DNA from: an uncultured Pelagibacteraceae bacterium
Lineage (GTDB): Bacteria > Pseudomonadota > Alphaproteobacteria > Pelagibacterales > Pelagibacteraceae
Assembly: GCA_902524535.1 (NCBI GenBank)
Contig: CABZDR010000001.1
Coordinates: 248,001-312,000 of the forward strand
DNA: 64,000 nucleotides
Direction: 5' to 3'
Below are positions 1 through 64,000 of the stretch, piece by piece. The translations under genes were made by a program, and so were the position numbers. Each line of letters starts with the position of its first letter. Within the stretch, counting starts at the first letter, position 1. The notes under the pieces were generated by a model, which searched no databases, had not been told where the DNA came from, and saw only the letters and a program-made list of their open reading frames with translations.

Positions 1-369
1 TGCATCCCATGCCCACCAAGTTCCCCAGGTTGGTCTACCCCAAATAGACCCTGTAACAAGAGCAATAATATTAAATATAAAACCAGAGGGAGCTAAGCTT
101 TTAGAAATTAAGAAAAAGTTCTTAATTTTAAATGTATATCCAACTATTGACAATAAGGTTATCAACGAAAATATCCCTAAAGAAATCCATGCAGAGGGCA
201 CATGAACGTACATTATTCTTACCGCATCCCCTTGTTTATAATCCTCTGGAGAAAATATTAATGCCTCAAACAATCCTATCGAAAGGACAATAATAAATAA
301 CAATAAAACGTACTTAGGCGCCTTTGATGTTATTGAGAAAATTTTATTTAGTTCAAAATATTTAAACAT
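1..369 (-). CDS. ccmC: Heme exporter protein CcmC (3' part missing)
   Basis: Partial gene: the first 123 codons read leftward and run off the window edge. CcmC is the inner-membrane protein that presents heme to the CcmE chaperone in System I cytochrome c maturation. The N-terminal part starts MFKYFELNKIFSITSK. It holds the VHVPSAW segment after the first membrane helix and, at residues 110-122, the tryptophan-rich WGRPTWGTWWAWD heme-handling motif that defines the family. The start is the ATG at 369, the first ATG of the frame. hspQ lies upstream on the same strand but is separated by a 154-bp gap with a hairpin, so co-transcription is uncertain. The remaining ccm genes, if present, lie outside the window. 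Confidence 0.93.
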   Translation of the reverse strand, partial: MFKYFELNKIFSITSKAPKYVLLLFIIVLSIGLFEALIFSPEDYKQGDAVRIMYVHVPSAWISLGIFSLITLLSIVGYTFKIKNFFLISKSLAPSGFIFNIIALVTGSIWGRPTWGTWWAWDA

Positions 370-398
370 ATACTTATGATATATTACGGAATTTTTAT

Positions 399-455
399 CT
401 GATCAAGAATGTAGAGGGAGATAATGAAGGGTAAAAATTTAACACTCTTGATCAG
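399..455. repeat. Imperfect inverted repeat (long hairpin) between hspQ and ccmC
   Basis: Arms 399-413 (ctgatcaagaatgta) and 441-455 (aacactcttgatcag) are complementary at 13 of 15 positions, with a 27-nt purine-rich loop. The element sits in the 154-bp gap downstream of hspQ and upstream of ccmC, both on the minus strand. No T-run follows either arm, so a simple intrinsic terminator is not a good fit. It could be a processing or attenuation structure or a protein-binding palindrome. The function is unknown. Confidence 0.5.
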
Positions 456-523
456 AATTGCATTTAATATGGTATATTGCTGTGTCAAAGATTTGAGCTA
501 AATGTGTTTAAAAAAAGATTTAT

Positions 524-844
524 CTAATTTGAGGGCTTAAAATAACTTGATCCTTTTTTTCCTGAAAAAATTTCCTCAATTAAAGGATGTTTGATAGGCT
601 CACCTGAGTCATCTACTAACAGGTTTTGTTCAGATACATACGCCTCATAAGTAATTTCATCATTTTCAGCTAGTAAATGGTAAAATGGCTGATCTTTCCT
701 AGGTCTTACGTTTTTTGGTATTGATTGATACCATTCCTCAGAATTATTAAATTCGAAATCGACATCATAAATCACTCCTCTAAACTCGAAATGTTTGTGT
801 TTTACAATATCACCAATAGAGAATTTCGCTTTTTGCACTGACAT
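524..844 (-). CDS. hspQ: Heat shock protein HspQ / YccV-like
   Basis: 106-aa protein of the HspQ (YccV-like, hemimethylated-DNA-binding fold) family. In Enterobacteria HspQ is a specificity factor that promotes Lon-dependent degradation; YccV-like domains were first linked to hemimethylated oriC DNA. Seen here: the N-terminal KFSIGDIVKHKHFEFRGVIYDVD strand pair, a central PFYHLLAE stretch (about 53-60) and EAYVSEQNL (about 67-75), all typical of the family, at the usual length. It is a single gene, transcribed leftward. No convincing heat-shock promoter was recognised upstream of position 844. Confidence 0.9.
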   Translation of the reverse strand: MSVQKAKFSIGDIVKHKHFEFRGVIYDVDFEFNNSEEWYQSIPKNVRPRKDQPFYHLLAENDEITYEAYVSEQNLLVDDSGEPIKHPLIEEIFSGKKGSSYFKPSN

Positions 845-933
845 GATCTTTAGTATGGGTATTTAAATTTAAAAATCAATAAGAAAAATTTTAAATTTTC
901 GCAAAAATAAAAACTTATGTTAATATCTTAAGA

Positions 934-1485
934 GTGAATAAATCTTTTATAAAGTTTCTAACTGATTTTGGGCCATTAGTAATTTTTTTTTACTATTATT
1001 ACTATAGTGGTAAAGATTTAAAAATTGCCATTCCTCCTTTCATAATTGCGACAATAATAGCATTAGGTATAATGTGGTTTTTAGAGAAACAAATACCTAA
1101 AGTTCCCTTGTTAAGTGGAATATTAATTACTTTTTTTGGAGGATTAACAATTTATTTTGATAACCCGGTCTTTATCTATATCAAACCTACGATTATAAAT
1201 GTCATGTTTGGATTTGCTTTAATATTTGGAAAATATTTTACTAAAGAACCGGTTCTAAAAAAGTTGTTGGGTAAATCAATTTCATTAACAAATGAAGGTT
1301 GGGAAATACTTAATAGAAGATGGATTTATTTCTTTTTTGCTTTAGCAATTTTAAATGAGTTAGTATGGCGAACACAATCAGAGGAATTCTGGGTTAATTT
1401 TAAAGTGTGGGGTTTATTACCTATTACATTTATTTTTACAGGATTTCAAATAGGGCTAATTAACAAATATAAAACAAATGAATAA
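934..1485 (+). CDS. ispZ: Septation protein A (YciB/IspZ family)
   Basis: 183-aa polytopic inner-membrane protein of the YciB/IspZ family, linked to cell-envelope integrity and septation. About five hydrophobic helices span the protein. The family signatures visible are the N-terminal DFGPLVIFF segment, GKYFTKEPVLKKLLG in the middle, and the NRRW plus LNELVW region near 128-145. The chosen start is GTG at 934 because the conserved N-terminus begins there and no ATG lies upstream in frame close by. Its 3' end overlaps the DUF2794 gene by 8 bp, so the two are probably translated from one mRNA. In many alphaproteobacteria it lies near cytochrome c maturation genes, as here. Confidence 0.9.
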   Translation: MNKSFIKFLTDFGPLVIFFYYYYYSGKDLKIAIPPFIIATIIALGIMWFLEKQIPKVPLLSGILITFFGGLTIYFDNPVFIYIKPTIINVMFGFALIFGKYFTKEPVLKKLLGKSISLTNEGWEILNRRWIYFFFALAILNELVWRTQSEEFWVNFKVWGLLPITFIFTGFQIGLINKYKTNE

Positions 1486-1822
1486 TAATTTAAGACTTAT
1501 AATAAATAATAGCAAAGACAAAAAATTAGAAGAAAAACATTTTTTTGAAAGAGAAGAGTTGAAAATTATTTTAGACTTATACGCAGAGATGGTTTCACAA
1601 GGTTCATGGAAAGATTATGGACTTTCTATATCAAGTAAACAGGTTAGCTTTAGTGTATTCAAAAATAGCACTGAAAATGCTTTGTATAGAATATGTAAAA
1701 ATTTTAAACCTAAATACAAAAACCTTAAATATTTAATAACTGATGTTAATGGAAAAATTATAAAAAATTCTTTTGAACTCGAATCACTGTTAAAAAAAAC
1801 TGACTGGAAAAAACTAACTTAA
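1478..1822 (+). CDS. DUF2794 family protein
   Basis: 114-aa soluble protein resembling the alphaproteobacterial DUF2794 family. Visible signatures are FFEREELKIILDLYAEMV (about 22-39), the SWKDYGLSI segment and VSFSVFK followed by ALYRICK. It has no signal peptide or membrane helix. The molecular function of the family is unknown. It overlaps ispZ by 8 bp, which suggests translational coupling. It converges on the Bax-inhibitor-like gene with only 4 bp between stops. Confidence 0.8.
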   Translation: MNNNLRLIINNSKDKKLEEKHFFEREELKIILDLYAEMVSQGSWKDYGLSISSKQVSFSVFKNSTENALYRICKNFKPKYKNLKYLITDVNGKIIKNSFELESLLKKTDWKKLT

Positions 1823-1826
1823 TAAA

Positions 1827-2588
1827 CTATCTTCTTTGACCAAAAAGTCTAAGTAACATAATAAATAAATTTATGAAATCTAAGTAAAGAGTTAAAGCTC
1901 CCATCACAGCTTTTTTACCCATTAATTCACCTGTGTCACTAGCTGTATACATGTTCTTTATTTTTTGAGTGTCATATGCCGTTAGACCAACAAATATTAA
2001 AACCCCTAATATTGAAATTACAAAATACATCATCGAGGATTTCATAAAAATGTTTACTATTGAAGCGATAATAATTCCTATTAAGCCCATCATTAAAAAA
2101 GATCCTAATCTTGTAAGGTCTCTTTTTGTTGTGTAGCCATAAATACTCATTGCTCCAAATGTTGCAGAAGTTATAAAGAAAACCCTTGTAACACTCATAC
2201 CAGTGTAAACTAATAAAATTGAAGATAAAGATAATCCCATCAATGCGGCAAAGATCCAAAATGTTGTTTGTGCTTTTGAGGCACTCATTTTATTAATCCC
2301 AAAACTCATATAAAAAACAATTCCAAGTGGAGCTAACATTACTAGCCATTTTAAACCTGACAAATAAATGGCGTTACCTATTTGTGTAAGTCCAACAATA
2401 GAACCAGAAGCATCTGTGACAACTGACATTTTAAATGTTATCAGCGCGATTATACCTGTAAGCAAAACCCCTGTTGCCATATAATTGTAAACTTTGAGCA
2501 TGTAAGCTCTTAAACCTTCATCCGTTACAGCAGTTTCTTGAGCTGCAGCTTTTGCTCTTGCGAGTATTCCTTTTTTATTAAATTCCAT
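1827..2588 (-). CDS. Bax inhibitor-1 / YccA family membrane protein
   Basis: 253-aa protein with seven predicted membrane helices, of the Bax inhibitor-1 (BI-1, TMBIM, YbhL/YccA) family. Bacterial members include a pH-sensitive calcium leak channel (BsYetJ) and the FtsH modulator YccA. A cytoplasmic N-terminus (about residues 1-28) leads into LRAYMLKVYNYMATGVLLTG. The family core IYGYTTKRDL and GLTAYDTQKIK (with the conserved Asp) is present near the C-terminus. It is transcribed alone, divergent from the aldo/keto reductase across an 82-bp gap that probably carries both promoters. The actual role in this organism cannot be deduced from sequence. Confidence 0.9.
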   Translation of the reverse strand: MEFNKKGILARAKAAAQETAVTDEGLRAYMLKVYNYMATGVLLTGIIALITFKMSVVTDASGSIVGLTQIGNAIYLSGLKWLVMLAPLGIVFYMSFGINKMSASKAQTTFWIFAALMGLSLSSILLVYTGMSVTRVFFITSATFGAMSIYGYTTKRDLTRLGSFLMMGLIGIIIASIVNIFMKSSMMYFVISILGVLIFVGLTAYDTQKIKNMYTASDTGELMGKKAVMGALTLYLDFINLFIMLLRLFGQRR

Positions 2589-2670
2589 GATGAGAGAAAT
2601 ATATAATCTTTTACTAATTATTCAAGATGCCTTAAAAGATTAACAAAAATTAACACTAAAAAAAACCTAA

Positions 2671-3711
2671 ATGAATTATAAAAAATTAGGGAATACTGAC
2701 CTTAATGTAAGTACAATTTGTCTCGGTACAATGACCTGGGGTGAGCAAAATACTCAAAAAGAGGGTTTTGAACAAATGGATTACGCCTTAGGTGAAGGCG
2801 TAAATTTTTGGGACACAGCTGAAATTTATTCCATACCGATGAGGAAGGAAACGTACGGTGAAACTGAGAGGATAATTGGAAATTGGTTTGAGAAAAATAA
2901 AAAAAGGAAAGAGGTTATTCTTGCAACTAAAGTATGTGGTAATACATCCAACACATACATTCGTGGAGGTGGCAATAATTTTGGCAAAAAGAAAATTAGT
3001 TTAGCGTTAGAAGAGAGTCTAAAAAGATTAAAAAATGATTATATAGATTTGTATCAACTTCATTGGCCAGAGAGAAATACAAATTTTTTCGGTAAACATG
3101 GTTACGAACACGATGAAAATGACAATGATTGGACACCTTTTGAGGAAGTTTTAGAAAGTCTAAATCAATTTATCATTCAAGGTAAAATTAGATATATAGG
3201 CTTATCAAATGAAACTGCATGGGGTTTATCTAAATTTTTAGAATTGTCTAAATTAAAGAAATTACCCAAAATGATGTCAGTTCAAAACCCCTACAATCTT
3301 CTTAATAGAACCTACGAAGTTGGATTAGCTGAAATTTCTGTTAGAGAAAAGAGTGGATTATTAGCATACTCGCCGTTAGCATTTGGATACCTAACAGGAA
3401 AATATAGAAATAATAATCTTCCTGAAAAATCTAGAATGAAGTTATTTAAAGACTTTACCAGATATAAAAATGAAAATGGTCAAAAAGCTATTGAAGAATA
3501 CTACAAGATCTCAAAAAAATTTGATATCGATTTTACGCAAATGTCATTGAAATTTTGTGAAATACAGCCTTTTACAACAAGTGTAATTATTGGTGCAACA
3601 ACAATGCAACAGTTGAAAACAAACATAGAAAGTGTAAATGTAACTTTATCAAACGAGATAATTAATGAGATTAATAAAATTCAAAAAAAATATCCAAATC
3701 CATGCCCTTAA
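2671..3711 (+). CDS. Aldo/keto reductase (Tas-like)
   Basis: 346-aa NADPH-dependent oxidoreductase of the aldo/keto reductase superfamily, closest in style to E. coli Tas. The (beta/alpha)8 signatures are clear: LGNTDLNVSTICLGTMTWG at the N-terminus and the catalytic tetrad D48, Y53 (in DTAEIYS), K87 (ATKVCG) and H131 (LYQLHW). The cofactor-binding IGATTMQQLKTNI occurs near the C-terminus. The substrate is unknown. The last 10 bp overlap the start of the IalB-like gene, so the two are likely co-expressed, although no functional link is obvious. Confidence 0.9.
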   Translation: MNYKKLGNTDLNVSTICLGTMTWGEQNTQKEGFEQMDYALGEGVNFWDTAEIYSIPMRKETYGETERIIGNWFEKNKKRKEVILATKVCGNTSNTYIRGGGNNFGKKKISLALEESLKRLKNDYIDLYQLHWPERNTNFFGKHGYEHDENDNDWTPFEEVLESLNQFIIQGKIRYIGLSNETAWGLSKFLELSKLKKLPKMMSVQNPYNLLNRTYEVGLAEISVREKSGLLAYSPLAFGYLTGKYRNNNLPEKSRMKLFKDFTRYKNENGQKAIEEYYKISKKFDIDFTQMSLKFCEIQPFTTSVIIGATTMQQLKTNIESVNVTLSNEIINEINKIQKKYPNPCP

Positions 3712-4214
3712 TTAAAAAATTTTTATTTTTATCAGTCATAATTACAGTACTATTTACCCAAAAAACATTCGCAGCAGACCTAAAAAAAGTTGGCAAATAC
3801 AAGGATTGGGAAGTAATGGTAATCTCAGAACAATCAGGAAAAGTTTGCTTTGCACAATCAATACCTGTTTTGCAAGCTCCAAAAAAAAACAAAAGAGATG
3901 CAAGATTATTTGTAACTTTTAGGCCAAGTGAAAAAATTTCCAATGAAATTAGCACCACTGCAGGTTATGAATTTAATAAAAATAATTCTGTACTAGCAAC
4001 CTCAGGAAATAATAAATTTAAATTTGATATAAAACAACAGGGCTTCGCATGGATGACAAGTAGTAAGAAAGAAAATATAATGGTTAAAGTGATGAAAAAA
4101 GGTTCTAGAATAATGATTGCTGGTTATAACGAAAAGGGTTCGCAAACCATTGACCATTATTCACTGTTGGGTTTCACTAAAGCATATAATACTGCTAAAA
4201 AAGCTTGCAGTTAG
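3702..4214 (+). CDS. Invasion-associated locus B (IalB)-like secreted protein
   Basis: 170-aa exported protein. A signal peptide covers residues 1-24 (cleavage after TFA, before ADL). The mature part matches the IalB family: KDWEVMVI followed by C49, an RLFVTFRP strand, an AWM segment, and a C-terminal CS with C169. C49 and C169 could form a disulfide. Named from Bartonella, the family is widespread in free-living alphaproteobacteria, where its periplasmic role is unknown. The start at 3702 lies inside the preceding reductase gene (10-bp overlap). argG follows 3 bp after the stop. Confidence 0.82.
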   Translation: MPLIKKFLFLSVIITVLFTQKTFAADLKKVGKYKDWEVMVISEQSGKVCFAQSIPVLQAPKKNKRDARLFVTFRPSEKISNEISTTAGYEFNKNNSVLATSGNNKFKFDIKQQGFAWMTSSKKENIMVKVMKKGSRIMIAGYNEKGSQTIDHYSLLGFTKAYNTAKKACS

Positions 4215-4217
4215 TTA

Positions 4218-5405
4218 ATGAAATTAAAAAAAAGAATTGTTCTTGCTTACTCTGGAGGTTTAGACACATCAATAATTCTAAAATGGCTACAAGAAAACTA
4301 TAAAGTTGAAGTTATTTGTTATACGGCTGACATTGGACAGAAAATTAATAAAAAAAAAATTATTTCTAACGCAAAAAAACTTGGCGTAAAAAAAATAATC
4401 ATTAAAGATTTGAAAAACGTATTTGTAAAAGATTATGTCTTTCCGATGTTAAGAGGTCATGCAATTTACGAAGGTGTCTATTTGTTAGGAACTTCAATAG
4501 CTAGACCACTTATAGCTAAAGACCAGATTAGAGTTGCAAAAAAATTTAATGCTTATGCAGTTTCTCACGGGTCAACTGGAAAAGGTAATGATCAAGTGAG
4601 GTTTGAGCTTGGTTATCATTATTTTGGGCCAAAAATAAAAATAATTGCCCCCTGGAGAATTTGGAAACTAAAGTCTAGGTCAGATTTAATAAATTATGCA
4701 AAAAAAAATAATATATCAATTCCAAAAGATAAAAAAGGTGCTCCACCTTTTTCTGTTGATGATAATTTATTTCATACTTCTACTGAAGGAAAAGTTTTAG
4801 AAAATCCAAAAAACTCAGCACCAGAATATATTTTTCAAAGATCTATCTCACCAGAAAAAGCTCCTAACAGAGCAACATATTTATCAATTAAATTTAAAAA
4901 CGGAGATCCGATTGAAGTTAATGGAAAAAAATTGCAGCCAGCAAAATTACTTGAAAAGCTAAATCTAATAGCTGGAAAAAATGGTATAGGCAGAGTTGAT
5001 CTTGTAGAAAACAGATTTTTAGGGATTAAATCGAGAGGAGTTTACGAAACTCCGGGTGGAACACTATTAATCAATGCTCACAGAGCTATAGAGTCTGTTA
5101 CTTTAGATAAAAAAACAATGCATGATAAAGATAATATAATGACTAGGTACGCTGAACTTATATATAATGGATATTGGTTTTCAAAAGAAAGATTAAAACT
5201 TCAAAAAATTGTAGATCATAAAAAGAATAAAGTTAATGGAATTGTAAAACTTAAACTTTACAAAGGAAATATCATGATTGTTTCTAGACAAACAAAAAGT
5301 TCCGCCTACTCTCTGAAAAGAGTTTCTTTTGAGGAAAATAAAACATTTAATAAATTTTATGTTGAAAAATTTATTAATTTTCACAAGAAAAAACTACGAT
5401 CTTAA
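4218..5405 (+). CDS. argG: Argininosuccinate synthase
   Basis: 395-aa enzyme, of normal family length, that condenses citrulline and aspartate with ATP to argininosuccinate in arginine biosynthesis. The PP-loop SGGLDTS is at residues 12-18. YEGVYLLGTSIARPLIAK and the SHGSTGKGNDQVRFE segment (citrulline and aspartate binding) follow in the expected order. The C-terminal half carries YETPGGTLL and the helix used for tetramer formation. It starts 3 bp after the IalB-like stop. An A/T-only inverted repeat (5417-5432) followed by Ts lies just downstream and may act as a weak terminator. argH is not in the window. Confidence 0.97.
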   Translation: MKLKKRIVLAYSGGLDTSIILKWLQENYKVEVICYTADIGQKINKKKIISNAKKLGVKKIIIKDLKNVFVKDYVFPMLRGHAIYEGVYLLGTSIARPLIAKDQIRVAKKFNAYAVSHGSTGKGNDQVRFELGYHYFGPKIKIIAPWRIWKLKSRSDLINYAKKNNISIPKDKKGAPPFSVDDNLFHTSTEGKVLENPKNSAPEYIFQRSISPEKAPNRATYLSIKFKNGDPIEVNGKKLQPAKLLEKLNLIAGKNGIGRVDLVENRFLGIKSRGVYETPGGTLLINAHRAIESVTLDKKTMHDKDNIMTRYAELIYNGYWFSKERLKLQKIVDHKKNKVNGIVKLKLYKGNIMIVSRQTKSSAYSLKRVSFEENKTFNKFYVEKFINFHKKKLRS

Positions 5406-5463
5406 TTAATTTTAGGACAATTTATTAATTGTTAAATTTTTTAGAAAACTATATTCTATCTTC

Positions 5464-5922
5464 ATGGAATCATTTAAAAATTGGATGAGAGATACTGCGA
5501 ACATTTTGTTTGATGATAGTAAAAATGATTTGAGGTCTCTTCCTAAAACAGTAAGACTGCAAATTCTTTTAGTATTAAGTTTTATTTGGACTACTGTTTT
5601 CAGTTTATATGTATTTTCATATACTACTTTTGCTTTTGGATGGGCAGGACTTTTCATAGCTCATGTTGGATTAATATTTGCAGTATACATGACATTTAAA
5701 CATTTCCACAGAGCTGAAGAGAGTTCAGCAAGCGTTTTTAAAACTAAAAATTTTGATCCATTTAAAATAATGGTTTTAGTTTTTGTGATTGTTTTTATAT
5801 TTGTTTTTTCAAAAGGAATAGAGGTCTTAACTAGTCCTAATCCGTATTCGTATTCTATTCCCTATGATGGTTCTTCTAAATCAGTATTTGAAAAATGGTT
5901 ACCATTTAGTAAAGATAAATAA
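5464..5922 (+). CDS. Membrane protein of unknown function
   Basis: 152-aa protein that I do not assign to a family. It has a charged cytoplasmic N-terminus (residues 1-30, starting MESFKNWMRDTANILF) and hydrophobic segments near 33-54, 57-77 and 99-119. A polar C-terminus carries a PNPYSYSIPYDGSSKS stretch likely to be periplasmic or cytoplasmic loop. Start at the ATG 5464. Its TAA overlaps the next ATG by one base (TAATG), so it is very likely coupled to the PsiE-like gene and may work with it in the membrane. Confidence 0.7.
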   Translation: MESFKNWMRDTANILFDDSKNDLRSLPKTVRLQILLVLSFIWTTVFSLYVFSYTTFAFGWAGLFIAHVGLIFAVYMTFKHFHRAEESSASVFKTKNFDPFKIMVLVFVIVFIFVFSKGIEVLTSPNPYSYSIPYDGSSKSVFEKWLPFSKDK

Positions 5923-6302
5923 TGGAAAAGATAACTAAAAATTTGCAGCTAGTTTTGATGGTTATTATTTTAATAAGTACTGTGATAGCAGTTGGGATAG
6001 AAATTAATAAAATGTTTTTAATTCAATCAGTTACTTTGGCTGATTTACTTTTAATGTTTCTTTACTTAGAAGTATTAGCAATGGTTAGGGTTTTTTGGAA
6101 CCAGCAATCAATCAGTATCACATTGCCATTATTAATTGCTATTACCGCATTAGCGCGATTTATTATCCTACAAGGAAAGGAAATGGATCCCACTGCATTA
6201 GTTTATGAGGCGGTGGCAATTGTTTTAATTGCAGGTGCAATTGTTATCTTGAGATTAAGACACAGCGATAAATTAGGTCTTAAAAAAAAAAAATCGAAAT
6301 AA
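5922..6302 (+). CDS. PsiE-like (phosphate-starvation-inducible) membrane protein
   Basis: 126-aa protein with four hydrophobic helices and a lysine-rich cytoplasmic tail (KKKKSK). The layout and the segments LLLMFLYLEVLAMV and LARFIILQGK resemble the PsiE family (named for phosphate-starvation induction in E. coli, biochemical role unknown). It is directly coupled to the preceding membrane protein by a 1-bp overlap. The photolyase-like gene starts 6 bp downstream. No Pho box was recognised, so phosphate control is not supported here. Confidence 0.72.
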   Translation: MEKITKNLQLVLMVIILISTVIAVGIEINKMFLIQSVTLADLLLMFLYLEVLAMVRVFWNQQSISITLPLLIAITALARFIILQGKEMDPTALVYEAVAIVLIAGAIVILRLRHSDKLGLKKKKSK

Positions 6303-6308
6303 TTTTAA

Positions 6309-7448
6309 ATGAATTTTGAACCTTCACGGGCTAAAGCCTTGGATAAATTAAATAATTTTGTTGAAAATAATCTGTCTGAATACTCAAAGCTTAGAAATTT
6401 TGACTTTGGACCAGAGAATAGATCTAATGTTTCTTGTTTGTCTCCTTATATCACACACGGTATTATCAGTGAAAAAGAAGTAATAAACAAATTATTAAGT
6501 AAATTTTCATTTTCAAAGAATGAAAAATTTATTCAGGAAGTTTTGTGGAGAACTTATTGGAAGGGTTGGTTAGAATTAAGACCGAATGTTTGGACAGACT
6601 ATTTAATAGAATTAAATAAAATCAGAGAAGATTTCAAAAATAATCAGAATTACATAAATGCTATTGAAGGTAAAACAAATATTGAGTGCTTTAATGTATG
6701 GGTTAATGAACTTAAGGAAAAAAACTATTTACATAATCATACAAGAATGTGGTTTGCTAGTATTTGGATTTTTACCTTAGAATTACCTTGGCAATTAGGA
6801 GCAGAATTTTTTATGCAACATCTTTATGATGGAGACGCTGCATCTAATACTCTTGGTTGGAGATGGGTAGCTGGAATTCAAACACAAGGAAAACATTATC
6901 TAGCTAGCGAATGGAACATTAAAAAATTCACTAATAATAGGTTTAATAACATTAAATTAAATGAAAATGCTACTCCAAAAGTTTCAGAAAAAACTTACTC
7001 AATAGTTAAACAAGATTTTAGTAGTAAAAATATATATGATAAAAATCTTTTTATTTTTGAGAATAATCTATCATTTGAAACTACTGATTTTCAAAATGAG
7101 AAATTTGAAAAAATTTATATAATTTCAAACAAGAATGAAAACAGATCTATCAAACTAAGTGAAAAAGTTATTAGATTTAAATCTCTTTTAATTAATGATC
7201 AAAAACAAAGAATAGAAAATAATTCTATCGCTTGCGAAATAATAGATATAAGTGAAATTAAAAATATAAATGAGAAAATTATTGCCTTATATCCAACTGT
7301 AGGTGAAAACCTGGATTATTTAAACTCAAATAATTTTAAATTAAATTTTTTATATAGAAAAATCGATCAATATTCTTGGCAATATTGTAATAAAGGTTTT
7401 TTTAATTTTAAAAATTATATACCTAAAATAATTACAACTTTAAATTAA
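6309..7448 (+). CDS. Photolyase-type FAD-binding protein, FAD domain first
   Basis: 379-aa flavoprotein of the DNA photolyase/cryptochrome superfamily. The helical FAD-binding domain occupies about residues 1-214. It is recognisable by NVSCLSPYITHG (40-51), FIQEVLWRTYWKGW (74-87), NHTRMWFAS (143-151) and DGDAASNTLGWRWVAG (174-189). The usual N-terminal alpha/beta antenna domain is absent. Instead, about 165 residues follow the FAD domain and begin with a LFIFENNLSFE strand that looks like the first strand of an antenna-type fold. Light-driven DNA repair is plausible but unproven. It converges on the small membrane protein gene with a 4-bp overlap (7445-7448). Confidence 0.85.
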   Translation: MNFEPSRAKALDKLNNFVENNLSEYSKLRNFDFGPENRSNVSCLSPYITHGIISEKEVINKLLSKFSFSKNEKFIQEVLWRTYWKGWLELRPNVWTDYLIELNKIREDFKNNQNYINAIEGKTNIECFNVWVNELKEKNYLHNHTRMWFASIWIFTLELPWQLGAEFFMQHLYDGDAASNTLGWRWVAGIQTQGKHYLASEWNIKKFTNNRFNNIKLNENATPKVSEKTYSIVKQDFSSKNIYDKNLFIFENNLSFETTDFQNEKFEKIYIISNKNENRSIKLSEKVIRFKSLLINDQKQRIENNSIACEIIDISEIKNINEKIIALYPTVGENLDYLNSNNFKLNFLYRKIDQYSWQYCNKGFFNFKNYIPKIITTLN

Positions 7449-7666
7449 AACCACCTAAACATTCCAATAATCCCTGCTGTGGCATAAAAAAATTGTAAAA
7501 ATAATATTCCTCTATGACCGCCCCTATAAGCCCAAATTCCAATTAAGATTGCAGATATAAGTAATAAACAAAAACCAAAAAACTCTATACCAATATTCAA
7601 AGCTACAAATAATGAGTATAATATTGCTGTAATAACACCTGCCCACTCAAAAATCTTATTATTCAT
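7445..7666 (-). CDS. Small membrane protein of unknown function
   Basis: 73-aa protein with three hydrophobic stretches (about 8-28, 31-48 and 56-70) and almost no loops. The end, GILFLQFFYATAGIIGMFRW, resembles the last helices of small PnuC/SWEET-like proteins. That similarity is weak and I do not assign a function. It lies 5 bp downstream of the cysteine-rich secreted protein on the same strand, so the two are probably one transcript. Its stop overlaps the end of the convergent photolyase-like gene. Confidence 0.65.
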   Translation of the reverse strand: MNNKIFEWAGVITAILYSLFVALNIGIEFFGFCLLLISAILIGIWAYRGGHRGILFLQFFYATAGIIGMFRWF

Positions 7667-7671
7667 AAATT

Positions 7672-8373
7672 CTATCTCGCAAGTTTGATGAAAATATCAC
7701 CCATACCTGCGTTTAAATTCTCTATAGGTGTGTTATTTCTTAATTCGCAAAATCTACCAGTTACCTGATGACTTTTTACAAAATCTATCTCGTTCTTTGT
7801 GCAAATTTTGCCATTATGTAATAAACCAATAACTATTCGACCGTTTAGTTCATAAACTTGTTTGTCATTAATTTTATCTCCATTACAGAAATAATTTTTA
7901 TTTACCCTATCGGGAAAATCCTTTTTTCCACATGGATTTTTAATCGTAAAAACAAAAAATTCCTTGAAACCGTCTTCAAATTTATGTTTCATTTTTTCAA
8001 CCTTAGAGTATTTCATGATATCGCATGAACATGGAATACAACATTTATAGTAATCACCACATATTTTCTTTTTGGTTTCTCTTTCATTGACTAATAAAAA
8101 ATCTGGCTCGCTATTCGGATCAATTAATGAACCAGATACAGCGCAATAAAGTTTATTATATTCAATAAAATCATCGTAATTTATATCTTTATCAATTATA
8201 TATTTGAAAAATTTTGGACCAGCAGCATTTCTGTTACTGTCTGGAAAGATTCTAGACCAATCTGTTATTAAATCTTTGTAATAATTTTTTTCTACTGAAT
8301 TTGAAATATTACAAAAAGATAAAGCTAGGATGAAAATAATTATAAATTTGTAGATACTTTTTAAGAAATTCAT
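7672..8373 (-). CDS. Cysteine-rich secreted protein of unknown function
   Basis: 233-aa protein not assigned to a known family. A hydrophobic signal sequence spans about residues 4-26 (ends SFCNISNSVEKN). The mature part has about ten cysteines, including the cluster CGDYYKCCIPCSCDIMKY near the middle and further single cysteines (NPCGK, YFCNG, KICTK, RFCEL). This suggests a disulfide-stabilised periplasmic or surface protein or a metal site. It is divergent from the fasciclin gene across an 83-bp gap (8374-8456) that should hold both promoters. Confidence 0.7.
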   Translation of the reverse strand: MNFLKSIYKFIIIFILALSFCNISNSVEKNYYKDLITDWSRIFPDSNRNAAGPKFFKYIIDKDINYDDFIEYNKLYCAVSGSLIDPNSEPDFLLVNERETKKKICGDYYKCCIPCSCDIMKYSKVEKMKHKFEDGFKEFFVFTIKNPCGKKDFPDRVNKNYFCNGDKINDKQVYELNGRIVIGLLHNGKICTKNEIDFVKSHQVTGRFCELRNNTPIENLNAGMGDIFIKLAR

Positions 8374-8456
8374 CTATTTAATTAATTTAAAAAATTTTTA
8401 ACATTTGTCGCACCTAATTTACTTTTAAATTATAAATTTAAAGCTATTAAAGTCCA

Positions 8457-8930
8457 ATGAAAAAATTTTATGCAATATTTTTTACCCTAACCATGATGAT
8501 TGTTCCATCAATAGCATTTGGAAATGTAATTGATAAACTTAATGAGGCTGGGAAATTCACTAAATTAAATGAAACTCTTTCTAAATCAGGTCTTAGCGAA
8601 AACTTAAAAGGTAAAGGACCATTTACCGTTTTTGCACCTTTAGATGACGCATTTGCTGCCATTAGTGCACAAACATATTATGGTTTATTGAGAGAGGATA
8701 ATAAAGATAAACTTGTAAATATTTTAGGACGACACGTTTTTTCAAAAAAAATAACCTCTTCTAATATAGATAGTGAAATAAAACTAAAAGCAATTAATGG
8801 TGAGGAAGTAACTATAAAAAAAGTTAATGGTATAGTCTATATAAATGAGGCTGAAGTTGTAACTGCAGATATTGTAGTTTCAAATGGTGTGATTCATTTT
8901 ATCAATAGAGTTCTTCAACCTTTAAACTGA
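8457..8930 (+). CDS. Fasciclin (FAS1) domain secreted protein
   Basis: 157-aa exported protein consisting of a signal peptide (about 1-22, ends SIAFG) and a single FAS1 domain. The H1 motif FTVFAPLDDAF is at 56-66. The H2-type strand GVIHFINRVLQP is at the C-terminus. LNEAGKFTKLNETLSKSGL forms the leading helix. FAS1 proteins are usually cell-surface or periplasmic adhesion or ligand-binding proteins; the ligand here is unknown. Length is normal for a single-domain bacterial member. The stop at 8930 directly abuts the stop of the convergent FG-GAP gene at 8931. Confidence 0.9.
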   Translation: MKKFYAIFFTLTMMIVPSIAFGNVIDKLNEAGKFTKLNETLSKSGLSENLKGKGPFTVFAPLDDAFAAISAQTYYGLLREDNKDKLVNILGRHVFSKKITSSNIDSEIKLKAINGEEVTIKKVNGIVYINEAEVVTADIVVSNGVIHFINRVLQPLN

Positions 8931-10373
8931 TTATTTTTGGTTTAAAGTTATTGTTTGGTTTAATTCTTTAACTGAAATTGTTTTAGTTTTACCATTTGTC
9001 CATTTTATTTGAATTTTTATATCTTTTTCATTTTTTCTAATTCCATAGTGAGCAACTGGCTCCATTTGGCAAAGATATCCGGATCCAGAGTCAATTGTTT
9101 TAGAATGTTTTCTTAAATTAGAAATCAATGTTACTGTTGCTCCCCTAGCGGGTGCACCATATTGGTTTAAAGGTTTTATCCTTAAATATTTATTATCAGG
9201 ATCTACTTTTGCCTTATACAATGACAGTGGTTGATCCCAACTTTCTCCATGAGAAACTAACAATTCTAATACACCGTCGTTATCTATGTCAGCTACAGCT
9301 GCTCCAGTTCCATATCCATCTGGTTCTAAACCAACATCTAGAGGTATTTGCTTTATCAAACCATTTTCTAAAATTCTAAAAAGTTTGTTGGGTTCACCAA
9401 TGTTATTCAAGAATACTTCGTCGTAACCATCGTTATCTAAATCAGCCGAAATAACAGTTCTTATCTTTGATGGCTCATCAAAAGGTGGTTTTGCTATATC
9501 CTCAAAAATATCATTTTTAAGTACGTATGCTCTATGAAATCCACCCCAATTTCCATTTAGAATATCAAGCCTTCCTCGATAATAAATATCTGACAAAGCT
9601 GTACCTCTCCCATTTTGAAGGACGTCTTGAACTCTATATTCATAAGCGACGTCTAAAAATTTACCTTTATCATTTTTATATAAAAAATTTGCCCCTCTTT
9701 CATTAGCCGCAAATACATCAATCTTATCAGAAATAATATGTCCTGCCACGACAGCACGACCGCCTGTAACTTTCGCCAGGTTCAATTGAACCGATTTATC
9801 GACTAATATGTCATTATTATATTCGTAGTACCTTGTAGGTCCTCCATAGTTAGCAACATATACACCATATTTACCATCTCCTTTTCTATCAACACAAACA
9901 ACTGACCTACCTGCAGTTAAATTAAGATCTTTCTGATTTTTCTCGATTTCAAATAAATCTATAAACTTACTTTTCTCTAAATCTATCAGTCTATCTGAAT
10001 ATTTTTTTGTTCCACTATATGTATCAGTGTTGAGAAAATATATTTCTTCATATCCGTCTCTATCTATATCACATGCAGCAACACCAATTGTACGTCTAAA
10101 TTCATCCGAAAATTTTTTTTGATTTACAATATTAACCAGTTTTCCATTCTCGTAGGATAAAGCTAAATTCAAATAACCAAATCCAGTAACTATAAAATCA
10201 AAATTTCCATCTTGATTTACATCGGTGACGGAAACTCCATAACTAAGTCTTTTAGGATTCTCAACAATTTGGCTTGTTATATCCTCAAAAAAATCAGCAC
10301 TCAGATTATTCGGAATTAGTAGAAAAAATAAAACTACTAATTTCTTTAAATAATTAATCACTTTTATTTTCAT
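8931..10373 (-). CDS. FG-GAP/VCBS repeat protein with C-terminal ASPIC/UnbV domain
   Basis: 480-aa exported protein with a signal peptide at about 1-26 (ends NNLSA). A seven-bladed beta-propeller is suggested by repeated FG-GAP calcium loops, for example DVNQDGNFD (51-59), DIDRDGYEE (102-110), DLDNDGYDE and DIDNDGVLE. The last about 70 residues, with GAPARGATVTL and IKIQIKWTNGKTKTI, match the ASPIC/UnbV domain found at the end of such propellers. It is likely periplasmic or surface-exposed; its partner is unknown. Its first 20 bp overlap the end of the upstream DUF4174-like gene, which points to one operon with that gene and the DUF2256 gene. Confidence 0.88.
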   Translation of the reverse strand: MKIKVINYLKKLVVLFFLLIPNNLSADFFEDITSQIVENPKRLSYGVSVTDVNQDGNFDFIVTGFGYLNLALSYENGKLVNIVNQKKFSDEFRRTIGVAACDIDRDGYEEIYFLNTDTYSGTKKYSDRLIDLEKSKFIDLFEIEKNQKDLNLTAGRSVVCVDRKGDGKYGVYVANYGGPTRYYEYNNDILVDKSVQLNLAKVTGGRAVVAGHIISDKIDVFAANERGANFLYKNDKGKFLDVAYEYRVQDVLQNGRGTALSDIYYRGRLDILNGNWGGFHRAYVLKNDIFEDIAKPPFDEPSKIRTVISADLDNDGYDEVFLNNIGEPNKLFRILENGLIKQIPLDVGLEPDGYGTGAAVADIDNDGVLELLVSHGESWDQPLSLYKAKVDPDNKYLRIKPLNQYGAPARGATVTLISNLRKHSKTIDSGSGYLCQMEPVAHYGIRKNEKDIKIQIKWTNGKTKTISVKELNQTITLNQK

Positions 10374-10896
10374 TTTTTTTACTATTATACTTTTTCATCC
10401 AATCACCAAATATTTTTATAGCATCTTCCATATCCTCAGTTTTGTTGGGATGGTTCTTTGCTCTACCCAGCATGGTTGCAATAACATTTACCTGATACTT
10501 AATTGGACGATTTTTAATAGTTTTAATTGTGTAAAGAGCTTTTTCCTTATTTTTGAATCCTAACCCATGAGTAGTAGTTTTAGGGTTATAATCTGAATAC
10601 AGCGATAAATTTATAGGTTTAGATCTTTTACTTAATGGCATTTTGTCTATAATTTTAAAAATTATTTTATAATTAAGTTTATTCATCTTCTTTTTGGATT
10701 TGCCGTCAAAACCAATTAAATCAATTGATGATTTTTCCTGTTTATTAATTCTACAAATTAATTTTACAGATCTTTTATGAAAATCTTTTATTTTATCTTG
10801 ATATATTTTTTTCGTCTCCTGATAAATTCTATCCTTATAGCTTGTTGTAGAAACAAGTAAAATTCTACTTTTCCATTTGTACTTTCCTAAGTTCAT
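10354..10896 (-). CDS. DUF4174-like protein with extra C-terminal region
   Basis: 180-aa cytoplasmic protein. The first about 75 residues ([15 protein letters not shown], later [14 protein letters not shown]) resemble DUF4174, a small thioredoxin-fold-like domain: an aromatic, Arg and LLV strand followed by a late IGFDG turn. The rest ([50 protein letters not shown]) is a separate helical region that I do not recognise. There is no signal peptide, unlike many DUF4174 proteins. Its start overlaps the DUF2256 stop by 4 bp (ATGA), and its end overlaps the FG-GAP gene by 20 bp. The DUF4174 call is tentative. Confidence 0.62.
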
Positions 10897-11024
10897 ATTT
10901 TTTTACTAGAACATCTTTTAGAGCAATACTTAACTTTTTCCCAATTCAATCTCCATTTCTTACGCCAAACAAAAGGTCTTTTACAAACAGGACATGTTTT
11001 AAAAGGGAGTTGATTTTTTTTCAT
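10893..11024 (-). CDS. DUF2256 zinc-ribbon-like small protein
   Basis: 43-aa protein read by hand from the minus strand. It contains [19 protein letters not shown] (6-24) followed by [11 protein letters not shown] (28-38). C11, C14, C34 and C38 form a CxxC...CxxxC set expected to bind zinc. This is the signature of DUF2256, a tiny family often encoded beside cryptochrome/photolyase genes. Its TGA overlaps the next ATG (ATGA, 10893-10896), a clear sign of translational coupling with the DUF4174-like gene. A photolyase homologue lies 3 kb upstream on the same strand, separated by the 11069-14123 island. Confidence 0.88.
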
Positions 11025-11068
11025 TTTTTTAGACTTGAAAAATTATAAATCGTTTTTACATAATTTCT

Positions 11069-12172
11069 ATGAATAATGAGTTATCAACTAAAAAAGAACC
11101 TCAAAAAAAAGAAGAAGATTTCCAATTTTTAATAGATAACTATCTAAATTTTAATCAACAAAAAGCTGTTGAGCTGTGGTTTGAAAGAGTTGAACAATCA
11201 CCACATGAACCTGCAAAATTTTTTCCGAACCAAAATTCAAACACATACTACATACAACTTAATGCAATATTAAGAGGACTAAGAATTAAAAGAAAAAAAA
11301 CAATTATAGATCATTTTAAAAATTTATATTTGGTATCAGCTAAAGAAAATCTTAATTTTACAATAGAGGATCTAAAAAATTGTGTTGAAAATTATATACC
11401 CTCAACAAAACCAATTAATAGATCCATGAAATCTAAGAAAATAAATAAATCCAAAATAGTAAACATAGAAGATAAAAAAGATAATTTAGATAGTACTAAT
11501 AATGATGAAATTGATAATGAAATTACTTTTGAGGAAATTTGGGATGAAATTGGTGACCTTAGTTTTGGAAATGATTTACTTGAAGAGATACAAAAAAACT
11601 TAATTTCTAGCGTGCATCAGAATGTTTCAGATGATATTTTACCTTTCTTAAAAGATGAAGTTGGAGATCCTCGTTTAGAATTCAAAAAAAATAATCATCG
11701 AGTATTTCAAACTGAATTCGATACTGATGAAATAAATGATATTGAAACTGTCAACTTGATAGCTGAACTTTCTTCAATTTTAGATAAAAAAGCTGAAATG
11801 ATCATAAATGAGAATGGAATTCTTAAAAAATTAATTTTTCAAACATCCGACGAAAGAATAAAATGCAAAATTAGAGGTTTTGAAATCGTTAAAAAGCTAA
11901 GAAAAAAAGGGATTAAAATTTCTTTATTTAACGATATCATGAGTAACATAAATTTTAATTCTGATATTCAAAAACCATCAGCTCAAAATATGCCTAATTT
12001 AATGACAATAATTACAAATATAAATATCCAAACATTTTTCACTATAACTTTTGGTAGAAAGCAATTCTTATCACCCGCAAGTGGAAACCTAAATACAACT
12101 ATTAATGAACATGCAAAAAAAATTGCAGGTTTAATAGAAGCTCAAACATCATGGGGACGACCAGTCAAATAA
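11069..12172 (+). CDS. Protein of unknown function (367 aa) at the island edge
   Basis: 367-aa soluble protein with no family I recognise. Residues 1-100 are a mixed alpha/beta or helical segment containing FNQQKAVELWFERVEQ and YYIQLNAILRGLRIKRKK. Residues about 105-155 are a Lys/Asp/Asn-rich, low-complexity linker. Residues 155-367 are an acidic domain (EEIWDEIGDLSFGNDLLEEIQ) ending TSWGRPVK. It is divergent from the DUF2256 gene with only 44 bp between starts. It is followed immediately by a 20-bp tandem repeat. Composition matches the host, unlike the three-gene operon that follows. Confidence 0.65.
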   Translation: MNNELSTKKEPQKKEEDFQFLIDNYLNFNQQKAVELWFERVEQSPHEPAKFFPNQNSNTYYIQLNAILRGLRIKRKKTIIDHFKNLYLVSAKENLNFTIEDLKNCVENYIPSTKPINRSMKSKKINKSKIVNIEDKKDNLDSTNNDEIDNEITFEEIWDEIGDLSFGNDLLEEIQKNLISSVHQNVSDDILPFLKDEVGDPRLEFKKNNHRVFQTEFDTDEINDIETVNLIAELSSILDKKAEMIINENGILKKLIFQTSDERIKCKIRGFEIVKKLRKKGIKISLFNDIMSNINFNSDIQKPSAQNMPNLMTIITNINIQTFFTITFGRKQFLSPASGNLNTTINEHAKKIAGLIEAQTSWGRPVK

Positions 12173-12242
12173 CAGTTTTACAATTCCTTCACGATTCCTA
12201 ACAATCTCTCACAGTTCCTAACAATCTCTCACAGTTCCTAAC
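12172..12242. repeat. 20-bp direct tandem repeat
   Basis: Unit acagttcctaacaatctctc. Clear copies are at 12191-12210 (two mismatches) and 12211-12230, with a partial copy at 12231-12242. A degenerate copy at about 12172-12190 touches the stop codon of the 367-aa gene. Units are head to tail with no spacers, so this is not a CRISPR array. It could be an iteron-like protein-binding array, a recombination scar or a simple expansion. Confidence 0.75.
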
Positions 12243-12270
12243 TTCATTAATTAAAAAAAAAAATTAAATG

Positions 12271-12360
12271 TATTAGCGCAGCAGTGGGATATTAACCCTG
12301 AGCAACACCCAGACCCGCTGTCCTGTCATTGCTTTCTTTCATCTGGGTGTTGCCAATAAG
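12271..12360 (+). ncRNA. Candidate structured leader or small RNA upstream of the nuclease operon
   Basis: By hand count 44 of 90 bases are G or C, far above the surrounding sequence. A perfect 12-bp stem pairs gcaacacccaga (12302-12313) with tctgggtgttgc (12342-12353) around a 28-nt loop. A smaller hairpin, GGG-ATATTAA-CCC (12286-12298), precedes it. The 3' arm ends 15 nt before the ATG at 12369, next to the AAGGA ribosome-binding site. This fits a regulatory 5' leader; a separate small RNA or a DNA-level site is also possible. It does not match a riboswitch class that I know. Confidence 0.45.
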
Positions 12361-12368
12361 GAAAAAAA

Positions 12369-12713
12369 ATGAGTACACAAGACAAACTTTTACCTGCTGT
12401 TATTCCATTCCCAGCAGATATAAGCGAAGAAATCAAAAATGGTAAACAGGAGGAAAAGCTGGATGTTAATATTCAAACAGTTGCAGTTCCTGAAGAAATA
12501 CTATCAGACCCAGATATGTGGATGCCACAGCTTTTAAAAAAGATTGAAAAAGCTTTTGCACCAAATTTAGGTTACGATAATCAAAACAAGTTGGCGTTAT
12601 CACTACCTCTAATAAGAGAAATTAGAGGTGATTATAAATCAAAGAGAATGATGATTTCAATTATTGCAGTTGATGTTTCACCAGTAATTAGGGAGGAGGC
12701 AATCTATGAGTAA
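12369..12713 (+). CDS. Protein of unknown function, first gene of nuclease operon
   Basis: 114-aa soluble protein, not recognised. The N-terminal 40 residues are polar and proline-containing (PAVIPFPADI). The C-terminal part has a helix, WMPQLLKKIEKAFAP, then a GYDNQNKLALSLPLIREIRG region and a hydrophobic strand, MMISIIAVDVSPVI. The start ATG at 12369 has AAGGA 8 bases upstream. It overlaps the GIY-YIG gene by 8 bp, so the products are probably made together. Its role is unknown; association with two nuclease-type proteins suggests DNA metabolism or defence, which is inference only. Confidence 0.68.
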   Translation: MSTQDKLLPAVIPFPADISEEIKNGKQEEKLDVNIQTVAVPEEILSDPDMWMPQLLKKIEKAFAPNLGYDNQNKLALSLPLIREIRGDYKSKRMMISIIAVDVSPVIREEAIYE

Positions 12714-13407
12714 TAAAGATAATTGGACTGCCTGGAAGCGTGACTCGCATTTCAGACTAACTGAGCCGAGTATAACAATTTATAAGGATGGCATTACTTT
12801 TAATGCCTCCTTAAATAAGATTGTAGATGTCTCGAAGTTTATGAATGTAATGGTAGAGTTAAATGATCCTGATAATGAGAAGGCTACTAAGGTTAGATGT
12901 GTTCTCAATAACTTAGAGGAGAGCGATAGCAACTTTAAGATCACAAGATCTAGAAACTCAGAAGATCATCGAAGAGGCTTTGTCTCATGTCGTAATCTAA
13001 TCCAATTTCAACCAAGGCTGAAAAAAATAAGTGACAATAAACGATCAGCAAGAAGAATAGAGGTCAAACAATTTGGAAGGGACGCAAATTCATTTGTGTT
13101 TAATCTAATACCTTGTTTTGAGTTAGCTTCAACTGATACAGTTGAACTTCCAACTGAAGCTGGTATTTATCGTTACATGGACAAAGCTGAAGTTGTTTAT
13201 ATTGGAAGAGGAAAATCAATTAAATCAAGATCCAAAGATTTACAAAGAAGTAACTGGGTTTTTGATAAAATTGAATACTCTTTAATATCAGATGAAAAAG
13301 ATCAGGTGTTCTGGGAAAGTAAATTTCTTGAAGACTTTAAATTAGAGTTTGGACGTTTGCCTAGATATAATGAACAAGCTGGTGCAACAATTCATCAACT
13401 AAATTAG
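12706..13407 (+). CDS. GIY-YIG nuclease-domain protein
   Basis: 233-aa protein with a C-terminal GIY-YIG domain (about 150-226). The GIY is at 153-155 and YIG at 165-167, followed by basic residues R168, K170 and R175. The putative metal-binding Glu is E204 (FWESKFLEDF) and the late Asn is N222 (PRYNEQAG), so the catalytic set looks complete. Residues 1-145 are a novel N-terminal region rich in beta-type segments and Arg/Lys, possibly for DNA or target binding. A strong Shine-Dalgarno, GGGAGGAGG, lies just before the start, stronger than in most genes here. By hand count 113 of 300 bases at 12721-13020 are G or C, above the local average. Endonuclease activity is predicted, not shown. Confidence 0.78.
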   Translation: MSNKDNWTAWKRDSHFRLTEPSITIYKDGITFNASLNKIVDVSKFMNVMVELNDPDNEKATKVRCVLNNLEESDSNFKITRSRNSEDHRRGFVSCRNLIQFQPRLKKISDNKRSARRIEVKQFGRDANSFVFNLIPCFELASTDTVELPTEAGIYRYMDKAEVVYIGRGKSIKSRSKDLQRSNWVFDKIEYSLISDEKDQVFWESKFLEDFKLEFGRLPRYNEQAGATIHQLN

Positions 13408-13415
13408 GAGATCTT

Positions 13416-14123
13416 ATGAGTGAAATATTTAAATTAAGCCCCTCTGATTTTGGCTTTTTGTATGATGAATGCAAAAGATGTTTTTATTTAAAGGTGAAAC
13501 ATAACTTCAGCAGGCCAAGAAGTATAATGCCAAGTATTTTTATTAAAATAGATGGCATTATGAAAGATTACTTTGAAGGAAAATCACCAAAAGATATAAC
13601 AGCTGAATTACCAGATGGTAAAGTTGAATTTGGTGATAGATGGATTCAGTCAAAACCCTTTTTAGATAAAAAAACTGGCAACAGATGTTTTATAAAAGGA
13701 AAGACTGATACAGTGCTTGGTTTCAATGACAACACATATGGTGTTGTTGATTTCAAGACCTCAAATGTAAAAGATGGTAATGTAGAAAAATATTCAAGAC
13801 AGCTGCATGCCTATTCTCTTGCTCTTGAAAATGCTGAACCAGGTAAACCTTCACTTAAACCAATATCAAGAATTGGATTATTTGTAGTTGAACCAAACTT
13901 ATTTTTGAAGAATGAGAACAACGAGTATCTCTTTAAAAATATTGTTAAGTGGCAAGAAATCCCAAGAAACGATATTGGTTTCTTTGACTTTTTGAGAGAG
14001 GTTATGTCACTCCTATCACAAAACAAAATACCTGAGGCAGGTCCTTACTGTTCTCATTGTGAATATATCAAAAAAAATAAACTAAATAATTTTGATAATT
14101 TCAATAATAAATTAGCAAGCTAA
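13416..14123 (+). CDS. PD-(D/E)XK nuclease, Cas4/RecB-like, with four cysteines
   Basis: 235-aa protein of the PD-(D/E)XK superfamily. The core motifs are D98 (in GKTDTV), D112-F-K114 (in YGVVDFKTS) and the RecB-type RQLHAYSLAL helix (128-137) with Q129 and Y133. C19 and C22 near the N-terminus and C212 and C215 near the C-terminus (DECKRC, YCSHC) recall the split four-cysteine iron-sulfur site of Cas4 and AddB nucleases. No cas1 or cas2 gene or CRISPR array is nearby. It starts 8 bp after the GIY-YIG stop with a good AGGAG site, and a terminator hairpin follows. Single-strand exonuclease activity is a family-based expectation. Confidence 0.8.
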   Translation: MSEIFKLSPSDFGFLYDECKRCFYLKVKHNFSRPRSIMPSIFIKIDGIMKDYFEGKSPKDITAELPDGKVEFGDRWIQSKPFLDKKTGNRCFIKGKTDTVLGFNDNTYGVVDFKTSNVKDGNVEKYSRQLHAYSLALENAEPGKPSLKPISRIGLFVVEPNLFLKNENNEYLFKNIVKWQEIPRNDIGFFDFLREVMSLLSQNKIPEAGPYCSHCEYIKKNKLNNFDNFNNKLAS

Positions 14124-14130
14124 ATTTTTG

Positions 14131-14150
14131 GTGCCCAGTAAAATGGGCAC
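14131..14150. terminator. Bidirectional intrinsic terminator
   Basis: Perfect 7-bp stem gtgccca / tgggcac with a 6-nt loop, flanked by a T-rich stretch on one side (aaatttttg before) and A/T-rich sequence on the other. It lies between the convergent nuclease operon and photolyase-like gene and can serve both. Confidence 0.75.
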
Positions 14151-15640
14151 TAAATTGTATTTTGTTTTATAAACTTATCAGCTGCAGATAAAATCATTTT
14201 TTTTCTATCTACTTTCATTTTATCAAAAATTCTAACCATCATAGAAAGTCTTGGATTTTTTAAAAAAAACTTTCTATTACGATCTATAAATCTCCAGTAA
14301 AGTCCGTCCATGGTATTGCACCACTCACCTTTTTTAAAATCCATCATTTTCATAAAATAACTTGATCCACAAATGTATGGTTTAGTTGCAAAAATTCCTC
14401 CATCGCTAAATAATCCCATACCATATACGTTTGGAACCATAACCCAATCAGAGGAGTCAACAAACATCTCCATGAACCATTTGTAAACAATCACAGGTTT
14501 GATCTCACAAAGATTCATGATGTTTGATAAAATCATTAATCTTTCAATATGATGAGACCATCCATAATTTAAAGCATTTTTAATTGCGTAATCTAGTGGA
14601 GGTAAACCAGTCGTTCCTTCATACCATGTTTTTTTCATTTTACGATTTTGTTTGAAAAAATTTCCAGTTTCCATTTCATTTGAGTAACTTTGATAAATTC
14701 CTCTCATAAATTCTCTCCATCCTATAACCTGACGCACATAACCTTCTAAAGAATTTAATCTGATTTTTTTACTCCTATGGAAATCTAAAACTTTTTTGAT
14801 GATAAATTCAGGTGTGATTAAACCTAAGTTGATATAAGGACTTAAAGCGCTGTGAAATAAAATATTATCTTTTTGATCCACTGCATCTTCATAATCGCCA
14901 AATAAATTAGATTTTTCTTTAATAAAAAAATTCAATAATTTGACCACATCATTATACTCTGTAGCAAACCAAAAATTTTTGGTTGTTCCTGGATGATCTT
15001 TAAATAATTTTTCAATAATAGGTTTTAATTTTTTAGTATGATTTGTTTCATTAATTTTAGGAAACTTTGGAATAGAAATATTTTTTGGTAACTTATTTCT
15101 ATTATCTTCATCAAAACTCCATTTGCCTCCAATAGGATTTCCATCAGAACCCATTAATATTCCAGATTTTTTTCTCACTTCCTTATAAAAAGTTGCCATA
15201 AATGGTTTTTTTGATCTTGAAAGATATTGCTTAAATTCATCTCTTGAGTTTAAAAACATTGGTGTTTGAACAATATTCCATTTAATTTTTTCTTTTTTAA
15301 TGAACTGATCAATTTTTTTTTCAAAAAATTTATCCTCAACTTCAAAACTAGTAATCTCTTTTATTTTTTTTGAATTAATTATTTTTTTTAATTTCTTTAA
15401 ATAGTCGTCTTTAAATTCTTTATCCTCAATTTTAAAATACTCTAATTTAAACTTATCTTTTTTAAGAGTTTCCGCATGTGAACGCATTGATGACAAGAAG
15501 AGAAGGATTTTATTTTTATGATGTTTTTCATAAGTGCATAATTGGTAATCTTCTGCCATAAACAATAGGTGGTCTTTTTTGAAGCGGTCCAAGTATTTTG
15601 ATGGAAATAATTGATTACCCAGTATAAAAAATAACTTCAT
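14150..15640 (-). CDS. Cryptochrome/photolyase family protein (FeS-BCP type, most cluster cysteines absent)
   Basis: 496-aa flavoprotein of the group that includes bacterial (6-4) photolyases such as PhrB and the cryptochrome CryB. An N-terminal alpha/beta domain (about 1-130, MKLFFILGNQLFPSKYL) is followed by the helical FAD domain with EGYVRQVIGWREFMRG, GWSHHIERLMIL, DWVMVPNVYGMGLFSDGG and KPYICGSSYF. In PhrB four cysteines hold an Fe4S4 cluster. Here the position before HHIERLM has LPPLDYA instead of a Cys, and the paired CxxC after the KPY segment is replaced by MMDFKKGEW. Only the last cysteine (EWCNTMDGLYW) remains. Likely DNA repair or blue-light signalling. The start overlaps nothing; a 27-bp gap separates it from the divergent SDR gene. 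Confidence 0.88.
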   Translation of the reverse strand: MKLFFILGNQLFPSKYLDRFKKDHLLFMAEDYQLCTYEKHHKNKILLFLSSMRSHAETLKKDKFKLEYFKIEDKEFKDDYLKKLKKIINSKKIKEITSFEVEDKFFEKKIDQFIKKEKIKWNIVQTPMFLNSRDEFKQYLSRSKKPFMATFYKEVRKKSGILMGSDGNPIGGKWSFDEDNRNKLPKNISIPKFPKINETNHTKKLKPIIEKLFKDHPGTTKNFWFATEYNDVVKLLNFFIKEKSNLFGDYEDAVDQKDNILFHSALSPYINLGLITPEFIIKKVLDFHRSKKIRLNSLEGYVRQVIGWREFMRGIYQSYSNEMETGNFFKQNRKMKKTWYEGTTGLPPLDYAIKNALNYGWSHHIERLMILSNIMNLCEIKPVIVYKWFMEMFVDSSDWVMVPNVYGMGLFSDGGIFATKPYICGSSYFMKMMDFKKGEWCNTMDGLYWRFIDRNRKFFLKNPRLSMMVRIFDKMKVDRKKMILSAADKFIKQNTI

Positions 15641-15667
15641 AATTAAATATAACTAATAAAATTTTTT

Positions 15668-16378
15668 ATGTCAGAAAAATATCTTATTTTTGGTGCGACA
15701 GGATCCATCGGTTCTAGTTTGGCTGAACAATTAGTAAATTCAGGGAATTCAGTTCATTTAGTTGGTAGAAATGAAAATGAAACTAAAAATATTTCTGATA
15801 AATTTGGTTGTGCATTCACAATAGCTGATGTTTTGCAAGATGGATTTGTTGATAAGGTTAAAAATGATATTTCTGACGTGAAAGGTATCGCATATTGTGT
15901 AGGGTCAATTGATCTCAAACCTTTAAGAATGGTCAATGAGCAAGATTTTAACAAGTGTATGAAATTAAATTTATACTCTGCAGTCGAGATTATAAAAGGA
16001 TACCAGGATAGTTTGAAAAAAAATAAAGGTTCGGTGGTTTTATTTTCTACAGTTGCTGCTCAAAGAGGTTTTACAAATCATGCAATAATTGCCTCTACAA
16101 AAGCTGCCGTTGAAGGTTTGACAGTTTCTTTGGCTGCAGAATTTGCTCCGAACATAAGAGTAAACTGTATTGCACCAAGTTTAACCAATTCTAAAATCGC
16201 TGAACCAATGTTAAAGAACAAGGCTTTAGCAAATGGAATTGCAAAAGCTCATCCATTAAAGAGATTGGGTGAGGGAAAAGACTCAGCCTCTTTAGCGAAA
16301 TTTCTTATTACAGATGATAGCTCATGGGTGACAGGTCAAATTATAGCAGTTGATGGTGGAAGATCAAAGCTCTCGTAA
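15668..16378 (+). CDS. SDR-family oxidoreductase lacking the catalytic tyrosine
   Basis: 236-aa short-chain dehydrogenase/reductase. The Rossmann glycine motif GATGSIG is at 9-15, and N101 (KLNLYS), S127 (LFSTVA) and K145 (STKAAVEGL) occupy catalytic positions. The usual Tyr four residues before the Lys is I141 (HAIIASTK). The C-terminal VNCIAPSL and GQIIAVDGG segments are standard. Without the Tyr, normal reductase chemistry may be impaired or use another residue; a few SDR subfamilies show this pattern. It starts 27 bp from the divergent photolyase-like gene and may share its regulation. The PQQ-type dehydrogenase gene follows immediately. Confidence 0.87.
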   Translation: MSEKYLIFGATGSIGSSLAEQLVNSGNSVHLVGRNENETKNISDKFGCAFTIADVLQDGFVDKVKNDISDVKGIAYCVGSIDLKPLRMVNEQDFNKCMKLNLYSAVEIIKGYQDSLKKNKGSVVLFSTVAAQRGFTNHAIIASTKAAVEGLTVSLAAEFAPNIRVNCIAPSLTNSKIAEPMLKNKALANGIAKAHPLKRLGEGKDSASLAKFLITDDSSWVTGQIIAVDGGRSKLS

Positions 16379-16379
16379 A

Positions 16380-17447
16380 GTGAGAAAGTTTATTTTTTCA
16401 GTATCTTTATTCTTACTCTTAACAAACCTTTCATTTGCAAAAAATTTTGATTTAAAAAAAATTGCCAATTTAAATGATCCTTGGGGCTCATCATTTATTA
16501 ATAATGAAGAGCTAATTATAACTGAAAAAAGTGGAAAAATAAAAGTTGTAAACATTATTTCAAAACAAATTTCTGAAATAAAGCACAATCTTAACTTTTT
16601 AGAACACGGCCAAGGTGGAATACTAGATGTTCTTTTTAAAAATGATTTTATTTATGTATCTTACACAGAAAATAGAGGTAATGGCAAAACCAGCACCTCT
16701 ATTGCAAAAACAAAATTTTCCAAAAAAAAATTAAAATTTAAAAATATTTTTCAAGCTAATCCTCCTATTAATTCTGGTTATCACTTTGGATCAAGATTAG
16801 TTATTAAAGATAACTATCTTTTTGCATCTGCCGGTGAAAGAGGCAAGGGTATGATTGCGCAAGATCCAACAAAACATCCAGGTAGCATTATAAGAATAAA
16901 TCTAGATGGAAGTATTCCAAAGGACAATCCTAGATTTAAAGGGAGATCCGACTGGCTTCCAGAGATATATCAAATTGGGGTAAGAAATCCTCAAGGTTTA
17001 GCTTTATCTCCATTTGATAGAAAAATTTACATGAGTAATCACGGAGCAAAGGGTGGCGATTGGTTTGGTGAGGTTAAAGAGGGTGAAAATTATGGTTGGA
17101 AAATTTTAGGATGGGGAGGAAAAAATTACTCTGGTCTGCCAATAGGACCTAAATGGAAACCAGGCTTTACAAAAGCAATCCAATATTGGGTACCTTCAAT
17201 TGCAACAAGTGCAATTACAATTTATGAAGGAAATGAATTTAATGAGTGGAATGGTCATGCTTTAATTACATCATTAAAAGATCAATCCTTAAGAAAACTA
17301 ATCTTCAATGATTTGTCCAATATAAAAGAAGATATAATTTTTAAAGATGAAATTGGACGAATTAGAGATATACAAGTTCATCCAAAAGATGGAAAAATTT
17401 ACTTTTTGGCGGGTGATAACCTTTGGCTGATGGAGAAGGCTAAATAA
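16380..17447 (+). CDS. PQQ-dependent sugar dehydrogenase-like (soluble GDH/sorbosone family)
   Basis: 355-aa exported protein when started at GTG 16380, one base after the SDR stop. This start gives a clean signal peptide (MRKFIFSVSLFLLLTNLSFA). An ATG at 16353 would add nine residues and overlap the SDR gene. The propeller is of the soluble glucose/sorbosone dehydrogenase family: GQGGILDVLF, YHFGSRLVI, SAGERGKG, IRINLDGSIP, YQIGVRNPQGLA, SNHGAKGGDWFGEV and NYGWK follow in order. The Arg/Asn of GVRNPQG and the His of SNHG are typical PQQ-pocket residues. Periplasmic oxidation of sugars or aldehydes is likely; substrate unknown. PQQ synthesis genes are not in the window. Confidence 0.87.
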   Translation: MRKFIFSVSLFLLLTNLSFAKNFDLKKIANLNDPWGSSFINNEELIITEKSGKIKVVNIISKQISEIKHNLNFLEHGQGGILDVLFKNDFIYVSYTENRGNGKTSTSIAKTKFSKKKLKFKNIFQANPPINSGYHFGSRLVIKDNYLFASAGERGKGMIAQDPTKHPGSIIRINLDGSIPKDNPRFKGRSDWLPEIYQIGVRNPQGLALSPFDRKIYMSNHGAKGGDWFGEVKEGENYGWKILGWGGKNYSGLPIGPKWKPGFTKAIQYWVPSIATSAITIYEGNEFNEWNGHALITSLKDQSLRKLIFNDLSNIKEDIIFKDEIGRIRDIQVHPKDGKIYFLAGDNLWLMEKAK

Positions 17448-17457
17448 ATCTTAGTGA

Positions 17458-19995
17458 TTATTGATTTCTAATAAGTGGATAAACCTTTGGATTTAAATAT
17501 TTGATATTAGTTAACAATATTAACACCAACGTTACTAAACCAATAGATAAACCAAGATAAATCAAAACTTTAAGATCGAACTCCCAGAATAACTCAAATA
17601 TATTTTCTATAATAAATTTTGAACCAACTACAGCGAACAAAACTGCAATCATTATTACAGATATAAAAATAATCATAAATTCAATCAGCGAAGAAAAAAT
17701 AATCTCTTTCCTTGAAAAACCTAAAATTTTAAAAACTAAATTTTGGTATTCTCTTACTTTTCCTTGGACCATTATTGCACTTGATATTACAATTAAACCA
17801 ATGACGATAGTGACAGTTGAAATTACAATAACTGCTATGAAAACTTTATTTAAAACATTTGTTACTTTGTTTAAATAATCAGCAATTTTAATCATTGATA
17901 AACTAGGTAAAATTTCAAGCATTTTTGTTTCATCAAATTTATTTAAATTATAGAACTTTGTGGTCGCTAAATATTCGTGAGGAATATTTTTTGCAAAGTC
18001 AGGATTAAACAGCATAGCAAAATTTATATTAAGATCTCTATAATCAACTTGTCTAAAGTTGACTATTTCACCATCAATTTCTCTACCATAGATATTTAAA
18101 GTAAATATATCCCCTAATTTAATGTTAAAATCTTTTGCAACCTTAGCGTCTAATGATATCTGAAGTTGGTTAGGTTTAGACAAATCCCACCATTTACCAT
18201 CAATAATTAGATTATCGTCAGGAACTTCTGTTGTCCAAGATGATCTCCGTTCACTACCTATAACCCAATAACTATCATTTTCAGGTGTAATATATGTGTT
18301 TGGATTTATACCATTAATCTTCACTATTCCTGAAGAGACCATTGGCACAATTTCAATATTAGCAGCAGGATCCATTGATAAAATTCTTTGTTCAAACTTT
18401 TCACGCTCTCCATTTTGAATACCCACAAAAAAATAATCAGGAGCGATGTCGGGTATTGATTTTGCTATTTCTCTTTTAAAGTTAGTTCCAACTAATGCCA
18501 AAGTCAAAAGTAATGTAACACCTAAGCCTAAAGACATAATTGTTATAGGTGTGATACTTTTTGATTGTGTAATATTTTTAATAGATACTTTTAAAGTAGT
18601 GCTCAAATTAAATCTAAACTTTTTTAATGAAAATATGATCAATTTTGAAAGTAGAAAAAATATAATCAAACAAATAAAAAATGCCCCAAAATACCCAAGA
18701 CTATAAGTAAGATTTTCTGATCTATATGTAAATATTAAAATCAAAATTGATAACATGAAAATACTCATAAAAATTAATTTCTTTGAATAATAAAATTGTA
18801 AATTTTGGAAAACATTTCTAAATAGACTTGAGGCTTTGACTTGATCAATAGAACTAATTGTAGGAATTGAAAAAATTATCAAAACTAACAAACCTATTAA
18901 AAATATCTTAAAAAAATTAAAAAAAGAAAAAAATAAATTTATCTTAAGTCCAAAGCTACTTGACAAATATTTGTCTGCTAATGGCACAATTAGTAAACTA
19001 CTGAAATACGCCAAAATAGTAATTATAAATAATAATATTACTAATTGAAGATAATAAAGTTTTTTAATATTGCCAGAATAGAAACCTAAAGCCTTTCTTA
19101 CTGCTATAGACAAGTTATTTTGATTTATAAAAGACAGAAGAGTATTAGCAATTCCAATACCAGCAATTAGCATCGCACTTATTGAGACAAGGGATAAAAA
19201 TTGTGAAAAGTTACCAATTACTCTTTTTAATCCACTTGCTGCATTTTCTGGATATCTAATTTTTACCTTTTGATCGTCTTTAAAAATACTTTCGATTTTT
19301 TTTATAATCATTTCTGGGTCATCATTATTATTAAATTTTACCTTGTATTCGTAATTTAAAAAATTTCCTATTCCATTAAGTTTTAAGATAGCCAAAGTTT
19401 GTTTACCTGTTAAAACCCAATCTCCAAAAGTCACAAATCCACTTACATCTGGAACAGATCTTACCTTACCAATAACAAGAAATTCTTGATCTTGAATTTT
19501 TACAATTTCATTTGTCTTGATATTTAAGGTTTTTGATAAACTTTCATTAATTAAAATTGTATAAGGTTCATTTTGCATTCTTTCATAAGCATCAGCAGGT
19601 TCATAAGTTATCTCACCATATAAAGGATATTTTTGATCAACAGTTTTTATTCTAGTGAATAAAGATTTATTTTTCTTTCGATTTGATGTTGAGAGCATTG
19701 TACTAAATTCAACTATCTCTGATATAATTGTAAACTCTTCAACTTTATTTAATAAATCTATATTTCCTTGATTTCTATTATAATCAATTTCTAAGTCTCC
19801 ACCTAAAAGCTCTTTGGCATTCTCTTTGAGTTCTTTTTTCAAACTATCCTCAATAGTAAATATTGCACTTAATATAAAAAGACTGATGAACAGGGTGATG
19901 ATTATACTTGAGATTTTTTTATAGTTCCTTTTTAAATCTCTCAGAGCATATATTAAGATAAACTTGTATTGATAAAATTTATTTAATTTTTCCAT
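17458..19995 (-). CDS. ABC transporter permease, FtsX-like (YbbP type)
   Basis: 845-aa integral membrane protein with two FtsX-type permease domains. An N-terminal helix (about 26-46) is followed by a periplasmic MacB-like domain, three helices (about 265-390), a central helix pair (about 400-460), a second periplasmic region and a last three-helix domain (about 710-830). This is the YbbP architecture of the YbbA-YbbP system, thought to act on envelope lipids or lipoproteins. The substrate is unproven. Its start overlaps the end of the ATPase gene by 17 bp, so both are made together. The GSERRSSW periplasmic segment is family-like. Confidence 0.88.
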   Translation of the reverse strand: MEKLNKFYQYKFILIYALRDLKRNYKKISSIIITLFISLFILSAIFTIEDSLKKELKENAKELLGGDLEIDYNRNQGNIDLLNKVEEFTIISEIVEFSTMLSTSNRKKNKSLFTRIKTVDQKYPLYGEITYEPADAYERMQNEPYTILINESLSKTLNIKTNEIVKIQDQEFLVIGKVRSVPDVSGFVTFGDWVLTGKQTLAILKLNGIGNFLNYEYKVKFNNNDDPEMIIKKIESIFKDDQKVKIRYPENAASGLKRVIGNFSQFLSLVSISAMLIAGIGIANTLLSFINQNNLSIAVRKALGFYSGNIKKLYYLQLVILLFIITILAYFSSLLIVPLADKYLSSSFGLKINLFFSFFNFFKIFLIGLLVLIIFSIPTISSIDQVKASSLFRNVFQNLQFYYSKKLIFMSIFMLSILILIFTYRSENLTYSLGYFGAFFICLIIFFLLSKLIIFSLKKFRFNLSTTLKVSIKNITQSKSITPITIMSLGLGVTLLLTLALVGTNFKREIAKSIPDIAPDYFFVGIQNGEREKFEQRILSMDPAANIEIVPMVSSGIVKINGINPNTYITPENDSYWVIGSERRSSWTTEVPDDNLIIDGKWWDLSKPNQLQISLDAKVAKDFNIKLGDIFTLNIYGREIDGEIVNFRQVDYRDLNINFAMLFNPDFAKNIPHEYLATTKFYNLNKFDETKMLEILPSLSMIKIADYLNKVTNVLNKVFIAVIVISTVTIVIGLIVISSAIMVQGKVREYQNLVFKILGFSRKEIIFSSLIEFMIIFISVIMIAVLFAVVGSKFIIENIFELFWEFDLKVLIYLGLSIGLVTLVLILLTNIKYLNPKVYPLIRNQ

Positions 19996-20644
19996 CTATA
20001 ATTCTAATTTTTCTGCTTGCGCGGTTAGCAAGTTTTGGGTCGTGTGTTACCATAATTAATGAGGAACCTTCCTCTTTAACATACCTAAATAAAATTTTAG
20101 AAATCATATCGGAATTTTCTGTATCTAAATTTCCTGTAGGTTCATCAGCTAGAATTAGCTCTGGCTTCATAGCAATAGCTCTCGCGATAGCGACACGTTG
20201 TTGTTCTCCTCCAGATAACTGGCTGGGTAGATTGTTTAGTCGATGTTTTAAGCCAAATCTATCTAAAAGAGATTTTGCTTCTTTCTCAGGATTTTTGAAT
20301 TTATTTAATTCAAGAATTAAGGTTACATTTTCTAGGGCTGTATAATTGGGGATTAAATAAAAAGACTGAAAAATTATACCAATATTTTTTTTTCTGATTT
20401 TTGATACTTCGTCTTCACCCAATTTTGTAATTTCGTTATCTAGAAAGTATATCTTGCCTGAAGTTGGACGCTCTAAACCACCAATTAACATTATTAAACT
20501 TGTTTTTCCTGAACCGCTTTCACCTACTATTGAAATAGTTTCTTTTTTTTTTGTGGTCAAATTTATATCTTTCAAAACGCTAATATTATCTTTACCAGTT
20601 TGGTATTTAAGATTTATTTTTTTTAATTTAAGAAGAGTACTCAT
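19979..20644 (-). CDS. ybbA: ABC transporter ATP-binding protein (YbbA/LolD type)
   Basis: 221-aa ATPase partner of the downstream permease. Walker A GESGSGKTS is at 41-49. The signature LSGGEQQRVAIARAI, Walker B LILADEPTGNLD and the H-loop MVTHDPKLA are all intact, so it should be active. The start is the ATG at 20644 (MSTLLKLKKI); upstream in-frame codons would add a 16-residue hydrophobic extension that does not fit the family. The ATG overlaps by two bases the divergent start codon of the lipase gene. The ybbA-tesA divergent arrangement is also found in E. coli. Confidence 0.92.
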   Translation of the reverse strand: MSTLLKLKKINLKYQTGKDNISVLKDINLTTKKKETISIVGESGSGKTSLIMLIGGLERPTSGKIYFLDNEITKLGEDEVSKIRKKNIGIIFQSFYLIPNYTALENVTLILELNKFKNPEKEAKSLLDRFGLKHRLNNLPSQLSGGEQQRVAIARAIAMKPELILADEPTGNLDTENSDMISKILFRYVKEEGSSLIMVTHDPKLANRASRKIRIIDGKIK

Positions 20645-21263
20645 GAACAAAAGTTTTATTATTAAAATAATTATTATCTGTCTACTAACCATTAATGCAT
20701 ATGCAATCGAAAAGATTGTATTATTTGGTGATAGTTTAATGGCTGGTTATGGTTTGTCTGATGCCGATAGTTTACCAGTCGTTTTAGAAGATAATTTAGA
20801 AGCAAAGGGTTATAATATTGAGATTGTTGATGGCAGTGTTTCTGGTAGTACATCTTCAGGTGGTTTAAATAGAGCTGATTGGACTTTAGCTGAGCCAGAT
20901 ATAGATCTAATAATTTTATGCTTAGGCGCCAATGATATGTTAAGAGGGATCGAGCCAAAAGAAACTAAAAGCAATTTAGAAAAAATCATAAAAATTGCTC
21001 AAGATAAAAATATTGAAATTATTCTAGCTGGAATGATTGCTCCAACCTCACATGGTTTTACATATAAAAAAAAGTTTGACAAAATTTTTCCTGATTTAGC
21101 AAAAAAATTCAAAATTGAGCTTATTCCTTTTTTATTAGAGGGAGTAGCCATGAAACCTGAATTCAATCTTAGTGATGGAATACATCCAAACGAGAAGGGG
21201 ACAATAATAATTAGTAGAACCTTAGAAGAGATAATCATAAAAACTCAAAATAAAAAAAATTAG
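20643..21263 (+). CDS. tesA: Arylesterase / lysophospholipase TesA-like (SGNH hydrolase)
   Basis: 206-aa periplasmic hydrolase with a signal peptide at about 1-19 (ends INAYA). The SGNH blocks are clear: block I GDSLMAGYG with the nucleophilic Ser, block III GANDMLRG, and block V DGIHPNEKG with the catalytic Asp and His. The family covers thioesterase I, protease I and lysophospholipase L1 activities. The ATG at 20643 is chosen because the signal peptide begins there and family members start at this point; the longer frame to 20454 lies antisense to ybbA. The MBL-fold gene follows 5 bp after the stop. Confidence 0.9.
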   Translation: MNKSFIIKIIIICLLTINAYAIEKIVLFGDSLMAGYGLSDADSLPVVLEDNLEAKGYNIEIVDGSVSGSTSSGGLNRADWTLAEPDIDLIILCLGANDMLRGIEPKETKSNLEKIIKIAQDKNIEIILAGMIAPTSHGFTYKKKFDKIFPDLAKKFKIELIPFLLEGVAMKPEFNLSDGIHPNEKGTIIISRTLEEIIIKTQNKKN

Positions 21264-21268
21264 TCAAA

Positions 21269-22273
21269 ATGGAAAGAAAACCTTATCACCATTTAGTAGA
21301 CGGTAGTTTCAGAAATCCTGAGGGTTCGCCAAAAGCTGATCCTAACATTAGATGGTCCTTCAAAATTTTTAATAAAGAAAAAAAGAAACTAGATATGACA
21401 GTTCCTAAAGAGCATGTAATTGAAAAAAAAAAAGTTTTATCAGATCTAAAGAAATATCAAGAAGATGATTATGTGGCTTGGATTGGGCATGCAACTTTTT
21501 TAATTAAACTCGGTCAAACTACAATAATCACAGACCCTGTGTTTTCTAAAAACGCTGGCCCACTTTTTTTTGGCCCAAAAAGATTTACAGAACCAGCACT
21601 TAAGCTAAATGAAATTCCTAAAACAGATGTTTTTTTACTTACTCATAATCATTATGACCACCAGGATATGATGACGATAAGAAGATTTCCTTTTAAAAAA
21701 GTTAAAGTTTTACTTCCACTAAAACTTGGAAAGTATTTTAAAAAAAATGGTTATGAAGATGTAAATGAAATGGACTGGTATGATGAAATTAAAATAAACC
21801 AAAGTTTAAAAATTACTCTTTTACCAGCTGTTCATTGGTCAAAAAGAAGTCTTGCAGATACGAACAAAAGCTTATGGGGAAGTTTTTTGATTGAATATAA
21901 AGGTAAGAAATTATTATTTGGTTGTGATACAGGGGTTGGAAATATCTATAAAGACATAGGTAACAAATACGGTCCAATTGATCTTACATTTATTAATATT
22001 GGAGCATACAATTTTTTTCCAATTATGCCCTATAAAGATAAATCTGTTTATCATACTAATCCTGAGGAAGCTTTAGAAGTTGCAAAAAATTTAAAGAGTA
22101 AAAAAGTAATTGGAATGCATTGGGGTACTTTTGTTTTATCTTTAGAACCTATAATGGAACCACCGGTAAGATTTAAAGCTAGTGCAGAAAAATATGGCTT
22201 TAAAAAAGAAGATGCTATTATTTACAAAATAGGTGAGTTTGGGTCATTAAAGAAACTGCTTAATTGTAATTAA
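21269..22273 (+). CDS. MBL-fold metal-dependent hydrolase (NAPE-PLD/UlaG-like)
   Basis: 334-aa metallo-beta-lactamase-fold hydrolase. Metal ligands are visible in HNHYDH (126-131), the later AVHW, the GCDTG Asp and the final MHWGTF His. WIGHATFLIKLGQTTIITDP (71-90) is the N-terminal strand pattern shared with N-acyl-phosphatidylethanolamine phospholipase D and related proteins. The lipid or phosphodiester substrate is unknown. It follows tesA by 5 bp and could act in the same lipid-turnover process, although this rests only on position. The last 4 bp overlap the convergent SHOCT gene. Confidence 0.88.
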   Translation: MERKPYHHLVDGSFRNPEGSPKADPNIRWSFKIFNKEKKKLDMTVPKEHVIEKKKVLSDLKKYQEDDYVAWIGHATFLIKLGQTTIITDPVFSKNAGPLFFGPKRFTEPALKLNEIPKTDVFLLTHNHYDHQDMMTIRRFPFKKVKVLLPLKLGKYFKKNGYEDVNEMDWYDEIKINQSLKITLLPAVHWSKRSLADTNKSLWGSFLIEYKGKKLLFGCDTGVGNIYKDIGNKYGPIDLTFINIGAYNFFPIMPYKDKSVYHTNPEEALEVAKNLKSKKVIGMHWGTFVLSLEPIMEPPVRFKASAEKYGFKKEDAIIYKIGEFGSLKKLLNCN

Positions 22274-22533
22274 TTATCTAATAATTTTTTTTTTGCTTTT
22301 TCAAACTCTTCTTGTGTCAAAACACCATCACTTAAAAGTTTATTTAATTTTTCAATTTCATCACTAAGTTTATTTTCTTCATTCATGGTATCCTCAATTT
22401 TTTCAGTCTCAATATTTTCATTTGTTTTATTTGCACTTTTAGCACTAAAACCTTTCATTATGGCTGTAGCACCTAAATATAAAACAAAACCAAGAATTGG
22501 TATCACTAGAGCAAAAAAAATTATTTTTTCCAT
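22270..22533 (-). CDS. SHOCT-domain small membrane protein
   Basis: 87-aa protein: one N-terminal membrane helix (about 4-24), an acidic linker (about 35-57) and a C-terminal SHOCT domain (LNKLLSDGVLTQEEFEKAKKKLL, about 61-86). SHOCT domains mediate oligomerisation or tether proteins to partners. Topology suggests the domain faces the cytoplasm. It lies 3 bp after the small two-helix protein gene on the same strand and is likely in one transcript with it. Its function in the cell is unknown. Confidence 0.85.
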   Translation of the reverse strand: MEKIIFFALVIPILGFVLYLGATAIMKGFSAKSANKTNENIETEKIEDTMNEENKLSDEIEKLNKLLSDGVLTQEEFEKAKKKLLDN

Positions 22534-22536
22534 TTA

Positions 22537-22740
22537 TTAATCCTCATCTTCCTCACGCCAATTTTTTTCATACATTAACCAAGCTGCGTATATAACTGAA
22601 AATGTACCAACTATCATACCATAATCATATCCGGTTTGTCGGTCATATAAATACCAACCTAATTGAGTTGCTCCTATAGGCGGAACAGTAAGTATCGTCA
22701 TTAAAATTGCTATTCGGTAAGGGTATTTTGGTTTTTTCAT
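22537..22740 (-). CDS. Small two-helix membrane protein of unknown function
   Basis: 67-aa protein with hydrophobic segments near 9-28 and 40-58 and an acidic C-terminus (NWREEDED). No family recognised. It is the first gene of a probable two-gene unit with the SHOCT protein. The 101-bp gap to folD on its upstream side (22741-22841) is very A/T-rich. That gap probably holds its promoter and the end of the folD transcript; I see no strong terminator there. Confidence 0.65.
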   Translation of the reverse strand: MKKPKYPYRIAILMTILTVPPIGATQLGWYLYDRQTGYDYGMIVGTFSVIYAAWLMYEKNWREEDED

Positions 22741-22841
22741 TAAATTATTTTAATTTTTTTTAAAAAAATAAACAATTACAAAAGTTTAATTTTAAACGGA
22801 TTTAATGTTTAATACTTTATTGTCGCTTTTTTGATATTTTA

Positions 22842-23687
22842 CTATTTCTGGAATCTTCTAAAACAAGTTATCGTATTCTTCAATAAACAAGCAATTGTCA
22901 TAGGTCCAACACCACCTGGCACTGGAGTTAATGCCTTTGCATTTTTTGAAACTTCTTCAAACGCTACATCTCCAACTATTCCTTTATCTGTTTTATTAAT
23001 ACCTACATCAATAACAATCGTATCTTTTTTTACCCAATCTCCCTTAACAAGTTCTGGAATACCCACTGCTGCAACAATAATATCTGCCTCTAGACATTCT
23101 GCTTTTAAATCTTTTGTTTTTGAATGAGTAATTGTTACTGTGCAATTTTCTTTCAAAAGAAGCTGAGCCATTGGTTTACCATTTAAATTTGACCTACCAA
23201 TGATAACTGCCTTTTTTCCATTTAAATTTGGTTCAACTTTTTTTATTAACAAATAACATCCTAAAGGAGTACATGGCACTGAACTTTCATAACCAGATGA
23301 GAGATTTCCTACATTCATTGGGTGAAAGCCATCAACATCTTTTGAGGGAACAATCGTTTCTATTACCTTTTTTTTATCAATATGTTTTGGTAAAGGTAGC
23401 TGAACTAAAATGCCTGAGACTGTTTCGTCATTGTTTAGCTCTTGAATCTTATCTAGTATAACTTTTTCCTCTACAGAGTCTGGATACTTAACCACATCTG
23501 ATTTTAATCCAACTTCATTTGCAGACTTCTCTTTGTTTCTTACATAAATTTGACTAGGTGTTAAATCACCTATTAAAATTACCGTTAATCCTGGAACTTT
23601 GTTGTATTTAGCTTTTAGATCAGACACCTCTTTTTTAAGTTCCTCTCTAAGTTCTGCAGCAATTTTCTTTCCATCAATTAAAATCAT
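22842..23687 (-). CDS. folD: Bifunctional methylene-THF dehydrogenase / cyclohydrolase
   Basis: 281-aa enzyme of one-carbon metabolism. It oxidises 5,10-methylene-THF to methenyl-THF with NADP and hydrolyses this to 10-formyl-THF. Seen: the catalytic YVRNKEKSANEVG helix (Tyr and Lys), GILVQLPLPKHID, KDVDGFHPMNVG, PCTPLG, the Rossmann GRSNLNGKPMAQLL and the C-terminal TPVPGGVGPMTIACL. Length is normal. It is the last gene of a leftward unit hemC-hemD-mscS-yggT-folD, following yggT by 3 bp. Confidence 0.97.
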   Translation of the reverse strand: MILIDGKKIAAELREELKKEVSDLKAKYNKVPGLTVILIGDLTPSQIYVRNKEKSANEVGLKSDVVKYPDSVEEKVILDKIQELNNDETVSGILVQLPLPKHIDKKKVIETIVPSKDVDGFHPMNVGNLSSGYESSVPCTPLGCYLLIKKVEPNLNGKKAVIIGRSNLNGKPMAQLLLKENCTVTITHSKTKDLKAECLEADIIVAAVGIPELVKGDWVKKDTIVIDVGINKTDKGIVGDVAFEEVSKNAKALTPVPGGVGPMTIACLLKNTITCFRRFQK

Positions 23688-23690
23688 AAT

Positions 23691-23981
23691 TTAAAAAATC
23701 ATAGGTGCAATGTAGAGCTTCATACACATTTCTATAAACCAAATCAATAAAAGTAAAATGATCGGAGAAATATCTAAAGAACCTAAATTAGGTAAAAAAC
23801 GTCTAATTTTGTTTAAAATTGGATCTGTAAGACGATAGGTAAACTCTAAAATTGAATAAACAAATCTATTTTGTGTATTTAAAATATTAAATGCTATTAA
23901 CCAACTGATAATCACGTTGGCTATAACAACATATGAGTAAAGTTTAAGTATTTGTAAAACCAAATAAAAAATCGCAATCAT
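23691..23981 (-). CDS. YggT family membrane protein
   Basis: 96-aa membrane protein of the YggT family with two hydrophobic regions (about 4-28 and 65-92). The central signature is YRLTDPILNKIRRFLPNLGSLDISPI. YggT proteins are linked to osmotic tolerance in E. coli and to division or thylakoid organisation in cyanobacteria and plastids. It overlaps the mechanosensitive channel gene by 4 bp, which suits a shared role in envelope stress, and precedes folD by 3 bp. Confidence 0.88.
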   Translation of the reverse strand: MIAIFYLVLQILKLYSYVVIANVIISWLIAFNILNTQNRFVYSILEFTYRLTDPILNKIRRFLPNLGSLDISPIILLLLIWFIEMCMKLYIAPMIF

Positions 23982-25069
23982 TTTTTTTCAATATAAATTG
24001 AAGAACTTGGAAACGCAAAAGATGCTTTATTATTCTCTACAATTTGTTTGATTGCTATGGCTAGCCTCTCTTTTACCGAAAGCCACTCATTCCAGCTACC
24101 TGTTTTTGTGAAACAACGAACATACATATCAATTGAGCTATCCGAGAATTTATCCACCCTTACAGCAACTCCTATATTTACATTAAAATCCTCACTTTTA
24201 TTAATATGATCCTCTATTTGGTTTCTAATAGTTTTTAACTGATCAACAGTAGTGTCATATTGTAGAGTGATAATCCAACTTATTAACCAATTAGATGTTT
24301 CACTTACATTTACAACTGCATTTTCAGCAAATTGAAAATTTGGAATAATCGCTAATGATTTATCAAATTTTCTTATTGTTGTTGATCTAAAGCCAATTTT
24401 TTCAACTATACCCTCGATAATTCCATCGACAGAAATCCAGTCGCCTATTTTAAATCTTTTTTCCACAAGAACTAAAATCCCTGAAATTAAATTTTTAAAT
24501 AAATCTTGAGCACCTAAAGCTACAGCCACACCAAACAAACCTAATCCTGCAATAATAGGGCCTATTTTTATTCCCCATAATTCTAAAACTGCAGCAAGTC
24601 CTAAAATGAATATCAGTATTTTTAATGATTTTATAATCCATCCAATTAATTCTTTTGTTAAAAGTTTATCTAGACCACTTAAAATATAAGAAACTGGTTC
24701 AATGATTTGATGAATTACCCAAAAAATAAGAATGGTGATTAAGGTTCTGTTTATGGTATCCACAACTTCTCTACCTTCTATAGAAAAAGTCATATAATAA
24801 CTTGCAATAAAAAATCCTATAACTATTGGAGTAAATCTAGCTGGTCCATCTAGCGCTGAAACAAAAGTATCATCCAACTTGTTTGTTGTTCTTTTTGAAA
24901 TGACCTCTAGTTTTTTTATTATAAGTTTACTAATTAATCCCCTAAAAATAAGAAATATTAAAAAAATTCCAATTCCAATTAATATCTGAAAAATATCAAC
25001 ACCTAAAATGCCTTTGTTCCAAACAGACAGAAAAATATCAGAAAAATTATTAATTATTTCCATAATCAA
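23978..25069 (-). CDS. Small-conductance mechanosensitive channel (MscS family)
   Basis: 363-aa inner-membrane channel that would release solutes on hypo-osmotic shock. Four to five N-terminal hydrophobic helices are followed by the pore-lining TM3-type helix, GPIIAGLGLFGVAVALGAQD, then KNLISGILVLVEKRFKIGDWI, the beta domain that starts the cytoplasmic cage. The C-terminal alpha/beta domain is present. Start at 25069 (MIMEI) overlaps hemD by 4 bp; a second ATG two codons later is equally possible. It is flanked by yggT downstream, overlapping by 4 bp. Confidence 0.92.
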   Translation of the reverse strand: MIMEIINNFSDIFLSVWNKGILGVDIFQILIGIGIFLIFLIFRGLISKLIIKKLEVISKRTTNKLDDTFVSALDGPARFTPIVIGFFIASYYMTFSIEGREVVDTINRTLITILIFWVIHQIIEPVSYILSGLDKLLTKELIGWIIKSLKILIFILGLAAVLELWGIKIGPIIAGLGLFGVAVALGAQDLFKNLISGILVLVEKRFKIGDWISVDGIIEGIVEKIGFRSTTIRKFDKSLAIIPNFQFAENAVVNVSETSNWLISWIITLQYDTTVDQLKTIRNQIEDHINKSEDFNVNIGVAVRVDKFSDSSIDMYVRCFTKTGSWNEWLSVKERLAIAIKQIVENNKASFAFPSSSIYIEKK

Positions 25070-25764
25070 ATTTTATATAACAAAAACTCCTCTTCTCCAG
25101 GGTTAAAAAGAAAAATCTTTTTCCACTTAATTTCGTTTAATATTGATGAGGTTTTTTCACCAATACACATTAAATTAGCATTCATCCAATGGCTATCCAA
25201 TTGATGAACTTTTATAAAATTTAGAAAACTAGATGCACTATTCTGTGAATAAACATAAACTATGTCAGGGATATTAATTTTTAAATCATCAACAAATTTT
25301 TTATCAAATTTTTGAATGTGGTTGGTTCGGTAGTTAATCACCCTTTTAACATTATATCCCTCATTTTTTAGCTGTTCATCAAGATTAGCTGATACAATTT
25401 CTCCGCTAAAGTAAATTAGTTTTCCATTTTTTTTATCAAAATTTTGTAAAATTAATTCTTTTAAATTTTCAACACTACCACTGGCGGATATAACATTATG
25501 AAAACCTAAACTTCTTGTTTTTTTTTCAGTTGCACTTCCAACACAAAAACATAATGTTTTTTTATCAATTTCTTTTGTATCTAAATATTTGACTGCATTG
25601 GCACTGGTAAAGATAATACTTTTAAATTCTGAGAAATTTATTTCATCAAAATTTATCTTTTCAATATTTAATAATGGTAAATGAGAAACTTGATGACCCA
25701 ATGATTTAAACCTTACAATCATCTCTGAACAATCTTCTAATGGTCTGGTTAATAAAATATGCAT
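25066..25764 (-). CDS. hemD: Uroporphyrinogen-III synthase
   Basis: 232-aa enzyme that cyclises and inverts hydroxymethylbilane to uroporphyrinogen III, the precursor of heme. HemD is poorly conserved. The supporting segments are LLTRPLEDCSEM at the start, IIFTSANAVKYL (about 49-60) and the YVYSQNSASSFLNF region near 168-182. The strongest support is its place one base after hemC. It overlaps mscS by 4 bp. Together with hemE, hemH and hemJ further right in the window it covers late tetrapyrrole synthesis. Confidence 0.9.
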   Translation of the reverse strand: MHILLTRPLEDCSEMIVRFKSLGHQVSHLPLLNIEKINFDEINFSEFKSIIFTSANAVKYLDTKEIDKKTLCFCVGSATEKKTRSLGFHNVISASGSVENLKELILQNFDKKNGKLIYFSGEIVSANLDEQLKNEGYNVKRVINYRTNHIQKFDKKFVDDLKINIPDIVYVYSQNSASSFLNFIKVHQLDSHWMNANLMCIGEKTSSILNEIKWKKIFLFNPGEEEFLLYKI

Positions 25765-25765
25765 A

Positions 25766-26683
25766 CTATCTTTTATAAGAATTATTTGATTTTGTTTTCA
25801 AACTTTGACCTACCTCAATGCCTAGTTGTTTAAATTTATTTAAAGTGCTTGTTTTTTTTTCATAAAACCTTAGCTTTCCATCTAGAGAAAATAATTCAGC
25901 TTCTAAAGTAATTTTATTTTTGTGTATTGTGGCATGAGCCCCTACTGCAGTTTCACAATCACCCTCTAAAACTTTTAAAATATTTCTTTCAGCATGTGCT
26001 TTTTTATAAGTTTCAATATGATTAATCTTTTTTAAAATTGAAATAATTTTGTTATCTTTTTTTCTACATTGTAAAGCTATTACTCCTTGGCCTGCACTTG
26101 GAATAATCTTATTAATAGAGAATATTTCAGAAATTTGACTATCTAAATTCAGACATTTCACTCCAGCATAAGATAGCACAATTGCATCATAAACACCTTC
26201 TTTAAGTTTTTTAATTCTTGTATCAATGTTGCCTCTTATAAGCTTACAAACAATATCAGGTCTCATTTTTTTTATTTGAAATTCTCGTCTATATGATGAG
26301 GTTCCTATGATCGATTTTAAATTCAAATCGCTAAATTTTTTCTTGTTAATAGATAGCAAAATTTCTCTTGGATCATTTCTTTCTAAAAATGTCTCAGTCA
26401 TAAGTCCTTTTGACTCAATAACTGGCATATCTTTAAGTGCGTGAATAGCTATATCAATATTTTTATTTAACAATTCTTTTTCTATGTTGCTAGAAAATAA
26501 ACCTTTCCCTCCAAACTCAGATAGCCTTTTATCTTTTATCAAGTCACCTTTTGTTGTTATTGGCTTTATCAAAATATCATCATCTTCTAATTCAGTATTT
26601 TCAATAATTTTATCTTTTGCCATTTGGGCATAAAATAATGCAAGTTTGCTGCCTCTGGAGCCGATTATAATTTCTTTACCCAT
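25766..26683 (-). CDS. hemC: Hydroxymethylbilane synthase (porphobilinogen deaminase)
   Basis: 305-aa enzyme that joins four porphobilinogen units. The dipyrromethane cofactor is attached to C243 in GDCETAVGAH. The substrate-binding segments GSRGSKLAL, KGLFSSNIEKELL, AIHALKDMP and GTSSYRREFQIK are all present at normal spacing. It is the first gene of the leftward hemC-hemD-mscS-yggT-folD unit. It is divergent from tsaD over 56 bp (26684-26739), a hemC-tsaD pairing common in alphaproteobacteria. Confidence 0.97.
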   Translation of the reverse strand: MGKEIIIGSRGSKLALFYAQMAKDKIIENTELEDDDILIKPITTKGDLIKDKRLSEFGGKGLFSSNIEKELLNKNIDIAIHALKDMPVIESKGLMTETFLERNDPREILLSINKKKFSDLNLKSIIGTSSYRREFQIKKMRPDIVCKLIRGNIDTRIKKLKEGVYDAIVLSYAGVKCLNLDSQISEIFSINKIIPSAGQGVIALQCRKKDNKIISILKKINHIETYKKAHAERNILKVLEGDCETAVGAHATIHKNKITLEAELFSLDGKLRFYEKKTSTLNKFKQLGIEVGQSLKTKSNNSYKR

Positions 26684-26739
26684 GAATAAATTTATTTCTT
26701 TCTTGTATTAGGATTGTACAATTAATAAAAACTATTTGA

Positions 26740-27813
26740 ATGAGTAAAAAGCCCTTAATTCTTGGAATAGAATCTAGCTGTGATGAGACAGCCGCATCTT
26801 TAGTTACTGAAAATGATGAGGGAAAACCTATAGTTTTATCAAATATAGTATCGAGCCAAATCGAAATCCATAAAGAATACGGAGGAGTAGTACCAGAGCT
26901 TGCTGCTAGATCACATGTTGAAAAAATAGATTGGATTGTTGAGAAAGCAATTGATGAGAGTGAAAAAAAAATAGATGAAATTGATGCTATTGCTTCAACA
27001 GCTGGACCAGGACTAGTTGTTTGTCTTTCGGTGGGTTTAAGTTTTGGCAAAGCTCTAGCAAAATCATTAGATAAACCATTTATTGCAGTCAATCATCTTG
27101 AGGGTCATGCGTTGAGTCCAAAAATTAGCTCAAAATTAGATTATCCCTATTTGCTTTTATTAATCTCTGGTGGGCATTCTCAATTTTTAAATGTAATTAA
27201 TTTTGGAAAATATAAAAGGCTAGGCACAACAGTAGATGATGCCTTAGGCGAGGCTTTTGATAAAACTGCAAAGCTTTTAGGTATTGAATTTCCAGGTGGG
27301 CCTCAAATTGAAGTTTTGGCTCAAAAAGGAAACCCCAATAAATTTGACTTACCAAAACCAATACTTAACAAAGGAGGTTGTAATTTATCTTTCGCGGGAC
27401 TTAAAACTGCAGTTTTGAAAATATCAAAAAATATTAAAAACGAACAAGATAAATTTGATCTTGCAGCCTCTTTTCAAAATACAGTTGAAAAGATATTGTA
27501 TAAAAAAACTAAAATCGCATTCGATGAATATGAAAAACAATCAAATCCGAAAAAAAAAGTATTAGTTGTTGCTGGAGGTGTGGCAGCAAATAAAAATATA
27601 AGATCCATGCTCAAAAGTTTATGTGCTGATGAAGATTATCAGAGCATTTTTCCTCCAATTGAACTGTGCGGAGACAATGCTGCAATGATTGCATTAGTTG
27701 GCCTTGAAAAATATAAATTAAAAAAATTCGATGAATTTGATTTTCCTGCTAAACCAAGATGGGCCTTGGACGAAAGTGCAGTCTTTCTTAAAGGGGCTGG
27801 AGTAAAGTTATAG
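26740..27813 (+). CDS. tsaD: tRNA N6-threonylcarbamoyladenosine transferase subunit TsaD
   Basis: 357-aa Kae1/Qri7/TsaD ATPase that, with TsaB and TsaE, transfers the threonylcarbamoyl group to A37 of ANN-decoding tRNAs. Signatures: GIESSCDETAAS at the N-terminus, the metal-binding NHLEGH with H119 and H123, LLISGGHSQ, GEAFDKTAKLLG and the C-terminal GVAANKNIR and CGDNAAMIA with the third metal ligand. Length normal. The 3' end overlaps the convergent glycosyltransferase gene by 6 bp. Confidence 0.97.
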   Translation: MSKKPLILGIESSCDETAASLVTENDEGKPIVLSNIVSSQIEIHKEYGGVVPELAARSHVEKIDWIVEKAIDESEKKIDEIDAIASTAGPGLVVCLSVGLSFGKALAKSLDKPFIAVNHLEGHALSPKISSKLDYPYLLLLISGGHSQFLNVINFGKYKRLGTTVDDALGEAFDKTAKLLGIEFPGGPQIEVLAQKGNPNKFDLPKPILNKGGCNLSFAGLKTAVLKISKNIKNEQDKFDLAASFQNTVEKILYKKTKIAFDEYEKQSNPKKKVLVVAGGVAANKNIRSMLKSLCADEDYQSIFPPIELCGDNAAMIALVGLEKYKLKKFDEFDFPAKPRWALDESAVFLKGAGVKL

Positions 27814-29781
27814 TTCTAAATTTTGAGGTTTTATTCCATCAAGATAATTTTGATGTACTTTTTTATAGGCTCTTTCAATATTTTTTGTATAAATTTCAGT
27901 TTTAAATAAATTTGAGTCCTTTTTATTGATATTAATTTTCTTCTTTATTTCATTTAAATAGCTTTTTTCATTATAAATTTTTATTGCTAATTTTTTATAA
28001 TCTTCAATATTGGTTACAATAAGTTCATCTAATTTAATTGTATTAAGTAAACTTGCAGCCACTCTACTTGCAAATGAGTTACCTTTAAGAGTCAAAACCG
28101 GTACACCAACCCGCAACGCATCACTACAAGTAGTATGAGCGTTATAAGGAAAAGTATCCAGAAATAAGTCTGCAAATTTAATTCTTTGAAGATGATCTTC
28201 ATTTTTTAAATTTTCAGCAAATATTAATCTATTAGGATCAATTCCATTTTTTTCTATTAATAATTTAAGATTATCTTGTGAAAACTTATTGTCTTTTAAA
28301 AGCCATAAAACGCTATTTTTAGTATTATTTAAAATGTATATCCAGGCATCAAAGATTGTAGGATTTATTTTTTGATGACTATTAAAACAAGAAAAAATAA
28401 ATTTTCCATCCGGAAGGCCGAAAGTTTCTTTTTTAACTAGGGTGTTTGAAATTTTTTTATCATTTTCATTTGGTTGATAAGTATCAGGAAGGTAAATAAT
28501 TTTTTCAGAATAAAATTTTTGTTCATCTGGCTCTATTAAAATTTTATCTGCCACTATATAATCCAATTTATTGGATCCTGAAGTACCTGGATAACCTAAA
28601 AAATTAATTTGTATTGGAGCTAATTTTTCTAGAAATAAGTTAAAACGATTGTAGTCACCTGTATGACACATAAAGTCTATCGCGATGTCAATTTCTAATT
28701 CTCTGCACAAATTTAAAACCTCAGAATCTGACATTAGACTAATGTCAATAAATTTATCAAAACATTTAAAAATTCTATTGTGTAATGTGTCACCTGATTT
28801 AATTTTTGGACCAAAGTAAAAACCATATAGCTCAAATTGTGACTTATCATGCAATTCTAGCATCCCGATCATTAAGTGACCCATTGCATGTACTCTGAAA
28901 TCTGCTGAAAAATAACCCAGCTTTATCTTCTTTGAAACTTTCTTTTTAAAAGAAAAGTTTTTTTTATGCTCTAATTTATATTCATTTTGCCAAACTTTAG
29001 CGCATTCAAATTGAATTTTAGGGGAATCACATAATGTAGTAACTGTATAGGGAGGTGATACTTTTTCTTGTTTTATTATTTTATCTTCAATATGTTTTTT
29101 CATCTCAAAAAAATCAGTCCATATACACATTTTATTTTTTGTTAACCGTATACTCCCAAGTAAAAAAGGTTTGTCTGGGTTTAATTTTTGAGCTTTTTCA
29201 TAACTTTGCAATGCCAAATCTAAATTATTAATCTCCGAAAATATATCGCCCTTTCGATGATACATTGATGCATTATTCGGCTCTAAACTCAAAAAATTTT
29301 GTATTTCTTCCAAGGCAAGTTTATGATTCTTAAAATTATAATATATATCAACTTTACTCTTAATAGATGGAAGATAATTTGAATTAAACTTGGTTGACAA
29401 ATTATAATTTTCTAACGCCTTATCGATTTGTCTTAGTTTTAAATATACATTACCTTTGTTATGATAAGTCTCATGATAATCAAATTTTATATCGATGGCC
29501 TTTTGATAGGCCTCCAAAGCTGCATTAAAGTCATTTTTTTTAAAAAAGATATTTCCTAAACTGTTATAGCCTTGGTGATAATTAGGATTGATTTTGATTG
29601 ATTTTTTTAGTTGAGCTATAGCTTGATCATATTTCTTTAATTCAAATAAAATCACTCCATATAAGTTTAGTAATTCATGATTTGGTTTTATTTTTTTAGC
29701 AATGTTTAAATATTCTTTTTCGGCCCGAACAAAATTTCTACTTTTATAAAAATCAAGCAATTTTGATAATGGATTGTCCAT
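27808..29781 (-). CDS. TPR protein with SPINDLY/OGT-type glycosyltransferase domain (GT41-like)
   Basis: 657-aa protein. Residues about 1-215 are tandem TPR repeats (for example NYHQGYNSLGNIFFKKNDFN, ALEAYQKAI). After a linker, about 285-650 form a GT-B domain of the O-GlcNAc transferase/SPINDLY type: KIKLGYFSADFRVHAMGHL, INFLGYPGTSG, FIFSCFNSHQKINP, and the nucleotide-sugar site DTFPYNAHTTCSDALRVGVPVLT followed by GNSFASRVAASLL. Soluble, no signal peptide. It would transfer a sugar to Ser/Thr or other acceptors of an unknown protein, or act in glycan assembly. Single gene, divergent from the EVE gene across 123 bp. Confidence 0.9.
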   Translation of the reverse strand: MDNPLSKLLDFYKSRNFVRAEKEYLNIAKKIKPNHELLNLYGVILFELKKYDQAIAQLKKSIKINPNYHQGYNSLGNIFFKKNDFNAALEAYQKAIDIKFDYHETYHNKGNVYLKLRQIDKALENYNLSTKFNSNYLPSIKSKVDIYYNFKNHKLALEEIQNFLSLEPNNASMYHRKGDIFSEINNLDLALQSYEKAQKLNPDKPFLLGSIRLTKNKMCIWTDFFEMKKHIEDKIIKQEKVSPPYTVTTLCDSPKIQFECAKVWQNEYKLEHKKNFSFKKKVSKKIKLGYFSADFRVHAMGHLMIGMLELHDKSQFELYGFYFGPKIKSGDTLHNRIFKCFDKFIDISLMSDSEVLNLCRELEIDIAIDFMCHTGDYNRFNLFLEKLAPIQINFLGYPGTSGSNKLDYIVADKILIEPDEQKFYSEKIIYLPDTYQPNENDKKISNTLVKKETFGLPDGKFIFSCFNSHQKINPTIFDAWIYILNNTKNSVLWLLKDNKFSQDNLKLLIEKNGIDPNRLIFAENLKNEDHLQRIKFADLFLDTFPYNAHTTCSDALRVGVPVLTLKGNSFASRVAASLLNTIKLDELIVTNIEDYKKLAIKIYNEKSYLNEIKKKININKKDSNLFKTEIYTKNIERAYKKVHQNYLDGIKPQNLEL

Positions 29782-29904
29782 AATTATATTGTCAATATAT
29801 TCAAAATATTTTATTTCTTAAACACAATTAATATTTACAAATATTAGTTATTACACAAGTTTTATAATAGCTTGAGAAATATAAATGATATAACCTTTAA
29901 ATGA

Positions 29905-30318
29905 ATGAGATACTGGTTACTAAAATCCGAGCCTGATGTTTGGTCTGTAGATCAACAAAAAAAAGCTGGTAGCAAAGGCGTCCCATGGGATGGCGTACGA
30001 AATTACCAAGCAGCAAAGAATTTGAAAAATATGAAAAAAGGTGATCAGTGTTTTTTTTATCATTCTAATATTGGAAAAGAAATAGTTGGAGTGGTTGAAG
30101 TTATAAAAGAACATTATTTAGACAAAACTGATAAATCTGGTCGATTTGTTGCTGTAACTGTAAAATTTTTAAAAAAATTAAATAAACCAGTAAAGCTTGA
30201 GGAAATTAAAAAAAACAAGGAATTAAGCCATTTATCACTTATAAAACAAAGTCGTTTATCAGTGATGCCAATAGACTCTAAAAGCTGGAAAATCTTGAAT
30301 AAGATGGGTAACATTTAA
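29905..30318 (+). CDS. EVE-domain protein
   Basis: 137-aa single-domain protein of the EVE (PUA-like) family: [42 protein letters not shown] and [12 protein letters not shown] are characteristic. EVE folds bind modified nucleobases in RNA or DNA; stand-alone proteobacterial members are of unknown target. A TATAAT-like box lies at 29863-29868. The acs start codon follows two bases after its stop, so both are probably on one mRNA, without an obvious functional link. Confidence 0.93.
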
Positions 30319-30320
30319 AT

Positions 30321-32408
30321 ATGCCAAAAAAGAAAAAATCAAGAACTAAGAATAAAAAATCAGTTAAAAAGAGAAAAACAAAAAATAAAAAAATAAAACG
30401 AGTAAAAAGTAAAAGATTTAAAACTAAGAAAAGTAAATTAGTTAAAAAATCTTCAAATAAAACCCAAGAAAATCAAGAGCTAATTATTAAAACTAAGCCT
30501 GACTGGGTGAAAAGTAGTTTAGCTAATAAATCACAGTATGCTAAAAAATATAAAGACTCTATTAAAAATAACAATGAATTTTGGAAAAAAGAAGGAAAGA
30601 GAATTACTTGGATAAAACCATATAAGAAAATTAAAGATGTAAAATATAGCAGCAACGATGTTAGAATTAAGTGGTTTGAAGATGGTACGCTTAATGCTTC
30701 AGCGAATTGCATAGACAGACATCTGGTGGATAAAAAAGATAAAACAGCTATTATTTGGGTAGGAGATAATCCAAAAGATACTCAAAAAATTACTTATAAG
30801 CAACTTCATCAAAAAGTTTCTAAAGCTGCAAATGGACTTAAAAAATTAGGAATTAAAAAGGGTGATCGTGTAACAATTTATTTAACAATGATACCTGAGC
30901 TCGCAATTTTAATGCTAGCATGTGCAAGAATTGGTGCTGTTCATTCAATTATTTTTGGAGGTTTCTCTGCTGACTCGATTGCAGGACGAGTTAATGATTG
31001 TGAGTCTGAATATATAATTACAGCTGACGAAGGTGTGAGAGGAGGAAAGACAATTCCTCTAAAAGAAATTACAGATGAAGCTTTGTTAAGTTGTCCTAAT
31101 GTCAGGAAGTGTATTGTTGTTAAAAGAACGGGTAATTCAATAAATTGGAATAGTGGTAGAGATGTTTGGTATCACAGTTTAATTAAAGATGTTTCGAATA
31201 TTTGTGAACCTGAAGAAATGGGAGCGGAAGATCCTTTGTTTATTCTTTATACCTCTGGATCTACTGGTAAACCAAAAGGTGTTTTACATACAACTGGTGG
31301 GTATATGGTTTATGCTTCTATGACACATCAATATATTTTTAATTATAAACCAAAAGATATTTACTGGTGTACTGCAGATATAGGTTGGGTTACTGGACAT
31401 AGTTATATAATTTATGGTCCATTAGCAAATGGTGCAACAACTGTGATGTTTGAGGGTATTCCTACGTATCCTGATAGTTCTAGATGGTGGCAAATTGTTG
31501 ATAAATACAAGGTAAATATTTTCTACACTGCTCCAACAGCAATTAGGGCACTTATGAGAGAAGGAGATGAGCCAGTCAAGAAAACATCTAGAAAATCTTT
31601 AAAACTATTAGGAACTGTAGGTGAGCCAATTAACCCAGAGGCTTGGATGTGGTATTTCAATGTTGTCGGAAATTCAAAATCTCCGATTGTAGATACTTGG
31701 TGGCAAACTGAAACTGGTGGTATTATGATTGCACCTCAAACAGGAGCCATAAACTTGAAACCTGGTTCTGCAACAAAACCATTTTATGGTATCAAACCCA
31801 TTTTAGTTGATAAAAATGGGAACGAAATTAAGGGAGCAGGAGAAGGAAGGCTTTGTATTGCTCAATCTTGGCCAGGTCAAATGAGAACTGTATATGGTGA
31901 TCATCAAAGATTTATTGACACTTATTTTTCTCAATTTGACGGAAAATATTTTACAGGTGATGGATGTAGAAGAGATAAAGATGGGTACTATTGGATTACA
32001 GGTAGAGTAGATGATGTAATCATAGTTTCTGGTCATAATTTAGGAACTGCTGAAATTGAGAGTGCTTTTGTTGCTCATCCAAAAGTGGCTGAAGCCGCCG
32101 TAGTTGGCTATCCACATGACATAAAAGGAAACGGTTTATATTGTTATGTAACTTTAAATGCTGGAGAGCAAGAAAATGGGGAGCTCGAAAGAGACTTAAA
32201 ACTTTGGGTTAGAAAACAAATTGGACCTCTAGCCACTCCAGATATTATTCATTTTTCACCTGGCTTACCCAAAACAAGATCAGGGAAAATCATGAGAAGA
32301 ATTTTAAGAAAAATTGCTGCCAATGATCATGGCCAACTTGGGGACACTACAACACTCGCCGATCCAAGTGTAGTTAACAGTTTAGTTGAGAATAGAAAAA
32401 ATATTTAA
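30321..32408 (+). CDS. acs: Acetyl-CoA synthetase with lysine-rich N-terminal tail
   Basis: 695-aa AMP-forming enzyme that activates acetate to acetyl-CoA. The adenylation core is intact: [17 protein letters not shown], the P-loop [11 protein letters not shown] (310-320), [28 protein letters not shown] and the C-terminal K656 in RSGKIMRR, the Lys that is acetylated in family members. Unusually, residues 1-47 contain 27 Lys or Arg (starting [17 protein letters not shown]), and homology to standard Acs begins only near residue 58. The DUF4212/symporter pair likely to import acetate or another carboxylate lies about 0.7 kb downstream. Confidence 0.95.
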
Positions 32409-33028
32409 AATTTAATTCTCTCATCAAATTCTTTTTTTACTACATTCCATTTTAGAATTACTGAATTTAAAACAATCTTTCTGTCTAAATTTTTTAGTTC
32501 TTCTGCTATTGGAGCCCACTTATACAACGATAAAGCGCTTGGATTAAAAGGTAGATCATTGTGATATGTATCCCAATTTATAACTTTCATTCTTTCAGCA
32601 AAATTCTTTTTAGCTTCCTCTATAATATCCTGGGGCATTTTATTTGAAGTTTCATCATCTAAAATTTTAAAAAAAATTTCCTCTGCATTTTTCATCTCTT
32701 GATAGTTAAAATCTGCTTTTAATTTAGAAAAGGTAAAAAAAGTTAAATCTTGAAGAGCAACAGAATAGATATTCCATTTAGCCAGGTTCACCGATCCCAT
32801 AAATTCGTCATTTTCAAAATGCAGAACGTATCTTGTGCCCATTCTTGTTTTTAAATATCCATAAAGAGTTACTTGAGTTACCCAGGCAGACTTTGTCTGT
32901 ATAAAATTCTCAAGCTCGTCTAAATTGCTAATTTTTTTCTTGGGTATAAAAGCCTTAAAAAGTGCAAATAAGTAAACTTTGAAATCATTCCAAGAGAGAT
33001 CTCTCCACGTGAGTTTATATTTTCCCAT
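32405..33028 (-). CDS. Conserved hypothetical protein
   Basis: 207-aa soluble protein that I cannot assign to a function. It starts [21 protein letters not shown] and contains [25 protein letters not shown] (about 49-73), a [20 protein letters not shown] segment and a C-terminal [20 protein letters not shown]. The general look, with Trp- and Tyr-rich segments and no signal peptide or membrane helix, suggests a compact cytoplasmic domain. It overlaps the end of acs by 4 bp on the opposite strand. It is divergent from the DUF4212 gene across 123 bp (33029-33151). Confidence 0.75.
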
Positions 33029-33151
33029 AAAATCAGTATTTTCTTGATTTATAACCTAAAAATCCCCCTAATATGAGCAATTTTAACACTTTAAATCTTC
33101 TTTATAATCGTTATGGTTTTCAGCAGTTATAACTAAAAAGGGAGAAGTATA

Positions 33152-33412
33152 ATGTCAAAACAAGAACAACACTGGGAAAAAACCAGAGGTTTGCTATTTA
33201 TGACTTTAGCAATCTGGTTTGTATTCTCAATTGGCATCTTCTTATTTGGAGCTGAAATGAACGAAGTAGGGGGACCATTTGGTTATCCACTAACTTATTG
33301 GTTCACTTGTCAGGGTTCTCTTGGAATTTTCGTAATTCTAATTTTCTGGTTTGCGAATAGACAAGAAAAAATTGATGAAGAGTTCGGCTTTTCAGAAAGA
33401 GGAGATGACTAA
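33152..33412 (+). CDS. DUF4212 small subunit of solute symporter
   Basis: 86-aa membrane protein with two helices (about 13-33 and 50-72) typical of DUF4212, the small partner of a sodium/solute symporter subfamily. LFMTLAIWFVFSIGIFLFGAE and GYPLTYWFTCQGSLGIFVILIFWFANRQE are the hallmark segments. A strong GGGAGAAG ribosome-binding site precedes the ATG. Its stop overlaps the symporter start by one base (TAATG), so the two subunits are coupled. The 123-bp upstream gap should contain the promoter. Confidence 0.92.
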   Translation: MSKQEQHWEKTRGLLFMTLAIWFVFSIGIFLFGAEMNEVGGPFGYPLTYWFTCQGSLGIFVILIFWFANRQEKIDEEFGFSERGDD

Positions 33413-35214
33413 TGATTAAAGGTAATTTTATAGACAATTTACCTAAAGTTTATGGAATCTATACAGGAGGTTTTTTAGCTTTCATAATCATTATGTCGAT
33501 TGCAGAGCAGATGGGTATGACTGCGAAAACAATTGGAATTTGTTTCGTTGCTTTCACAGTAGCCATCTATGCTATTATTGGTTATCTATCACGAACAGCT
33601 CAAGCAGATGCTTACTATGTAGCTGGAAGACAAGTACCAACCGTATTCAATGGAATGGCTACAGCAGCAGACTGGATGTCTGGTGCATCATTCGTTGCGA
33701 TGGCAGGTGGTATTTACTTCAAAGGCTATGGCTATATGGCACTTCTTGTAGGTTGGACTGGTGGGTATGTATTAGTCGCATCATTATTAGCACCATACCT
33801 AAGAAAATTTGGTTGTTACACAGTTCCAGATTTTATTGGTACAAGATACGGTGGTAATTTAAGTAGATTTATGGCGGTGGTGGTTTTAACTGTTGCTTCA
33901 TTTACTTATGTGACTGCACAAATCAACGCTACAGGTACAATTGCATCTGTCGCCCTTGATATTCCATTTCAATACGCTGTATATGTTGGATTGATAAGTA
34001 TCTTATTATGTTCAATGTTAGGTGGTATGAGAGGAGTAACTTGGACACAGGTTGCACAATATATAGTTCTAATTATAGCTTACTTACTTCCAGTATTCTG
34101 GATCAGTAATAAAATGGGTGCAGGTTTCTTCCCTCACTTTATGTTAGCTGATGAAGTAGCTAGAATTGGTGAATTAGAGCAACAGTATGGTTTTGTAAAA
34201 AACGCAGCTGCTGATCTAAAAACTGTACCAAAAGGATTAGCTGGAATAACTAAAGCCCACTCAGCAGTTAACGCTACACCTTGGGCATTTATTTCATTAG
34301 CATTAGCGATGATGATGGGAACAGCATCATTACCTCACGTGATGATGAGATATTTCACTACTCCAAGTGTAAAAGCAGCAAGAAAATCAGTAGGTTGGTC
34401 GTTATTTTTTATCTTCCTACTTTATTCTTCTGCACCAATGTTAGCGACACTATCTAAATTGTCATTGATTGATCCATCATTACCAACTGGTATTATTGGT
34501 AAATCAATTGCAGAAGTTCAAGCGATAGATTGGTATCAAAACTGGAACCAAGCAAACTTAATGTTTGTGAGCGACTTTAACGGAAATGGAACTCTTGAAT
34601 TAAACGAGTTTTTCATGGGTGGTAAAGCCGTTGTGTTAGCTACTCCAGAGATTGCTGGATTACCATATGTAATCTCAGGTCTGGTTGCTGCTGGAGGTAT
34701 GGCCGCTGCCATGTCCACAGCCGATGGTTTGATTCTAGCAATTGCAAACGCAATCTCACACGATGTTTACTACAAGATCATCGATCCAAAAGCTGAGACT
34801 GCGAAGAGACTAGTTGTTGCAAGGGTATTACTTGTAGTAATTGGTTTTGCAGGAGCAACAATCGCAGCTCTTGAAATCCAAGGTATCTTAGGTTCAGTAA
34901 TCTGGGCTTTTGACTTTGCGATGTCAGGTTTATTCTTCCCACTTGTACTTGGTGTATGGTGGAAAAGAGCTAACAAAGAAGGTGCTATTGCTGGTATGGC
35001 TTTAGGATTAATTTCTGGTGCTGCTTATCTAGTTTGGGTAAGAACAGGCGGAAGTGGATTCTTGGGTATTACACAGTTAACGTTTGGTATCTTCGGTTCT
35101 GCAGTAAGTTTAGTAGCTATGGTTGTTGTCAGTTTAATGACTCAAGCACCAAATGCTGCTACACAAAAAATGGTTGATAACGTCAGAGTACCTGCGGGTA
35201 AATCTGTTATCTAA
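33412..35214 (+). CDS. Sodium:solute symporter (ActP/VC_2705-like)
   Basis: 600-aa transporter of the SSS family with about 13 helices. It groups with the DUF4212-associated symporters likely to import acetate or other short carboxylates. Signatures: RTAQADAYYVAGRQVP, AADWMSGASFVAMAG, SLPHVMMRYFTTPSV and AAGGMAAAMSTADGL. A loop near residues 388-399 (DFNGNGTLELNE) is a perfect EF-hand calcium-binding pattern. Codon use is less A/T-extreme than in neighbours, as expected for a highly expressed gene. Coupled to DUF4212; acs lies upstream. A terminator hairpin follows. Confidence 0.92.
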   Translation: MIKGNFIDNLPKVYGIYTGGFLAFIIIMSIAEQMGMTAKTIGICFVAFTVAIYAIIGYLSRTAQADAYYVAGRQVPTVFNGMATAADWMSGASFVAMAGGIYFKGYGYMALLVGWTGGYVLVASLLAPYLRKFGCYTVPDFIGTRYGGNLSRFMAVVVLTVASFTYVTAQINATGTIASVALDIPFQYAVYVGLISILLCSMLGGMRGVTWTQVAQYIVLIIAYLLPVFWISNKMGAGFFPHFMLADEVARIGELEQQYGFVKNAAADLKTVPKGLAGITKAHSAVNATPWAFISLALAMMMGTASLPHVMMRYFTTPSVKAARKSVGWSLFFIFLLYSSAPMLATLSKLSLIDPSLPTGIIGKSIAEVQAIDWYQNWNQANLMFVSDFNGNGTLELNEFFMGGKAVVLATPEIAGLPYVISGLVAAGGMAAAMSTADGLILAIANAISHDVYYKIIDPKAETAKRLVVARVLLVVIGFAGATIAALEIQGILGSVIWAFDFAMSGLFFPLVLGVWWKRANKEGAIAGMALGLISGAAYLVWVRTGGSGFLGITQLTFGIFGSAVSLVAMVVVSLMTQAPNAATQKMVDNVRVPAGKSVI

Positions 35215-35228
35215 CTAATAAAATATTT

Positions 35229-35256
35229 AAAGGGGCGATTAATTTCGCCCCTTTTA
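35229..35256 (+). terminator. Intrinsic terminator after the symporter gene
   Basis: Ten-base-pair stem aaggggcga / tcgccccttt with a 6-nt loop (ttaatt), G/C-rich in the middle, ending in a TTTT run. One of the few strong Rho-independent terminators visible in this window. Confidence 0.88.
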
Positions 35257-35286
35257 ATTTCTCAGTTTTTCCAATATAAATTTTAG

Positions 35287-35631
35287 ATGTCCGCTAATTT
35301 TCATCCTTTAGTTTACATAATTGATTACATACTTGGTGTTGTTATGTGGACATTAATTGGAAGAGTCGCAATGAATATTTTTCAAAGGGAAGACTCTCAA
35401 TTTTTTTTTATGAGAGTATTTGTCAAATTTACCAATCCATTACTAAGACTTTTTAAACCATTAACCCCTGCGTTTATTATTCAACCGCTAGTACCATTGT
35501 ATGTCGCATGGTTTTTTTTCATGATAAGATTTTACCTAATGCCCTGGATTTTAGGATATTCTGTCATGGGTATGTTATCTTTCCCACTTGAAAGTGAAAT
35601 TTCTAGACAAATTTACCAATTTTTTAATTAA
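35287..35631 (+). CDS. YggT-like membrane protein
   Basis: 114-aa membrane protein. Two hydrophobic regions (about 10-28 and 66-95) flank a central MRVFVKFTNPLLRLFKPLTP segment that resembles the YggT signature (T-[DN]-P-[IL]-L-..R/K-..-P). The resemblance is moderate, so I call it YggT-like rather than a member. It begins about 30 bp after the strong terminator, so it has its own promoter, and is followed by rpe 29 bp later. Function unknown. Confidence 0.68.
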   Translation: MSANFHPLVYIIDYILGVVMWTLIGRVAMNIFQREDSQFFFMRVFVKFTNPLLRLFKPLTPAFIIQPLVPLYVAWFFFMIRFYLMPWILGYSVMGMLSFPLESEISRQIYQFFN

Positions 35632-35660
35632 ATAATTTTTAAAAATTGATACTAATAAAA

Positions 35661-36329
35661 ATGGTTTCAATGAAAAAAATACAAATTTCACCATCAATCT
35701 TATCAGCTGATTTTAGCCAATTAGCAAATGAAATAAAGAGATTAGAAGATGGAGGTGCTGATATGATACATGTGGATGTAATGGACGGTCATTTTGTTCC
35801 TAATTTAACAATAGGTCCTCCTGTAATCAAATCATTGAAGAAACATTCATCAATTCTATTTGATGTGCATTTAATGATCTCACCAGTACATAAATATATA
35901 AAAGCTTATGCTGATGCAGGAGCAGATATAATTACAATTCACCCTGAGGCTACCGATGATATTGATTCATCAATCTCACTAATAAAAGAATTAAATAAAA
36001 AAGTTGGGGTTTCTCTAAACCCTGAAACTAAAGTAGATATAATTATTGAACATCTAGATAAAATTGATTTAGTTTTAATAATGAGTGTAAATCCAGGTTT
36101 TGGAGGTCAAAAATTTATGCCTGAAGTTTTATCCAAAATTGAAGAACTTAAAAAACAAAGATCTGCAAAAGATTTAGATTTTGATATTGAAATAGACGGT
36201 GGAATAAATTTCGAAAATTCCAAAATAGCAATCCAAGCAGGAGCAAATATTCTAGTTTCGGGCACTACAATCTTTAAAAGTAATAATGGAGACATTAAGA
36301 AAAATATTGAATTATTAAAATCAAAATAG
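35661..36329 (+). CDS. rpe: Ribulose-phosphate 3-epimerase
   Basis: 222-aa TIM-barrel enzyme interconverting ribulose 5-phosphate and xylulose 5-phosphate in the pentose phosphate pathway. Signatures: ISPSILSADF at the start, DMIHVDVMDGHFVPN with metal-binding His and catalytic Asp, FDVHLMI, MSVNPGFGGQKF, and DIEIDGGIN with the second catalytic Asp. ATG 35661 (MVSMKKIQ) or 35670 (MKKIQ) are both good starts; an upstream in-frame TTG is unlikely. The heparinase-like gene follows 4 bp after the stop. Confidence 0.95.
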   Translation: MVSMKKIQISPSILSADFSQLANEIKRLEDGGADMIHVDVMDGHFVPNLTIGPPVIKSLKKHSSILFDVHLMISPVHKYIKAYADAGADIITIHPEATDDIDSSISLIKELNKKVGVSLNPETKVDIIIEHLDKIDLVLIMSVNPGFGGQKFMPEVLSKIEELKKQRSAKDLDFDIEIDGGINFENSKIAIQAGANILVSGTTIFKSNNGDIKKNIELLKSK

Positions 36330-36333
36330 ATTC

Positions 36334-37938
36334 ATGATTTATATAAATCGTTTTTTTTTTGGTTTTTATAATCAATTAAGAAAATTTTACTTATATAGCA
36401 AAATTTACAACAAAAAAATTTCAAAATTTAATACCAAAGATTTAGTTTATAAACCTAGCCCTCACCTACTTTCATCAATTATTAAATACAATAAAAAAAA
36501 ATTCAAAATTGAAAATTTCTCATTAAAAGAAATTTGGAACAATGAAAATATAAACGATAAAGAATTCAAAAACCTAAATAATTTTTATTGGTTTTTTAGT
36601 TTAGACCTAAAGTCCTCAAAAAAAGAAGTGCAATCAGTTATTTCAGATTGGATTAAGAGAAATTATAGTTACAATGATAAATGTTGGAGCTTTGATCTTA
36701 TAGCTAAAAGAATTATTTCTTGGCTTTCAAATCATAATTTGTCTTATGACGGAAGTGATCAAGATTATAAAAGTAATTTCAACAAAATAATTTTTAAACA
36801 AACGAACCATCTTATAAATGAGGTCAATAAATCCAAAACGCTAGATGATAAATTAACCTGTTGTGCCTCAATTATTTTAGTCGGTCTTTGTTATCAAGAA
36901 AAAAAATATCTCTCTTTTGGAATATCTCTTCTAAAAAAGATAACAAAATTGTCTTTAGAAAATTCTGGATTTCCAAAATCTAGAAATATAAAGCAATTAA
37001 TTTTTTACCTAAAATATTTTATTTTAATCAGAGAATGGTTCAAAGAGTCCCAAATTAGTGTACCAGAACATGTTGACGAAACAATTTATCTCCTTGGCCA
37101 AGGGTATGCTTTTATTTGGCAAAATACAGGTTCTGATTTTTTGTTTAATGGTAATAATTTATCAAATAACCATGATTTCGATAATTATTTAAAAAAATTA
37201 GGTTATAAATTTAAAAATGATGATCAGGAATTTGGTGGATATACGATTTTAAAGAATAAAAAAACTTGCTTGATAATCGACTCTGGATCCTCTCCTGAGT
37301 ATAAATTTTCTAAAGATTACCAGTCAGGAGTTTTATCGTTTGAAATAGTTTCTAATGGAAAAAAATTAATTAGTAATTGCGGTTACTATAAAAAGAATAT
37401 CAAACTTAATAAGTTGTCAAAATCTTCGGCTGCCCAAAGTACATTAATAATTGATGATAGCTCCTCTTGTAAATTTATAAAAATTGACAAATCATTGATG
37501 TTGGAAAAAAGTATAAAAATTTTAAAAAAGGAAATTGTTTTTGAAAAAGATTATTGGAAAGTAAATTTTTCACACGATGGGTACTTAAAAAAATATAATT
37601 CTATTCATGAAAGGCAAATTGAATTTTATCCAAACAAAATGACTTTTATAGGGGTGGATAAAATAATTAGAAAAAAATCAAACTTTAATTATAAATTTGA
37701 TATTAGATTTCATATGGAGCCAGGTGTTAAATTAATGAAAACTCAAGATAATAAAACAATACTAATAGAATTAGAAGATGAGGGATGGAGATTTACGTGT
37801 GATAATTATGATATAAATATTGATAATGGCTTATATTTCGGTAATAAAAATTTATATAGTGGAAATCAAAATATTTTTATCTCAGGAATTTCTAATAATT
37901 TAGAAGAAAATATAAAGTGGGAAATAAAACAAATATGA
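36334..37938 (+). CDS. Heparinase II/III-like protein
   Basis: 534-aa protein of the heparinase II/III family: an N-terminal alpha/alpha-toroid (about 50-260; WSFDLIAKRIISWLSNH, FPKSRNIKQLIFYLKYFIL) followed by a beta-sandwich (about 300-530; DSGSSPEYKFSKDYQSGVLSFE, LISNCGYY, FSHDGY). Family lyases cleave uronic-acid polysaccharides. A membrane or secretion signal is not clear. In many alphaproteobacteria a gene of this family sits between rpe and purH, as here, and its role in that fixed position is unknown. Its TGA overlaps the purH ATG (ATGA, 37935-37938). Confidence 0.85.
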   Translation: MIYINRFFFGFYNQLRKFYLYSKIYNKKISKFNTKDLVYKPSPHLLSSIIKYNKKKFKIENFSLKEIWNNENINDKEFKNLNNFYWFFSLDLKSSKKEVQSVISDWIKRNYSYNDKCWSFDLIAKRIISWLSNHNLSYDGSDQDYKSNFNKIIFKQTNHLINEVNKSKTLDDKLTCCASIILVGLCYQEKKYLSFGISLLKKITKLSLENSGFPKSRNIKQLIFYLKYFILIREWFKESQISVPEHVDETIYLLGQGYAFIWQNTGSDFLFNGNNLSNNHDFDNYLKKLGYKFKNDDQEFGGYTILKNKKTCLIIDSGSSPEYKFSKDYQSGVLSFEIVSNGKKLISNCGYYKKNIKLNKLSKSSAAQSTLIIDDSSSCKFIKIDKSLMLEKSIKILKKEIVFEKDYWKVNFSHDGYLKKYNSIHERQIEFYPNKMTFIGVDKIIRKKSNFNYKFDIRFHMEPGVKLMKTQDNKTILIELEDEGWRFTCDNYDINIDNGLYFGNKNLYSGNQNIFISGISNNLEENIKWEIKQI

Positions 37939-39473
37939 TGAAAAGAATAAAATCTGCTTTAATTTCTGTATCAGATAAATCAAATTTAAAACCTTTACTG
38001 AAAATTTTGAAAAAAAATAAAATTAGATTAATTAGTTCTGGAGGTACATATGAAGCAATAAAAAAACTTAAATTTAAATGTTTAGAGGTATCAAATTTCA
38101 CAGGCGCAAATGAAATTCTAGGTGGAAGAGTTAAAACTTTACATCCAAAAATTTATGCTGGAATCTTAAATAAAAGAAAAAATAAAGCTCATACAAAAGA
38201 AATGAAATTAGAAAATTTTGAAAATATTGACTTAGTAATTGTTAATTTTTATGAATTTAAGAATGTTATAAAAAAGACCAAAAACATTGATAAAATTATT
38301 GAACACATTGATATAGGTGGCCCAACTTTAGTTCGAGCTGCAGCAAAAAATTATAATGATGTTACTGTGATTTCTTCAACCGAACAATATTCGGAATTGA
38401 TAAATGAATTGACGATCAACAAAGGATATACCTCTCTTAAATTTAGAGGGAAAATGTCTAGATTAGCTTTTGCTGAGACAGCTTTTTACGACTCCACAAT
38501 ATCAAATTATTTTAATGAAATTACTAATACTCAATTTCCAAAAAAAAAGATTATACATGCAAATCTAATTGAAAAATTAAGATATGGCGAAAACGCTCAC
38601 CAGCAGAGTGCTATATATTCTCAAAAAGATAATCTAGATTTAATAAAATTACACGGAAAAACATTGAGTTATAATAATTATAATGATGTCCTTTCAGCAC
38701 TATCAATTACTAAAAGCCTTCCTAAAAATATAGGAACTGTCATAATTAAACATGCAAATCCTTGTGGTGTATCGATTCTGAAAAGTAAATTAATAAGTTA
38801 TAAATCTGCATTAGCATGTGATCCTTTAAGTGCTTTTGGTGGGGTTGTTTCATGTAATTTTAAAATTTCAAAATCAATAGCACTTGAATTAAACAAAATT
38901 TTTTTTGAAGTGATAATCGGCAATGGATTTGACAAAAGTGCAATTAAAATTCTTAAAACTAAAAAAAATCTTAGATTAATAGATGCATCTAATTTTTCCC
39001 TTAATAAAAGCTTTAAATTTAATTCAATTAATGCTTCAGTTCTTATTCAATCAGAAGATAATAAAATTTTTCAAAAGAAAGATTTTAAAGTAGTTTCAAA
39101 AAAGAAGCCAAGTAAGTTACAATTTGAAAATTTAATATTTGCATTCAATATTTGTCGATTTGTAAAATCTAATGCGATAGTGCTTGCTAGTAATAAATCA
39201 ACTGTAGGTATTGGATCTGGTCAACCTAGTAGAGTAGATAGCTGTCAAATAGCAATAGATAAAATGAGTAAATTCATTAATACTGAAGATGACATTGTTG
39301 CAGCTTCAGATGCTTTTTTTCCATTTGTAGATGGTATTGAAAAACTAGTTCAATCAGGTGTTTCGGCTGTAATACAGCCAGCTGGCTCGATAAGAGATAA
39401 GGAGATTATCAAATTTGCTAATTCAACTGATACAATTTTGGTTTTTTCCAAAACCAGACACTTTAGACACTAG
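37935..39473 (+). CDS. purH: Bifunctional AICAR formyltransferase / IMP cyclohydrolase
   Basis: 512-aa enzyme for the last two steps of IMP synthesis. N-terminal MGS-like cyclohydrolase domain: ALISVSDKSNL, ISSGGTYEAI, GGRVKTLHPKIYAGIL. C-terminal formyltransferase domain: LRYGENAHQQSA, IKHANPCGVS, GIGSGQPSRVDS and DAFFPFVDGIE, ending with the usual RH. I chose ATG 37935, which overlaps the preceding TGA in an ATGA; an upstream GTG at 37917 would add six residues. Length matches the family. The end overlaps the convergent pterin dehydratase gene by 11 bp. Confidence 0.96.
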   Translation: MMKRIKSALISVSDKSNLKPLLKILKKNKIRLISSGGTYEAIKKLKFKCLEVSNFTGANEILGGRVKTLHPKIYAGILNKRKNKAHTKEMKLENFENIDLVIVNFYEFKNVIKKTKNIDKIIEHIDIGGPTLVRAAAKNYNDVTVISSTEQYSELINELTINKGYTSLKFRGKMSRLAFAETAFYDSTISNYFNEITNTQFPKKKIIHANLIEKLRYGENAHQQSAIYSQKDNLDLIKLHGKTLSYNNYNDVLSALSITKSLPKNIGTVIIKHANPCGVSILKSKLISYKSALACDPLSAFGGVVSCNFKISKSIALELNKIFFEVIIGNGFDKSAIKILKTKKNLRLIDASNFSLNKSFKFNSINASVLIQSEDNKIFQKKDFKVVSKKKPSKLQFENLIFAFNICRFVKSNAIVLASNKSTVGIGSGQPSRVDSCQIAIDKMSKFINTEDDIVAASDAFFPFVDGIEKLVQSGVSAVIQPAGSIRDKEIIKFANSTDTILVFSKTRHFRH

Positions 39474-39807
39474 TTTCTTTATCAATTTTTGCAGCCAATA
39501 TAAAATCATTTTCAGATAAACCCTCAATCGCATGAGTTGTTATACTAATTTTTGCATAGCCCCATCCAAAGAGAATATCTGGATGATGTCCCTCAATTTC
39601 TGATATTTTTCCTACTTGATTTACAAAATTTTGACTTTCTAAAAAACTTTTAAACGTAAATTTTTTTTCTAGAAAGTAAATATTTTTTTCACCTTTAACA
39701 ACTTCCCAGCCATCAACTTTTTTTTGATATTTATGAATTTCTGAGATATCGAACGGCACTACTCCTCCCTCACATGGAACACATTTTTTATTTATCAAAT
39801 CACTCAT
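39463..39807 (-). CDS. phhB: 4a-hydroxytetrahydrobiopterin dehydratase (PCD/DCoH)
   Basis: 114-aa member of the pterin-4a-carbinolamine dehydratase family. The first half has KCVPCEGGVVPF and VDGWEVVKGEKNIYFLEKKF. The active-site segment EIEGHHPDILFGWGYAKISITTHAIEGL contains both adjacent His and the later His. It would recycle oxidised pterin after an aromatic amino-acid hydroxylase, or act in another pterin pathway; no hydroxylase gene is in the window. Its 3' end overlaps purH by 11 bp. Just upstream on the same strand is tRNA-Gly. Confidence 0.93.
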   Translation of the reverse strand: MSDLINKKCVPCEGGVVPFDISEIHKYQKKVDGWEVVKGEKNIYFLEKKFTFKSFLESQNFVNQVGKISEIEGHHPDILFGWGYAKISITTHAIEGLSENDFILAAKIDKETSV

Positions 39808-39814
39808 AAATATC

Positions 39815-39889
39815 TGGAGCGGGCAAAGGGGGTCGAACCCTCGACCTTCTCGTTGGCAACGAGACGCTCTACCACTGAGCTATGCCCGC
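39815..39889 (-). tRNA. tRNA-Gly (GCC)
   Basis: Minus-strand 75-nt tRNA. The acceptor arm begins GCGGGCA and ends TGCCCGCTCCA, so CCA is encoded. D arm GCTCAGTGGTAGAGC, anticodon arm CTCGTTGCCAACGAG with anticodon GCC, and T arm with GGTTCGACCCC fold as a standard cloverleaf with no variable-arm extension. It reads glycine GGC/GGU codons. It lies between the pterin dehydratase gene (same strand, downstream) and the LON-domain gene (opposite strand). Confidence 0.97.
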
Positions 39890-39957
39890 AATAATATTAT
39901 TATAATTAGTCATTTTTTTTAATTCAAGTAATATTAAATGTGATATATTTACTTTGT

Positions 39958-40605
39958 ATGAAAAAAGAAGACTTGCCAAAAAAAATTGCAGTTTTTCCTT
40001 TAAGTAACTTTATTATTTTTCCAAAAACTACTGTTCCATTAAATATTTTTGAACCTAGATACGTAGATATGATCAATGACAGTATGAAGTCAAATAAATT
40101 TATTGGCATGATACAACCGAAAAGCTCAAAGGAAGAAGATGATTTTAATCCAAAACTCTACGAAATTGGCTGTCTTGGAAAAATTATCAGTTTTAAGGAA
40201 ACTGAGGATGGAAGATTTCTTATTGAATTAAAAGGTTTAATAAGATTTGAGACAAGAGAAGAAGTCGCTTCAGAAAAAAAATATAGAGAATTTAATGTAG
40301 ATTATGAAAAATTTTTTGATGACCTTAACGAAAAGAAAGAAAATATTAAATTTTCTGATTTAGAATTAATTTTTAAGGACCTTAAATCCCTTTTTGAGAA
40401 AAGAGGATTTATAATAAACTGGAGCGCTCTAGAAAAACAAAGTTTGGACGAAACAATCAATGCCCTTGCAATGGCCTCTCCTTTTACCTTAGAAGAAAAA
40501 CAAGTTCTGTTAGAAGCAAAAAATCTTGATATAAGGAAAAATAAAATTTCTGAAATTTTAACAACTTATACTTTCGACCAATATAACAACACAACTATTC
40601 AATAA
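39958..40605 (+). CDS. LON-domain (substrate-binding) protein
   Basis: 215-aa protein that consists of the N-terminal domain of Lon protease without the ATPase or peptidase. Segments KIAVFPLSNFIIFPKTTVPLNIFEPRYVDM, IGMIQPK, GCLGKIISFKETEDGRFLI, LKGLIRF and the later helical region (about 160-205) match stand-alone LON proteins of alphaproteobacteria. The ATG at 39958 is preferred because the conserved N-terminus begins there; a GTG 18 bp upstream is possible. Its partner, perhaps a protease or chaperone, is unknown. It converges on the UbiH-like gene, 9 bp apart. Confidence 0.92.
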   Translation: MKKEDLPKKIAVFPLSNFIIFPKTTVPLNIFEPRYVDMINDSMKSNKFIGMIQPKSSKEEDDFNPKLYEIGCLGKIISFKETEDGRFLIELKGLIRFETREEVASEKKYREFNVDYEKFFDDLNEKKENIKFSDLELIFKDLKSLFEKRGFIINWSALEKQSLDETINALAMASPFTLEEKQVLLEAKNLDIRKNKISEILTTYTFDQYNNTTIQ

Positions 40606-40614
40606 CGCTAAATA

Positions 40615-41685
40615 TCAAATCACTATTCCTGCATCTGCTAGTTTGGTAAAAAATTTATTTGCTATTTTATTATTAGCGAAGAGTTCAACAAATTTAGTTG
40701 ATATGTCATTATTAATATTGCTTTCAGTATTGAAATATTCATACACAAAATCAATCCCTTGTGAAAATATATAATTTTTATGTTTGCTCTTATTTTCAAA
40801 TTCCTCACAAATTGAACTATCTAAGTTTAGGCCAAGACTCATCTTAAAATCTATTATTTTTATCAAAGATTTAATATCTCTAATTGACATATTAAATCCT
40901 TGACCTGCCAAAGGATGTATCCTGTGGAGCAAATCTCCAAAAGCTAAAATGTTCTTATGATGATAAGATCGTAAATTACTTGATTGCAGCTTAAAACAGT
41001 TAATTTTATTTATTTTAACAATTTTATATCTGATATTAAAGTTTCTGATTAATTCAGCAATTTCAATTTTTCTATCTCCTTTAATTGAGTAAACAACAGA
41101 TGTTTCTTTTTTAGAAATTGGCAAAAAGGCAATGGGGCCCTTTTTGGTAAATGTTTGTGTAGCAACGTTGTTATTTAGTATTTTTTTGTGCTCAATAATT
41201 GTCGTATAAGCATAACTTTTATAATCTTTTTTAAATTTTTTATAAAAAAATTTTTTTGTTATTTTATTATTTGCCTCACAATTTACAATTAATTGATAAT
41301 TCTTTTTAATTATCTCATAATTATCCACCTTTTTTTTAAATCTAAAAAATTTATTCTTCTTTAATTGTTTTACTAAATATGTATTTAGTTCGTGATTTTT
41401 GATAATAGAAAATAGCCTTTTTTTATCATTAAAATCTATAATTTTTTTATTATTTAAATTTTCACTGTAAATTTCAATTTTATTTATGTCCCAAAGGAAT
41501 TTTTCTATATTCAATATATTCTTATTAAAAAATTCTATGTTGCTTTTTGATATTCCTAGTGTTCGAGATTTATCTTTTTTTTTATTATTATTACTTAAAA
41601 ATACATCTGTTGATATACCTTTGTTAACCAAAGCTTTTGCCAAAGCTAAGCTGGTTAAGCCATTTCCTAGAATGCAAACTTTCAT
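40615..41685 (-). CDS. FAD-dependent monooxygenase, UbiH/COQ6-like
   Basis: 356-aa flavoprotein of the UbiH/UbiF/COQ6 family, which hydroxylates the ubiquinone ring. GxGxxx at the N-terminus (CILGNGLTSLALAKAL, 4-19), a DG-like middle strand and the FAD ribityl motif FGDLLHRIHPLAGQGFNMSIRD are present. Sequence is divergent in the middle, with much Lys and Asn. The start at 41685 (MKVCILG) is the first ATG before the dinucleotide fold. It is divergent from ftsK with 30 bp between starts. Exact ring position hydroxylated cannot be told. Confidence 0.88.
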   Translation of the reverse strand: MKVCILGNGLTSLALAKALVNKGISTDVFLSNNNKKKDKSRTLGISKSNIEFFNKNILNIEKFLWDINKIEIYSENLNNKKIIDFNDKKRLFSIIKNHELNTYLVKQLKKNKFFRFKKKVDNYEIIKKNYQLIVNCEANNKITKKFFYKKFKKDYKSYAYTTIIEHKKILNNNVATQTFTKKGPIAFLPISKKETSVVYSIKGDRKIEIAELIRNFNIRYKIVKINKINCFKLQSSNLRSYHHKNILAFGDLLHRIHPLAGQGFNMSIRDIKSLIKIIDFKMSLGLNLDSSICEEFENKSKHKNYIFSQGIDFVYEYFNTESNINNDISTKFVELFANNKIANKFFTKLADAGIVI

Positions 41686-41715
41686 AATAATTTTAATTTT
41701 AACAACAAAAATTAG

Positions 41716-43836
41716 ATGATACAAAGTGGTAAATTTGATTCACCAAATATGAATATAAAAAAAATAGCTAATTCATTATTAATTTTTATTACCAATAAAA
41801 TAATTGAAATTATGGGTATTTTAGTCTCTATATTTGGAATTTTACTATTAATTGCTTTACTTTCATATTCTCCATCAGATCCAAATTTTATATTTAGTGA
41901 TAACACAGAAATTAAAAACCTTTTAGGATTTCAAGGGAGTTATATATCAGATTTTTTTTTTCAAGCTTTTGGTATTATCTCTTTTCTAATTCCTATAACT
42001 TATTTTTTATCTGGGATAAAAGTTGTAAAAGAAAAGAAAATTTTTTTCTTAATTGAAAATACCTTTTATACGATTATTTACTCAATTTTAGGTGCTTTAT
42101 TCTTCACCTATTTTTATAAAGATGCTTTTTACCTATACATAAATGGAAATGGAGGTTTTGTAGGTTCTTATTTAGGACAAATATTTATTAAGTCGGACAT
42201 AATTCCTTATGAAAATATTTTTTATTATATCTTTTGTTTATTTATAGTTATGTTTTTTCTTTTAAGTTTCAACTTTAATCCAAAAAAATTTTTTCTATCT
42301 ATTAGAAATATTTCTATATTAATTTTTAAGAGAAACAAAAAAAATTACACTAATAAAAATGAAATTATAAATGAGTATATTCCACAGGATGAAATTAAAA
42401 ATTTAATACAAGAAGATTTGCCTTTTATAAGAGCTGATGCAAATCAACCAGTGAAATCAAAATTTAAAATCCCATCAATTGATTTATTGAATATCCCAAC
42501 AAAAAATGAGATGAAAAAAACAAATAACAATGAAAATAATGATCCAAACTTTCTTGAAAAAATTCTTTTGGATTTTGGAGTGAGTGGAAGTATCAAAAAA
42601 GTTAGCCATGGACCTGTTGTAACTTTAAATGAATTTGAACCTGCGGCTGGTGTTAAAGTCTCAAAAATTATAAATCTCTCAGATGATATAGCAAGAAATA
42701 CTAGTTCAGAGTCTGCGCGTATTTCTACTATACCCGGAAGTAATACTGTTGGTATTGAATTACCCAAAGCCTCAAGAGAGAATGTATATTTAAGTGAAAT
42801 ACTGAATAACTCTGATTTTAAAAAGAAAGACATCAATCTTCCAATAGCATTAGGTAAAAATATATCAGGAGTGCCAATAATAGGTGATTTGAGTTCGATG
42901 CCACATTTATTAATAGCTGGCACAACTGGCTCAGGTAAATCAGTCTGTATAAATACAATTATACTTTCCCTCCTATTTAAACATACTCCTGATAAATGTA
43001 AATTTATTTTGATTGATCCTAAAATGTTAGAACTTTCAACATATGAAGGTGTTCCACATTTATTATGTCCGGTCATTACAGAAGCAAAAAAAGCTGCTTC
43101 AGTTTTAGGTTGGGTCGTTAAAGAAATGGAAAGTAGATATCGATTAATGACCAAAGAAGGAGTAAGAAATATAGATGGCTACAATGCAAAACATCAACTT
43201 CCTATGCCTTATATAGTTGTGGTTGTTGATGAAATGTCTGATCTAATGTTGGTGGCAGGTAAAGAAATTGAAAATTATATTCAAAAATTATCTCAAATGG
43301 CTAGGGCTGCTGGTATTCATATAATCATGGCTACTCAAAGACCAAGTGTAGATGTTATTACTGGAACTATAAAAGCCAATTTTCCAACTCGAATATCATT
43401 TCAAGTTTCATCAAAAATTGATAGTAGAACAATTTTGGGTGAGCAAGGGGCTGAACAATTATTAGGCAGAGGAGATATGCTTTACATGTCTTCAGCAAAT
43501 AGAATTATGAGGATTCACGCACCATTTGTGTCAGATATTGAGATAGAAAAAATTAACAATTTTTTAAGATCTCAAGCAGAGCCAGATTATGTTGATGAAA
43601 TTCTTAATTTTGCAGATGAGAAAGAAATTGGGGATAATTCTAAAAATCAGGGAGATAAAGACGATCTTTATCAAACTGCCGTTGAAATTATTAAATCAGA
43701 AGGGAAAGCTTCAACTTCCTTTCTACAAAGAAAGCTGCAAATTGGTTATAATCGTGCCGCAAGAATAATAGATATGATGGAAGCAGAAGGAATCGTTAGT
43801 AAAGCTAATCATGTTGGCAAACGTGATGTCCTTTAA
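41716..43836 (+). CDS. ftsK: DNA translocase FtsK
   Basis: 706-aa septal DNA pump. Four N-terminal membrane helices (about 26-185) are followed by a short linker (about 185-280, shorter than in E. coli), then the alpha and beta motor domains with Walker A GTTGSGKS (402-409) and Walker B VVVVDEMSDLM, and MATQRPSVDVITG. The C-terminal gamma winged helix (about 645-706, ASTSFLQRKLQIGYNRAARI) reads KOPS sites and contacts XerD. All motor motifs are intact. An internal ATG at 41749 is an alternative start. The stop overlaps the lolA ATG by one base. Confidence 0.96.
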   Translation: MIQSGKFDSPNMNIKKIANSLLIFITNKIIEIMGILVSIFGILLLIALLSYSPSDPNFIFSDNTEIKNLLGFQGSYISDFFFQAFGIISFLIPITYFLSGIKVVKEKKIFFLIENTFYTIIYSILGALFFTYFYKDAFYLYINGNGGFVGSYLGQIFIKSDIIPYENIFYYIFCLFIVMFFLLSFNFNPKKFFLSIRNISILIFKRNKKNYTNKNEIINEYIPQDEIKNLIQEDLPFIRADANQPVKSKFKIPSIDLLNIPTKNEMKKTNNNENNDPNFLEKILLDFGVSGSIKKVSHGPVVTLNEFEPAAGVKVSKIINLSDDIARNTSSESARISTIPGSNTVGIELPKASRENVYLSEILNNSDFKKKDINLPIALGKNISGVPIIGDLSSMPHLLIAGTTGSGKSVCINTIILSLLFKHTPDKCKFILIDPKMLELSTYEGVPHLLCPVITEAKKAASVLGWVVKEMESRYRLMTKEGVRNIDGYNAKHQLPMPYIVVVVDEMSDLMLVAGKEIENYIQKLSQMARAAGIHIIMATQRPSVDVITGTIKANFPTRISFQVSSKIDSRTILGEQGAEQLLGRGDMLYMSSANRIMRIHAPFVSDIEIEKINNFLRSQAEPDYVDEILNFADEKEIGDNSKNQGDKDDLYQTAVEIIKSEGKASTSFLQRKLQIGYNRAARIIDMMEAEGIVSKANHVGKRDVL

Positions 43837-44384
43837 TGAAAAAATATCTGTATATATTATTTATTATCTTTTTAACCTCTAAAACTTCAGCAAATATCAA
43901 AGAAAATATAATTTTAAACCTAAAAAATATTGAAAATATCAATTTTGATTTTGAGCAAAATATTAATGGAAAAATTGAAAAAGGAAATTGTACAATTGAA
44001 TACCCTAAAAAGATATATTGTAAGTATAATTTAGGAAATCAGAAAATTTTAGTTTCTGATGGTAAATCATTAATAGTGAAAACAACTGCTAGTTACTATA
44101 AATACTCTTTAAATAAAACACCTTTAAACTATCTTTTGGATAAAGATTTTATGATAAAAAGAATAAATGAGTTAGATGCTAGAATTGTTCAAGAAAAATT
44201 TATTAATTTTAGATTTACTGAAAATGAAAATGAAATAAATGTTTTTTTTGATATAAATAATTTTAATTTAATTGGTTGGCAAACCCTAGATATATACCAG
44301 AACCTGAGTATGACTTACCTAAGCTCAACTTCCATTAATAAGAATTTGAAAAGGAACTTATTTAATCTACCTGATCGAAACTAA
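43836..44384 (+). CDS. lolA: Outer-membrane lipoprotein carrier protein LolA
   Basis: 182-aa periplasmic protein with a signal peptide at about 1-19 (ends TSKTSA). The mature part is a LolA-type half-barrel: INFDFEQNINGKIEKGNCTIEYPKKIYCKY, QKILVSDGKSLIV, NLIGWQTLD. LolA carries lipoproteins from LolCDE to LolB across the periplasm. Sequence is divergent, but the ftsK-lolA pairing, with a 1-bp overlap here, is conserved in alphaproteobacteria and supports the call. Its end overlaps the convergent GNAT gene by 4 bp. Confidence 0.88.
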   Translation: MKKYLYILFIIFLTSKTSANIKENIILNLKNIENINFDFEQNINGKIEKGNCTIEYPKKIYCKYNLGNQKILVSDGKSLIVKTTASYYKYSLNKTPLNYLLDKDFMIKRINELDARIVQEKFINFRFTENENEINVFFDINNFNLIGWQTLDIYQNLSMTYLSSTSINKNLKRNLFNLPDRN

Positions 44385-44884
44385 ATTGATATTGTTTCTT
44401 TTTTGAAAATTTTCATTCCTCTAGATAAATAGTTTTTAAGAGCGTTTTTATGATCTAAAGAACAAGTATGGACCCAAACTCTATTTGTTTTTTCCTTAAA
44501 TGAATTTCTAATTGCTGAAGACAAAAGAAATGAGCCTAATTTTTGATTGTGATATTCCTCGAGTAATCCAAGATAAGCTATTTCAACTTCTTTTTTATCT
44601 TTATGCATAATAAGCTCAAAATATCCTGCTAAATCATCCTTTTTCTTTAAAACAAAAGTTTTAACACTTCTATCAGATGTATAATTCATCCATTGTTTAT
44701 CGGTCCAAACTAAACGATCTACCCAATGATGACTTTTGCCAATATTTTTATAAAAGAATTTATTAAGCTTAAAATCATCTGGTTCAACGAGTTCAATAAT
44801 AAAGTCATTTGATGAATTGTTAGGCTCATTTAATTCTTCAATCGAATTAATTTCTAGATAATTTCTTTCAACTTTTTTACTCAC
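44381..44884 (-). CDS. GNAT-family N-acetyltransferase
   Basis: 167-aa acetyltransferase. The acetyl-CoA pyrophosphate loop region YLGLLEEYHNQKLGSFLLSSAI fits the Q/RxxGxG/A pattern with Q-x-x-x-G-S, and VWVHTCSLDHKNALKNYLSRG is the usual motif B. The first half (about 30-75; FYKNIGKSHHWVDRLVWTD) is specific to a subset of alphaproteobacterial GNATs. The substrate is unknown. It overlaps the HIT gene by 4 bp and ends the leftward his operon. Confidence 0.88.
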   Translation of the reverse strand: MSKKVERNYLEINSIEELNEPNNSSNDFIIELVEPDDFKLNKFFYKNIGKSHHWVDRLVWTDKQWMNYTSDRSVKTFVLKKKDDLAGYFELIMHKDKKEVEIAYLGLLEEYHNQKLGSFLLSSAIRNSFKEKTNRVWVHTCSLDHKNALKNYLSRGMKIFKKETISI

Positions 44885-45246
44885 TCAACCATCTTCCCGA
44901 CTCTTTCCCCACCAAACAAATGAAAATGTAAATGGGGTACTTCTTGACCTCCATGTTCACTTATATTTGATAGAGTTCTATATCCTTTACCTGTATCTAC
45001 GGAAATCCCAACCTTTCTAGCTACAATGTTTATACCTTTTAATAAACCAACCATTTCATCTGGAGAGGCGTTTTGACTAAAATCATCAAGGTCAATATAT
45101 TTTCCTTTAGGTATTACCAATGCATGAATTTTTTTTTGCGGGTTAATGTCATGAAATGACAAAATATAATCATCCTCATAAATTTTTTTACAAGGAATTT
45201 CTCCTCTTAAAATTTTAGCAAAAATATTATTATCATCATAACTCAT
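44881..45246 (-). CDS. hinT: HIT-family hydrolase (HinT-like)
   Basis: 121-aa purine-nucleotide phosphoramidase-like protein. The histidine triad H105-x-H107-x-H109 (PHLHFHLFGG) and the N-terminal NNIFAKILRGEIPCKKIYED, SFHDINPQKKIHALVIPKG are standard. It splits AMP-NH2-type or adenylated-lysine substrates in studied family members. It overlaps both neighbours (hisE and GNAT) by 4 bp. The hisE-hinT order is typical of alphaproteobacterial his operons. Confidence 0.94.
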   Translation of the reverse strand: MSYDDNNIFAKILRGEIPCKKIYEDDYILSFHDINPQKKIHALVIPKGKYIDLDDFSQNASPDEMVGLLKGINIVARKVGISVDTGKGYRTLSNISEHGGQEVPHLHFHLFGGERVGKMVE

Positions 45247-45515
45247 TTTTTTCTTTTATTAAGTTCTTCCATTACATCCTCAATTTTTACATCATTTGCT
45301 TCTAAATACATTATCAAATGATAAAAAACATCAGCTGCTTCATGAATTTTGTTTGAATTTTTTTCTACTGCCTCAATAAGTTCATTAATTTCCTCTAGAA
45401 CCTTTTCTTTGCTCAACGATTTATTACTAAGTAATTTATTTGTGTAAGAACCCTTTACTGGAGATTTTTTTCGTTCTCTTGCAAGATTAAATAGGCTTTC
45501 TAAAGTATTAAGCAT
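45243..45515 (-). CDS. hisE: Phosphoribosyl-ATP pyrophosphatase
   Basis: 90-aa all-alpha enzyme for the second step of histidine synthesis, hydrolysing phosphoribosyl-ATP to phosphoribosyl-AMP. The MazG-like metal site is formed by EKVLEEINELIEAVE (about 37-51) and HEAADVFYHLIMYL (about 58-71). Separate from hisI, as is common in alphaproteobacteria. hisF ends one base upstream; hinT overlaps downstream. Confidence 0.94.
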   Translation of the reverse strand: MLNTLESLFNLARERKKSPVKGSYTNKLLSNKSLSKEKVLEEINELIEAVEKNSNKIHEAADVFYHLIMYLEANDVKIEDVMEELNKRKK

Positions 45516-45516
45516 T

Positions 45517-46272
45517 TTAAATTCTAACAGGTATTCCTTTTGAGTCCAAATAATCCTTAGCTTCTTTTACAGAGTGCTTCCCATAGTGGAATATAGAGGC
45601 TGCTAAAACTGCACTAGCTTTTCCTAATTTAATTCCATCAACTAAGTGGTCTAAATTTCCTACCCCACCAGATGCAATTACAGGAATATTTACTTTTGAT
45701 GAAATTTTTGACATCAATTCAATGTCATAACCAACTTGAGTCCCATCTCTGTCCATTGAAGTTACTAATAACTCACCAGCACCATTTTCCTCCATTTCTT
45801 TTGCGTAAGTTAACGCATTAATCCCACTATTTTTTCTTCCTCCATGAGTGAACACTTCCCACTTATCTCCATTTTTTTTGGCATCGATTGCTACTACAAT
45901 ACATTGAGATCCAAATTTTTTTGAACTATCTATAACTACTTTTGAATTTTCAACTGCTGCAGTGTTTATGGATACCTTATCAGCCCCACAATTGAGTAAT
46001 TTGTTAATATCCTCAACACTTCGAACACCACCTCCAACAGTTAACGGCACAAAACATTTTTTTGAGGTTTTCTTAACAGCATCATAAATAGTATCTCTAT
46101 TTTCATTTGAAGCAGTAATGTCTAAAAAACAAATTTCATCAGCGCCTCCATCACTATAAATTTTGGCTTGTTCTACAGGGTCTCCTGCGTCTTTTAGATC
46201 GACAAAGTTTATACCTTTAACAACACGACCATTTTTTACATCTAAACAAGGTATAATTCTATTCTTAAGCAT
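45517..46272 (-). CDS. hisF: Imidazole glycerol phosphate synthase, cyclase subunit
   Basis: 251-aa (beta/alpha)8 barrel that closes the imidazole ring with ammonia from HisH. Catalytic D11 ([10 protein letters not shown]) and D130 (VVAIDAKK) are both present, as are the phosphate-binding LTVGGGVRS and IASGGVG segments. It overlaps hisA by 8 bp and belongs to the operon hisB-hisH-hisA-hisF-hisE. Confidence 0.97.
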
Positions 46273-46981
46273 CTTCTCTCACTAGCTCCTCTAATTTAAT
46301 ATCACCATCATAAATAGCTTTACCAACTATTATACCTTCAACATTTTTTAAATTCTTTACTTTTTTAATATCACCTATTGATGAAACACCACCTGATATA
46401 ATTACGGGGCATTTTGACATCTCAGCGACTTTCATTGTTTCATTAAAGTTTGGACTTTTTTTCATACCGTCGCGATTAATATCTGTAAAAATTAATCTAC
46501 TGACACCATAATCATTAACTTCTTTTAAATAATCTAAAGTTAACTGATTAGAGTTTTCTTTCCATCCAGATACTGACAAATATCCATCTTTAGCATCTAA
46601 ACCTAGAGCAATATAATTTTGAAATTTTTCACATGATTCTTTTAAGAAATTTTTGTCTTTAATAGCAGCACTACCCAGAATTACTTTCTCTACACCAGCA
46701 TCAATATATTTTTGGATACTATCAGAATTTCTAATACCGCCACCTACCTCGACCTTTAAATTAAATTTACTAACTATATCTTGAATGATATCTAAATTTA
46801 CCGTTTCACCAGTTAAAGCACCATCTAAATCAACTATATGTAAATTTTTAAAACCATGATCTTTATATTTTCCTGCTTGTTCAACTGGAGACAACTCATA
46901 TTCGGTTTTATTATCAAAATCTCCCTTAACTAGTCTTACACACTTTTTATCTTTAATATCTATTGCAGGAAATATTTTCAT
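46265..46981 (-). CDS. hisA: ProFAR isomerase
   Basis: 238-aa barrel enzyme catalysing the Amadori isomerisation of ProFAR to PRFAR. Catalytic D8 ([10 protein letters not shown]) and D129 (ALGLDAKDG), phosphate loops VEVGGGIRN and ISGGVSS, and the D-H/DG-type loop VDLDGALTG are intact. It follows hisH directly (stop-to-start gap of zero bases: 46981/46982) and overlaps hisF by 8 bp. Confidence 0.97.
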
Positions 46982-47608
46982 TTATAAACTTATAAAATTA
47001 TCAATTATTTTGAGCCCAGACTTGTCACTCTTTTCTGGATGAAATTGTGTACCAAATATATTTTCTTTCTCTACTGAACAAACTACTTTTGTTGAATAAT
47101 CAGTAGTTGCTGAAATAACTTTTTTATCATTTGGTACAAATTCATAACTATGAACAAAATACATATGAGAATTATTTTCTATATCCTTAAAAATTTTACT
47201 ATCTTTGACGATAGTGATTTCATTCCAGCCAATATGAGGAAGTTTAAATTTTCCATCTTGATTATCTATTTTTGAAACTTTACCCGAGATCCATCCTAAC
47301 CCCTTAGTCTCAGTTTCTTCATAGCCGATATCGGCAAACATTTGTAAACCAACACAAATTCCAAGAAGAGGTTTTTTATTAATTAATGTAAATTCATTAA
47401 GTGTATCTGAAAGACCATCAATATTGTTAAGTGCTTCAACGCAGCTTTTAAATGAGCCCTGCCCTGGTAAAACTATTTTATCACTTGATTTTATCTTATT
47501 GGGATTAGAGGTTACTTCGATATTTACTTTTTCTTTGGCAACTTCTCTAAAAGAGTTTATTACCGAGCTTATATTGCCCGATTTATAATCAACAATTGTA
47601 ACGTTCAT
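46982..47608 (-). CDS. hisH: Imidazole glycerol phosphate synthase, glutaminase subunit
   Basis: 208-aa class I glutamine amidotransferase that feeds ammonia to HisF. The triad is C85 (GICVGLQ), H190 and E192 (QFHPEKS). The oxyanion strand is LPGQGSF (48-54). Five bases separate it from hisB. Length is normal. Confidence 0.97.
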   Translation of the reverse strand: MNVTIVDYKSGNISSVINSFREVAKEKVNIEVTSNPNKIKSSDKIVLPGQGSFKSCVEALNNIDGLSDTLNEFTLINKKPLLGICVGLQMFADIGYEETETKGLGWISGKVSKIDNQDGKFKLPHIGWNEITIVKDSKIFKDIENNSHMYFVHSYEFVPNDKKVISATTDYSTKVVCSVEKENIFGTQFHPEKSDKSGLKIIDNFISL

Positions 47609-47613
47609 TAATT

Positions 47614-48204
47614 TTATAATGAGCCTTTAGTAGAAGGAATTGATTTACTATTCCTTGGGTCTATTTCCAATGCAGCTCTTAATGATCTTGCAAGCCCTTT
47701 AAAGCAAGATTCAATAATGTGGTGACTATTGTCCCCATAAATATTTTCAATGTGTAGAGTAATTCCAGCAGCGTGAGAAAACGCTTGAAACCATTCTTTA
47801 AAAAGTTCAGTGTCCATCTCACCAAGCTTTTCTACTTTTAAATTTACTTTCCAAATTAAATAAGGTCTATTTGAAATATCTATTGCTACACGTGATAAAG
47901 TTTCATCCATTGGTATCATTGCGTGAGCATACCTTCTAATTCCAACAGATTTTTTTAAAGCTTTTTTTAGCGCTTCGCCAATAGCAATTCCTGTATCTTC
48001 AGTTGTGTGGTGTAAATCAATATGAGTATCGCCTTTAGCTTTTATATTCATATCTATTGAAGAATGCTTCGATAGTTGTTCAAGCATATGGTTTAAAAAA
48101 CCTATTCCTGTGTCAATTTTGTATTTACCTTTGCCATCAATATTTAAATCAACACTAATGCTTGTTTCTTTTGTTTTCCTGCTTATTTTACCTTTACGCT
48201 TCAT
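47614..48204 (-). CDS. hisB: Imidazoleglycerol-phosphate dehydratase
   Basis: 196-aa mono-functional dehydratase (no phosphatase domain) acting at the sixth step of histidine synthesis. The internal-repeat metal motifs [10 protein letters not shown]-type (here [19 protein letters not shown]) and [19 protein letters not shown] are present. It is the first gene of the leftward his operon and is divergent from hslV over 91 bp (48205-48295), where its promoter should lie. hisG and hisD are not in the window. Confidence 0.97.
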
Positions 48205-48260
48205 AATTAAAAACAGGTATACATATATTATTCAATTATGGCAATAATACTAAACCTGGG

Positions 48261-48290
48261 CTTGAACTATCAAATTTAATATCCATTTAT
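48261..48290 (+). promoter_or_regulatory. Probable heat-shock (sigma-32) promoter of hslVU
   Basis: CTTGAA at 48261-48266 matches the RpoH -35 element. After a 16-base spacing, CCATTTAT at 48283-48290 resembles the CCCCATNT -10 element. The start point would lie within a few bases of the hslV ATG at 48296, so the mRNA may be nearly leaderless. Position before a classical heat-shock operon supports it. Confidence 0.55.
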
Positions 48291-48295
48291 AAGCT

Positions 48296-48811
48296 ATGAC
48301 AACAATTGTGTTAGTTAGAAAAAACGATGAAGTAGTAGTAGCTGGCGACGGACAAGTAAGTATGGGTAATACTGTCGTAAAAAGCACTGCCTCAAAAGTC
48401 AGAAAAATTGATAAGAGAGATGTTGTAGCTGGTTTTGCTGGATCAACAGCTGATGCCTTAACATTGTTTGAAAGATTAGAGGGAAAATTAGAAAAACATG
48501 CTGGTAACTTGTCTAGAGCTGCTGTTGAATTAGCTAAAGACTGGAGAACAGATAAATATTTAAGAAGATTAGAGGCACTAATGGCAGTTGGTGATAAAAA
48601 AAATAGTTATATAATTTCTGGTACCGGTGATGTTCTTGAACCCGAAGGAGATGTTATTGGTATTGGCTCTGGTGGAAATTATGCTTTAGCTGCAGGGAAA
48701 GTTTTAATGGAGAGCAATATATCAGCAGAAGAAGTTGCAAAGAAAGCTATAAAAGTTGCAGCCGATATCTGTGTTTTTACAAACGAAAATGTCAAAGTTG
48801 AAAAAATATAA
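48296..48811 (+). CDS. hslV: ATP-dependent protease peptidase subunit HslV
   Basis: 171-aa proteasome-beta-like threonine protease that forms the dodecameric core of HslUV (ClpQY). After Met removal the nucleophile is Thr (MTTIVLVRK). The conserved [40 protein letters not shown] and [11 protein letters not shown] segments follow. Start at ATG 48296; there is almost no room for a ribosome-binding site after the predicted promoter. The stop overlaps hslU ATG by one base. Confidence 0.97.
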
Positions 48812-50181
48812 TGGATAAATCAAACGTAACTCAATTACATCCCAAAGATAAAAATCAAAAAGATGAAGCTTCATTAGTAAGCTCATTATCACCTAGAGAA
48901 ATTGTCTCTGAATTGGATAGATTTGTAGTCGGTCAAAATAAAGCTAAGAGGGCTGTTGCTGTTGCTTTAAGAAATAGATGGAGAAGACAAGCTTTAAAAG
49001 GTGAGATGAAAAATGAAGTATTGCCTAAAAACATTTTAATGATTGGTCCAACAGGTGTTGGAAAAACTGAAATTTCAAGAAGACTGTCTAAACTTGCTGA
49101 GGCACCATTCGTAAAGGTTGAAGCAACAAGATTTACAGAAGTTGGATATGTAGGTAGAGACGTGGAACAAATAGTTAGAGATTTGATCGAAATTGCGATT
49201 TCAATGGAAAAAGTAAAAAAAAGAAAAGAAGTTTATGCGCAAGCACAAAAATTAGCAGAAGAAAAAGTTTTAGACGCTTTAGTAGGTAAAAAAGCAAGCT
49301 TAGCAACCCGAGAAAGTTTTAGAAAAAGATTACGTAACGGTGATCTAGATGACAACGAGATTGAAATAGCTGTAAGCGATACAGGAAACAGTGCCTCATT
49401 TGAAATTCCAGGAATGCCAGGTGCAAATGTTGGAATGATTAATATTGGCGAGATGCTTGGGAAATCTATGGGAACAAAAGAAAAAAAGAAGAAAATGTCA
49501 GTAAAAGAATCTCACGATATATTAATAAACGATGAGTCAGATAAGCTAATCGAACAGGATAAGATTATCAAAGCAGCAAAAATTTCGACAGAAAACAATG
49601 GAATAGTTTTTTTAGATGAAATTGATAAAATCTCTGGAAGGACAGACCGGGTGGGTGGTGATGTATCAAGAGAAGGAGTCCAAAGAGATTTATTACCTTT
49701 AATTGAGGGCACTACAGTTAATACAAAATATGGGCCAATCAAAACCGATCATATATTGTTTATAGCATCTGGAGCTTTCCAACTAGCTAAACCCTCAGAT
49801 TTACTTCCAGAATTACAAGGTAGGCTTCCAATTAGAGTAGAGCTTGAGGCTTTAACTAGTGATGATTTTAAAAGGATTTTAAAAGAACCTGACTTCAGTT
49901 TAATTAAACAATACATCGCTTTATTAAAAACTGAAAATGTAGATCTTGAGTTTTCTGAAGATGGAATAGAAACAATCGCAAATATTGCATCAGAAGTTAA
50001 CGCATCAGTAGAAAATATTGGTGCAAGAAGATTGCATACAATTATAGAAAAAATTCTTGATGATATTAGCTTCACAGCAACAGATAAATCTGGCGAAAAA
50101 ATAGTTATTAATAAAGATTACATAAATAAAAATCTAGATAATTTAGTAAAAGATACGGACCTATCGAAATTTATTTTATAG
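48811..50181 (+). CDS. hslU: ATP-dependent protease ATPase subunit HslU
   Basis: 456-aa AAA+ unfoldase partner of HslV. Walker A GPTGVGKT is at 79-86; Walker [10 protein letters not shown], the pore GYVGRDVE motif and the sensor GARRLHTI are intact. The variable I-domain (about 130-260) is present. The C-terminus DLSKFIL, which docks into HslV, is typical. Coupled to hslV by a 1-bp overlap. Its 3' end overlaps the Smr gene by 11 bp. Confidence 0.97.
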
Positions 50182-50590
50182 TTTTTTTTTTTAGATATAC
50201 GTAAAAAGCTCCGCTTCCCCCGTCCTCATTTTCCGCTTCTTTTATTTGAGAAATTAGATTCATTAATTCATCGCTATTTTTTATATATTCTGGAACCGAG
50301 TATTTAAGAATGCCCAAGTTCTTTGAGATATATGGATCCTTTTCATTCTGCGAATGTAATCCCTTTCCGGTAACAATTATTAATTTTTTTACACCTTTTT
50401 CATAAGAATCTTTAATTAAATCATTTATTTTATTATTTGCTTCATCTAATGAGTAACCATGCAAATCAAAAGATTTTATGGAAAACTTTTTTTTGTTAGA
50501 GAGTTTTTCGTCTTTATTAGGTAATTTTTCATCACTAGATAAAAAATTTTTCCAATCTTTTTTATCTTTATCTGAGATTTTGCTATTCAA
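50171..50590 (-). CDS. Smr/MutS2 C-terminal domain protein
   Basis: 139-aa protein with a disordered Lys/Asp-rich N-terminus (about 1-40) and a C-terminal Smr domain (about 45-135): [41 protein letters not shown] and [15 protein letters not shown]. The DLHG and GKG motifs of Smr nucleases are intact. Family members cleave DNA or RNA; E. coli SmrB acts on collided ribosomes. Two bases or fewer separate it from the Tim44-like gene. It converges on hslU. Confidence 0.92.
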
Positions 50591-51187
50591 TTAAGTTAGT
50601 ATGTCTACTAGTTGCCAATTCGGATTTGTTGATTTCATATCTCTTGAGAAGACCCAGGTATCGTATATTTTTTTTATTTTTTCTGGGTTCCCTGAAATTA
50701 TTTTTTTCTCTTTATCTCTTATACAAGTAATTACCTCTCCTACAAAATCTACGGTTACTTGTAAAATATTGTTATTCTTTTTATGTTCTTTAATAATCGC
50801 AGAATTTACACCTATAAAAGTTATTTCAGCATAATGTCCTTTTGCGCTTCTCTCTTTTAGAGCATCGTTAAATTGATCAAAAATTTTATTACTTAAAAGC
50901 GGCTTTGAGGTTGTTATCTTGTTGTCGTTATCACTAAAATCTGTAATAATTGTTTCATAGGCTATTTTAGCACCGCTTAAAAATTCTTTTTTTGCTTTCT
51001 CATCAAAACTTTGACTCTTCTTTAAGTTTTTATCTAGTTGAACATTTTTTAAAATTTCTTCAAATTGTGGAGGTGCTTTTCCCTCAAATCCTGTTCTTTT
51101 ACCCAAGATGCCACGCAATCTTAAAAAAATAAACCCAGCAATCATTGCAAGCAATATTATATCAATATACTCAAAACTATAATTCAT
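50591..51187 (-). CDS. Tim44-like domain protein
   Basis: 198-aa protein with one N-terminal membrane anchor (about 6-22, DIILLAMIAGFIFLRLRG) followed by a Tim44-like alpha+beta domain (about 65-195; SKPLLSNKIFDQFNDAL, TFIGVNSAIIKE, VDFVGEVITCIRD, WVFSRDMKSTNPNWQL). In mitochondria Tim44 tethers Hsp70 to the translocon. The alphaproteobacterial homologues (TimA) are inner-membrane proteins of unclear function. The ATG at 51187 is preferred; an upstream in-frame start at 51229 would overlap the fxsA promoter region. Divergent from fxsA. Confidence 0.92.
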   Translation of the reverse strand: MNYSFEYIDIILLAMIAGFIFLRLRGILGKRTGFEGKAPPQFEEILKNVQLDKNLKKSQSFDEKAKKEFLSGAKIAYETIITDFSDNDNKITTSKPLLSNKIFDQFNDALKERSAKGHYAEITFIGVNSAIIKEHKKNNNILQVTVDFVGEVITCIRDKEKKIISGNPEKIKKIYDTWVFSRDMKSTNPNWQLVDILT

Positions 51188-51244
51188 TACTTTATAGTAA
51201 TTACTCTGTTGAATAATTTCAACCAACAATTACATTAAAGACAA

Positions 51245-51670
51245 ATGAACTCACTACTTTTATCAATTATTTTAGTTCCAATTTTCGAAATATATCTTTT
51301 CATAAAGATTGGAGCAAAAATTGGTGCTTTTTATACAATCTTATTAATCTTCATAACAGCGATAACTGGAATAATATATGCTAGATATGAGGGCTTAAAT
51401 ACTTTGCGCTCAGCGTATTCACAAATGATCAAACAAGAAACACCTACGTATGAAATAATTTCTGGTGCCGCCATTGCTTTTGCAGCTTTACTTTTGATTA
51501 TACCTGGATTTGCAACTGACATTATTGGGTTTTTAATAATTCTCCCTATAACAAGGAAATTAATTTTAGGTAAAGTTTCTACAAAAATTAAAAAAAAGAA
51601 ATCAGACAAAAATAATTTTATAGATGGTGAGTTTGAGGATATAGAAGATGACGATGAAAGAAAAATATAA
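51245..51670 (+). CDS. fxsA: FxsA family membrane protein
   Basis: 141-aa inner-membrane protein of the FxsA family (in E. coli overexpression suppresses phage T7 exclusion by F). Helices at about 5-22, 26-45 and 75-100, the central YARYEGLNTLRSAYSQM and IISGAAIAFAALLLIIPGFATDIIGFLIILPITR are characteristic. The acidic C-terminus FEDIEDDDERKI is common. secB starts inside its last 23 bp. Confidence 0.93.
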   Translation: MNSLLLSIILVPIFEIYLFIKIGAKIGAFYTILLIFITAITGIIYARYEGLNTLRSAYSQMIKQETPTYEIISGAAIAFAALLLIIPGFATDIIGFLIILPITRKLILGKVSTKIKKKKSDKNNFIDGEFEDIEDDDERKI

Positions 51671-52076
51671 AATCCTAACTCGATATATAAAAGATATTTC
51701 GGGTGAAACAAGTGATGTTGAAACTTATCTTTTTGTTAAAGATAATATTTCCAAATATCATTTAAACATAGATATAACTTCTAAGCCACTCAAGAACAGA
51801 TTAATAGAAATTAATACTACTTTAAAATTTGAAGATAAGGGGGGGAACGAAAAAAAATCTTACTTTGAAATTATATACGCTACTATTATAAATGTTGATA
51901 GTGAATTGAAAGAAAAAAACGATTTACAAAAAATAATCCTTTGTGATGTTCAAGTGTTAATTTATCCAAAAATTGAGAAAGCGCTTTTGGACTTAATACA
52001 TAATTCGGGTTTTCCTGAAGTTAGATTTGAAAAAAAAATAGATTTCGAGAAACTTTATAACGAAAAGTTTAATTAA
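51648..52076 (+). CDS. secB: Protein-export chaperone SecB
   Basis: 142-aa cytoplasmic chaperone that holds preproteins unfolded and passes them to SecA. KYKILTRYIKDISGETSDVE, followed by ITSKPLKNRLIEINTTLKFE and later CDVQVLIYPKIEKALLDLIHNSGFPEVRF, fits SecB, though somewhat short. GAGG at 51635-51638 supports the ATG at 51648; ATG 51654 is an alternative. It overlaps fxsA by 23 bp and the convergent dnaQ by 8 bp. The fxsA-secB-dnaQ order matches the Caulobacter origin region. Confidence 0.93.
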   Translation: MTMKEKYKILTRYIKDISGETSDVETYLFVKDNISKYHLNIDITSKPLKNRLIEINTTLKFEDKGGNEKKSYFEIIYATIINVDSELKEKNDLQKIILCDVQVLIYPKIEKALLDLIHNSGFPEVRFEKKIDFEKLYNEKFN

Positions 52077-52734
52077 AGAAATTTTTTTTAAGGTTTTGTT
52101 TAAGGTATTTTTTGTGCATTTCTATTTCTTTTTCTGTAGGATAAATTACTTTTTTAAAATAAAGGACTTTTTCATTTAAATTCTTTGTGTTTTCTTTATC
52201 ATTATTTTGAAATTGTAAGGTCGGTTCTTTTTGATCTAATAGATTTATGTAAACTTTTGCTAATAAATCACAATCTATCAAAGCTGTATGTTTTGCTCTC
52301 TTTGAATTATCGATCCTATATCTTTTACAAAGTGCATTCAGACTGGTTGATGACCCTGGAAATTTATTTCTAGCTAAAGTTAAAGTATCTACAACATCAT
52401 TTTTAATTTTTTCTTTACCTAAAATTTTCATTTCATTATTAAGATGAGACAGATCAAACTCAGCATTATGAATTACTAATCTACTTTCTTTAATAAAATT
52501 TAAAAATTCATCAACAATTTGATCAAATCTTTTTTGTTTAGATAAAAATTTATCTGTATATCCATGAACCTTGAAAGCTTGTTCTGAAACTTTCCTATCT
52601 GGGTTTAAATAACAATGAAACCTATTTTTTGTTGGAACTAAATTATCTAATTCTATACAGCCAATTTCCACAATTCTGTGACCCTCTTTCGTGGAAAGAC
52701 CTGTTGTTTCTGTATCAAGTATAATTTCTTTCAT
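52069..52734 (-). CDS. dnaQ: DNA polymerase III epsilon subunit (3'-5' exonuclease)
   Basis: 221-aa DEDDh proofreading exonuclease of the replicative polymerase. ExoI D7-T-E9 (ILDTETTGLS), ExoII VIHNAEFDLSHLN and ExoIII KRAKHTALIDCDLL with the catalytic His and Asp are all intact. The C-terminal tail after about 175, which would bind the alpha subunit, is Lys/Asn-rich. One base overlaps coaE. It is part of the leftward run ppsR-maf-aroE-coaE-dnaQ from the predicted origin. Confidence 0.96.
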   Translation of the reverse strand: MKEIILDTETTGLSTKEGHRIVEIGCIELDNLVPTKNRFHCYLNPDRKVSEQAFKVHGYTDKFLSKQKRFDQIVDEFLNFIKESRLVIHNAEFDLSHLNNEMKILGKEKIKNDVVDTLTLARNKFPGSSTSLNALCKRYRIDNSKRAKHTALIDCDLLAKVYINLLDQKEPTLQFQNNDKENTKNLNEKVLYFKKVIYPTEKEIEMHKKYLKQNLKKNFFN

Positions 52735-53303
52735 TATAAAATTTTATCTAAAATTTTATTTATATCTCTTTTTATACCTTTTTTAGAGAAAGTATTCTTA
52801 ATAATAAAATCAGATTTTTGTTTTTTATGAGCAAGCGGTAGTTGAATCTTTTTAAATTTGTAAAATAATTTCAAATTAAAATTTTTCCTTTTCTTTAATT
52901 TTTTTAAAATTTCTTTTTTATTTGCATCTATGAATATTAAAATATCATTTTTTTTATTAAGTTTATTTTCTAGCAAAAGTGGAATATCTAAAATTACAAA
53001 CTTTTTATATTTATTTTTTTTCAGAAAAAGTGTCATTTTTTTTCTTACTTCAAAATGGACTATATTTATAATTTTTTTTAGATTATTTTTATTAGATAAT
53101 ATTGCTTTCGTAATTTCATATTTATTTATTGGATACGAACAAATGTATTTTGGTAAAATTTTTTTTAACTTAAGAAATACTTTTTTATTTTTCTTATATA
53201 TCTTTCCAACCTCTTGGTCAGCATTGAAAACCGGATAGCCAAAACTATTTGCGATATAGCTCTTGCCCGACCCAATGTCTCCTAAAATCCCAATTCTTCT
53301 CAT
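52734..53303 (-). CDS. coaE: Dephospho-CoA kinase
   Basis: 189-aa P-loop kinase for the last step of CoA synthesis. Walker A GDIGSGKS is at 8-15; FVILDIPLLLENKL is the lid/Walker B strand, and the Asp of FNADQEVGKIYK is in the expected substrate position. Codon use is extremely A/T-rich with many Lys. It overlaps aroE by one base and dnaQ by one base. Confidence 0.94.
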   Translation of the reverse strand: MRRIGILGDIGSGKSYIANSFGYPVFNADQEVGKIYKKNKKVFLKLKKILPKYICSYPINKYEITKAILSNKNNLKKIINIVHFEVRKKMTLFLKKNKYKKFVILDIPLLLENKLNKKNDILIFIDANKKEILKKLKKRKNFNLKLFYKFKKIQLPLAHKKQKSDFIIKNTFSKKGIKRDINKILDKIL

Positions 53304-54127
53304 TAATCTAAAAGCTTGCTTACTTCCTCATTAATTTCAGGTTGAATGTCATGCCAAATTCTAAAAGCCTCTGCTGCTTGAAAAATAAACATTTTTTTTC
53401 CATTTTCAGTTTTGTTGCCCAGGTCTTTCCCTTTTTTTAAAAAGTTTGTTTCCTTAGGATTGTAGATAACATCGTAAAAAAACTTATTTTTACCAATTTT
53501 TGAAAAATTTAAATCTAAATTGTCATCATTGTTTAAACCTACACTAGTCGCGTTTATAATCATGTCAAACTCAGGCACTTCACCCCAATCAACCACTTTT
53601 ATGTTGTTCCATCCATTTTTTTTTACAACATTACCGTTATAAAAATTTTGTAAATATTCAGCTTTAGCTTTTGTTCTGTTGGTTAGTGTGATACTTGAAA
53701 CATTCATCTTATATAAGGCAAAAATTATTGAAGGCGTAACTCCACCAGAACCTAAAATTAAAATTTTTTTTCCGGAGGTATCGTATTTTGTATATTTAAT
53801 AGCATTTTCAAAACCACCTATGTCGGTATTATAGCCAACAATTTCACTATCATTCGTCAATAGAATTGTATTAACTGATTGAGTTACTTCAGCACCGATT
53901 GTTAATTTATCAAGATAAGGGATTATCTCTTTTTTAAAAGGAACAGTGACATTTACTCCACTAATATTTCTCTCTCGGATTTTTATTATTAAATTTTTTA
54001 AATCGTTACTATTTAATCTTTCTTTGTCATATATTGCTTTAATTTTATTTTTCTTAATCCAGTAGTTATGGATTGTTGGAGATAAAGAATGATCAATCGG
54101 ATTACCAATTACTAAATACTTATTCAT
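53303..54127 (-). CDS. aroE: Shikimate dehydrogenase
   Basis: 274-aa NADPH-dependent enzyme of aromatic amino-acid synthesis. Substrate motif NPIDHSLSPTIHN and the catalytic Lys in NVTVPFKKEI are present; GYNTDIGGFENAI and the nucleotide loop ILGSGGVTPSIIFAL follow, and NATSVGL precedes the C-terminal helix. Length is normal. It overlaps maf by 8 bp and coaE by one base. Confidence 0.95.
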   Translation of the reverse strand: MNKYLVIGNPIDHSLSPTIHNYWIKKNKIKAIYDKERLNSNDLKNLIIKIRERNISGVNVTVPFKKEIIPYLDKLTIGAEVTQSVNTILLTNDSEIVGYNTDIGGFENAIKYTKYDTSGKKILILGSGGVTPSIIFALYKMNVSSITLTNRTKAKAEYLQNFYNGNVVKKNGWNNIKVVDWGEVPEFDMIINATSVGLNNDDNLDLNFSKIGKNKFFYDVIYNPKETNFLKKGKDLGNKTENGKKMFIFQAAEAFRIWHDIQPEINEEVSKLLD

Positions 54128-54704
54128 AATTTTTTAAATATTCCTTAATTTTGTTAATGGGTAGGCCCATAATTGAATTCTCATCTCCTTGTATTTTCGA
54201 AAATAAAGATCTACCTATCCCCTCAATTTGATAAACATTATATGAATAAAGTGCTTCATCTGAAATTTTATTTAAATATTCCTCTAGCTCTCTATTTGAG
54301 AAGCTCTTCATTGTAAGTTTGGCTATGTCAGTATAGTTCCAAATCATTGAACCGTTTTTTGATATGCAGACAGAGCTGATTAATTGGTGTACTTTTCCAT
54401 TAAGTTTTTTTAAAATTGTTAGGGCTTTTTCACGATTACTGGGTTTAGAAATTAATTCTCCATTAAGGTCTATGACACTATCTGCGCCTAAAACTAATGT
54501 ATCAAAATTTTTCTGACTAACTCGGCTAGCCTTTATTTCTGCAAGATTTTTTGAGATTATTTCTGGTGAAGCTTTTTCTTTTAACAAACTTTGTTTGATA
54601 GGCTCCTCATCTACAGTCGAAGGCTCAACTTTGACTTTAATATTGTGTTTATCTAATATTTCCTTTCTTACTTTGCTTTTCGATGCAAGTATTAATTTAA
54701 ACAT
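54120..54704 (-). CDS. maf: Maf family nucleotide pyrophosphatase
   Basis: 194-aa Maf protein, a pyrophosphatase for modified or canonical nucleoside triphosphates. LILASKSKVRKEIL, the LVLGADSVIDLNGELISKP active-site loop and the C-terminal SIMGLPINKIKEYL are diagnostic. Overlaps ppsR by 8 bp and aroE by 8 bp. Confidence 0.94.
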   Translation of the reverse strand: MFKLILASKSKVRKEILDKHNIKVKVEPSTVDEEPIKQSLLKEKASPEIISKNLAEIKASRVSQKNFDTLVLGADSVIDLNGELISKPSNREKALTILKKLNGKVHQLISSVCISKNGSMIWNYTDIAKLTMKSFSNRELEEYLNKISDEALYSYNVYQIEGIGRSLFSKIQGDENSIMGLPINKIKEYLKNYE

Positions 54705-55521
54705 TTTGTTTATAAATCTCGTATATTTTTATTACTGATGCCGCAGTTTCTTCAACTGATTTTCTTGTAACATCTATAGTAGGCCATTTGTACTTTTTAA
54801 AAGCATTTTTAGCATTCTCAACTTCTTTTCTAATCTCATTTAGGTCTGTATATGATTTATTTTCTGTTTCTTTTAAAGAATTCATTCTATTTTTTCTTAT
54901 ATCAACCAATCTTTCAGGTTCAGTATTTAAACCTACCACACAAGAAATTTTGGGGTTCTCTTTTAAAATTTGTGGGATGGAATTTTCATTAACAAGGGGA
55001 ATGTTTGATGTTTTATATCCTTTGTTAGCCAAATAAATTGAGGTTGGTGTCTTGCTGGTTCTGCTTACTCCTAAAAGAATTATTTCAGATTTTTTTATTT
55101 CTTTAATAGAATTACCATCATCATGATTCATGGTAAATTGAATAGCTTCAATTCTTTTGTAGTATTCATCATTAAGAGCGTGTTGACCACTTGGTTGATG
55201 TGAGGCTTTTTGATTAAGTAATTTTGAAAAACTCAATATTAGATCTCCCAATACACCAAAACATGGGATATTTTTTTCTCTGCTGGTTTTAGCAAGATAT
55301 TTAGCAAGATTACTATCTACTATTGAATATAATATTATTGAATTTTTTTTTTTTTCTGCTTCAAATAAGATTTTTGAAATTTGATTATTGGTTCTCGTAA
55401 AAGAATAAGTGTATATTTGATATTTTATGTTTTTGAATTGAGCTTTTATAGCAGTAAAAATTCTATCTAAAGTTTCACCAGTTGAATCTGAAATAAGATA
55501 TATTTGATATGTATTACTCAT
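54697..55521 (-). CDS. ppsR: Pyruvate,phosphate dikinase regulatory protein-like (PSRP/DUF299)
   Basis: 274-aa bifunctional kinase/pyrophosphorylase family protein that in other bacteria switches PEP synthase or pyruvate,phosphate dikinase on and off. P-loop-like GVSRTSKTPTSIYLANKGYK, the N-terminal LISDSTGETLDRIFTAI and the C-terminal WPTIDVTRKSVEETAASVIKIY are characteristic. It is the RP001-type gene that borders the origin in Caulobacter and Rickettsia. It is divergent from hemE across the predicted oriC. Confidence 0.94.
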   Translation of the reverse strand: MSNTYQIYLISDSTGETLDRIFTAIKAQFKNIKYQIYTYSFTRTNNQISKILFEAEKKKNSIILYSIVDSNLAKYLAKTSREKNIPCFGVLGDLILSFSKLLNQKASHQPSGQHALNDEYYKRIEAIQFTMNHDDGNSIKEIKKSEIILLGVSRTSKTPTSIYLANKGYKTSNIPLVNENSIPQILKENPKISCVVGLNTEPERLVDIRKNRMNSLKETENKSYTDLNEIRKEVENAKNAFKKYKWPTIDVTRKSVEETAASVIKIYEIYKQNV

Positions 55522-55803
55522 GAAAAATATATGTATAAATCTGTATTATTTTTATCATATTGAATATTTTTCATATTCTTAATTTTGTTCTGTAAAACAT
55601 TAGTTTTATTAACAATATTAAACATGTTGAAATCCTTAGTAATCAATAAATGTATTTAGTTAATTAGCTTCAATTTTACATATATATTAATTAAAATTTA
55701 AACTCTAAATGTTAACAAACTGTTTATAAGATGTTCAATAAATTTAATCACCATTATTCACAGAATATACTAACATTACAATCAATTATATTTAATTATT
55801 AAT
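55522..55803. other. Predicted chromosomal replication origin (oriC)
   Basis: 282-bp gap, the longest non-coding stretch in the window and extremely A/T-rich. It contains TTATTCACA at 55754-55762, a consensus DnaA box, and TGTTTATAA at 55721-55729 (minus-strand TTATAAACA, one mismatch from TTATNCACA). A TTAA-N7-TTAA element, the CtrA-type pattern, is at 55687-55701. Genes diverge on both sides: ppsR-maf-aroE-coaE-dnaQ leftward and hemE onward rightward. The same border genes flank the origin in Caulobacter and Rickettsia. It must also contain the promoters of ppsR and hemE. Confidence 0.75.
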
Positions 55804-56805
55804 ATGTCTCCAATTGAAGAAGTAATAATAAACAAAAAAACTGATATCAATCCTATTTGGATAATGAGACAAGCCGGGAGGTATTTACCAGAATTTAGAG
55901 AGATAAGAAGACAGAATCCTGATTTTATTAAATTATGTCTTAATCAAAAATTATCAAGTAAGATTACCTTACAACCTTTAAAAAGATTTGATTTAGATGC
56001 AGCAATAATTTTTTCTGATATTCTAATGTTGCCTTATGGTCTAAATCAAAATGTTGTATTTAAAAAAAATATAGGTCCGTTACTTGATGAGTTAAATTTA
56101 GAAAAAATTTCGAGTGTGGAAGAAGTTAGTTTTGTAAAAAAGCTTTTTCCTATTTATGAATTAATTAAATTAGTTAGCAATTCTCAGTTTACCAATAATA
56201 AAACTACCATTGGCTTTATTGGGGCTCCATGGACTTTATTGGTTTACATGATTAACAAAAAATCACCAAAACTAAATCTGAATGAAAATTTTTTTGAAAA
56301 TAAATTATTAATTGATAGAGTTCTTAAAATTTTAGATAAGTTCTTAAAAATACACATCAAAAACCAAATCGATAATGGTGCACAATTAATCCAGATCTTT
56401 GATAGTTGGGCTGGATTATTAAAAGAAAAAGATTTACCTTATTATATCTATGAACCAACATTGAGTTTGGTTAATTATATTAAATCTCTAAATGTGCCTG
56501 TTATTTGTTTCCCAAAAGGAATTAAAAATTATAAAAATTTTTGTGAAGTTATTAAACCAGATATGATTTGTATTGATTATGAGGTTGATCCAGTAAAAAT
56601 TAATAAAGAAATAAAAATTCCTGTACAAGGTGGAATGGACCCAAAGATTTTACTTACTGATAAAGAAAGATTAAAAAAAGAGACAATAAAATATCTAGAT
56701 ATATTTAAAGATCACCCATATGTATTCAATTTAGGTCATGGTGTTTTACCAGAAACTGACCCCAACATGATGGATTATTTAGTAAAAACCGTGAAAGATT
56801 ATTAA
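55804..56805 (+). CDS. hemE: Uroporphyrinogen decarboxylase
   Basis: 333-aa enzyme removing four acetate carboxyls from uroporphyrinogen III to give coproporphyrinogen III. PIWIMRQAGRYLPEFREIR, FSDILMLPYGL (catalytic Asp), GFIGAPWTL, FDSWAG, VQGGMDP and NLGHGVLPETDP are all in place. It is the first gene to the right of oriC. One base overlaps hemH, so the two heme enzymes are coupled. Confidence 0.97.
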   Translation: MSPIEEVIINKKTDINPIWIMRQAGRYLPEFREIRRQNPDFIKLCLNQKLSSKITLQPLKRFDLDAAIIFSDILMLPYGLNQNVVFKKNIGPLLDELNLEKISSVEEVSFVKKLFPIYELIKLVSNSQFTNNKTTIGFIGAPWTLLVYMINKKSPKLNLNENFFENKLLIDRVLKILDKFLKIHIKNQIDNGAQLIQIFDSWAGLLKEKDLPYYIYEPTLSLVNYIKSLNVPVICFPKGIKNYKNFCEVIKPDMICIDYEVDPVKINKEIKIPVQGGMDPKILLTDKERLKKETIKYLDIFKDHPYVFNLGHGVLPETDPNMMDYLVKTVKDY

Positions 56806-57803
56806 TGGAAAACAAACAAAAACATCCACCTGTAAAATTTGGAAAAACTGGTGTTTTAATTGTAAATTTGGGAACTCCTGACTCAACAAGTTGGTTTGAT
56901 ATAAGAAAATATTTAAAAGAATTTTTATCAGATAAAAGAGTAATTGAAGTTAATCCAATAGTTTGGCAAATTATATTGAATATTTTCATATTAACTTTTC
57001 GACCTTCCAAAACAGCAAAGGCTTATAAAGAAATTTGGATGAAAGATAAAAATATTTCCCCGCTACTGTACTATACTCAAAAACAGGCAGAGAAACTTTC
57101 AAGCACAATGTCAAGAAAAGATTTGATAATAGATTATGCTATGAGATATGGTAATCCTAGCATAAGTAGCAAAATTGCAGCCCTTCATGAAATGGGCTGT
57201 GAAAATTTAATAATACTTCCACTATATCCCCAATATGCTGCAGCGACCACCGCAACTGTTTGTGATGAAGTATATAGAGCTCTTATGAAAATGAGGTGGC
57301 AACCATCACTTAAAATAGTACCTCATTATGAGTCTGATCCTCTATATATAGAGGCACTTGTAAATTCATTAAATAAAAAAATTAAAGAAATCAATTGGAA
57401 GCCGGATTTAATATTAGCTTCTTATCATGGAATACCCCAAAAATATTTTGATAAAGGTGACCCTTATCATTGCTATTGCCACAAGACTACTAGACTAATA
57501 TCAGAAAAATTTACTTCGATTGAAATTAAGACAACGTTCCAATCAAGATTTGGTCCTGAAAAATGGCTTCAACCTTATACAGACAAAACCCTAGAAAGCT
57601 TACCTCAGGAAGGTAAAAAGAATGTTTTAGCTATATGCCCGGGATTTTCCTCAGATTGTGTTGAAACTTTAGAAGAAATCCAAATTCAAGGCAAAGAGAG
57701 TTTTTTAGATTCCGGAGGAGAAAACTTTGATATGGTGCCATGTTTGAATGATAATGATGATCATATAATTTTATTAAAATCTTTAATTCAAAAAAACATT
57801 TAG
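56805..57803 (+). CDS. hemH: Ferrochelatase
   Basis: 332-aa enzyme that inserts ferrous iron into protoporphyrin IX. GVLIVNLGTPDS at the N-terminus, AMRYGNPSI, LPLYPQYAAATTATV, the catalytic His in SYHGIPQKYFDKGDPYHCYCHKT, FQSRFGPEKWLQPYTD and CPGFSSDCVETLEEI are intact. The CYC segment near 220 occurs in other family members. hemJ starts 3 bp downstream. Confidence 0.97.
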   Translation: MENKQKHPPVKFGKTGVLIVNLGTPDSTSWFDIRKYLKEFLSDKRVIEVNPIVWQIILNIFILTFRPSKTAKAYKEIWMKDKNISPLLYYTQKQAEKLSSTMSRKDLIIDYAMRYGNPSISSKIAALHEMGCENLIILPLYPQYAAATTATVCDEVYRALMKMRWQPSLKIVPHYESDPLYIEALVNSLNKKIKEINWKPDLILASYHGIPQKYFDKGDPYHCYCHKTTRLISEKFTSIEIKTTFQSRFGPEKWLQPYTDKTLESLPQEGKKNVLAICPGFSSDCVETLEEIQIQGKESFLDSGGENFDMVPCLNDNDDHIILLKSLIQKNI

Positions 57804-57806
57804 CTA

Positions 57807-58247
57807 ATGAATACTTATTTACTGTTTAAATCATTACACTTGATATCAGTAATTTCTTGGATGGCTGGATTGCTGTATCTTCCAAGAATTTTTGTTTATC
57901 ATTCTCAATACAGTACCAAGCCAATAATATCAGATGTATTTAAGACCATGGAAAGAAAACTTTTTTTTTATATTATGACACCAGCAATGACTCTATCTTG
58001 GTTATTTGGTTTATTATTAATCCATGAAATAGGATTTCAACAACTCGGCCAAACTTGGATGATTTTAAAACTAACATTTGTGGTTTTACTAACAATTTAT
58101 CATTTTTACCTTGGACGAATTTTGGGTCGATTTAAACTAGACCTAAATGAAAATTCACATAAATTTTATCGATTTATTAATGAAATACCCACATTATTGC
58201 TTATTTTAATCATATTTGTTGTGGTTTTTAAGCCTATCTGGGGTTGA
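57807..58247 (+). CDS. hemJ: Protoporphyrinogen IX oxidase HemJ
   Basis: 146-aa membrane protein with four helices of the HemJ (UPF0093) family, the oxygen-independent-type protoporphyrinogen oxidase of most alphaproteobacteria. The conserved His in LFKSLHLISVISWMAGLLYLPRIFVYH and the later MILKLTFVVLLTIYHFYLG with His are present. It sits directly behind hemE-hemH, completing the path from uroporphyrinogen to heme apart from coproporphyrinogen oxidase. Confidence 0.94.
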   Translation: MNTYLLFKSLHLISVISWMAGLLYLPRIFVYHSQYSTKPIISDVFKTMERKLFFYIMTPAMTLSWLFGLLLIHEIGFQQLGQTWMILKLTFVVLLTIYHFYLGRILGRFKLDLNENSHKFYRFINEIPTLLLILIIFVVVFKPIWG

Positions 58248-58305
58248 ATATTTATAATTAGCATATATATTTAAACTATTATTAAGTCCTTAATAATTTT
58301 TTATC

Positions 58306-59574
58306 ATGAACATACAGGAACTAAAACTTAAATCATCCGAACAACTTATTACACAAGCAGAAGAGCTTGGTATTGAAAATGCTAGTACTTTAAGGAAGCA
58401 AGAAATACTTTTTGCTATTTTAAAAAAGGTTGCTGAAAAAGAGGAAATAACAGGTGCAGGAGTTTTACAATTGTTACAAGACGGCTTTGGTTTCCTAAGA
58501 GCAATGGAGTCAAATTATCTACCTGGTCCAGATGATATATACGTAAGCCCAAGTCAGATAAGAAAATTTGGTTTAAGAACTGGCGATACAGTTGAGGGAC
58601 CTGTGCGAGCTCCAAAAGAGGGAGAAAGATATTTTGCATTGTTACAAGTTAGTAAAATAAATTTTGAGGAACCAGAGAAGTCACGCCATAAAATTGCTTT
58701 TGACAACTTAACTCCACTTTACCCAGACAAACAATTGGTGATGGAAGTTGAGGTTTTGAAAACTGAAAAAAAACAAGATTTAACTCCACGATTGATTGAC
58801 CTGGTAAGTCCAATTGGCAAGGGTCAAAGATCAATAATTATTTCACCGCCAAAAGCAGGAAAAACCATGATACTTCAAAGTATTGCTAATTCCATAGCAA
58901 AAAATTATCCAGAGTGTTATTTAATAGTATTACTAATTGACGAAAGACCCGAAGAAGTTACAGACATGCAAAGGACTGTTAAGGGAGAGGTGATTAGTTC
59001 TACGTTTGACGAACCGGCACAACGCCATGTTGCTGTTGCAGAAATGGTAATAGAAAAAGCAAAAAGATTAACAGAGCATAAAAAAGATGTGGTTATACTT
59101 TTAGATTCCATCACAAGACTCGGGAGAGCTTACAATGCAGTAATTCCAAGTTCTGGTAAAGTATTAACTGGAGGTGTAGATGCTAATGCACTTCAAAGAC
59201 CCAAAAGATTTTTTGGTGCCGCAAGAAATATTGAAGAGGGAGGTTCTTTGACAATTATATCAACAGCATTAATTGATACTGGAAGTAGAATGGATGAGGT
59301 AATTTTTGAGGAATTTAAGGGAACTGGTAATAGTGAAACTGTTCTCGATAGAAAAATTGCAGATAAAAGAATATATCCAGCTATTGATATCACCAAATCA
59401 GGGACAAGAAGAGAAGAGCTATTATTTGATAAAAATGATCTCCAAAAAATGAATGTTTTAAGAAGAATAATCGCTCCAATGGGCACTATGGATGCAATAG
59501 AGTTTATCAACTCGAAATTAAAAGACACAAAAAATAATTCAGAGTTTTTTAATTCAATGAATAAACCTGCTTAA
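58306..59574 (+). CDS. rho: Transcription termination factor Rho
   Basis: 422-aa hexameric RNA helicase. N-terminal helical and cold-shock-like RNA-binding domain ([36 protein letters not shown]), Walker A PKAGKTM, Walker [18 protein letters not shown]-loop [15 protein letters not shown] and R-loop KGTGNSE are all intact. Rho-type termination may matter here because intrinsic terminators are rare in the window. Stop abuts the convergent sulfotransferase stop. Confidence 0.97.
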
Positions 59575-60429
59575 CTATAAATAGCCTAATTCAGACATTT
59601 CTTTTGAGAATTTTTTTTCAATTTCTGATGAGATTTCTTTTGGTAAAATTTCCTTCCAGTTGTTTTCCTTTCCTTGATTAAAAAAATCTACTTTTCTATT
59701 TTGCTTTTCTAAAAACCCCTCTTTTTTCTCTAGATTTTTTAAATTTTCAAAACTAGTTTCCTCAATCGTATTTTTAAGTCTTTCGTTATCTATTTGAGTT
59801 TTTTCCTCTTTATTTATCTTTTTCAAAAATTCAAAAATTTTTTTGAACTCTCTAAAAGGGTCGATACATAAATTTTCATACTTAATTAAACATACAGGTA
59901 TTTTATACTTATTATGAACCCAGGAATTATAGTTTTCAGCCCATGAGCTTATTATTTCAATTCCTTTTATTCCAAACTTTTTAAAAGTACTTTCATTTGA
60001 CGACAAATATCCTTTTGTATCAAACATATTTTTTGTTACATTTTTATAGTTTTGATTTTCAAAATTTTTATAAGAAGTAACTACATTTCTTGGATCTCGA
60101 ACAACGTATATGCAACCAGCTGAAACTTTTTCATTTGTAAATTCGTTTCCATTTCTTTTAATACAAGCATTATGAGTTTTAAAAAACAAGTTCCTTTTAA
60201 ATTTTTTGTTAATAAAATTTTGAGTAGGTAACCAGTTTTTTATTACATCGTCATTTGATTTAAGGGGAGTTTTTTCACTGATAAAATCACTTACATTGAA
60301 ATTTGGAATATTTTTTAATATTCCAAAGTAAAATTTTCTATCTTTTGAAAAAAAATAATGTGCAATTAATGCTCTTACCCAAGTATTTCCAGATTTAGGG
60401 TATGAAGCTATCCAAATAATCATAACCAA
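59575..60429 (-). CDS. Sulfotransferase-domain protein
   Basis: 284-aa protein of the PAPS-dependent sulfotransferase family. The 5'-phosphosulfate loop is IASYPKSGNTWVRALI (about 7-22) and the 3'-phosphate region is YVVRDPRNVVTSYKNF with the key Arg and Ser. ENLCIDPFREFKKIFEFL and the C-terminal FFNQGKENNWKEILP with the late GxxxxW-K are present. Acceptor is unknown (possibly a lipid or glycan). It is opposite in strand to the surrounding rho and mnmE genes and interrupts that run, suggesting later insertion. Confidence 0.88.
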   Translation of the reverse strand: MVMIIWIASYPKSGNTWVRALIAHYFFSKDRKFYFGILKNIPNFNVSDFISEKTPLKSNDDVIKNWLPTQNFINKKFKRNLFFKTHNACIKRNGNEFTNEKVSAGCIYVVRDPRNVVTSYKNFENQNYKNVTKNMFDTKGYLSSNESTFKKFGIKGIEIISSWAENYNSWVHNKYKIPVCLIKYENLCIDPFREFKKIFEFLKKINKEEKTQIDNERLKNTIEETSFENLKNLEKKEGFLEKQNRKVDFFNQGKENNWKEILPKEISSEIEKKFSKEMSELGYL

Positions 60430-60470
60430 ATAATTATATGCATAAATGAATTTAGCGATATAATAATTTA

Positions 60471-61802
60471 ATGACTATATATGCACTAGCATCTGGATCA
60501 GGGATTTCTGGCGTTGCTGTAATTCGAGTTTCTGGTGATAACGTTAAAAGGGTTATAAAATTGCTAACAGGGAAGGAACTTCCATCTCCTAGAGTGGCTA
60601 CTCTTCGAAAAATAAACAATATCAATACGTCTGAATTAATTGATGAAGGTATAATTATATGGTTTCCTGGCCCTGAGAGCTATACAGGTGAAGATATGGC
60701 CGAGTTTCATGTGCATGGTGGTAAAGCAGTCATTTTAGCTATTCAAAATCAGATTTCTAGAATTGAAAATTGTCGACTGGCAGAACCAGGTGAATTCACA
60801 AGGCTTGCTTTTCAAAATGGTAAAATAAATTTATTAAAAGCTGAAAGCATAGCCGATTTAATTTCTGCAGAAACTGAAATCCAAAGATTACAAGCTGTTA
60901 AGATAATGCAAGGAAAGTCTTCAGATAAATTTAACGAGCTAAGAGAGAAATTAATAAAGGTTTTATCTTACGTAGAGGCTAAAATAGACTTCCCAGACGA
61001 AGATTTACCTGAAGACAAAATAAAACAGATTAGAAATAATTCGAGTAACGTTTTATATGAAATTACAAAAATTTTAAATGATCAAAAAGTTGGAGAAATA
61101 GTTCGCGAAGGTTTTAGAATTGCTATTGTCGGTCCAACAAATGCGGGAAAATCAAGCTTATTAAATAATTTGGCTAACAGGGAAGTGGCAATAGTCTCAG
61201 AAATTGCTGGAACTACAAGGGATGTAATTGAAACGCATTTAAATATTGACGGTTATCCAGTTGTTATTTCTGATACTGCAGGAATAAGAGAGTCAATGGA
61301 CGAGATTGAAAAAAAAGGTATCAAGTTATCACTAAAAAAAGCCGAGAAAGCTGATTTAAAGCTAGTCGTCGTTGATGCTAGAAATATCGATTTAAGCGGT
61401 TTTTTGAATGATTTATTAAAAGGTAATGCAATATTAGTTGTAAATAAGTCTGATTTATTGAAAGAAAAATTGCATTCAGAAATTACTAAATTTAAACATG
61501 TTTTGATTTCACTCAAAAAAAATTCGAATATCGAGAAATTAATTTTAGAAATAAAAAATAATTTGAAAGATAAATTTATCTTTGATGAAGATATTTTAAT
61601 TACCAGGGAAAGGCATAGACAACATTTAATGCAGTGTTCTGATCATCTAAAAAGTTTTTTACAGAAAAATGATAAAAAGGATTTTGACAAAGCCGCAGAA
61701 GATCTTAGGCTAGCCACAAGGCACTTAGGCATGATTGTTGGAAAAGTTGACGTTGAGGAGATATTAGGTAGTATTTTCAACGATTTCTGTATTGGTAAAT
61801 AA
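60471..61802 (+). CDS. mnmE: tRNA modification GTPase MnmE
   Basis: 443-aa protein that with MnmG places the carboxymethylaminomethyl group on wobble U34. N-terminal THF-binding domain (IYALASGSGISGVAVIRVSG), central helical part, and inserted G domain with GPTNAGKSSLLN, IVSEIAGTTRDVIE, DTAGIRE and NKSD. It ends in the conserved CIGK (440-443) with the functional Cys. mnmG follows 65 bp later. Confidence 0.97.
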   Translation: MTIYALASGSGISGVAVIRVSGDNVKRVIKLLTGKELPSPRVATLRKINNINTSELIDEGIIIWFPGPESYTGEDMAEFHVHGGKAVILAIQNQISRIENCRLAEPGEFTRLAFQNGKINLLKAESIADLISAETEIQRLQAVKIMQGKSSDKFNELREKLIKVLSYVEAKIDFPDEDLPEDKIKQIRNNSSNVLYEITKILNDQKVGEIVREGFRIAIVGPTNAGKSSLLNNLANREVAIVSEIAGTTRDVIETHLNIDGYPVVISDTAGIRESMDEIEKKGIKLSLKKAEKADLKLVVVDARNIDLSGFLNDLLKGNAILVVNKSDLLKEKLHSEITKFKHVLISLKKNSNIEKLILEIKNNLKDKFIFDEDILITRERHRQHLMQCSDHLKSFLQKNDKKDFDKAAEDLRLATRHLGMIVGKVDVEEILGSIFNDFCIGK

Positions 61803-61867
61803 CATCGATACTTACTTAATTTTAATTCAAATCTTGTAAATATTTTAATCGATTATAAGTTTAAAGG

Positions 61868-63739
61868 ATGAAAAAAGATTTATCGTTTGAAGTAGTCGTT
61901 ATTGGTGGTGGACACGCTGGCTGTGAAGCTGCTGCTGCTTCTGCCCGTTTGGGAGTTAAAACCGCCTTGTTTACGCATAACAAAAATACGATAGGAGAAA
62001 TGTCCTGTAACCCTGCTATCGGTGGATTAGGCAAAGGTCATCTTGTAAGAGAAATAGATGCACTAGATGGTGTTATGGGTGAGGTTGCTGACAAGTCAGG
62101 AATACAATTTAGGTTATTGAATAGAAGTAGAGGTCCAGCAGTTAGAGGTCCACGAACTCAGTCAGATAGATCGTTATATCGTAAATTTATGCAAGAAAAA
62201 CTTGTAAACTACTGTAATTTAAGCATTTTTTCTGACCCTGTAATTAAATTTATTTTTATAAATAACTCTATAAGTGGTTTTTTAACATTAAAAGGAAATA
62301 AGGTAATCTGTAAAAAGTTAATCTTAACCACTGGTACTTTTTTAAATGGATTGATACATATTGGCGATAAAAAGATACCAGCAGGAAGATTTAATGAAAA
62401 ACCAAGCACAGGTTTAAGTGAACAATTAGCAAAATATAAATTCAAAATTGGAAGGCTTAAAACTGGTACACCTCCTAGATTAGATTCCAGAACAATAAAT
62501 TTTGATATTTTAGAAAAACAAGATGCAGACAAAGATCCATATTTTTTTTCATTCTTAACTAAAGAGAATTTTAATAAACAAGTGTCGTGTTCAATGACTT
62601 ACACAAACGAAAAGGTTCACAAAATAATTGAAAAAAATCTATCTAAGAGCGCGATGTATTCTGGTAATATTAAAGGTGTAGGACCAAGATACTGTCCATC
62701 CATAGAGGACAAAATAGTTAAATTTTCAGAAAAAAACAGACATCAAATATTTTTGGAGCCTGAAGGCCTTAATGACCACACAATATACCCAAATGGGATC
62801 TCAACATCACTGCCAGAGGAGGTTCAATATGAAATACTGAACAATATCAATGGTTTAGAAAATGTTAAAGTAATTAGGCCAGGATACGCGATAGAATATG
62901 ACTATATTGATCCCCGAGAACTATTATTAACCTTAGAAACAAAAAAAATTAAAAATTTATTTTTGGCTGGTCAAATTAATGGGACAACTGGCTATGAGGA
63001 GGCTGCAGCTCAAGGACTTATAGCCGGGATAAATGCTGCTTTATCTCTGAAAAACTCAGAACCTTTCATCCTTGATAGATCTGATGCATATATTGGTGTC
63101 ATGATTGATGATCTTGTTACTAAAGGGGTTGCTGAACCTTACAGAATGTTTACATCACGTGCTGAGTATAGATTAAGCTTAAGGTCAGATAATGCCGATT
63201 TAAGATTAACACAAAAAGGAGTTAAGATTGGCTTAATATCTGATCATAGACGTAATATTTTTGAGGATAAATTTCAAAAATTAAGCAAAATATCATTCCA
63301 AATGGCAAATTTAAATATATCCCCGTCAAAAGCCTCTAAATTTGGTATCAAAATTTCGAAGGATGGTGTTTTCAGGTCTTCTGAGGAGATTTTAACTCAA
63401 AAAGATGTTGATATGACAAAAATAAGGGAAATTTGGCCTGAAATTAAAGATTATGGAGTTGAGATCGATGACCAAATTGAGATTAATGCTCATTACAGAG
63501 GATATTTAAAGAAGCAAAAAGCTGACATTTTAGCTTTTAAAAGAGATGAGAATTTATCTATTCCAGATAATATTGATTATGATCAGTTTTCAGGTCTATC
63601 TAATGAGGTGAAGTCGAAATTTAAGGAAATTAGGCCAAAAACAATAGGTCAGGCATTAAGAATTGACGGAATTACCCCTGCAGCAGCATATATTTTGTTG
63701 TCACATCTAAAAAGAAAGTCTATTAAGCATATAGCTTAA
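61868..63739 (+). CDS. mnmG: tRNA uridine 5-carboxymethylaminomethyl modification enzyme MnmG
   Basis: 623-aa FAD protein, partner of MnmE. FAD site [63 protein letters not shown]-like segment (here [20 protein letters not shown]), [10 protein letters not shown], and [16 protein letters not shown] are present. The helical C-terminus ends with [20 protein letters not shown], the tRNA-binding tip. Stop TAA shares one base with the rsmG ATG (63739). Confidence 0.97.
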
Positions 63740-64000
63740 TGGATCAAATAAATTTAAATTCATATTCAAAAATTTCAAATTTTAATGTTTCACGTGAAAC
63801 TTGTAATGAGTTAGAAAGCTTCATTTCTTTGATTCAACAAAAAAATGAGGAAATTAACATAATAAGCAAAAAAAACTCAAAGAAAGATGATATTAGACAA
63901 CGTCATGTAATAGATTCAGCACAAATCGTTGATTTTGTTGATATAAATAGTAATACAACCTATGATTTAGGTTCTGGGGCAGGGTTGCCAGGAATTGTCG
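63739..64000 (+). CDS. rsmG: 16S rRNA (guanine527-N7)-methyltransferase RsmG (3' part missing)
   Basis: Partial gene running off the right edge (87 full codons). It begins [20 protein letters not shown] and contains FISLIQQKNEEINIISK, RHVIDSAQIVDFV and the SAM-binding YDLGSGAGLPGIV at the break. RsmG methylates G527 of 16S rRNA. It is coupled to mnmG by a 1-bp overlap. The codons for NVSRET coincide with a parS-like DNA site. parA and parB often follow rsmG; they would lie beyond the window. Confidence 0.95.
   Translation, partial: MDQINLNSYSKISNFNVSRETCNELESFISLIQQKNEEINIISKKNSKKDDIRQRHVIDSAQIVDFVDINSNTTYDLGSGAGLPGIV
63786..63801. promoter_or_regulatory. parS centromere-like site within rsmG
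   Basis: TGTTTCACGTGAAACT matches the ParB-binding consensus TGTTTCACGTGAAACA at 15 of 16 positions. The 14-bp core gtttcacgtgaaac is a perfect palindrome. It lies inside the rsmG reading frame about 8 kb from the predicted oriC. parS sites in this gene are known in other bacteria. Confidence 0.9.

Follow-up and report, generated by a model that had tools for sequence, protein, structure and literature searches.

A putative defence-type nuclease cassette of the SAR11 chromosome with a pseudoknot leader and an exchangeable front end

We describe a compact accessory unit in a 64,000-nt stretch of SAR11 DNA (hereafter, the window), of which the recurrent core consists of a variable gene (A), a leader RNA, a small gene (B) and a gene for a predicted GIY-YIG nuclease (C). 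Comparison of related loci shows that A, usually with the leader and sometimes with B, has been replaced by very different versions, whereas C has remained nearly constant. An arms race would be expected to leave such a pattern, a patchy cassette in which the control part is swapped and the enzyme kept. The explanation that we favour, with about as much doubt as confidence, is that the unit is a regulated, defence-type nuclease cassette of the SAR11 chromosome with an exchangeable control module. SAR11 bacteria are among the most abundant bacteria and are heavily infected by phages. To our knowledge, the phage resistance of their streamlined genomes is poorly known, and the cassette would provide a small, testable set of parts for the SAR11-phage conflict.

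Results

The features of the unit and its flanks are as follows.

10893..11024, minus strand: left flank, a 43-aa Cys-rich ORF whose start codon is the left edge of the unit
11025..14146, no strand: whole accessory unit of about 3.1 kb, with an uncertainty of a few tens of bases at its edges
11069..12172, plus strand: gene A, 367 aa, variable protein with a helical N-terminus (HTH-like, weak) and a C-terminal alpha/beta domain
12195..12242, no strand: 20-bp tandem repeat TTCCTAACAATCTCTCACAG, 2.4 copies, 100%, proposed operator of A
12282..12353, plus strand: leader RNA, H-type pseudoknot (knot energy against shuffles, paired changes, genome-scale rank)
12369..12713, plus strand: gene B, small protein of 114 aa, 8-nt overlap with the start of C
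12706..13407, plus strand: gene C, 233 aa, GIY-YIG nuclease domain at about residues 136-224 (profile and fold matches, invariant residues)
13416..14123, plus strand: gene D, 235 aa, Cas4/RecB-like PD-(D/E)XK nuclease (Pfam, PADLOC, NCBIfam, sequence motifs)
14150..15640, minus strand: right flank, photolyase-related gene (DPRP; Pfam, ORF list)

Extent and distribution of the unit

The four ORFs (367, 114, 233 and 235 aa) are present in the ORF list where the sequence-only reading had placed them. That reading also described an accessory island between conserved genes, which is borne out by a patchy occurrence and an empty site. The unit is missing at L136, a locus of the close relative G636 whose argG protein is 98% identical to that of the window (argG, beside the unit, is presumed from its sequence). 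There, the start of the Cys-rich 43-aa ORF, which we take to resemble DUF2256, adjoins the stop of the photolyase, and the latter is retained. Presence or absence as a unit is therefore shown for one pair, the window and G636. In the argG region the unit was placed at about four different positions, not one, and modules were found repeatedly at the same few sites across related lineages.

Gene C was found in 21 of 397 genomes of the family, the window's own genome counted, which puts the cassette in a few percent of the sampled SAR11 genomes, and gene D in 37 of 197. The genes are not core in nearly all SAR11 genomes, nor did they correspond to a known repair operon. The A-B-C order was seen in 18 of 24 distinct loci (in several, A was assigned by position), and hence A, previously taken for an orphan, belongs with the operon. 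The proposed pairing of two nucleases stands in that both folds are present, but it is not a constant core, since only 9 of the 24 loci have D downstream of C, and D is also found where C is absent. When 398 genomes of the phylum were searched with the C profile, 233 matched; among the matches listed, G348 was the one convincing relative besides the window's genome, and nearly all the others were frames of ~600-800 aa, i.e., UvrC-sized. Apart from one locus (L054, see below), the neighbours named by Pfam in the part of the C loci that was scanned were the housekeeping genes recA, mnmG and rmuC.

An accessory operon for repair or recombination that takes no part in conflict would account for the UvrC-like domain of C, the RecB-like D, the adjacent photolyase and the closeness of some C genes to recA or rmuC. 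We consider it very unlikely in view of the patchy occurrence (21/397), the swaps of the front end described below and the photolyase that stands without the unit in L136.

As regards origin, base composition and Shine-Dalgarno strength had been read as signs of transfer. The count of 113 G+C in 300 bases at 12721-13020 was exact and the sites before C and D were as quoted, but this is weak evidence: the same GC was reached by 3.5% of 1274 sliding 300-nt segments and by 11% of 623 segments of 1755 nt, the length of B-D, and genes of at least 100 aa in the window ranged from 0.205 to 0.391. Transfer was thus not deduced from either property, both being within the window's range. Integrase, transposase, cas1 and cas2 are absent from the unit's four ORFs, as had been noted. 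A phage derivation was not borne out, since A, C and D had no match in 50,697 phage records, nor C and D in viral contigs (a search sensitive to close relatives only), and a DNA-uptake role gained no support.

Nuclease genes C and D

By predicted fold and residues, gene C is a member of the GIY-YIG nuclease superfamily, in agreement with the sequence-only reading. It matched the NCBIfam UvrC models (E 8.9e-5), and its model matched UvrC GIY-YIG domains in Foldseek (prob 1.00, E 2.6e-4) and in VIA (Z 9.9, rmsd 2.2 over 78 residues). Pfam GIY-YIG (PF01541) was matched by 9 of 22 C homologues (best E 3.9e-8), and not by the window C at E<=10. Y155, G167, R175, E204 and N222 were invariant in 22/22 C proteins, and the second Tyr of the YIG motif was not; Y155, R175, E204 and N222 are presumably the catalytic Tyr, Arg, Glu and Asn of GIY-YIG enzymes. 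A full-length UvrC was rejected, C scoring 21.3 bits where the cut-off is 285; the window's genome has another UvrC match elsewhere, in a 626-aa open frame. The N-terminal domain of C is weakly MraZ-like (VIA Z 3.6), which we keep as a hint. No PADLOC model matched C at E<=1.

Gene D was confirmed as a Cas4/RecB-like PD-(D/E)XK protein by Pfam PDDEXK_1 (E 2e-8, above the cut-off) and PADLOC Cas4 (E 6.7e-8), the latter an assignment at superfamily level only. It carries D98, D112-x-K114 and Q129/Y133, together with C19, C22, C212 and C215, which we take to be the RecB-type nuclease motif and four Cas4-like Cys, respectively. With 23.6 bits, D did not reach the curated NCBIfam cas4 cut-off of 65 bits.

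Gene A, the tandem repeat and gene B

Gene A had no Pfam, PHROGs or PADLOC match at E<=1 and one sub-threshold NCBIfam match (E 0.07). Its modelled fold had no Foldseek match at E<=0.001 (a HORMA-type fold, at E 0.015 and worse with TM about 0.1, was set aside), and the best VIA match was at Z 4.3. Residues 28-108 of the window A were weakly PrgX-like (VIA Z 3.7), HTH_3 matched one of eight type II A proteins (E 0.0013) and HTH_19 the A of L055 (E 0.005). We propose from these models that A may be a sensor/regulator. The 20-bp tandem repeat reported earlier is indeed present; its longest exact repeat was reached in 0 of 500 letter shuffles, and it is a putative operator of A. Among the loci compared, repeats 3' of A were clear in the window only.

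Gene B had no family match in Pfam, PHROGs, PADLOC (no model at E<=1) or NCBIfam. Profile comparison of the type I and type II proteins gave a probability of 1.6% for A and 3.9% for B, and a common origin is not claimed for either.

The leader RNA

The leader had been described as a GC-rich hairpin. A plain hairpin was rejected, as knot-free folding was on a par with shuffles (z -1.0); instead, the leader forms a pseudoknot 5' of B that is conserved between the window and four relatives (L128, L129, L130 and L131). Stem S1 pairs 12282-12288 with 12314-12320 and S2 pairs 12302-12313 with 12342-12353, with loop 1 at 12289-12301 and loop 3 at 12321-12341. The knot ends 15 nt upstream of the ATG of B in the window, and 13-24 nt upstream of the B start codon across loci. 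Its energy was -43.3 kcal/mol, against -18.8 +/- 3.8 for shuffles, and 0 of 60 shuffles were as good, as was the case for each of the four relatives. Between the window and each relative (L128 and L130, both counted, are near-copies of each other) 9-11 of 14-19 stem pairs differed on both sides, and no stem pair was non-canonical; in the type I leader, over half of the paired positions in the stems change from one relative to another, and the shape is kept. In a ranking of H-type knots of this geometry over 785,290 bases, both strands, the window, L130, L128 and L129 took ranks 1-4 and L131 was 8th.

Of the nine type I leaders, five had a strong knot; that of L125 was weak (5/60 shuffles), and L132, L048 and L049 had no strong knot against shuffles. 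Looser knots were seen by eye in L132 and L125 and were left out of the strong count. The leaders of other modules have a similar topology. Of 297 genomes, four were matched by the type II leader model; each match lay at a C module and was a training locus. Rfam covariance models gave 0 matches to 12150-12400 at E<=1. Both leader layouts are candidates for a new structured RNA.

A pseudoknot RNA lying directly 5' of protein genes, with stems that vary between relatives, could keep a toxic protein inactive, like the RNA of type III toxin-antitoxin systems (ToxIN). This is highly improbable for a leader with one knot and no array like that of ToxI, for which excerpts of PMC5772629 give 5.5 repeats of 36 nt, and for a B protein without a family match.

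Exchange of the front end

Five locus pairs (window/L128, L119/L120, L131/L132, L048/L049 and L051/L052) share C while A differs beyond direct recognition. In the window and L128, C is 99% identical and A has no direct blastp match; the two A proteins are linked via L129 and L125, so that they are remote relatives and not wholly foreign genes. In L119/L120 the flanks are 0.96-1.00 identical (first segment 0.91) and the C proteins are identical, whereas A-leader-B is replaced (identity 0.43-0.53), with edges ~115 nt upstream of A and ~20 nt upstream of C. The exchange is similar in the other three pairs, and in L051/L052 the leader is retained though A and B differ. L128/L130 is the reverse case: the A proteins are 96% and the leaders 193/204 identical, and the C DNA is at 0.69-0.85.

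These comparisons bear on two further explanations. In the first, the unit is a homing or selfish element, in which C, a homing-type endonuclease, moves the cassette into empty sites while A, B and the leader curb its toxicity. It would explain an empty site (L136) without an integrase, the similarity of C to I-TevI (VIA Z 7.3) and the greater likeness of window and L128 in C-D (~0.90-0.98) than in the right flank (~0.81-0.93). We regard it as unlikely: the unit occupies about four positions in the argG region and not a single site, related lineages share a small number of sites at which modules are found, and exchange of A-leader with retention of C is the opposite of homing spread. In the second, a toxin-antitoxin-like addiction module, C would be the toxin, B the coupled antitoxin and A a regulator. 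B adjoins C, overlapping it in the window, where the pI is 4.8 for B (acidic) and 9.0 for C (basic). Across loci, however, the pI of B runs from 4.8 to 9.4, and an assignment of B as antitoxin by charge was dropped; identical C proteins with mutually unmatched B proteins (L119/L120) are unusual for a cognate pair, and D is an additional nuclease. An addiction module is thus quite unlikely.

Discussion

The regulated, defence-type cassette that we favour could work as follows. A would be a DNA-binding sensor/regulator acting through the short repeats on its own promoter and on the B-C(-D) operon, and the pseudoknot upstream of the B start would restrain the loading of ribosomes until it is opened by a signal, be it A, some other factor or translation disturbed by infection. 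B would be an adapter or controller, and C the DNA-cutting effector, aided by D in some lineages and directed at foreign DNA or at the cell itself during phage attack. Detection or evasion of a changing opponent would drive the diversity of the front end. The suggestion of a compact and apparently undescribed system is supported, the unit being accessory and having two nuclease folds; defence itself is deduced from context. A bolder version, which we hold to be doubtful, is a new immune or conflict locus in which a constant GIY-YIG nuclease is combined with interchangeable A/pseudoknot front ends, the RNA possibly being part of an A-B-C complex. If so, SAR11 populations would renew specificity via cassette exchange at fixed loci.

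Comparison with known systems

With ToxIN the unit shares a pseudoknot RNA 5' of protein genes; it differs in having one knot, a 20-bp repeat outside the knot and two to three protein genes that follow, and no ToxN-family match for B was found in Pfam, PHROGs, PADLOC or NCBIfam. SAM-V/SAM-II riboswitches in SAR11 likewise have an H-type pseudoknot shortly before the start codon (a SAM-V-type motif is given in excerpts of PMC2704228), but the leader of the unit has no Rfam match at E<=1, changes more than half of its stem pairs and is not beside methionine genes. D has the nuclease motif of Cas4/RecB-type enzymes and four Cys in Cas4-like positions, but falls below the NCBIfam cut-off and is without cas1/cas2 among the unit's four ORFs. 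C has the predicted fold of the GIY-YIG nucleases (UvrC N-domain, T4 EndoII, I-TevI and PD-T4-3) and their invariant Tyr, Gly, Arg, Glu and Asn, and differs from them by its own N-terminal domain and by its operon with A, the leader and B. PD-T4-3, a 5hmC-specific nuclease according to PDB titles (see also PMC12923530), matched the C model at Z 4.9 only. Finally, the window unit is without the HerA and NurA of HerA-NurA defence operons, but a distant C homologue without A and B (L054) is flanked by NurA and HerA genes, with a gene for an AAA_15/AriA-like ATPase close by, and among the scanned loci this is the sole C locus where defence-type neighbours were seen.

A four-gene unit in an accessory hotspot

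Within the window, whose genome is SAR11-type (the eight named relatives are uncultured Pelagibacteraceae), the open reading frames (ORFs) and the 20-bp tandem repeat described in an earlier sequence-only reading were all found at the locus:

11069-12172: gene A, 367 aa
3′ of A: 20-bp tandem repeat, 2.4 copies
12282-12353: leader RNA between A and B, H-type pseudoknot
12282-12288 / 12314-12320: pseudoknot stem S1
12302-12313 / 12342-12353: pseudoknot stem S2
12369-12713: gene B, 114 aa
12706-13407: gene C, 233 aa, GIY-YIG
13416-14123: gene D, 235 aa, Cas4/RecB-like PD-(D/E)XK

The observation itself is real, and what is of greatest interest in it, a leader folded as a pseudoknot and a replaceable front end, lay just outside that reading's view. 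The block had been proposed to be an island, correctly: when the locus was compared in relatives, genome G636 (locus L136) was found to have the same neighbours and to lack genes A-D as one block. The protein that we take to be ArgG is 98% identical in these two genomes. Homology to L136 ends at ~11025 and restarts at ~14146, so that the unit spans ~3.1 kb and is wholly present or wholly absent in this pair; on the left it is bounded by the start of a Cys-rich ORF of 43 aa. There are about four insertion points of the unit in the argG region, differing between genomes. Gene content between argG (4218) and a 281-aa gene (22842) varies among the 18 relatives compared, and this stretch is a general accessory hotspot.

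The unit is accessory, and not core in nearly all SAR11 genomes, the distribution against which the island idea was to be checked. Counting the window's own genome, C was found in 21 of 397 family genomes with a profile (E≤1e-8; two of them fragments only) and in 13 of 197 with a single-protein search (three weak, with internal stops), D in 37/197 (E≤0.001, many matches weak), B in 3/197 and A in 1/197. The C profile matched 233 of 398 phylum genomes, nearly all of the listed matches lying in UvrC-sized frames; among the matches listed, G348 carries the one convincing C relative outside the family.

Proteins and gene order

The AlphaFold2 model of C (22 sequences; pLDDT 84.5, pTM 0.76) matched GIY-YIG domains at residues about 136-224 (UvrC, Z 9.9, rmsd 2.2, 78 residues), with Z 8.1 for EndoII and 7.3 for I-TevI; the best-scoring row was a plant Grx N-terminal domain (Z 11.3). 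Residues Y155, G167, R175, Y191, E204, P219 and N222 are invariant in 22/22 C proteins. The GIY-YIG identity read from the sequence is borne out by these structural matches; window C itself has no Pfam GIY-YIG match, and 9 of the 22 homologues do. The N-terminal domain of C shows a weak likeness to MraZ (Z 3.6). The model of A (8 sequences; pLDDT 71.3), with a helical N-terminus, a low-confidence linker (108-150) and an alpha/beta C-terminus, gave no convincing structural match, and B matched nothing in protein-family databases.

We compared 24 distinct C loci, omitting two C fragments and L122 (the same locus as L132). The A-B-C order was observed in 18 of them (the window, L128-L132, L048, L049, L125, L051, L052, L053, L055, L056, L119, L120, L121 and L123), with A cut by the contig end in L049, split into two ORFs in L055, and assigned by position only, with no clustering with other proteins, in several loci (L131, L048, L049, L051, L053, L056 and L120). 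The order was not seen in L050, L054, L118, L124, L126 and L127. D follows in 9/24 loci (the window, L128-L132, L048, L049 and L125). Modules of the argG region with window-type B are called type I, and those with other B clusters, which lie at recA and mnmG sites, are called type II. Neither for A nor for B did comparison of profiles detect kinship between the two types.

At L050:7322-9165 and L127:6519-8431 C-type genes directly adjoin rmuC, near a presumably sbcB-like gene, and such surroundings are another recurrent site for the C family. At L124:7535-8650 (G658) the C-type gene adjoins a repeated, incomplete 3′ end of what we take to be a fabI-like SDR gene, as though insertion had duplicated this end. 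The Rfam SAR11_0636 sRNA lies a few kb from recA-region modules (L119:4042-4131, L120:11521-11610, L053:3666-3755). Another island (L058:7942-13638, L061:2754-7905) holds a D-type PD-(D/E)XK gene and a 98-aa ORF, together with a protein of ~850 aa that weakly matches Castor/Pollux, and differing GIY-YIG proteins (one, in L061, LEM-3-like); hence D also accompanies other GIY-YIG genes.

Replacement of the front end

Loci L119 (G626) and L120 (G692) have identical C proteins, and their flanks agree at 0.96-1.00 (the incomplete segment at the start of the comparison, 0.91); between them no similarity (0.43-0.53) was observed from ~115 nt 5′ of A to ~20 nt 5′ of C; neither the A proteins nor the B proteins gave a mutual blastp match. 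Between the window and L128, identity is 99% for C, 98% for D, 94% for the photolyase and 83% for B, and the A proteins, without a direct blastp match, are connected via L129 and L125 at 24-36% identity; DNA homology restarts at ~12315, within the pseudoknot, so that alignment takes in the 3′ portion of the leader. L048 and L049 are 98.5% identical from 15 nt into B onward, with A (compared over the last 92 aa of L049 A) and leader unmatched. In L131/L132, B-C-D and flanks are 87-89% identical, A and leader are unmatched, and homology restarts at 5656 of L131, two bases past its pseudoknot. In L051/L052 the leader is retained (75%) between flanks of 86-92% identity, and no match was seen for A or for most of B. 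L128/L130 show the reverse pattern, with the A proteins 96% identical, 193/204 leader positions identical and C DNA at 0.69-0.85.

In most comparisons leader and A move jointly, with B moving with either side; L051/L052 are the exception. For the older pairs, L131/L132 and L051/L052, rapid divergence of A by itself could look like replacement. It is an unlikely cause in L119/L120, L048/L049 and window/L128, given how little C or the flanks have changed there.

Pseudoknotted leaders

The GC-rich leader had been read as a hairpin; it is indeed structured, but its fold is an H-type pseudoknot in which S1 and S2 cross, with its 3′ end 15 nt upstream of the B ATG. Type I loci L128, L130, L129 and L131 repeat this geometry, with 13-14 nt in loop 1 and an S2a-S1b gap of zero, and in all five leaders every pair is Watson-Crick or G-U. 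Aligning the pairs from the S2a/S1b junction gave 9-11 of 14-19 changed on both sides, and 4 to 8 unchanged, between the window and each relative. The L128 and L130 leaders are near-copies (18/19 pairs unchanged), so the five count as four distinct. Knot energies (in the order window, L128, L130, L129, L131) were -43.3, -39.1, -40.9, -39.1 and -31.3 kcal/mol; shuffles averaged between -15.9 and -19.5, and 0/60 were as good in each case. Both strands of 785,290 bases, drawn from 53 sources of partly overlapping content, were scanned within limits set around this geometry. This returned 16 knots at -26 or better; the five leaders hold ranks 1-4 and 8, ranks 5 and 6 are opposite-strand readings of two of their S2 stems, and rank 7 lies antisense to argG in L141. 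The L125 knot is weak (5/60 shuffles as good), the search against shuffles found none in the type I leaders of L132, L048 and L049, and the window leader has no Rfam match at E≤1.

In type II leaders the loop of a hairpin, P1, pairs with the strand directly 5′ of the Shine-Dalgarno site, with a second hairpin in between. This loop pairing, picked by eye, is 6-10 bp long in 9/9 leaders; when tested post hoc, it was matched by 0-314 of 2000 letter shuffles (weakest, L120). A generic knot search disallowing bulges failed to single out most type II leaders; L053 and L055 alone stood out (1/60 and 0/60 shuffles). A covariance model of five leaders, knot omitted, run on 35 sources, recovered the non-training leaders L120 (E 9.4e-5) and L053 (E 0.0065), and L119 (0.21) and L055 (1.6) scored no better than chance matches such as window 37219-37300 (0.029). 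It matched 4/297 genomes, always at a training locus. At Rfam gathering level neither the type II leaders of L051, L056, L053, L120 and L119 nor the L129 leader had a match.

Proposed function and relation to known systems

A may sense a signal and regulate the operon, since it is first in order, is in most cases exchanged along with its leader, and has short repeats nearby. These repeats are strong in the window (0/500 shuffles as good), moderate in L131 (9/500) and L132 (11/500), at 27/500 in L129, and not significant in L128 (377/500), L130 (183/500) and L048 (87/500). L119 and L120 carry, by eye, differing repeats within ~150 nt 5′ of A, inside the swapped segment (TGGCGTA palindromes and TTGCAAAT-like repeats, respectively), which are possible operators of the respective A. 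A folded RNA in the position of the pseudoknot would be expected to impede 30S loading at B, and C would be the likely effector.

A defence role is favoured, on genomic grounds: the unit is patchy in distribution, modular and diversifying, and one distant homologue of C is flanked by NurA and HerA genes. This homologue (L054:6576-10242, G152; NurA E 5e-6, HerA E 1.6e-28) is at a locus without A and B, with a nearby AAA_15 ATPase gene similar to AriA and other defence ATPases, and the locus is likely a defence island in SAR11.

Among the open-access papers listed, titles and abstract starts, with matched passages of PMC2704228, PMC2217521 and PMC5772629, hold no description of the A-leader-B-C cassette; subscription journals lay outside this scope, and an earlier description elsewhere is possible. 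D resembles Cas4, as the sequence-only reading held, and has the PD-(D/E)XK motif and four Cys like Cas4, but it scores under the curated Cas4 cut-off. The unit belongs among the nuclease cassettes, already known as a kind, and the route to something categorically new may be open.
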